Shown here: positions 1 to 20,393 of the stretch, piece after piece
Layout: each line of letters starts with the position of its first letter
Numbering within the stretch: position 1 is the first letter of the stretch
Program-made: the position numbers and the translations under genes
Notes under the pieces: generated by a model
Told to the model about the DNA's origin: nothing
What the model saw: only the letters and a program-made list of their open reading frames with translations
The model's database searches: none
IMG/VR virus record: IMGVR_UViG_3300007559_000293
Coordinates: 1-20,393 of that record
Reading direction: 5' to 3' (one strand)
Length of the DNA: 20,393 bases
From: a virus

Positions 1-15
1 TAGGAAGAGGTTCAT
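1..15 (-). CDS. Possible start of the next gene (cut by window end)
   Basis: Just after the stop at 32-34 the minus strand has AAAGG followed 6 nt later by ATG at 15 (a second ATG at 18 is only 3 nt away). The five visible codons read MNLFL. A hydrophobic start would suit a holin or small membrane protein, which often follows fibres, but nothing more can be said. Confidence 0.3.
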
Positions 16-31
16 CATGGGCCTTTCGGGT

Positions 32-391
32 TTACTGCGCCTTAAGAAGTTTTCGTATTGCTTTGATTTCTGCTTTGCTGAGGAAGTTATCCTCTTGCTC
101 TGCGTCTCGCTCTGCCCTCTCGGCTTTGCGTTTCGCCTTTTCCTCTGGTGTGATATCCTTCACCTTGGTTTTCACCTTCCATTTACCAGCCACCTTTTTT
201 GGTGCTTCGACTTCCGTGTCTTGTGTCAGGTAGTCGGTTTGCGGTGTGTCCTCAATTTCCACTAGCACATAAGTGCTGCCTTCAATCTCGCCACCAGTCC
301 AGCCATCGCCAAAGCTGGTTTGCGGATGGTTCTGCTGTGGATAGGATGGAAACTCTAAGATCGTGTCACCGTTTATTTTTGCGTATTGCAT
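32..391 (-). CDS. Small protein after the propeller gene, possible fibre assembly factor
   Basis: 119 aa, ATG 391 with GGAG 7 nt upstream, 2 nt after the propeller stop. The N-terminal half (MQYAKINGDTILEFPSYPQQ, then TYVLVEIEDTPQTDY) resembles short proteins found next to phage fibre genes that start with a K-Y-A-x-I-x-x-G-type strand. The C-terminal third (from about residue 75) is highly charged and helical (KRKAERAERDAEQEDNFL, KAEIKAIRKLLKAQ). It could be a fibre chaperone or a minor virion protein. Assignment is weak. Confidence 0.7.
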   Translation of the reverse strand: MQYAKINGDTILEFPSYPQQNHPQTSFGDGWTGGEIEGSTYVLVEIEDTPQTDYLTQDTEVEAPKKVAGKWKVKTKVKDITPEEKAKRKAERAERDAEQEDNFLSKAEIKAIRKLLKAQ

Positions 392-393
392 GA

Positions 394-1390
394 TTAACTC
401 CGAGTGAAGATGTGTACTTTATTTGATCCAGAACCGCTGCCAGTTGAGTAAACATTAGTGCCGTCTGCGGAAATGCAAATGCCAAAAGGTGTGTCTCCAG
501 CAGCAATAGTGCTTGTTCCGCTCAATGCTCCTGTGCCTACGTTCCTAGCAAAAATAGAGACTGTGGCACTAGCTTGATTTGTGCAGTAAACACTGACCCC
601 ATCCGGTGAAACGAGTATACCAGTAGGCCATGTACCAGTAGAAATTGTGCTTGTTCCAGACAACGCACCAGTACTAATGTTGCGATCAAAGATGGAAATG
701 GTGGCATTACCTTGGTTAGCTGTATAAACAGATTTTCCATCTGCGGAAATACAAATTTCCCAAGGGTTTGTACCAGTGGCAATCGTTCCACCAGATGTCA
801 ATGCCCCTGTGCTAACACTGCGAGTATAGATTTGGGCCGTGGCACCACCAAAATTAGCTGCGTAAACTGATGTCCCATCTGCGGAAATGCAAATGCCATA
901 AGGGTAAGATGCGGTAGCAATGGTGCTAGTACCGCTAAGTACCCCTGTACTTACATTTCTGCTAAAGATAGAGATTGTGGCTCCAACGTAATTAGCCGTG
1001 TATACTGATGTCCCATCTGCGGAAATACAGATATAATAAGGTCTATTTCCAGTAGCAATCGTTCCACCAGATGTTAAGGCCCCTGTGCTAACATTTCTAC
1101 TAAAGATAGAGATTGTGTTTGAATTGGAATTTGCTGTGTAAACTGATGTTCCGTCTGCGGAAATGCAAATATCCCAAGGGGTTGATCCAGTCTCAATAGT
1201 GCTTGTTCCAGATAACGCACCAGTGCTGGTGTTGCGATCAAAGATCCGAACATTACCATTATCGACTGCGTAGACTGACTTACCATCAGCGGAAATGCAA
1301 ACACCTTTTGGTGACGTACCAGAAGCAATGGTAGTACTTCCACTCAACGCACCAGTAAACACTCGGCCCCTACTCACACCCATGATTTTT
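394..1390 (-). repeat. Seven tandem 138-nt repeats (propeller blades)
   Basis: The codons for the I-S-A-D-G motif recur near 465, 603, 741, 879, 1017, 1155 and 1287. Most neighbours are 138 nt apart, and the DNA around TCTGCGGAAAT (plus strand) is nearly identical in six copies. The high identity suggests recent amplification or gene conversion and makes change of blade number by recombination possible. Confidence 0.8.
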
Positions 1391-1404
1391 CTATTAATAG
1401 GCAT
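394..1404 (-). CDS. Seven-bladed YVTN-type beta-propeller, probable tail-tip protein
   Basis: 336 aa from ATG 1404 (TAATG overlap with the fibre gene); the frame continues to 1455 without support. After an 8-14 residue leader the protein is seven repeats of about 46 residues. Each has CISADGxSVYxAN, then TISIFxRN and STGALSG-TSTIATG; the (I/V)-S-x-DG motif recurs near residues 37, 81, 127, 173, 219, 265 and 311. Seven is the closed-ring number for lactonase/YVTN propellers. There is no signal peptide, membrane segment or fused enzyme domain. Such propellers are known in surface proteins and in lactonases; here the fibre neighbours suggest a virion part, perhaps binding host glycans or proteins. 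An enzymatic role cannot be excluded. Confidence 0.85.
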   Translation of the reverse strand: MPINRKIMGVSRGRVFTGALSGSTTIASGTSPKGVCISADGKSVYAVDNGNVRIFDRNTSTGALSGTSTIETGSTPWDICISADGTSVYTANSNSNTISIFSRNVSTGALTSGGTIATGNRPYYICISADGTSVYTANYVGATISIFSRNVSTGVLSGTSTIATASYPYGICISADGTSVYAANFGGATAQIYTRSVSTGALTSGGTIATGTNPWEICISADGKSVYTANQGNATISIFDRNISTGALSGTSTISTGTWPTGILVSPDGVSVYCTNQASATVSIFARNVGTGALSGTSTIAAGDTPFGICISADGTNVYSTGSGSGSNKVHIFTRS

Positions 1405-2039
1405 TAGAAATTCTGGCCTCCAGTCATGGCGTACCAAGTTGTACCGCCATCCCATGTGGTCAGTACGAATATGTCAACCTTGTTATTGGTGCTGGTCAAA
1501 GTTGGTGCCGTACCGCCACTCCATTTTACTGCTGCTGGCCATGTGACTGCTCGAGCCGTTCCATCGCAAACGAATGCAAGTGTGATTCCGAAAGCGTTTC
1601 CTGTGGTCGGTATGTTGCTGATTGTCAATGTGGTTATCGCTGCGTTCAAACTTACATGAAACACATTTCCAAGGGCACAATTTAGCGTGAGCGTTCCTGT
1701 CGATATTGCTGGTGCGGTTTTAACTTCTATTAATCCAGTGATCGTTGGCGTGGTGAGTGCTGGGCTGGTGGCAAAAACATTTGCCCCTGTGCCAGTTTCA
1801 TCCGTGAGGCATGAGGCGAGATTTGCGCTGGATGGTGTAGCCAAGAAAGTGGCAACGCTTGTGCCAAGTCCGCTAACCCCTGACGATATAGGAAGTCCGG
1901 TGCAACTGGTGAGCGTACCGCTGGAAGGTGTGCCGAGAACAGGAGTCACCAAAGTTGGTGAGGTTAGCGAAAGCGTGTCACCGCTTTGAAGTTCTTGCAC
2001 CGTGGTCGTGTTTACTACTAACGGATATCGTGCTGCCAT
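1404..2039 (-). CDS. Tail fibre protein with GTPSSG repeats
   Basis: 211 aa, ATG 2039 with TAGGAG upstream. Residues about 27-95 contain the very common fibre repeat: SPTLVTPVLGTPSSGTLTSC, TGLPISSGVSGLGTSVATFL, DETGTGANVFATSPALTTPT. The same SPTLVTPxLGTPSSG segment occurs in the fibre gene at 2331-3185. The C-terminal domain (about 102-211) with AAITTLTISNIP, TARAVTWPAAVKWSGGTAPTL and WDGGTTWYAMTGGQNF is a known beta-rich fibre tip. It ends in TAATG with the beta-propeller gene, which suggests that both are made in step. Confidence 0.83.
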   Translation of the reverse strand: MAARYPLVVNTTTVQELQSGDTLSLTSPTLVTPVLGTPSSGTLTSCTGLPISSGVSGLGTSVATFLATPSSANLASCLTDETGTGANVFATSPALTTPTITGLIEVKTAPAISTGTLTLNCALGNVFHVSLNAAITTLTISNIPTTGNAFGITLAFVCDGTARAVTWPAAVKWSGGTAPTLTSTNNKVDIFVLTTWDGGTTWYAMTGGQNF

Positions 2040-2047
2040 GTTTTCTC

Positions 2048-2329
2048 CTAGGTGACGGTTACATTAACGGTGGTAACGCCACCAAATAAAAGCACAGGCA
2101 ACGAGCCATTTGAAATACTGACATTGGTCACACTGCCACTGTAGAGCGTGACAGGTAAAGCTGTGACTGTGGATGCCCCAATCTGAATGATGCTGGGAGT
2201 TCCGTTATCCTTGCGTGTGTAGAGCTTGCCATCGTAGGTATTAACCCCAAGCTCACCCAGTGCGAGATCACTTGTGGTTGGCACCCTTGCAGCTACTGCG
2301 CTTTGTTTTATCTTAATTAGATTAGCCAT
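2048..2329 (-). CDS. Short tail fibre / tropism-determinant-like N-terminal domain protein
   Basis: 93 aa from ATG 2329, one nt after the previous stop; the longer frame to 2368 overlaps that gene. The pattern MANLIKIKQSAVAARVPT, DLALGELGVNTYDGKLYTRKD and IIQIG is the widespread small domain at the start of many phage fibres (about 45-50 residues). A short beta-rich tail follows (TLYSGSVTNVSISNGSLPVL). As a stand-alone protein it may be an adaptor for the fibres encoded next to it. Unlike its neighbours it lacks the GG-x-F ending. Confidence 0.75.
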   Translation of the reverse strand: MANLIKIKQSAVAARVPTTSDLALGELGVNTYDGKLYTRKDNGTPSIIQIGASTVTALPVTLYSGSVTNVSISNGSLPVLLFGGVTTVNVTVT

Positions 2330-2330
2330 G

Positions 2331-3185
2331 TTAGAAAGTCCCGCCATCGATAATGATGCCGCTACCAAGACTGGTCGCTGATAAGACTACAGTGCCGTTG
2401 ATGTAGTAGCTCTTGGCTGATGCAATGTTGATATGATCGCTGCTTGTCCAGGCATCGGTTGCATCTACCCAGTTCCATGTGTGATCAGTTAAACCCTTCA
2501 AGGTTAGACCGCCACCATCTGCACCCGCATCGGTTGTGGATGCGCTAGCAAGAACAATGTTCTTATCACCCACTGCAAGGGTGGTACTAGATATCGTGGT
2601 CGTGGTGCCGTTCACGGTTAGGTCACCACTGAGAACCAAGCTAGTGCCAGTGGCTACTCCAATGTCAGGAGTGATAAGCGTAGGACTCGTATCAACTACG
2701 AACTTTGATCCGGTTCCGGTCTGGCTAGCAATTACAGTTGCATTGCCACTGCTTGTGATCACTCCGGTTAAGTTGGCATTGGTGGTCACTGTTGCTGCCG
2801 AGCCGGTGGTGTTCTGGTTCAGCGTAGGGAATGTGCAATTGGTTAGGTCACCGCTTGAAGGGGTGCCGAGTGCTGGTGTTACCAGCGTTGGTGAAGTGTT
2901 CATCACAAAGGTGGTGCCTGTGCCAGTCTGCGCTGCCACCGAGGTTGCGTTCCCTACTGATGTTATCGGGCCAGTGAGGTTGGCATTTGTGGTGGTTGTT
3001 ACTGCGAAGTCAGGGCCACCGATTGCAATTACGGATGTTGCCACCCCGAAGCTGTCATCACCTAGTCCGTAGTAAAGAATCCTCCCGCCTGCATTTTCAT
3101 TAAAGGCAAGTTCCGCTGCCCCGAGTGTCGAGGGTGCGCCAGTGGAGCCACCTATTCTGCGCTTAATTCTGATCGTGTTCGCCAT
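2331..3185 (-). CDS. Tail fibre protein with two-copy repeat and aquatic-phage C-terminal domain
   Basis: 284 aa, ATG 3185 after AAGGA. The N-terminus ANTIRIKRRIGGSTGAPSTLGAAELAFNE is a common virion-attachment sequence. Two repeats of about 39 residues (66-104 and 135-173, offset 69) share TNANLTGxITSxGNAT, QTGTG and a V-x-x-TSPTLxTP ending. The C-terminal part (186-284) has LTVNGTTTTISSTTLAVGDK, then ADGGGLTLKG, WNWVDATDAWTSSDH and YYINGTVVLS, a pattern known from structural proteins of marine phages. It ends IIDGGTF. A trimeric fibre is expected. Confidence 0.85.
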   Translation of the reverse strand: MANTIRIKRRIGGSTGAPSTLGAAELAFNENAGGRILYYGLGDDSFGVATSVIAIGGPDFAVTTTTNANLTGPITSVGNATSVAAQTGTGTTFVMNTSPTLVTPALGTPSSGDLTNCTFPTLNQNTTGSAATVTTNANLTGVITSSGNATVIASQTGTGSKFVVDTSPTLITPDIGVATGTSLVLSGDLTVNGTTTTISSTTLAVGDKNIVLASASTTDAGADGGGLTLKGLTDHTWNWVDATDAWTSSDHINIASAKSYYINGTVVLSATSLGSGIIIDGGTF

Positions 3186-3201
3186 GATAAAAAGTCCTTA
3201 G

Positions 3202-3226
3202 TTAGAAGTTACCTTCAGAAATTACC
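3202..3226 (-). repeat. Near-tandem duplication at a fibre gene end
   Basis: Two 12-nt copies with the pattern GGTAA[T/C]TTCT[G/A]A lie one nt apart on the minus strand (3226-3215 and 3213-3202). The first encodes the final G-N-F-stop of the 79-residue fibre protein; the second would encode the same G-N-F-stop in a different frame and is untranslated. It looks like the scar of a recombination at the conserved fibre C-terminus. Confidence 0.55.
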
Positions 3227-3454
3227 ACCATCTAGTTTGTTGGTGTTGACCCACTGCGTTGATGCCGATGAATATTTTAAAAGGTCACCATCTGCCACCC
3301 CAGTAATGGTGGTATCGGTGAGTCCATCGAGTGTCGAAGAACCTGCAGCGCCCGCTGGCCCTGTCAACCCTCGGCCATCGTAGACGGTTACCAGCGTTTC
3401 GCCTTGTGCGACTGTGACGATGCCAGATTCTGTGACCACGACGATGTCTGGCAT
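3215..3454 (-). CDS. Short tail fibre protein with collagen-like motif and GGNF C-terminus
   Basis: 79 aa, ATG 3454 in TAATG. Residues 1-25 form a beta-rich head (DIVVVTESGIVTVAQGETLVTVY). GLTGPAGAAG (30-39) is a short collagen-like stretch, which in fibres marks a trimeric stalk. LDGLTDTTITGVADGDLLKYSSASTQWVN is a common phage fibre repeat, and the protein ends LDGGNF, like its neighbours. It may be a complete small fibre or a truncated remnant: a 12-nt near-copy of its last codons and stop lies just beyond the stop in another frame (3202-3213). Confidence 0.75.
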   Translation of the reverse strand: MPDIVVVTESGIVTVAQGETLVTVYDGRGLTGPAGAAGSSTLDGLTDTTITGVADGDLLKYSSASTQWVNTNKLDGGNF

Positions 3455-3801
3455 TATCTTGTCACCTCCGCTTTCACGGTGAAAGTGCCTTCGATGAGTC
3501 TGATCACCGTTGAGCCGTTATAAAGTTCGAGATCGTAGAAGTATTTACCAGGCGTAATCGCTTCCATCGTGGCCGCGTCAACGAGTAAATCCACAGTTCC
3601 GGCGGCACCGCCAAGCGTGATTCGGGTGTTTTCTGTGGTGAGCTCCAGCGTGACGGTTGCGCTTGCTGCGGTTGGTCTTACTTGCATAGCAGCGGTGTAG
3701 CCTGTCAGATCGGTCTCGACCTCGTCAGCGTCGGTGTACAATATGGTACGGGCTAGGGTTGCGCCCTGTTCTGCCGCAAAGTTGTAGATTCCTGCTGGCA
3801 T
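3454..3801 (-). CDS. Baseplate/fibre adaptor with N-terminal BppU-like Ig fold
   Basis: 115 aa from ATG 3801, with GGAGG 6 nt upstream; the open frame goes on to a GTG at 3870 but the strong ribosome binding site decides the start. The sequence MPAGIYNFAAEQGATLARTILY, DLTGYTAAMQVRPTAASATVTLELTTEN, ITLGGAAGTVDLLV, AITPGKYFYDLEL and a final RLIEGTFTVKAEVTR matches a very common single-domain phage protein related to the N-terminal domain of baseplate upper proteins. Such domains connect fibres to the tail tip. A TAATG overlap couples it to the collagen-like protein that follows. Confidence 0.82.
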   Translation of the reverse strand: MPAGIYNFAAEQGATLARTILYTDADEVETDLTGYTAAMQVRPTAASATVTLELTTENTRITLGGAAGTVDLLVDAATMEAITPGKYFYDLELYNGSTVIRLIEGTFTVKAEVTR

Positions 3802-3873
3802 AATGACCTCCGAAAAAAAGAATATTACCGAGGTTAACTTGGCTTGGTTGGCGATGCAAATCGCTCGCACTGG

Positions 3874-5643
3874 TTAGGGGGTTGCCGTTTGCGTTGTCGG
3901 ATCGGATCGCATTAGCGAGCCATTGGTATTGGTGTAAACATAGTAGGAGTTTGTTTTGTAAAATTCAGAGGTCGCTGGCGTTGGTTTTCTTGCGTCTGAG
4001 TAACCACTATAGAACAAGGTGATATCGCTACTTAGACCGCCAGAACTTAGATAATGCTCGTAGTAAATTTGGTTAGAAGAGTTCACTTTCCAGTTAAGTA
4101 GCGATGAATTAAGAAATCTTTTACCACTGGCAACCGTAGGCAATAGGCCTGCTGGCATCGATAATCTGCCTGGTATGTTGTAATAGTTCGCCACTGGCCC
4201 ATAGTAGGTGCTGCTTGCTGCGTCGTAGGTTAAGGTAACACTAAGTGTGCCTAGTGCAATATCATCGCCGGAAGGGATGCCTACGGTCGTGCGCTGGAAT
4301 ACTGCATCAATTAGGTAACAGGTGATGGTAGGCGGTATGGTTTGAGCGTATTGAATATCAAAGCTTAAAAGAGTTGGCGAGTAACTCGCTGGATAATTAG
4401 ATGAAAATGTTGCTGGACTCAATGCCGTGTTGTAGCTTGTCCATTCGTGCGGTGTTGCCTGCGAAAAGTCAAAGGCTGCATAGGAAGGCAAAGAAACTGG
4501 TGACTCATAAGAATAGTTCTCATTGCTGCGCCAAACACGATAATAGTAATCTAAATAATAAGTCCAAGAGGCAGCGCATACATCGGCACCAGAGCCAAGA
4601 ATATAATTTAAAAGCTGTGCTTGGTAGGTGCCGATGCCGTCAACTACACGGAACCAAAAAAATCTTCTGTTATTTGTTCGTGAAACGCCGCTGCATAAAA
4701 TAGGCGCATCATATTCATAGTGAACAAAGTAGTTGATGCCTGAATATATAGCTCCGTTGTAGGTGCTGACATAAGTTGCTGAAGGATCGAACAACCTTGC
4801 CACTACTGTTTCCGTTGGAAAAACTAATTCCACATGGTCAGGGAAAGTTTGCAAGTATTCAGTAGGTGGCGGACAGCAGTAGATATCTGCAACATCTGCT
4901 GCTGCCATCTCCACGCAAGCAATAGGTGCATAAATCTTATTGAAAAAATTCAAATTAAACTGTGTGTTTTCTGGTGGTATTATCGGATCAATTTCTGCTA
5001 CAGCATCCTCGTAAGACGAATACAGTATAATCGTTACCGGATTAAATTCGAGATGGTAAACATAGGCAAAGCTAATAACTTCAGTAATGCGAGAAACTGA
5101 AAATGTTCTCCCTCCGTTGCTTACTCCACTTGTCACACTCAATAGGAATGGCGTTCCGTAGTAAGTCTGATAGAGCAAGGTATACCTAACCCATGCTCCA
5201 GATTTAGCTGTGTATATATCGTTTTCCGCCTCATCTGTTTGGTTTTGGACTACTACTATATCGTTTAATGCGGTCATAATTCCGTCAACAACTTGGAGTC
5301 CGGTCAAAGAGATGTTTGCAGTTGTTGCAAGTTTTGCATTAGTTGGTATCCATCCCGGCGGAACATAAAAATATTGGTTGCCTTCAGGAAGATTTTTGAT
5401 TTTTAAAAAGTAAACTTCTTGCGGTACTAGGAAGCCTGCAACTGTTACATCGCAAACCGTTCTGATTATTCCGAGATCTACAAAATTTTTAGGAGATCGG
5501 CCTTCTCTTGATAGGCTTGTAGCAGTAATGCCAAAATTAAAGTCATCAAATCTAATTGCAAGCTCTCCGGTGTCTTGTCTTGTGTGTGTGACTAAGCCGA
5601 GCGAAGAATAAATGGGGTATTGGTCATCCCAGTAAATTTGCAT
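3874..5643 (-). CDS. Large Tyr-rich tail fibre/receptor-binding candidate
   Basis: 589 aa, ATG 5643 in TAATG. Residues 103-155 carry a known fibre motif: ATTANISLTGLQVVDGI, then IVVVQNQTDEAENDIYTAKSGAWVR. The rest is not recognisable. It is rich in Tyr, Ser and aromatic residues in beta-like stretches (for example YLDYYYRVWRSNENYSYES near residue 370), with several Cys pairs including IYCCPPP. The coding sequence looks clearly more A/T-rich than the head and tape measure genes, suggesting recent exchange, as is common for host-range proteins. No enzymatic motif is visible. It would sit at the tail tip; receptor binding is inferred. Confidence 0.8.
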   Translation of the reverse strand: MQIYWDDQYPIYSSLGLVTHTRQDTGELAIRFDDFNFGITATSLSREGRSPKNFVDLGIIRTVCDVTVAGFLVPQEVYFLKIKNLPEGNQYFYVPPGWIPTNAKLATTANISLTGLQVVDGIMTALNDIVVVQNQTDEAENDIYTAKSGAWVRYTLLYQTYYGTPFLLSVTSGVSNGGRTFSVSRITEVISFAYVYHLEFNPVTIILYSSYEDAVAEIDPIIPPENTQFNLNFFNKIYAPIACVEMAAADVADIYCCPPPTEYLQTFPDHVELVFPTETVVARLFDPSATYVSTYNGAIYSGINYFVHYEYDAPILCSGVSRTNNRRFFWFRVVDGIGTYQAQLLNYILGSGADVCAASWTYYLDYYYRVWRSNENYSYESPVSLPSYAAFDFSQATPHEWTSYNTALSPATFSSNYPASYSPTLLSFDIQYAQTIPPTITCYLIDAVFQRTTVGIPSGDDIALGTLSVTLTYDAASSTYYGPVANYYNIPGRLSMPAGLLPTVASGKRFLNSSLLNWKVNSSNQIYYEHYLSSGGLSSDITLFYSGYSDARKPTPATSEFYKTNSYYVYTNTNGSLMRSDPTTQTATP

Positions 5644-6647
5644 TATGCACCTTCCAACACTACGATTCTTGCGGTAAGGTCTGTGATTGCGTCAAGCATG
5701 GCTTGAATGTCCACGGTTGCAAACTCCACCGCAGTGGCACCTGAGTTGACCTTCAAGAACTTCCCGGCTGCGCTGGTGTAGCTTGCTGGAAAATCGGTTG
5801 CACCTTTGAGCGTGAGTGCCTGCCAGCCCCTAGCACCTGTGGTGGCGTGCGTTGCGTAGTATTTGCTATTGCCAGGCGTTGCTGTGTCGTTCACCAGCTT
5901 TAACGCTGTCCACGCTGGCGAATTTGGATTACCTCCGCCAGTGAGTGAGTTAGTCGTTGTCACATTATTCGCCGAAAAAACTACGGCAGAATTTGCGCTA
6001 TTGACTGTTAAAGAATAGTAGGTGCTAGAACTTCCATAAGTCGCAGGCGAATCACTGAGAGCGATAAAAGTGGTGTAGCTTGGCCCTTCGCCTATTGCAC
6101 CAAATTCCAAAGCAGTGGCAGCGTCGTTGACTTTTACTACTCGGCCTTGGTTTCCTAGAAAAGAGGACGGTGTTACATCGGTAAGCGCAAGGAACTGCTT
6201 AATTACTGCGTTATCGTAATCAGCACCTGATAGCGTAACCGTTGAAACTTCTATCCCTGTGGGTGTACAAATAACATCCGTTACCACTTCTATCACTGCG
6301 GAACCACCAGAAGCCGCTCCCGTCTTCACCACAAACACCGGCAACCCTGCTTCGGTGTAGCCTGAGAATTGCCCCATGTAGCGTTGCCCCACGGTAAGCG
6401 CTGCACCGTTTAACTCTTTGATCTTAACCTCATTTATGTCGTTCATGGTGTTGGCGCTGGCGTGATAGTCCACCCTCTGCCCGGTATTGAGGGGCGAGCC
6501 TAGCGCCGTCACCTTCACCACCGACATCGTGGAACCGCCGAGCATGGGCCCGATGCGTGTGGGCTCCGTCGTGTCGCCCTCAACAGACTTCACCACTCTG
6601 GCGATGCGTCTTGCTGAGTCTTCAGTAAAGCCATAGGCGCTGGACAT
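5643..6647 (-). CDS. Tail fibre-like protein with three KVN..T.A.EF repeats
   Basis: 334 aa, ATG 6647 in TAATG. The N-terminal half (about 1-145) contains a small beta domain with QRVDYHASANTMNDINEVKIKELNG, possibly the tail attachment part. Three divergent repeats follow, each with an L-(T/S)-D-x-P-x-S/T-Y opening and a (V/L)-K-V-N-x-x-x-T-A-(L/V)-E-F ending: 152-183, 194-224 and 284-310. This repeat is widespread in phage fibres. The last 20 residues (DIQAMLDAITDLTARIVVLE) have heptad spacing typical of a trimeric coiled coil. It is followed with TAATG overlap by another fibre candidate, so the two may assemble together. Confidence 0.82.
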   Translation of the reverse strand: MSSAYGFTEDSARRIARVVKSVEGDTTEPTRIGPMLGGSTMSVVKVTALGSPLNTGQRVDYHASANTMNDINEVKIKELNGAALTVGQRYMGQFSGYTEAGLPVFVVKTGAASGGSAVIEVVTDVICTPTGIEVSTVTLSGADYDNAVIKQFLALTDVTPSSFLGNQGRVVKVNDAATALEFGAIGEGPSYTTFIALSDSPATYGSSSTYYSLTVNSANSAVVFSANNVTTTNSLTGGGNPNSPAWTALKLVNDTATPGNSKYYATHATTGARGWQALTLKGATDFPASYTSAAGKFLKVNSGATAVEFATVDIQAMLDAITDLTARIVVLEGA

Positions 6648-7597
6648 TAGAGAATCTTTCTGTAGATCGGAGTGAGATAGGTGTAAGGGATATCGTCGTA
6701 AAGTCGGAAGGCTAGGAACCCGCCGTTCTCTAGGGTAGGGGCGACCCCGTGATCGAGAGGAATGCCAGTGTCACCCATGATGATCACACCATTAGGGAGA
6801 ACATTGCCCGCAACATCTCTTGCGGTAATTAGCTTGGTGCCGTTCCATTCGGTGTAACTATGGTTCAGGATTTCGGCGTCCCAGTTTTCTTTATTCAAGA
6901 GATACTCAAGCGAGATGCGCCAATACTTGACGCCGTTCTCATAGACCCGCTTTGCTGTGACTTTGTCTAAGAGCATAGTCCTTGGGCCGAACCCCGAGAA
7001 TGAGCTTGTGTTGACGCACTTAACCCGATCCATCCAATCCAAGGCGATGAAGGTGGCGCTGTTGAACTCTAACTTCATGGCTAACAAGGGGCGGCTTGCC
7101 ATTACAGGCGGGTCGAACCTTTCGCCGTTGCCGTTGATCATCGGCTTAACGGGGGTGCTAAAGTCCTCGGTCATCACATACTCTTTATCGACCGTACTAA
7201 AATCAATGTCCGTGGGTCGAGTCAGCGGGTTCTCGTTCGCCTCGCTGGCCTTCTCTTCGGGGCTTGCCCCTTTGTTCTGACTTGCTACCTCGGGCGTCTG
7301 CGCTGCGCTAGGCGTGGAGCTCGGCGCCACGGTGTCGATATTGCTGTTGTAGGAGCAAGTGATTTTCCAGAAGTGCGGGTCTTCCATCTGGCTTGCAGTC
7401 CTACCGACACAGAAGGCTTTATCATATTTTGGATGCACTGAGAACATGGCGGGCAGGTTCTCACCGAAGAGGTTGGGCACATCGTCGGCCACATCGTTCG
7501 TCTGCACAATGAACGAGCGCACCAGCGAGACCTGGCGCTTGCTATCGTCCGAGCCGGTTCGGCCTTCAAAAGTTTCGTAGGTGTTCACGACTGCCAT
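6647..7597 (-). CDS. Unknown protein after the tape measure, probable tail-tip component
   Basis: 316 aa from ATG 7597, with AAAGGGG upstream and 10 nt after the tape measure stop. I recognise no family. Residues 1-85 and 130-316 look folded and beta-rich; between them lies a low-complexity linker (about 86-128) rich in Pro, Ser, Ala and Glu. Visible blocks are FSVHPKYDKAFCVGRT (52-67), PHFWKITCSYN (74-84), MASRPLLAMKLEFNSATFIALDWMD (from 166), KYWRISLEYLL, and PNGVIIMGDTGIPLDHG near the C-terminus. In siphoviruses the place after the tape measure belongs to distal-tail and tail-tip hub proteins, so a structural tail-tip role is inferred. It ends in a TAATG overlap with the next gene. Confidence 0.8.
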   Translation of the reverse strand: MAVVNTYETFEGRTGSDDSKRQVSLVRSFIVQTNDVADDVPNLFGENLPAMFSVHPKYDKAFCVGRTASQMEDPHFWKITCSYNSNIDTVAPSSTPSAAQTPEVASQNKGASPEEKASEANENPLTRPTDIDFSTVDKEYVMTEDFSTPVKPMINGNGERFDPPVMASRPLLAMKLEFNSATFIALDWMDRVKCVNTSSFSGFGPRTMLLDKVTAKRVYENGVKYWRISLEYLLNKENWDAEILNHSYTEWNGTKLITARDVAGNVLPNGVIIMGDTGIPLDHGVAPTLENGGFLAFRLYDDIPYTYLTPIYRKIL

Positions 7598-7607
7598 GAG
7601 GGCCCCT

Positions 7608-10337
7608 TTAAAATTGGACGAGGTTCATTTGGTTTTGGTTTGCAACCCCTGCTGCGGTTGCTTTTGCGTACTCGGTCGCAACCCTTTGCTGCTCAAGTGC
7701 CTGCTGCTGGACTCGAAGACTCCTATCCGCTGCGCTTTCCCCGCCGTTTGCGTTTTGAATCTTGAGCACTTGCGAGAATGCTGCCGAGCTTCCCTGCATC
7801 AAAGCGCCGGGATTCTTGAGTTCTTCCATCGCTCCCACGGATCTTTCAAGCTCCGCAGTGAGTTGCGCTGCACCCGCTGCGAAAAGGTCGGGCCGATCCG
7901 CAAGGGTCATTTTGAGCTCTTCCATTTTTCTGCGGTAGGTTTCAAGTGGGCTTTCAATGTTGGAAAGCTCCCGAATCCATGCGGGCATCTGATCGCCACC
8001 CATGAAGGCGTTGAGGCCTGCGAGGTCGGGGGGCTTGAGGGAGTCGAACTGGTTTTGAATCGCCACGATCGTGTTGACATACTCTTCGTTGGTGATGGTG
8101 CCAGCGATGAGTTGGTTCTCAAGAGCGTCAAAGGCTCCCTTACTTAGCTTGTCCATTGCCGTCTCGAACTGCTCTGTCGATATCTTACCAAGCGCCATCT
8201 GCCGTTGAAACATCGCAATACCGCTTGCGGTGCCACCAGCCAACTGTCTAAGAAAAGCAGTGTGACCTATCGTGCCGTTCTCCATCCCAATTTCAAGGTT
8301 ATCAAAAAGACTCTGGAAAGAATTTGCAATTTTCAGAAGTGTTGCCCCGATGGTTGCAGATCCATCGTTAAACTCTGACATATATTGATTGAAGGAACCT
8401 ACGAACTTTTCGACGATACCCTTTGCCGTGTCTGTGCCTGTCATCCCAACCGAATCGGCAATAGATTTAAAAGCTTCATTCATTTTCGCTTTGATCGCTT
8501 CTGCGTCGATCTGAGGGCCACCACCACCTACTTTGCTGTTAGCGTAAAGGCCACCCGTAACACCACCGATGAGCACCCCCGGTATAGCACCAATCCCGCC
8601 ACCCCCCAAGCCACCTAAAACCCCGCCAGCTTTAGCACCAATAACCACGCCAGCAAAGATTGCTGCGAACTTCTTAAGCCCGCCCACGGCGTTGATGATT
8701 TCATTAATGACAGTGATCGCTCCGCTCATTACCGACTGCATTGCGACCATCACCGACTGTGCAAAGGAAACCACCACGGCTCTAATGTTGTCGATGTTGC
8801 CAACAACTTCACTTGATCCACCCATCGTGGTGAAGAAGTCTACCAGACCCGAGAACGCTTGAAATAACACATCTCGCACCACCGAGAGAACCATGCCGAT
8901 GTTCTTGATCGCTGGAACGAGTGATTCAAAATTGTTTCGGAAGTTCTGCACGAACCCAACGAGACCATTTGAGAATCCTTTTAAATCCAACGCTTCCACA
9001 ATCTTGCCACCGAACTCGGTAAAGAATCCCTCGACCTCGCCAGCGAGGCGAGCGTAAATACCCTTAAGTGTTCCCGCCTGCGCTTCTGCTTGCTTGATCA
9101 CATCGGCATTGTTCTGCATCCCTGCGAGCGCGTTGAGCGCTGTTCCCGTGCCCACTGCGCCATTAGCCAGCATCTGCATGGCATCATTAGCGCTGATCGC
9201 TGTGTTGTTCACCAGATTTAATCGATCCGCCAAAGCTTGGTAAACCGGCAGGCCCATCGCTGCGAGCGCTGCGAAATCATCCTTGGAAGCTTGACCGGTG
9301 CGGGTCATGTTCTGGGCGACTTCCCCTAATTTGTTGAAGACATCCGTGGCACCCGAGCCAGCAACCAACGAGGTGCGCCCAAAGCTTTCAATCATGCGTG
9401 CTGCGTCTGCGCCCGAGACCCCGAGACCGAGGAACCCGGTAGCGAGCTTGCCGACCGCATCTTGTGCGATGCGCCCCTGGTTGGCGATCTCGCCCATCAC
9501 GCCACCAAGGCGCTCTGCATTGGCTTCGCCTGCGAGCCCCTTGATGCGGGTCAGTATTTCCTCGGTGTTTGCAAAGGCCATCACCGCACGGTCATAGATT
9601 TTGTACACGCCATAGGAGGCGAGAGCGCCCCCGATAGCGGTGACCGGGTTCATGATGAGGTTGGTGACGCTTTTGAAAATAGAAGAGGCAGCGGACTTGA
9701 TTTTGGTTTCGACATGGGTGAGGAAGCTGGCGAGCTTTGACTTGGCTTGTGATTCTTTGGCGGCATCGCCACCACCCACTGGAGCTTGCCCGCCCTGGGT
9801 AAGAAGCTTCAGCGCATCCTTGCCTGATATCGCACCCGAGGCGATTCGCTTCATCACTTCCGCGGTGCTGACCGCTTTACCTTCGACCTTGGAAAGTTCC
9901 TTCGCCATTGCATCGAACGCTTTGACGCCCATGCTTTCCAGCGCCTGAATGTCTTTCAACAAGACCTTGTCCGACTCGCCGATCTTTCCGAGGATGCCTG
10001 CGAAAGCCTTCGACGCTTCGCCTGCATTCTTGGCAAACTTGCCTATACCCTTACCGAACTTGTCGAGCGTGCTGGTGATCGTGTCCGCATCGAGGCCGAG
10101 CTTCTTGAGCGAGACCGCAAAGGCGAGGGCATCGTCTGCACCGAGCTTAGAAGTCTTGGCGAATTTATGCAAGGCGTCACCCATGACCCCGGCGACATCA
10201 TCATCGAAGTGCTTGGAAGCCTCGGAGGTGATCGCCTCGAGGCCGCCTAGGTCATCCTTGACCTTATCCAAGTTTGAGACGAAGTCGGTGATCGACAAGC
10301 CCATCGAAACATTCAATGATCCGATAGTTTTTGCCAT
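7608..10337 (-). CDS. Tape measure protein
   Basis: 909 aa from ATG 10337, 5 nt after AGGAG; the adjoining ATG at 10340 has only 2 nt spacing. It sets tail length and probably enters the cell envelope with DNA. Residues 1-230 are helical. Residues about 255-420 form the tape-measure N-terminal domain (ILTRIKGLAGEANAERL, FGRTSLVAGSGATDVFNKLGE, DDFAALAAMGLPVYQALADR). Residues 128-179 look like a second copy of the end of that domain. Residues 555-600 are Gly/Ala-rich and hydrophobic (IFAGVVIGAKAGGVLGGLGG), a likely membrane segment. The C-terminal third is helical and Gln-rich. At about 1.5 angstrom per residue the length suggests a tail near 135 nm. No lytic enzyme domain is visible. Confidence 0.93.
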   Translation of the reverse strand: MAKTIGSLNVSMGLSITDFVSNLDKVKDDLGGLEAITSEASKHFDDDVAGVMGDALHKFAKTSKLGADDALAFAVSLKKLGLDADTITSTLDKFGKGIGKFAKNAGEASKAFAGILGKIGESDKVLLKDIQALESMGVKAFDAMAKELSKVEGKAVSTAEVMKRIASGAISGKDALKLLTQGGQAPVGGGDAAKESQAKSKLASFLTHVETKIKSAASSIFKSVTNLIMNPVTAIGGALASYGVYKIYDRAVMAFANTEEILTRIKGLAGEANAERLGGVMGEIANQGRIAQDAVGKLATGFLGLGVSGADAARMIESFGRTSLVAGSGATDVFNKLGEVAQNMTRTGQASKDDFAALAAMGLPVYQALADRLNLVNNTAISANDAMQMLANGAVGTGTALNALAGMQNNADVIKQAEAQAGTLKGIYARLAGEVEGFFTEFGGKIVEALDLKGFSNGLVGFVQNFRNNFESLVPAIKNIGMVLSVVRDVLFQAFSGLVDFFTTMGGSSEVVGNIDNIRAVVVSFAQSVMVAMQSVMSGAITVINEIINAVGGLKKFAAIFAGVVIGAKAGGVLGGLGGGGIGAIPGVLIGGVTGGLYANSKVGGGGPQIDAEAIKAKMNEAFKSIADSVGMTGTDTAKGIVEKFVGSFNQYMSEFNDGSATIGATLLKIANSFQSLFDNLEIGMENGTIGHTAFLRQLAGGTASGIAMFQRQMALGKISTEQFETAMDKLSKGAFDALENQLIAGTITNEEYVNTIVAIQNQFDSLKPPDLAGLNAFMGGDQMPAWIRELSNIESPLETYRRKMEELKMTLADRPDLFAAGAAQLTAELERSVGAMEELKNPGALMQGSSAAFSQVLKIQNANGGESAADRSLRVQQQALEQQRVATEYAKATAAGVANQNQMNLVQF

Positions 10338-10345
10338 CATCGCTC

Positions 10346-11013
10346 CTAGGTTTTCTTAGTGCCCATCGCTTGCGCCCACGCTTTGAGCCCTGCGAAGTTG
10401 TCAGGCTTCTTGTTTTCCCCGTACCAGTCCGGGATGAAGTCTTTCACCTCGAGCACTTTCGACTCCGCACCCCGCCACACATTCGCCGTTGTGCTGCACA
10501 CCTGCGCTGCATGAATGTCGGCACGGTCTGCGTCGAGTGGCTCGATCGTGGAGAAAGCCATCCACTCGGTAAGCTCCTGGGCATCCATGCCATCGAGGAG
10601 TTCACCGACTGTTTTCTTTAAGTGCCCAGCGAGACGGAATAGAAACCGCCTCCCCGGACGCTCGATTAGTTTTTTCTTGCGTCTTCAACTGCTCCGCCAC
10701 TCATGCCGTTATGACGGGCGCACGCATCGAAGAGGATGCCCACAAGAGGCGCAGGCATCTCGCCAACAGCATCGACCTCGGCATCGGTGAAGATTCGCTT
10801 GCCTTGATCATCTGCGATAGACCTTACCACCAGCTTGGCTCGGATGTTGGATAAGTTGCCCGACTTCGAGCCCGCACTGATTTCACTTTCAAGTTGATCA
10901 CGCTCGCGGGAGCTAATCACTCGCAAGAATACTTTGCCGCCGAGCTCGGGGATCTCGATCTCCCCGAGCTTGTACGCACTGCCTGCACTTAATAACTTTT
11001 GCTTGTCTAAAAT
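10346..11013 (-). CDS. Tail assembly chaperone GT fusion by -1 frameshift
   Basis: Predicted product about 222 aa: 115 residues of G, then 107 residues in the -1 frame starting at LIERPGRRFLFRLAGHLKKT. The heptamer A-AAA-AAC sits at 10675-10669, immediately before the G stop. The new frame is open to the stop at 10346 and gives KTVGELLDGMDAQELTEWMAFSTIEPL..., ADIHAAQVCST and KVLEVKDFIPDW, all typical of T domains. A 7-bp stem (10652-10646 with 10637-10631, loop 8 nt) lies downstream and could be extended by AGC/GCT. The ATG at 10588 inside T has no role needed. T recruits tail tube subunits to the G-coated tape measure. Confidence 0.88.
10666..11013 (-). CDS. Tail assembly chaperone G
   Basis: 115 aa if started at ATT 11013. 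Chaperone G coats the tape measure during tail assembly. The N-terminus (I/M)LDKQKLLSAG, then EIEIPELGGKVFLRVISSRERDQLE, is the usual opening of this family, and ILDFDACARHNG-like C-terminal helix (GILFDACARHNG) also fits. No ATG is available: AAGGAG (11025-11020) is followed by 6 nt and then ATT, at exactly the residue where relatives start. The alternative TTG at 11031 has no Shine-Dalgarno sequence upstream. It ends AGA AAA AAC TAA, a slippery site used for the GT product. Confidence 0.85.
   Translation of the reverse strand: MLDKQKLLSAGSAYKLGEIEIPELGGKVFLRVISSRERDQLESEISAGSKSGNLSNIRAKLVVRSIADDQGKRIFTDAEVDAVGEMPAPLVGILFDACARHNGMSGGAVEDARKN
10669..10675 (-). promoter_or_regulatory. -1 ribosomal frameshift site (A AAA AAC)
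   Basis: In-frame slippery heptamer of the canonical X-XXY-YYZ form, directly followed by the zero-frame stop TAA. A G/C-rich stem-loop follows 16 nt downstream (6 nt if the outer 3-bp extension forms). The downstream -1 frame encodes a recognisable T domain, so the site is very probably used. Confidence 0.9.
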
Positions 11014-11023
11014 GAGAAACTCC

Positions 11024-11431
11024 TTAATCAAAAGCGTAGGTTATTTTGCCTACTGGTTTAACGCCAACAGTTGCTTTAACTGTGTTGTCGCCGGTGGCAA
11101 CGCCATCGACTTGAAACTTCGTGATGATGCCATCGAAAGAGACGGTCGATGAATCGGCGAGGGTTATCACGCACGATTTGGCTGCGCCGTAATCTTCGAT
11201 GTATGCGCTGATCGTGCTCAGTGCTGCGTTGCCCACACCTACGATGGCGGTCGCAGACATCTCGCCACCATCGATCATCCCGCCTGCGTATTCCTTAGCG
11301 TGATCTGGGCTAAGTAGATTGCTTATATCAACGGTGCCACGGGTCGCACTGGGTGGCGTGATGTCGGTAACACCGGTGAGGGTGGTGCCGCCGATCGTGA
11401 TTGCCGTGCCTTGGGTTAAGACTGCTGCCAT
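11024..11431 (-). CDS. Major tail (tube) protein
   Basis: 135 aa from ATG 11431, AGGGAG upstream inside the end of the previous gene. A compact beta-rich protein: AITIGGTTLTGVTDITPP, TVDISNLLSPDHAKEYAGGMIDGGEMSAT, SSTVSFDGIITKFQVD and a final KATVGVKPVGKITY. These are the marks of the phage tail tube family (lambda gpV N-domain/TP901-type). It forms the hexameric rings of the tail tube. No Ig-like C-terminal domain is present. Position between tail terminator and chaperone is the canonical place. Its stop codon overlaps the AAGGAG of the next gene. Confidence 0.85.
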   Translation of the reverse strand: MAAVLTQGTAITIGGTTLTGVTDITPPSATRGTVDISNLLSPDHAKEYAGGMIDGGEMSATAIVGVGNAALSTISAYIEDYGAAKSCVITLADSSTVSFDGIITKFQVDGVATGDNTVKATVGVKPVGKITYAFD

Positions 11432-11433
11432 AA

Positions 11434-11841
11434 TTAAGACTCCCTATAGATGATGGAAAAATCCAAAGACGAATGATAAAACACGGTGTCCGAGCCCTCG
11501 AAAAACTCGGGCTGGTCTTGCTCATCACTCACGCTAACACCGAGAATCGTGACACCCGCAGAGGTGCCGCGAAAGTTGTCCATCACGATTCGCATCTGGT
11601 TCATGATGGTTTCGACTTCCGATTGAGTTGTTGCAATAACATCACACTGCATTCGCACTTCAGGCACTTTCGTATTGCCTGCGTCGAGCGTTGCTGACCT
11701 TATGGTGCTGATGCGGTGGTAAACGATGTACGGAAGCGTGGGCTTTTGTGGCGCACGACCAGGATAGATGCGGGTTCCCACATAACCAGACATCGTAGCG
11801 TCGTCGATTAGTCGGGCTCGAAGGGCTTTAGAAGCACTCAT
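11434..11841 (-). CDS. Tail terminator / tail completion protein (DUF3168-like)
   Basis: 135 aa from ATG 11841, overlapping the previous stop as ATGA with a G-run just before it; the longer frame to 11916 lacks support. The order ALRARLIDDATMSGYVGTRIYPGRAPQ (6-32), LPYIVYHRIS (36-45), and a middle V-R-M-Q-C-D-V-I-A block is typical of DUF3168/SPP1 gp17-like tail-completion proteins, which stop tail-tube growth and dock the tail. Two nt separate it from the tail tube gene. Confidence 0.82.
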   Translation of the reverse strand: MSASKALRARLIDDATMSGYVGTRIYPGRAPQKPTLPYIVYHRISTIRSATLDAGNTKVPEVRMQCDVIATTQSEVETIMNQMRIVMDNFRGTSAGVTILGVSVSDEQDQPEFFEGSDTVFYHSSLDFSIIYRES

Positions 11842-12368
11842 GCCGCCCCCCTGTCTACCGCTTCGCCTAGTATCGCTGCGATTATGTTGAGCGCTTGGTC
11901 TTTGGTTTCGTCCCACGCTGGTCGAAGGTATGGCTTGGGTCTACCACCGGGATGCAATTTGCCATCGGCTTTATAGTCTTTGTCTTTGCGTGTCAGAAGC
12001 ATTTCATTGGTCACATCGCCTGCACCCGTTGGATGTGCTGCGGTTCCATATTCAACGAAGTGCGCGTACTTGGTCGGGATGTGTTCGAGCTTTCCGATCT
12101 TTACCCCTGCCCGTCGCCTCGGCCCGATGACAGCGTAGGCATATTGCTCTGACTTTTTGAGCACTACCTTTTCCCTGATGTCTAGGGCGTTTTGTAACAC
12201 CCGATGTTTTATTGAGACTTTTCGGATTGCTGCTGCAACTACTAGTTTACCTGCTGCTTGCAATGCGTTTTTCAATCCTTCTCGCTTCACCTTGGTGTCG
12301 ATGTGTTCCATGAGTGTGAGCAAACCTTTAAGCGAGGAAGAGTCGATTCTGATTTCTGCTCTGGGCAT
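11838..12368 (-). CDS. Neck/tail-completion protein, HK97 gp10-like
   Basis: 176 aa from ATG 12368 in TAATG; the frame continues to 12407 but that part overlaps the preceding gene out of frame. Family marks: helical N-terminus, YAHFVEYGTAAHPTG (101-115), and GGRPKPYLRPAWDE (141-154), the conserved C-terminal block of HK97 gp10-like proteins. They join the tail terminator to the head. A basic loop (RRRAGVKIGK, 84-93) and an inserted Lys-rich segment (126-138) are visible. The stop overlaps the next start as ATGA. Confidence 0.88.
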   Translation of the reverse strand: MPRAEIRIDSSSLKGLLTLMEHIDTKVKREGLKNALQAAGKLVVAAAIRKVSIKHRVLQNALDIREKVVLKKSEQYAYAVIGPRRRAGVKIGKLEHIPTKYAHFVEYGTAAHPTGAGDVTNEMLLTRKDKDYKADGKLHPGGRPKPYLRPAWDETKDQALNIIAAILGEAVDRGAA

Positions 12369-12694
12369 TAGTTCCCCCTTTCGATCGCATCGATCTCGAG
12401 CTCCCATGAGCCCTCATCGATGTTTCTGATGCTCACGATCTCAAGTGTGCGACTTCCCATTGAGATGCGATCGCCGTGAAGGATGTCTGCCTTGAATCGA
12501 ATGCGGACACGGTGCGAGATGGAAGCCTGCCTTGCCATGCCCTGCTCTTGCTCCCTGCCTGAGAGCGGGCGAACACTCGCCCAGGTCGTGTAGTAGGTAT
12601 TCCATGAGCGGGTCACCTGACCGTAATCATCAACGGTGGTTGATTCATCACGCTGAAAGCTTATTCTCTGAGTTAATTCGCCTGCTTTGAGCAT
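12368..12694 (-). CDS. Head closure / head-tail joining protein
   Basis: 108 aa, ATG 12694 in TAATG. The pattern MLKAGELTQRISFQ, then D-D-Y-G-Q-V-T-R-S-W-N-T-Y, W-A-S-V-R-P-L-S-G-R-E, and a C-terminal LEIVSIRNIDEGSWELEIDAIE matches the Phage_H_T_join family (SPP1 gp16-like head closure proteins), normally about 100-115 aa. The ring sits between connector and tail and seals DNA in the head. Confidence 0.88.
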   Translation of the reverse strand: MLKAGELTQRISFQRDESTTVDDYGQVTRSWNTYYTTWASVRPLSGREQEQGMARQASISHRVRIRFKADILHGDRISMGSRTLEIVSIRNIDEGSWELEIDAIERGN

Positions 12695-13263
12695 TAGTTA
12701 ACTATCCCTCGGCTGAACATTTTAACGATGTTATCGACGGCGTAGGGCACTTCGTAGCCCTGCACTTCTCCTACTGTCTCGCGCTGGTTGTACCAGTGGC
12801 CGACGAGCATCTTGATCGCTTGTTTTAAAATCGCTGGCACCGCTGCTGCGTTGCCGTAGCCTGCGACATAAGTCACCACGATTGAGTTGTAATCATCTAA
12901 GTAGTCAGGCCAATCCTCATCGTAGGCGGGCATGACACGACCGGGGTTCGAGGTTATGTCAACCTGATAAAGTTCGTTGTTCCATGTCTGGAGCTCGCCA
13001 TCGAGATCGTAGTATTGGATTGAGCTCACCGATTGCACTGGGCCTTCGAGGTAGAGGATGCCAGAGTCGGGGAAGTCGTCAATCGAAAGCGCAAGAGTCT
13101 GCGTCACCATTTTATGACTGGCCATCTGCTCGAGCTGCTGTCGTGCTGCGGTGATGAGCGTATTAATCAGAGCGTCATCGTCGTTGCCATCGATGCGCGA
13201 GTGGAGCTTCATCTCTGCAAGGGTGATCGGTTCCGTCGCTGGAGGAGTGACAACTGTCAACAT
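12694..13263 (-). CDS. Head-tail connector (HK97 gp6-like adaptor)
   Basis: 189 aa, ATG 13263. The adaptor ring attaches under the portal. The N-terminal block EPITLAEMKLHSRIDGNDDD (11-30) followed by ALINTLITAARQQLEQ is the signature of the gp6-like/Phage_connect family, and the C-terminal block IVVTYVAGYGNAAAVPAILKQAIKMLVGHWYNQRE is also characteristic. Length is normal for the longer members. TAATG overlaps link it to genes on both sides. Confidence 0.88.
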   Translation of the reverse strand: MLTVVTPPATEPITLAEMKLHSRIDGNDDDALINTLITAARQQLEQMASHKMVTQTLALSIDDFPDSGILYLEGPVQSVSSIQYYDLDGELQTWNNELYQVDITSNPGRVMPAYDEDWPDYLDDYNSIVVTYVAGYGNAAAVPAILKQAIKMLVGHWYNQRETVGEVQGYEVPYAVDNIVKMFSRGIVN

Positions 13264-13469
13264 TAGCGTTTCTCTTTTTGTTTTTTCGAGGTTGCCTTCT
13301 CAGCCTTGACTTGTCGGGTTTCCGAGACCGGAGGAACGAGCGCTTCAACAGCGCTCGCCCATCCGAGTCGGATGCAATTAGCCGCTTCAGCGGGCGGGAG
13401 GTCGTACACCAGATTTGCATCATAGGTGAACGACAGGCCCGCCACGGAAGTATGAAATTTAATTTTCAT
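13263..13469 (-). CDS. Small conserved protein between capsid and connector genes
   Basis: 68 aa, starting at ATG 13469 in a TAATG overlap with the capsid stop. The sequence has a short beta-like N-terminus (MKIKFHTSVAGLSFTY), the block DLPPAEAANCIRLGWASAVE (from residue 24), and a Lys-rich tail (KATSKKQKEKR). Small proteins with this L-P-x-x-x-A-x-x-x-I-x-x-G-x-A pattern are common just after HK97-type capsid genes; their function is unknown to me. A head decoration role or a role in connector assembly is possible. Coupled at its end to the connector gene by another TAATG. Confidence 0.75.
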   Translation of the reverse strand: MKIKFHTSVAGLSFTYDANLVYDLPPAEAANCIRLGWASAVEALVPPVSETRQVKAEKATSKKQKEKR

Positions 13470-14833
13470 TAGCTAGCTGCCATTACCATATGCTTGATTG
13501 GATCAGTGCCAGCGTCGAGGATTCTTCCGTCGTGACGGGAGAAGCCAACAAAGCCAACTTGGTGATAGTCGGCATATCTTTCCTCAAGGCGCAAGAGTGT
13601 GAAGTCCTGCACATCTCGGATGATATACTTGGAGAAATCACCGTAGTAGATAGCCTTGGCGCCAGCCGCAACTGTTGCCACATCCTGGTTGATCACGACA
13701 GGAACCCCGAACAAAGTACCAGGGGAAGTCGCAGAAAGGTCGTTCATGAAGATCGGCCTGTTCTGATCATCCACAAGTTTTCGCACAAGCTTAAAGGTCG
13801 AGTCGTGCATCATGAACTTGGCGTTCGCACGATAAGCTGGATCGAGCGAATGCTGAAGATCAAGCAACTCAGCGAAGGTGATCGCGTCAACAGCGGCAGC
13901 AGTTTTACCTGCACCGGATGCCGAGATCCCCTGTGGTTTTGAGGAATTGTCACCAGTGGTTGCGTGAGTATTAAAGATCCTTGCGATCCTCTCACCCAAA
14001 GCGCCGCCGATGAAAGATTCCAAATCAATCGCAGAGTCTTGCAAGAGTTCAGACGAAACTCGGATGAGCTTGCTGGAGTACTTGTAAGCCTTCAAAGTGA
14101 TCTGGGCAAAGGTGATATCTTGCTCAGACACTTGAGTGTTTTCTGCAAGGATCGCACCAACATTACTGTGATCGCTCACGGTAGGAATTGGTAGATCATT
14201 GCCTTCTGCGGTTCGTAAGATGGTTGCGACTTCTCGCATCCCACCGAAAGCCAGCAAAGAAGCTTCGAGCTGATTGATGAAACCTTGGGGAACGGTGTAA
14301 CCACCAGCGGAACCGGTCAAGGATTGCGCACGGGCTTCGGCTTGTGACTTAGGGGCTTTAGCGTTGAGCTTAAAGCTCAAGCGATTGTTCCCAAGTTCTA
14401 GGCCAGAGCGCTGTGCAGCGTTTCTCTGCTCATTGGAGGCACCGTTTACGCTATGAAATCCGAGCCATCCTCGAAGGGCCAATGCTCTGTCTGAAGTTGA
14501 CTGACGATCGCCAAAATCGCGCACAAACGCAGGCGCTTCGATCGGTGAAGACCTTCGTGCTGCGGGTCTTTTTGAAGAGGCTTCGAGCGCAGAAAGTTTA
14601 TTACTGCGAGCGGAAGCGGCTTCTTCGGGTGCTGCTTCTTCTGCTGGAGCTGCGCCACCTTCAATCTCAGTTATGCGGGCTTCGTGTTCATCAACCTGAG
14701 AAACCAAGGCTTCAAAAGCGGTAGCTTCTTCGGGGGTCAGTTCTCGCTTTTCGGTGGTGCCTTGAGCGTGTATGGCTCTGGCTTCGGCAAGTTTTGCGGT
14801 GCGCTGGTTGCGCAAGGTTTCGATTTCGGTCAT
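13469..14833 (-). CDS. Major capsid protein, HK97 fold, with N-terminal delta domain
   Basis: 454 aa from ATG 14833. Residues 1-57 are strongly helical and charged (likely coiled coil), followed by an Ala/Glu linker (60-74) and a basic stretch (79-95): together the delta domain that acts as internal scaffold and is removed by the protease. The mature part should begin shortly before SLTGSAGGYTVP (171-182), the usual first block of HK97 capsids. Further family marks are TILRTAEGNDLPIPT (204-218), the LIRVSSELLQDSAIDLESFI P-domain helix region (256-275), the FGVPVVINQD block (375-384) and the C-terminal YIIRDVQDFTLLRLEERYAD (403-422). Its ribosome binding site lies in a hairpin and it is separated from the protease by a regulatory island. 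The stop overlaps the next start as TAATG. Confidence 0.95.
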   Translation of the reverse strand: MTEIETLRNQRTAKLAEARAIHAQGTTEKRELTPEEATAFEALVSQVDEHEARITEIEGGAAPAEEAAPEEAASARSNKLSALEASSKRPAARRSSPIEAPAFVRDFGDRQSTSDRALALRGWLGFHSVNGASNEQRNAAQRSGLELGNNRLSFKLNAKAPKSQAEARAQSLTGSAGGYTVPQGFINQLEASLLAFGGMREVATILRTAEGNDLPIPTVSDHSNVGAILAENTQVSEQDITFAQITLKAYKYSSKLIRVSSELLQDSAIDLESFIGGALGERIARIFNTHATTGDNSSKPQGISASGAGKTAAAVDAITFAELLDLQHSLDPAYRANAKFMMHDSTFKLVRKLVDDQNRPIFMNDLSATSPGTLFGVPVVINQDVATVAAGAKAIYYGDFSKYIIRDVQDFTLLRLEERYADYHQVGFVGFSRHDGRILDAGTDPIKHMVMAAS

Positions 14834-14842
14834 TGGATTTCT

Positions 14843-14863
14843 TCCTAATATGGCTTATTAGGA
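14843..14863 (-). promoter_or_regulatory. Hairpin masking the capsid ribosome binding site
   Basis: Minus-strand arms TCCTAATA and TATTAGGA pair perfectly (8 bp) around AGCCA. The 3' arm ends in AGGA, the core of the AGGAAG Shine-Dalgarno sequence 7 nt before the capsid ATG at 14833. Folding would hide the ribosome binding site; a protein or translation of upstream RNA could open it. Confidence 0.55.
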
Positions 14864-14891
14864 CTCGTGCATCTGCTCCGGTGAGAAGCAT

Positions 14892-14930
14892 AAAAAAACG
14901 CACAGGCCCCTAGTTCGGGAAACTGTGCGT
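14892..14930 (-). terminator. Intrinsic terminator/attenuator in the capsid leader
   Basis: Minus-strand arms ACGCACAG and CTGTGCGT (8 bp perfect) enclose a 17-nt loop in which CCC and GGG can extend the pairing; seven T residues follow. It lies between the capsid promoter and the capsid gene. Either it must be overcome to express the capsid and tail genes, or it ends a short RNA of about 55-60 nt. Confidence 0.8.
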
Positions 14931-14950
14931 AAAGACTGCACTGATTTCGA
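14892..14950 (-). ncRNA. Possible small RNA between promoter and attenuator
   Basis: A promoter with predicted start near 14950 and an intrinsic terminator ending at about 14892 define a transcript of 55-60 nt that is mostly the terminator hairpin and contains no convincing reading frame. It may be a true small RNA or simply an attenuated leader. Inferred from signals only. Confidence 0.3.
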
Positions 14951-14956
14951 TAATCG

Positions 14957-14984
14957 ATTAAACCACGGATCTGCGATCCGTCAA
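14957..14984 (-). promoter_or_regulatory. Promoter upstream of the capsid gene
   Basis: On the minus strand TTGACG (14984-14979, 5 of 6) and TTTAAT (14962-14957, 5 of 6) are separated by 16 nt. The transcript would start near 14950. It sits just beyond the terminator of the HTH gene, the expected place for a promoter driving the capsid and tail genes, yet a second terminator follows about 20 nt after the start. Confidence 0.6.
14965..14981. promoter_or_regulatory. Perfect palindrome between -35 and -10 (operator candidate)
   Basis: ACGGATC and GATCCGT are perfect 7-bp arms with a 3-nt centre. The site overlaps the end of the -35 box and fills most of the spacer. Operators in this position are typical of MerR-type regulators, and the adjacent gene encodes a MerR-fold HTH protein. 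A second palindrome, TAATCGATTA (14951-14960), overlaps the -10 box and start site. Confidence 0.55.
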
Positions 14985-14994
14985 CAATCGTGCC

Positions 14995-15025
14995 AAAAAA
15001 AAAGGCCCGCCGTTGAAGGCGAGCC
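14995..15025 (-). terminator. Intrinsic terminator after the HTH gene
   Basis: Minus-strand RNA: GGCTCGCC pairs with GGCGGGCC (8 bp, one U-G) around a 6-nt loop, followed at once by nine T residues. This is a strong rho-independent terminator placed 7 nt after the HTH stop codon, so it ends the two-gene cassette before the capsid gene. Confidence 0.88.
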
Positions 15026-15032
15026 TAGGGAG

Positions 15033-15215
15033 TTAAACTTTGCGGGGTCGTCCGGGTGGACGGCGCTCCAAGGTTGGAAGGTCTGCTGGATCGATCAGGT
15101 AGTCACGCCCGATGCGTTGGGCCCGGAGCTTCCCCGAGGCGATCAACGCCTGCACCCGCCTCGGAGTGACCCCGAGGAGGGCAGCGGCTTTGGATACTGT
15201 GATCAGATTAGTCAT
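15033..15215 (-). CDS. Small MerR/excisionase-type helix-turn-helix protein with AT-hook-like tail
   Basis: 60 aa from ATG 15215; the longer open frame to 15353 is the upstream gene read out of frame. Residues 6-46 match the HTH_17/excisionase pattern: ITVSKAAALLGVTPRRVQALI is the helix-turn-helix, followed by the KLRAQRIGRDYLIDPADL wing. The last residues RRPPGRPRKV contain a PGRPRK core like an AT-hook, which binds the minor groove of A/T-rich DNA. It overlaps the acidic-protein gene by 8 nt and is followed within 10 nt by an intrinsic terminator. Two palindromic sites lie beside promoters on either side of this gene pair, so a local regulator is the simplest reading. No integrase is visible, which argues against a recombination directionality factor. 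Confidence 0.82.
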   Translation of the reverse strand: MTNLITVSKAAALLGVTPRRVQALIASGKLRAQRIGRDYLIDPADLPTLERRPPGRPRKV

Positions 15216-15684
15216 TGGTGATTTCCCAATTGTATTTAACTTCGTATTCATTCGAGAACGAACCTTCGGTTTCACCCTCTGAGATTTCTTCAGAAATAGC
15301 TTCGTAGATTTCTTCGTGGTTATCGGTGCCGAAATCCAAAGGACAGTCAACAATACTTTTGTTCTCTAGTACTCGTCCAGCACCAGCCCAGACTGCAATG
15401 CCGTTCTCATGCGTGAAAAACTCGATCTTTTTAAAGGGCTCGTAAATCAATTCGGTTTTAGGGTGCCGCACATTTTCAGTCTTGTAAACGGAAAGCTCAA
15501 GTTCATGGGCTTTAGTTTTCGCAAACTCCACTGCCTCGTCGTACTCATCAAAAACTTTTAGCGTTTGAGTGTGGTCGGTTCGCCCGTCTTCGGCTAACTC
15601 GTCATGGCTGACGATCCACTTTACATCATCTGTGTCAGTAGTGTCATCCAGCCATACGGATAAAACCTTTTTAATCTTAGTCAT
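15208..15684 (-). CDS. Acidic protein of unknown function, inserted between protease and capsid genes
   Basis: 158 aa; I do not recognise a family. It starts at ATG 15684 with AAGGAG 6 nt upstream. It is strongly acidic: about 38 Asp/Glu against 16 Lys/Arg. It has no signal peptide or membrane segment. A central stretch FDEYDEAVEFAKTKAHEL is a likely amphipathic helix, and the C-terminal part (from about residue 122) is Glu-rich, with EEISEGETEG near 132-141. It is transcribed from its own likely promoter near 15790 and overlaps the next HTH gene by 8 nt, so the two are translationally coupled. The position suggests a moron or a regulator of the head operon. A DNA mimic or anti-defence role is possible from charge alone but unsupported. 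Confidence 0.75.
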   Translation of the reverse strand: MTKIKKVLSVWLDDTTDTDDVKWIVSHDELAEDGRTDHTQTLKVFDEYDEAVEFAKTKAHELELSVYKTENVRHPKTELIYEPFKKIEFFTHENGIAVWAGAGRVLENKSIVDCPLDFGTDNHEEIYEAISEEISEGETEGSFSNEYEVKYNWEITND

Positions 15685-15752
15685 CTCTATCTCCTTTTTA
15701 GCCCCATGCTCCCGATCACTCGTCGGTTGCCATGTGGTAAGTATATAGTATT

Positions 15753-15768
15753 GTTCGCTGTGGCGAAC
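15753..15768. promoter_or_regulatory. Dyad operator candidate at the promoter start site
   Basis: GTTCGC and GCGAAC form a perfect 6-bp inverted repeat with a 4-nt centre. It begins 5 nt past the TATAAT box, so a bound protein would cover +1. The obvious candidate ligand is the HTH protein encoded in the same transcript (15033-15215), giving autoregulation; that is inference. It could also form a small 5' hairpin in the RNA. Confidence 0.5.
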
Positions 15769-15773
15769 TATTT

Positions 15774-15802
15774 ATTATAGATAATTAGGAAGTATTTTTA
15801 AA
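15774..15802 (-). promoter_or_regulatory. Sigma-70-like promoter for the acidic-protein/HTH cassette
   Basis: On the minus strand a perfect TATAAT (15779-15774) lies 17 nt after TTTAAA (15802-15797, 4 of 6 matches to TTGACA), within a locally A/T-rich stretch. The transcript would begin near 15767 and run about 80 nt before the ATG of the acidic-protein gene at 15684. A dyad covers the predicted start site, suggesting repression. Confidence 0.6.
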
Positions 15803-15837
15803 ATAGTTTGAAACCGCTAGATTTAAGGGCTTTTATA

Positions 15838-15859
15838 GGGTGGAGGAATTCCCCCACCC
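15838..15859 (-). other. GC-rich hairpin after the protease gene, no U-tract
   Basis: On the minus strand GGGTGGGGG pairs with CCTCCACCC (9 bp, one G-U) around an AATT loop. It is stable but followed by TATAAAAG rather than a T-run, so intrinsic termination is doubtful in either direction. Likely roles are mRNA processing or protection at the end of the terS-terL-portal-protease message, or partial termination. Confidence 0.4.
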
Positions 15860-15871
15860 CCTAAAGATGTC

Positions 15872-15893
15872 AGAAAAACAGGTGCGTTTTTCT
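15872..15893 (-). other. AT-rich hairpin at the protease stop
   Basis: Perfect 8-bp arms (AGAAAAAC and GTTTTTCT on the minus strand) around a 6-nt loop, starting at the stop codon of the protease gene. The 3' arm is itself a short T-run. It may act with the GC-rich hairpin 13 nt further on as a pause, weak terminator or mRNA 3'-end stabiliser. It is not a canonical terminator because the stem is A/T-rich. Confidence 0.4.
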
Positions 15894-16450
15894 TACCGAT
15901 CGCCCCTTAACCTGAGTTCGCGGATGCGTTGCGCTGATCGGATGGCGTCCTGGGTGTAGATCGATAAGGAGCGAACTGCCACCGAGGTGTCCGGGTAGGC
16001 GGGATAAGTTACCACACTCACATCGTGGAGCTCGACCGCCAAGAGGGAGCGCACCCGCTTGCCATCAACCAAGTCCCAAGCGTCTTCACTAGTCGTAAAG
16101 GCGAAGCTCATCTGCGAGACATCACCTCTCGCCATGACCGCCATCAAGTCGGCGGCATACTGGGTATCGGGCGGGTCGATGGTAACCTTCAGCCCTGTCG
16201 CATCGCTCTCGAGTCTTAGCGTGCCCGAGACGGTACGCCCGAGTATGAGACTAGGATTATGATCGATGAGTGCTCTCACATCGGGGTTGCTGTCAAGGGA
16301 GCGGGTGAATGCACCAGGGCGAACGAACTCTCGAAAGCCGCCAAGGTCTTCTGAGGAAAGATCGTATTTCGCTGCGTAGCCGATGATCTTCTGCGCTGCG
16401 ACATCGACTCTGAGCTCGGTGCTGAACCTTCGTTCAATATTAGTTTTCAT
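15893..16450 (-). CDS. Prohead maturation protease (HK97 family, U35)
   Basis: 185 aa from ATG 16450. The protease is packed inside the prohead, cleaves the capsid scaffold-like delta domain and then itself. Visible family marks: GYAAKYD near residue 24, the FVRPGAFTRSL block (42-52), H64 in LIDHNPSLILGRT, S115 in GDVSQMSFAF (109-118), and the acidic/aromatic block AVELHDVSVVTYPAYPDTSVA (from 138), with E140 a candidate third catalytic residue; H/S/E is the known triad type. Length fits free-standing U35 proteases. It starts inside the portal end (11-nt overlap). It is unusual that the capsid gene is not next: about 1.06 kb of other sequence lies between. Confidence 0.92.
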   Translation of the reverse strand: MKTNIERRFSTELRVDVAAQKIIGYAAKYDLSSEDLGGFREFVRPGAFTRSLDSNPDVRALIDHNPSLILGRTVSGTLRLESDATGLKVTIDPPDTQYAADLMAVMARGDVSQMSFAFTTSEDAWDLVDGKRVRSLLAVELHDVSVVTYPAYPDTSVAVRSLSIYTQDAIRSAQRIRELRLRGDR

Positions 16451-18290
16451 CTTTGACCCCTTTCATGGTGTTGATCTTTTCGGAAACTGCTTCGGCAAGT
16501 TTCGCTGCGGTCACTGATCCGCTGAAGTCCAACCAAGTCGAGCGGAACTGATCGAGGTGGCGCTGGACATGGCCATCGAGATCGGTGGTAAGGCCAAACG
16601 CTTCCAAGACTGGTGAGTAGGCGGACACGACGCGGGCCCGATGCTCGGCACAGAAGTGATCGAGCTTGGTCAAGAACTCTGCGGGTTTGTTAGCAAAGCG
16701 TTTCACGGCGCTGCACTCCACATTCTGAAGGCGCTCACCCGCATCATCGAGAAGGCGCAAGATGATCGACTCATGAGAGCGAGCGGGTGTGGTCGCTGGA
16801 GGGTTTGGTAAGGTTGGTGGTGTTGGTACACTGTCGAGCCCGTTGAAGATTTGATCGACCACCGCTTGCGAGAGGAACGGGAACGAGGCAATCGCAATCG
16901 CCTTGGCCGATGCGATCGGGATAAGCTTCTGCCCGACCTGAGTAACCAAGTCAACAAGACTGGTGATCTGTGCGCCGTTGAGTGCGGTGCTTGCCACATC
17001 TGCCCCTGTTGCTGCGGGTGCTGCAATCGCTGTCGGGTCTTGGGTCTCGGGTGTGGGTACTGCCATCAGACTCGGATCGGTTGCAGGCGCTGCCGTGGGT
17101 GCGGTGCCGAGTGCCTGCATATTCATCGGCTGCATATACACATCGCCACCCTCGATCGGGTTCATGTTTTCTTTTTCTCGTATCTCGTTCACCGACAGCC
17201 AGCCCCAGTTGCGAGCGACCGAGTACGACTGGTAACGGGCAGCGATCTCGCCCCGCAGTTTCCCGTCTACATTGAACTCGAAAAAGAAAGTGCCTTTGTC
17301 TTTCGGCCTGATAATCTTGCGGTTAAGTTGCTGTTCCCAACGAACTAGCCACGGGCGCAGGGTGTCCACGACGAAGGATATCTCCATCTGCTCGAGGGAG
17401 TTGTACGAAGTCTTTGACAAGTCCTTGAGCTTGTTGGGTGGTAAGTTGAACCACCTTGCGATCTCGATGATTTGGAACTCTCTCGACTGCAAGAACTGCG
17501 AGTCATCAGGAGGCACGCCGATGGCTTCCCACTTAAGGCCCGCTTCAAGAAGGGCGACTCGGTGAGAGTTTGCGCCACCTGCATGAAGTTCCTCAAACGA
17601 TCTGCGAAGGTTCTGCCGTGCTTCGGGTGATAGCTGGCCGGGGAAGGTTAACACACCACCGGGCCGAGCCCCCCGCCCAAAGTAGCCAGCGCCAAAGGAT
17701 TCGATTGCCATCGATAGCCCGATCGACTGGCGTGCCAACCCGATCACGCTGATGCCCGAGATGCCATCGAAGGAAAGGCCGGGGATGTGCAACATATTGC
17801 CAGCGGTGATGAAAGACTTTCCCCGGTTGAGTTCGTAGTAAAGCTCTCCCGAGTCGGTGCGCCTGGGCGTTACCATAGTAGGGTCGATGGGCCAGAGCTC
17901 GACCACATTCCCCTCGAGGTCACGCACGATTTCAGAGTAAGAATTTCCATGAAGCAACAAGTGCGCCATCGAAGCTTCACGCCATTGCAGCGAGCTCATC
18001 TCGGGATTAGGTTCATCATGCAGAAGCGTGTGCAGCGGGTTCGCTTTTGCGTGTGCCTTGCCACCACCCGGTAGGCGTTCGTAGTAGTTGAGCGGAAGCG
18101 AGGAAACCGACTCGGCAATGCACCTGACCGCAGCATACACGGCAGAGTAGGTAAGGGCCGTATCGGGTGTAACGCTGACGCCCGAGTCAGTCGATGCGCC
18201 CCCGAAGAGCTCATTCAAGCGAGGGTCTTTTAGGTTGCCACCCGAAAGGGAAAGCGCCCGAGAGATAAATCCTTTTATGCGTTCGATCAT
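16440..18290 (-). CDS. Portal protein, HK97 type, with long C-terminal extension
   Basis: 616 aa from ATG 18290, which overlaps the terL stop (ATGA), with AAGGA 12 nt upstream; an open frame continues to 18467 but only repeats the terL end out of frame. Residues 1 to about 395 are the HK97-type portal core: SAVYAAVRCIAESVSSLPL (49-67), LLLHGNSYSEIV (111-122), the wing and crown, the FQIIEIARWFNLPP stretch (272-285) and NEIREKENMNP (368-378). HK97-family portals usually end near residues 400-430. Here a Pro/Ala-rich linker (395-435) leads to a helical segment with LNGAQITSLVDLV (437-449), a second Pro-rich linker (488-503), and a final helical domain (506-616). The portal is the dodecameric DNA gate at the head vertex. 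It overlaps the protease gene by 11 nt. Confidence 0.92.
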   Translation of the reverse strand: MIERIKGFISRALSLSGGNLKDPRLNELFGGASTDSGVSVTPDTALTYSAVYAAVRCIAESVSSLPLNYYERLPGGGKAHAKANPLHTLLHDEPNPEMSSLQWREASMAHLLLHGNSYSEIVRDLEGNVVELWPIDPTMVTPRRTDSGELYYELNRGKSFITAGNMLHIPGLSFDGISGISVIGLARQSIGLSMAIESFGAGYFGRGARPGGVLTFPGQLSPEARQNLRRSFEELHAGGANSHRVALLEAGLKWEAIGVPPDDSQFLQSREFQIIEIARWFNLPPNKLKDLSKTSYNSLEQMEISFVVDTLRPWLVRWEQQLNRKIIRPKDKGTFFFEFNVDGKLRGEIAARYQSYSVARNWGWLSVNEIREKENMNPIEGGDVYMQPMNMQALGTAPTAAPATDPSLMAVPTPETQDPTAIAAPAATGADVASTALNGAQITSLVDLVTQVGQKLIPIASAKAIAIASFPFLSQAVVDQIFNGLDSVPTPPTLPNPPATTPARSHESIILRLLDDAGERLQNVECSAVKRFANKPAEFLTKLDHFCAEHRARVVSAYSPVLEAFGLTTDLDGHVQRHLDQFRSTWLDFSGSVTAAKLAEAVSEKINTMKGVKDEN

Positions 18291-19864
18291 AGTAGTGTTA
18301 TTCCTTGGGTGTCGTATATGTTGGTTGCGTTTAAGCTGCTTACTTGCGCCCGACCTAGAGCCATAATTGTTGCCACGATGCCATCGATTTTCTCGACCGC
18401 TTTTCCCTTGTGCATTTTGATGTTGCCTGCATTGTCTCGCTCGACTTGCACATTCGAGAACATCCATCTTAAAACTGGGTTGCCATCGTGTGCGATCTTC
18501 TCAGAGAGCACCAAGACTTCCAATTCTTTCGAGGGTGCGGTCATCGCTGCGAAGCCCTGCCCGAAGCCGACAAGCCAATCGGGCCTGCCGTTATTCTTGC
18601 CGAGCGTTTCGAGATCCTTGCTGATCTGGTTGATGTTCCAGCGATCGACTGCGATCTCTTGGATGTTGTACTTTCTTGCTAGGCCATCAATGACCGCCAC
18701 CACCGCACGGTAGTCGAGCGATCGCCCTGGCGTAGTCACGATCAAGCCTTGGCGTTCCCAGTCGTCGAGCCTGTGCTTGTTGTTTCGCTCACGCTCCCTC
18801 GCTGCGTCCGCAGGTGCGAAGAAGGTCGGCACGATCCAGTAGGGTTCGTTCGGTTCGATAGGCGGGAAGAGAAGCACGAAAGCCGTGAGATCTAAGGTAC
18901 TTGAGAGATCAAGACCCCCGAACGCCATCCTCCCGGAAAGATCAGGGAGATCGCGGGAGCACGCATCCCAGCGCTCGAGCGAGATCCATCTCGTCTCCTG
19001 CGATGTCCACTGGTTCAAGTGTAATCTTCTGAAAGCGTTCTCTCTTGAAGGGTTCGCGCTGGCTTCAGCGACTGCCTTCACAAAGTAATCCGCTTTCACC
19101 GTCACGCCATAGTTCGGGTTCGCCTCGGCCCAAGTTGATTCTTGCTTCCAATCGCCTGTGCTGGTGTAGATTTTAGAGTAGAAAGTCGGGTCGTGAATAA
19201 GCTTATCGTTGACGCCCTCGGCATATTGGCGAAGCTCCCAGCATAGACTCTGGCGATCATGCCCTGCGGTAGTCAATGCGAGCGTTAGCGGTTGCCTTCG
19301 GGCACCCGTTGAGGTTGTCAACACATCCCAAAGCTCTCGGTTCGGCTGAGCATGAACCTCGTCCACGATCACGCCGTGAGCGTTCAAGCCGTGCTTCGTA
19401 AACGCATCCGAGGAAAGGGATCTGTAGAAGGAGTTCGAGGCCTTGTGCTCGATGGTTTTGTTGCGATAGATCCTAAGCATCGTTGAGAGGTTTGGGTTCT
19501 CTTCGATCATCTGGCAAGCTTGGTCGAATACGATCGAGGCCTGATCTTTGTCGCTAGCTGCGCTGTAGATTTCTGCACCTTCCTCACGATCAAGGCAGAG
19601 CAAGAAGAGAGCGATGCCCGCTGCGAGTGTGCTCTTGCCGTTCTTGCGTGGCACCTCGAGGTAGGCGGTGCGGTACTGGCGCAGGCCATCCTTGCGCACT
19701 GTGCCGAAGAGTTCATTTAAGAACTGTCGTTGCCATTCAGCCAGGGCGAAGCCCGTGCCAGCCCACTCGCCCTTCGTATGGCGCAAGTGGTCACCAAAGA
19801 ACCGAACGATCGGGTGATCTTTGGCGGGTGCAGGCTTCTTTTTCCTTGGCGCTCTTGTTGTTAT
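18287..19864 (-). CDS. terL: Terminase large subunit (packaging ATPase/nuclease)
   Basis: About 525 aa if started at 19864. It powers DNA packaging into the prohead and cuts the concatemer. N-terminal ATPase: Walker A VPRKNGKST (residues 71-79), Walker B VIVDEVHA (165-172, D168/E169), coupling motif LALTTAGHD (195-203). C-terminal RNase H-like nuclease: likely acidic residues D319 (GGLDLSS), D407 (IAVDRW) and D494 (KIDGIV). This matches HK97-type Terminase_1 enzymes. The start is uncertain: no ATG exists near the N-terminus. ATA at 19864-19862 overlaps the terS stop as ATAA, has GAGGG 7 nt upstream and gives an N-terminus (I/M)TTRAPRKKK typical in length and charge. TTG at 19990 and GTG at 19957 are alternatives but would add residues that merely read terS out of frame. 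The stop overlaps the portal start as ATGA. Confidence 0.92.
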   Translation of the reverse strand: MTTRAPRKKKPAPAKDHPIVRFFGDHLRHTKGEWAGTGFALAEWQRQFLNELFGTVRKDGLRQYRTAYLEVPRKNGKSTLAAGIALFLLCLDREEGAEIYSAASDKDQASIVFDQACQMIEENPNLSTMLRIYRNKTIEHKASNSFYRSLSSDAFTKHGLNAHGVIVDEVHAQPNRELWDVLTTSTGARRQPLTLALTTAGHDRQSLCWELRQYAEGVNDKLIHDPTFYSKIYTSTGDWKQESTWAEANPNYGVTVKADYFVKAVAEASANPSRENAFRRLHLNQWTSQETRWISLERWDACSRDLPDLSGRMAFGGLDLSSTLDLTAFVLLFPPIEPNEPYWIVPTFFAPADAARERERNNKHRLDDWERQGLIVTTPGRSLDYRAVVAVIDGLARKYNIQEIAVDRWNINQISKDLETLGKNNGRPDWLVGFGQGFAAMTAPSKELEVLVLSEKIAHDGNPVLRWMFSNVQVERDNAGNIKMHKGKAVEKIDGIVATIMALGRAQVSSLNATNIYDTQGITLL

Positions 19865-20337
19865 TGGATAGCCCTCATGATGTCGATGATGCCATCTTTG
19901 CCGCCGTTGGTTGACTGGAGATTCGGTCTCGATGCGGGCGTCAATCCGAACTGGCACTCCAACTTCAAGAGTTGATCGTGCATTTTGCAACTGACCATGT
20001 AAGGCGGGGTCTCTTTATAGCCCTTAATCTTTTCGTCATCACCCATGATCTCGATATGCGTGGGAGTTCCAGCAGACAAAGCGGCCTCGGCATCGATCCA
20101 CCTGACGAGACAGATCGCATAGCGGGAAAGACTTGAGCCATCGATCTCGGTCAACACGCCTACACGGTAGAGCGCCTCGCTCATCTGGTCGAAGATAATC
20201 TTTTCACGAGGGCCAAGAAACTCAGGCGAGTCGAGTTGCGATGCGCTAGGTTGCGGTTCGCCAGTGCGTGTCTTCGCACGCCATGCGCCACGCATTTTCA
20301 AAATTGCTGTCGGTGTTTTTTTCGGGCCTCGAGCCAT
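19861..20337 (-). CDS. terS: Terminase small subunit, P27-like
   Basis: 158 aa. The small terminase recognises the viral DNA end and loads the packaging motor. The charged start (MARGPKKTPTAILKMRGAWR) followed by the LDSPEFLGPREKIIFDQ block and a helical body with a conserved R-W-I-D stretch fits the P27 family (Terminase_4), whose members are usually about 110-170 aa. The start is ATG at 20337, preceded by TAGGAG five nt upstream. It is the first gene seen of the packaging module and is directly followed by the large subunit, whose frame overlaps its last codons. No cos or pac site can be recognised upstream within the window. Family call is from sequence pattern only. Confidence 0.85.
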   Translation of the reverse strand: MARGPKKTPTAILKMRGAWRAKTRTGEPQPSASQLDSPEFLGPREKIIFDQMSEALYRVGVLTEIDGSSLSRYAICLVRWIDAEAALSAGTPTHIEIMGDDEKIKGYKETPPYMVSCKMHDQLLKLECQFGLTPASRPNLQSTNGGKDGIIDIMRAIQ

Positions 20338-20393
20338 TACTACTCCTAAATCATCAAAAACGGGCTATATACTGGTGAAAATCTGTGAACGCA

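Follow-up and report, generated by a model that had tools for sequence, protein, structure and literature searches.

Tip adhesins of the T2-type gp38 group (T2, PP01, S16) are joined to the fibre protein by a conserved N-terminal part. Their variable loops set the receptor and they undergo modular exchange; in a gp38 chimera, 113 residues were exchanged (PMC12892980). Beta-propeller domains were described in known or putative receptor-binding proteins of phi11, PRD1 (P2) and PhiKZ (gp131C), and the receptor-binding protein of phi11 combines a stem, a five-bladed platform and a tower in one chain (PMC4901313). Seven-bladed propellers are also found in phage tails as the nozzles of T7 (gp12) and SU10 (PMC6702177, PMC9509320). 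The Photorhabdus lectins PHL and PLL are seven-bladed repeat propellers that bind sugars between the blades (PMC5584973).

Here, we analyzed a stretch of 20,393 bases, the entire virus record, which is referred to as the window. It derives from an HK97-like tailed phage with packaging, head and tail genes on the minus strand. The gene content comprises terminase, portal, protease, capsid, connectors and tape measure, followed by a run of fibre genes. Within this run a propeller gene was found that is best read as an exchangeable receptor-binding tip (adhesin) on a constant anchor at the tail-fibre end, with a probability of roughly 0.7. The following features of the window were used.

394-1404, minus strand: YVTN-type seven-bladed beta-propeller tip protein, 336 aa (open reading frame, family matches, predicted strands, fold matches)
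1366-1404, minus strand: constant 13-residue leader MPINRKIMGVSRG, a candidate docking peptide and recombination joint (leader DNA identity across tip types, disordered in the model, single copy)
397-1347, minus strand: propeller body, residues 20 to 336 (model strands 20-335, seven repeats)
1417-1421, minus strand: GGAGG, likely ribosome-binding site (read from the sequence, kept in most relatives)
1404-2039, minus strand: fibre protein, 211 aa, C-terminus GGQNF (PHROG tail fiber matches, best E=1.8e-19; stands before the leader in all contigs found)
32-391, minus strand: conserved 119-aa gene (weak PHROG 4998 match)

The start of the tip gene and the end of the fibre gene overlap in TAATG, as the first-pass annotation had reported. 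At 12 nt ahead of the tip start codon, GGAGG still falls inside the terminal part of the fibre gene. The tip would thus be translationally coupled to the fibre gene via the overlap. Proteins on either side of the tip match PHROG tail fibre families. The 119-aa gene lies directly downstream of the YVTN tip and shows 79-93% amino acid identity in most relatives. Three successive proteins of the fibre run (3215-3454, 2331-3185 and 1404-2039, all minus strand) have similar C-termini, LDGGNF, IDGGTF and TGGQNF, which possibly represent a common end for docking or trimerisation. A 589-aa gene still further upstream (3874-5643, minus strand) is likewise swapped among otherwise close relatives. Its counterpart in contig L004 (5143-7227) is 76% identical, and that in L006 (5322-7244) gave no match. 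Judged by these comparisons, it is a second exchangeable tail gene.

The tip protein consists of seven repeats of 44-46 residues each. It matched the Pfam family Lactonase PF10282 with E=1.1e-36 (127.2 bits, cut-off 21.7) and the YVTN repeat TIGR02276 with 58.6 bits (cut-off 27.85). An AlphaFold2 model built with 14 homologues (pLDDT 88.9, pTM 0.88) contains 28 strands, corresponding to 7 x 4, and residues 1-12 are disordered. By the usual strand order of propellers, the first strand supplies the outer edge of the last blade, and therefore the predicted ring is closed. With scores above the curated cut-offs and a modelled closed ring of seven four-stranded blades, the protein belongs to the YVTN/Lactonase-type beta-propellers. 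A fold search with the model gave Z-scores of 37-40 to known seven-bladed propellers. The propellers of phi11 and PhiKZ were absent among the PDB matches listed, though they may still be kin in fold. By sequence, the best match among solved structures was 1l0q, an archaeal surface-layer protein. The complete seven-bladed propeller proposed in the first-pass annotation is thus supported far beyond chance.

The annotation had further described near-identical 46-residue blades with high DNA identity, and had suggested ongoing blade exchange as a route to altered host range. These points were not confirmed. Between blades of the window gene the mean identity is 62% for DNA and 59% for amino acids, with maxima of 73% and 78%, respectively. 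Exact internal repeats reach at most 23 nt, and ongoing exchange is not visible in this gene. The clear process is rather replacement of whole tips at the leader together with loop variation on one face. Signs of blade rearrangement were seen in relatives. Two blades of L134 are 100% identical and form a 195-nt exact repeat. A five-blade form (242 aa) is present in L115, L125 and L142, compared with seven blades in L114 and L128, and L142 matches L128 except that precisely two blades are missing, a 273-bp stretch between direct repeats of 121 nt. The five-blade form is either a real deletion or a collapse in short-read assembly, and a collapse could also apply to L134. Sequence comparison of L134, and of L142 with L128, suggests blade exchange or homogenisation in relatives only, not in the window gene.

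Scans of viral contigs revealed many tip homologues at the same gene position. Two kinds of protein follow the leader in relatives that share the fibre gene: a YVTN propeller, or a protein of six repeats that is unrelated to it and is named here after its repeat type (KAIFGYG...TNLVSNTGVV...TTGVGTAR..LAAAGYG). L017 and L022 carry this fibre gene and the leader MPINRKIMGVSRG ahead of a KAIFGYG tip. Apart from its tip, L022 is close to the window, with 88-98% amino acid identity in most tail and fibre genes. For the exchange scan, the 3' end of the fibre gene was used as the sole key. The next gene was leader plus tip in 40/40 contigs (29 YVTN, 11 KAIFGYG), several of which are near-copies of one virus. 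The tip type was mapped onto a tree built from the 3'-terminal 330 nt of the fibre gene. At least 10 changes were obtained, at least 5 of them forced by strongly supported branches, and the changes were no fewer than with shuffled labels.

The leader DNA was compared with that of the window. Identity was 39/39 in L004 and L016, 38/39 in L017 and 37/39 in L022; overall it was 36-39/39 in close kin of either tip type and 25-36/39 in remoter kin. Ahead of the leader, the fibre end shows about 80% identity; behind the leader, identity falls to 28-33% where the tip class differs. Synonymous divergence between the window and L004 is 0.4-0.6 in most neighbouring genes and 1.0 in the C-terminal half of the fibre gene. 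It peaks at 2.1 in the body of the tip and drops back to 0.4 in the gene downstream. The tip is among the most diverged cassette genes between close kin, and the 119-aa gene is the second border of the exchanged segment. At the level of sequence, these comparisons demonstrate frequent whole-tip exchange at the leader. The conservation of the leader DNA could instead reflect constraints on translation start. Switching by an invertible cassette was also considered and is unlikely, since the leader was found once per contig stretch and once in the window. As a sign of a diversity-generating system (DGR), reverse transcriptase was searched for; RVT_1 matched in 0/14 records, all possibly fragments.

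The alternative tip and the gene behind it are located in L017 as follows.

L017, 10001-10876: KAIFGYG tip, as an example (range L030-L109)
L017, 10880-11500: 206-aa gene, apparently rich in coiled coil, directly behind the KAIFGYG tip

The KAIFGYG repeat protein was found in at least 369 viral contigs. Six repeats were counted in 67 of 71 proteins, and the other four were probably missed by the search pattern. Elsewhere, KAIFGYG modules follow different short leaders or form fusions with longer N-terminal parts. The protein had no match in Pfam or PHROG, and the tip none among 50,697 phage records. A profile of the family matched the Photorhabdus lectins PHL and PLL with E=1.7e-10. As a control, a reversed-sequence profile of six members was used, which gave chance matches only, and the same six in forward orientation gave the lectins. 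Structure prediction of the KAIFGYG tip reached a pLDDT of 37.5, and a propeller fold is putative for this tip. Within the leader group, the 206-aa gene is about 90% identical or more after KAIFGYG tips and absent after YVTN tips; the 119-aa gene follows downstream of tip and 206-aa gene in these phages. Homologues of the 206-aa gene were detected at 43/80 KAIFGYG loci, some in phages without the leader MPINRKIMGVSRG. Its product is a candidate tip-specific chaperone, or a partner with a putative role in assembly. Taking both tip types together, we tentatively propose, at slightly under even odds, that the 39-nt leader acts both as recombination joint and as docking peptide. At this joint, the YVTN scaffold and an unrelated, also propeller-like one, the lectin-like KAIFGYG protein with its chaperone-like partner gene, would be traded with such frequency that the tip type became uncoupled from the fibre end.

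Variability was then assigned to the two faces of the propeller, with loops placed from predicted strands. In this model, the D-A and B-C loops of one face vary by 1.6-2.0 bits per site, compared with 0.4-0.65 on the opposite face. The leader is predicted to leave the propeller from the less variable face, opposite the D-A/B-C loops. In the near-identical pair L016/L144, 14 of 28 amino acid changes fall into these loops, which make up 17% of sites (p=5e-5), and dN/dS in the variable-face loops is 1.9. For other pairs dN/dS was below 1 where computable, yet highest in the same loops, and positive selection was seen in one close pair only. As a control, blades within cellular YVTN proteins were analyzed. 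These are biased to one face too, mostly more weakly. One-face variability therefore backs recognition without proving it, and its use as proof of receptor binding was downgraded.

Virion location, docking by the leader and receptor binding of the tip are what we infer from these data. The leader probably clips the seven-bladed propeller onto the end of the tail fibre. In the proposed mechanism, the 13 residues would dock the tip onto the fibre end, and the closed propeller would expose the variable loops on its other face, away from the leader. These loops may grip a surface ligand, probably a glycan. Exchange of whole tips would take place between the 39-nt leader, which hardly varies, and the conserved 119-aa gene at the far border; the incoming tip would be another YVTN propeller, or the unrelated lectin-like six-repeat tip with its own 206-aa partner gene. 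We favor receptor binding because a tip related to lectins by the Photorhabdus profile replaces the propeller at the same leader, and because propellers have precedent in receptor-binding proteins (PMC4901313). The receptor-binding tip suggested in the first-pass annotation thus remained the best reading, given the fixed place behind the fibre gene in dozens of contigs, the constant leader and the lectin-related replacement. Neither a catalytic signature nor a secretion signal was found in the protein.

The alternative that survives best, and which we regard as unlikely, is a structural component of the fibre end without a role in receptor recognition. It might be a cap, a ring that stabilizes the shaft, or a decoration binding environmental polysaccharide. 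The fixed place of the tip in the fibre run would fit such a part, and propellers are structural in the T7 and SU10 nozzles (PMC6702177, PMC9509320). A cap, however, is unlikely to be swapped so often for an unrelated, lectin-related module, and would not be expected among the cassette genes that differ most from one close relative to the next.

Much less probable is a host-derived lactonase or other enzyme, acting in metabolism or degrading a surface polymer. The top Pfam match is Lactonase and the fold matches include the 6-phosphogluconolactonases 1ri6 and 6nau, but the protein scored only 52.4 bits against the 6-phosphogluconolactonase equivalog NF008258 (cut-off 370). The whole protein has one His and two Glu, and the conserved Asp and Arg recur in every blade as structural positions. 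Based on sequence and predicted strands, the variable-face loops contain no conserved charged or His residue. The lactonase was rejected because the enzyme models scored far below their cut-offs and no conserved residues were seen in the pocket.

According to the first-pass annotation, close relatives that are clearly host metabolic enzymes would have argued against a tip. In phages, the nearest kin proved to be this very gene at the fibre end. Among cellular proteins, the nearest (44-52% identity) are predicted to lie at the surface of uncultured bacteria, Candidatus Yonathbacteria among them. Two of these proteins have prepilin-like N-termini, and in the uncultured bacterial assemblies L156 (7587-9002) and L158 (7515-8981) such an N-terminus is combined with YVTN blades close to those of the phage tip. 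This kinship would fit an accessory protein outside the virion, such as one that the infected cell displays or secretes, but this is very improbable, as MPINRKIMGVSRG contains no signal peptide or membrane segment, the tip overlaps the fibre gene at a constant place inside the tail-fibre run, and the leader is common to other tips. A match in a Flavipsychrobacter assembly turned out to be a phage contig in which leader and neighbours are the same. In the 274-kb viral contig L145, one protein joins a WTQ/WDY-like repeat N-terminal part, long PT-repeat linkers and a YVTN propeller. Among the 50,697 phage records, cultured phages gave only weak matches to the YVTN tip, with at most 29% identity.

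If the receptor-binding reading is true, the leader marks receptor-binding tips of uncultivated phages by sequence alone, and differing binding among closely related phages is explained. The analysis suggests that a plug-in tip could change the cell surface gripped by the virus. L022 and the window provide a natural swap pair, and a large unclassified family of lectin-like phage repeats comes into view.

Compared with described systems, the same kind of gene was already deposited as A0A6J5SZJ1 from an uncultured Caudovirales phage (COG3391), shown without function; it is 76% identical over the full length with a TM-score of 0.97 between models. No paper describing this tip was found among open-access papers. 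Like gp38, the tip is encoded by its own gene right after the fibre gene and has a constant N-terminus and a variable distal part. In contrast to gp38, whose loops are carried on a poly-glycine II sandwich, the tip is a predicted propeller, and its leader has 13 residues compared with the 113 exchanged in the gp38 chimera. No sequence relationship to gp38 was found. By analogy, the tip may work like a gp38-type adhesin, outside the gp38 family. The first-pass annotation had called propellers not a standard phage tail part, which is correct only in part, as T7, SU10, phi11, PRD1 and PhiKZ all have them. The nozzle proteins of T7 and SU10 form hexameric channels in short-tailed phages, carry inserted domains and are not located at the fibre end, and the 336-aa tip has no platform or nozzle segments. 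The likeness to PHL and PLL belongs to the KAIFGYG tip, not to the window protein, with six repeats compared with seven and a putative fold in the phage version. PhiKZ gp131C has seven blades, as does the window tip. The propellers of phi11, PRD1 and PhiKZ are domains of larger or differently built proteins, whereas the tip, a leader plus one propeller lacking the phi11-type architecture, has a gene to itself and is exchangeable at the leader joint. With phi11, PRD1 and PhiKZ, propellers were already known as parts of phage receptor-binding proteins, and the tip joins the known class of modular receptor-binding tips.
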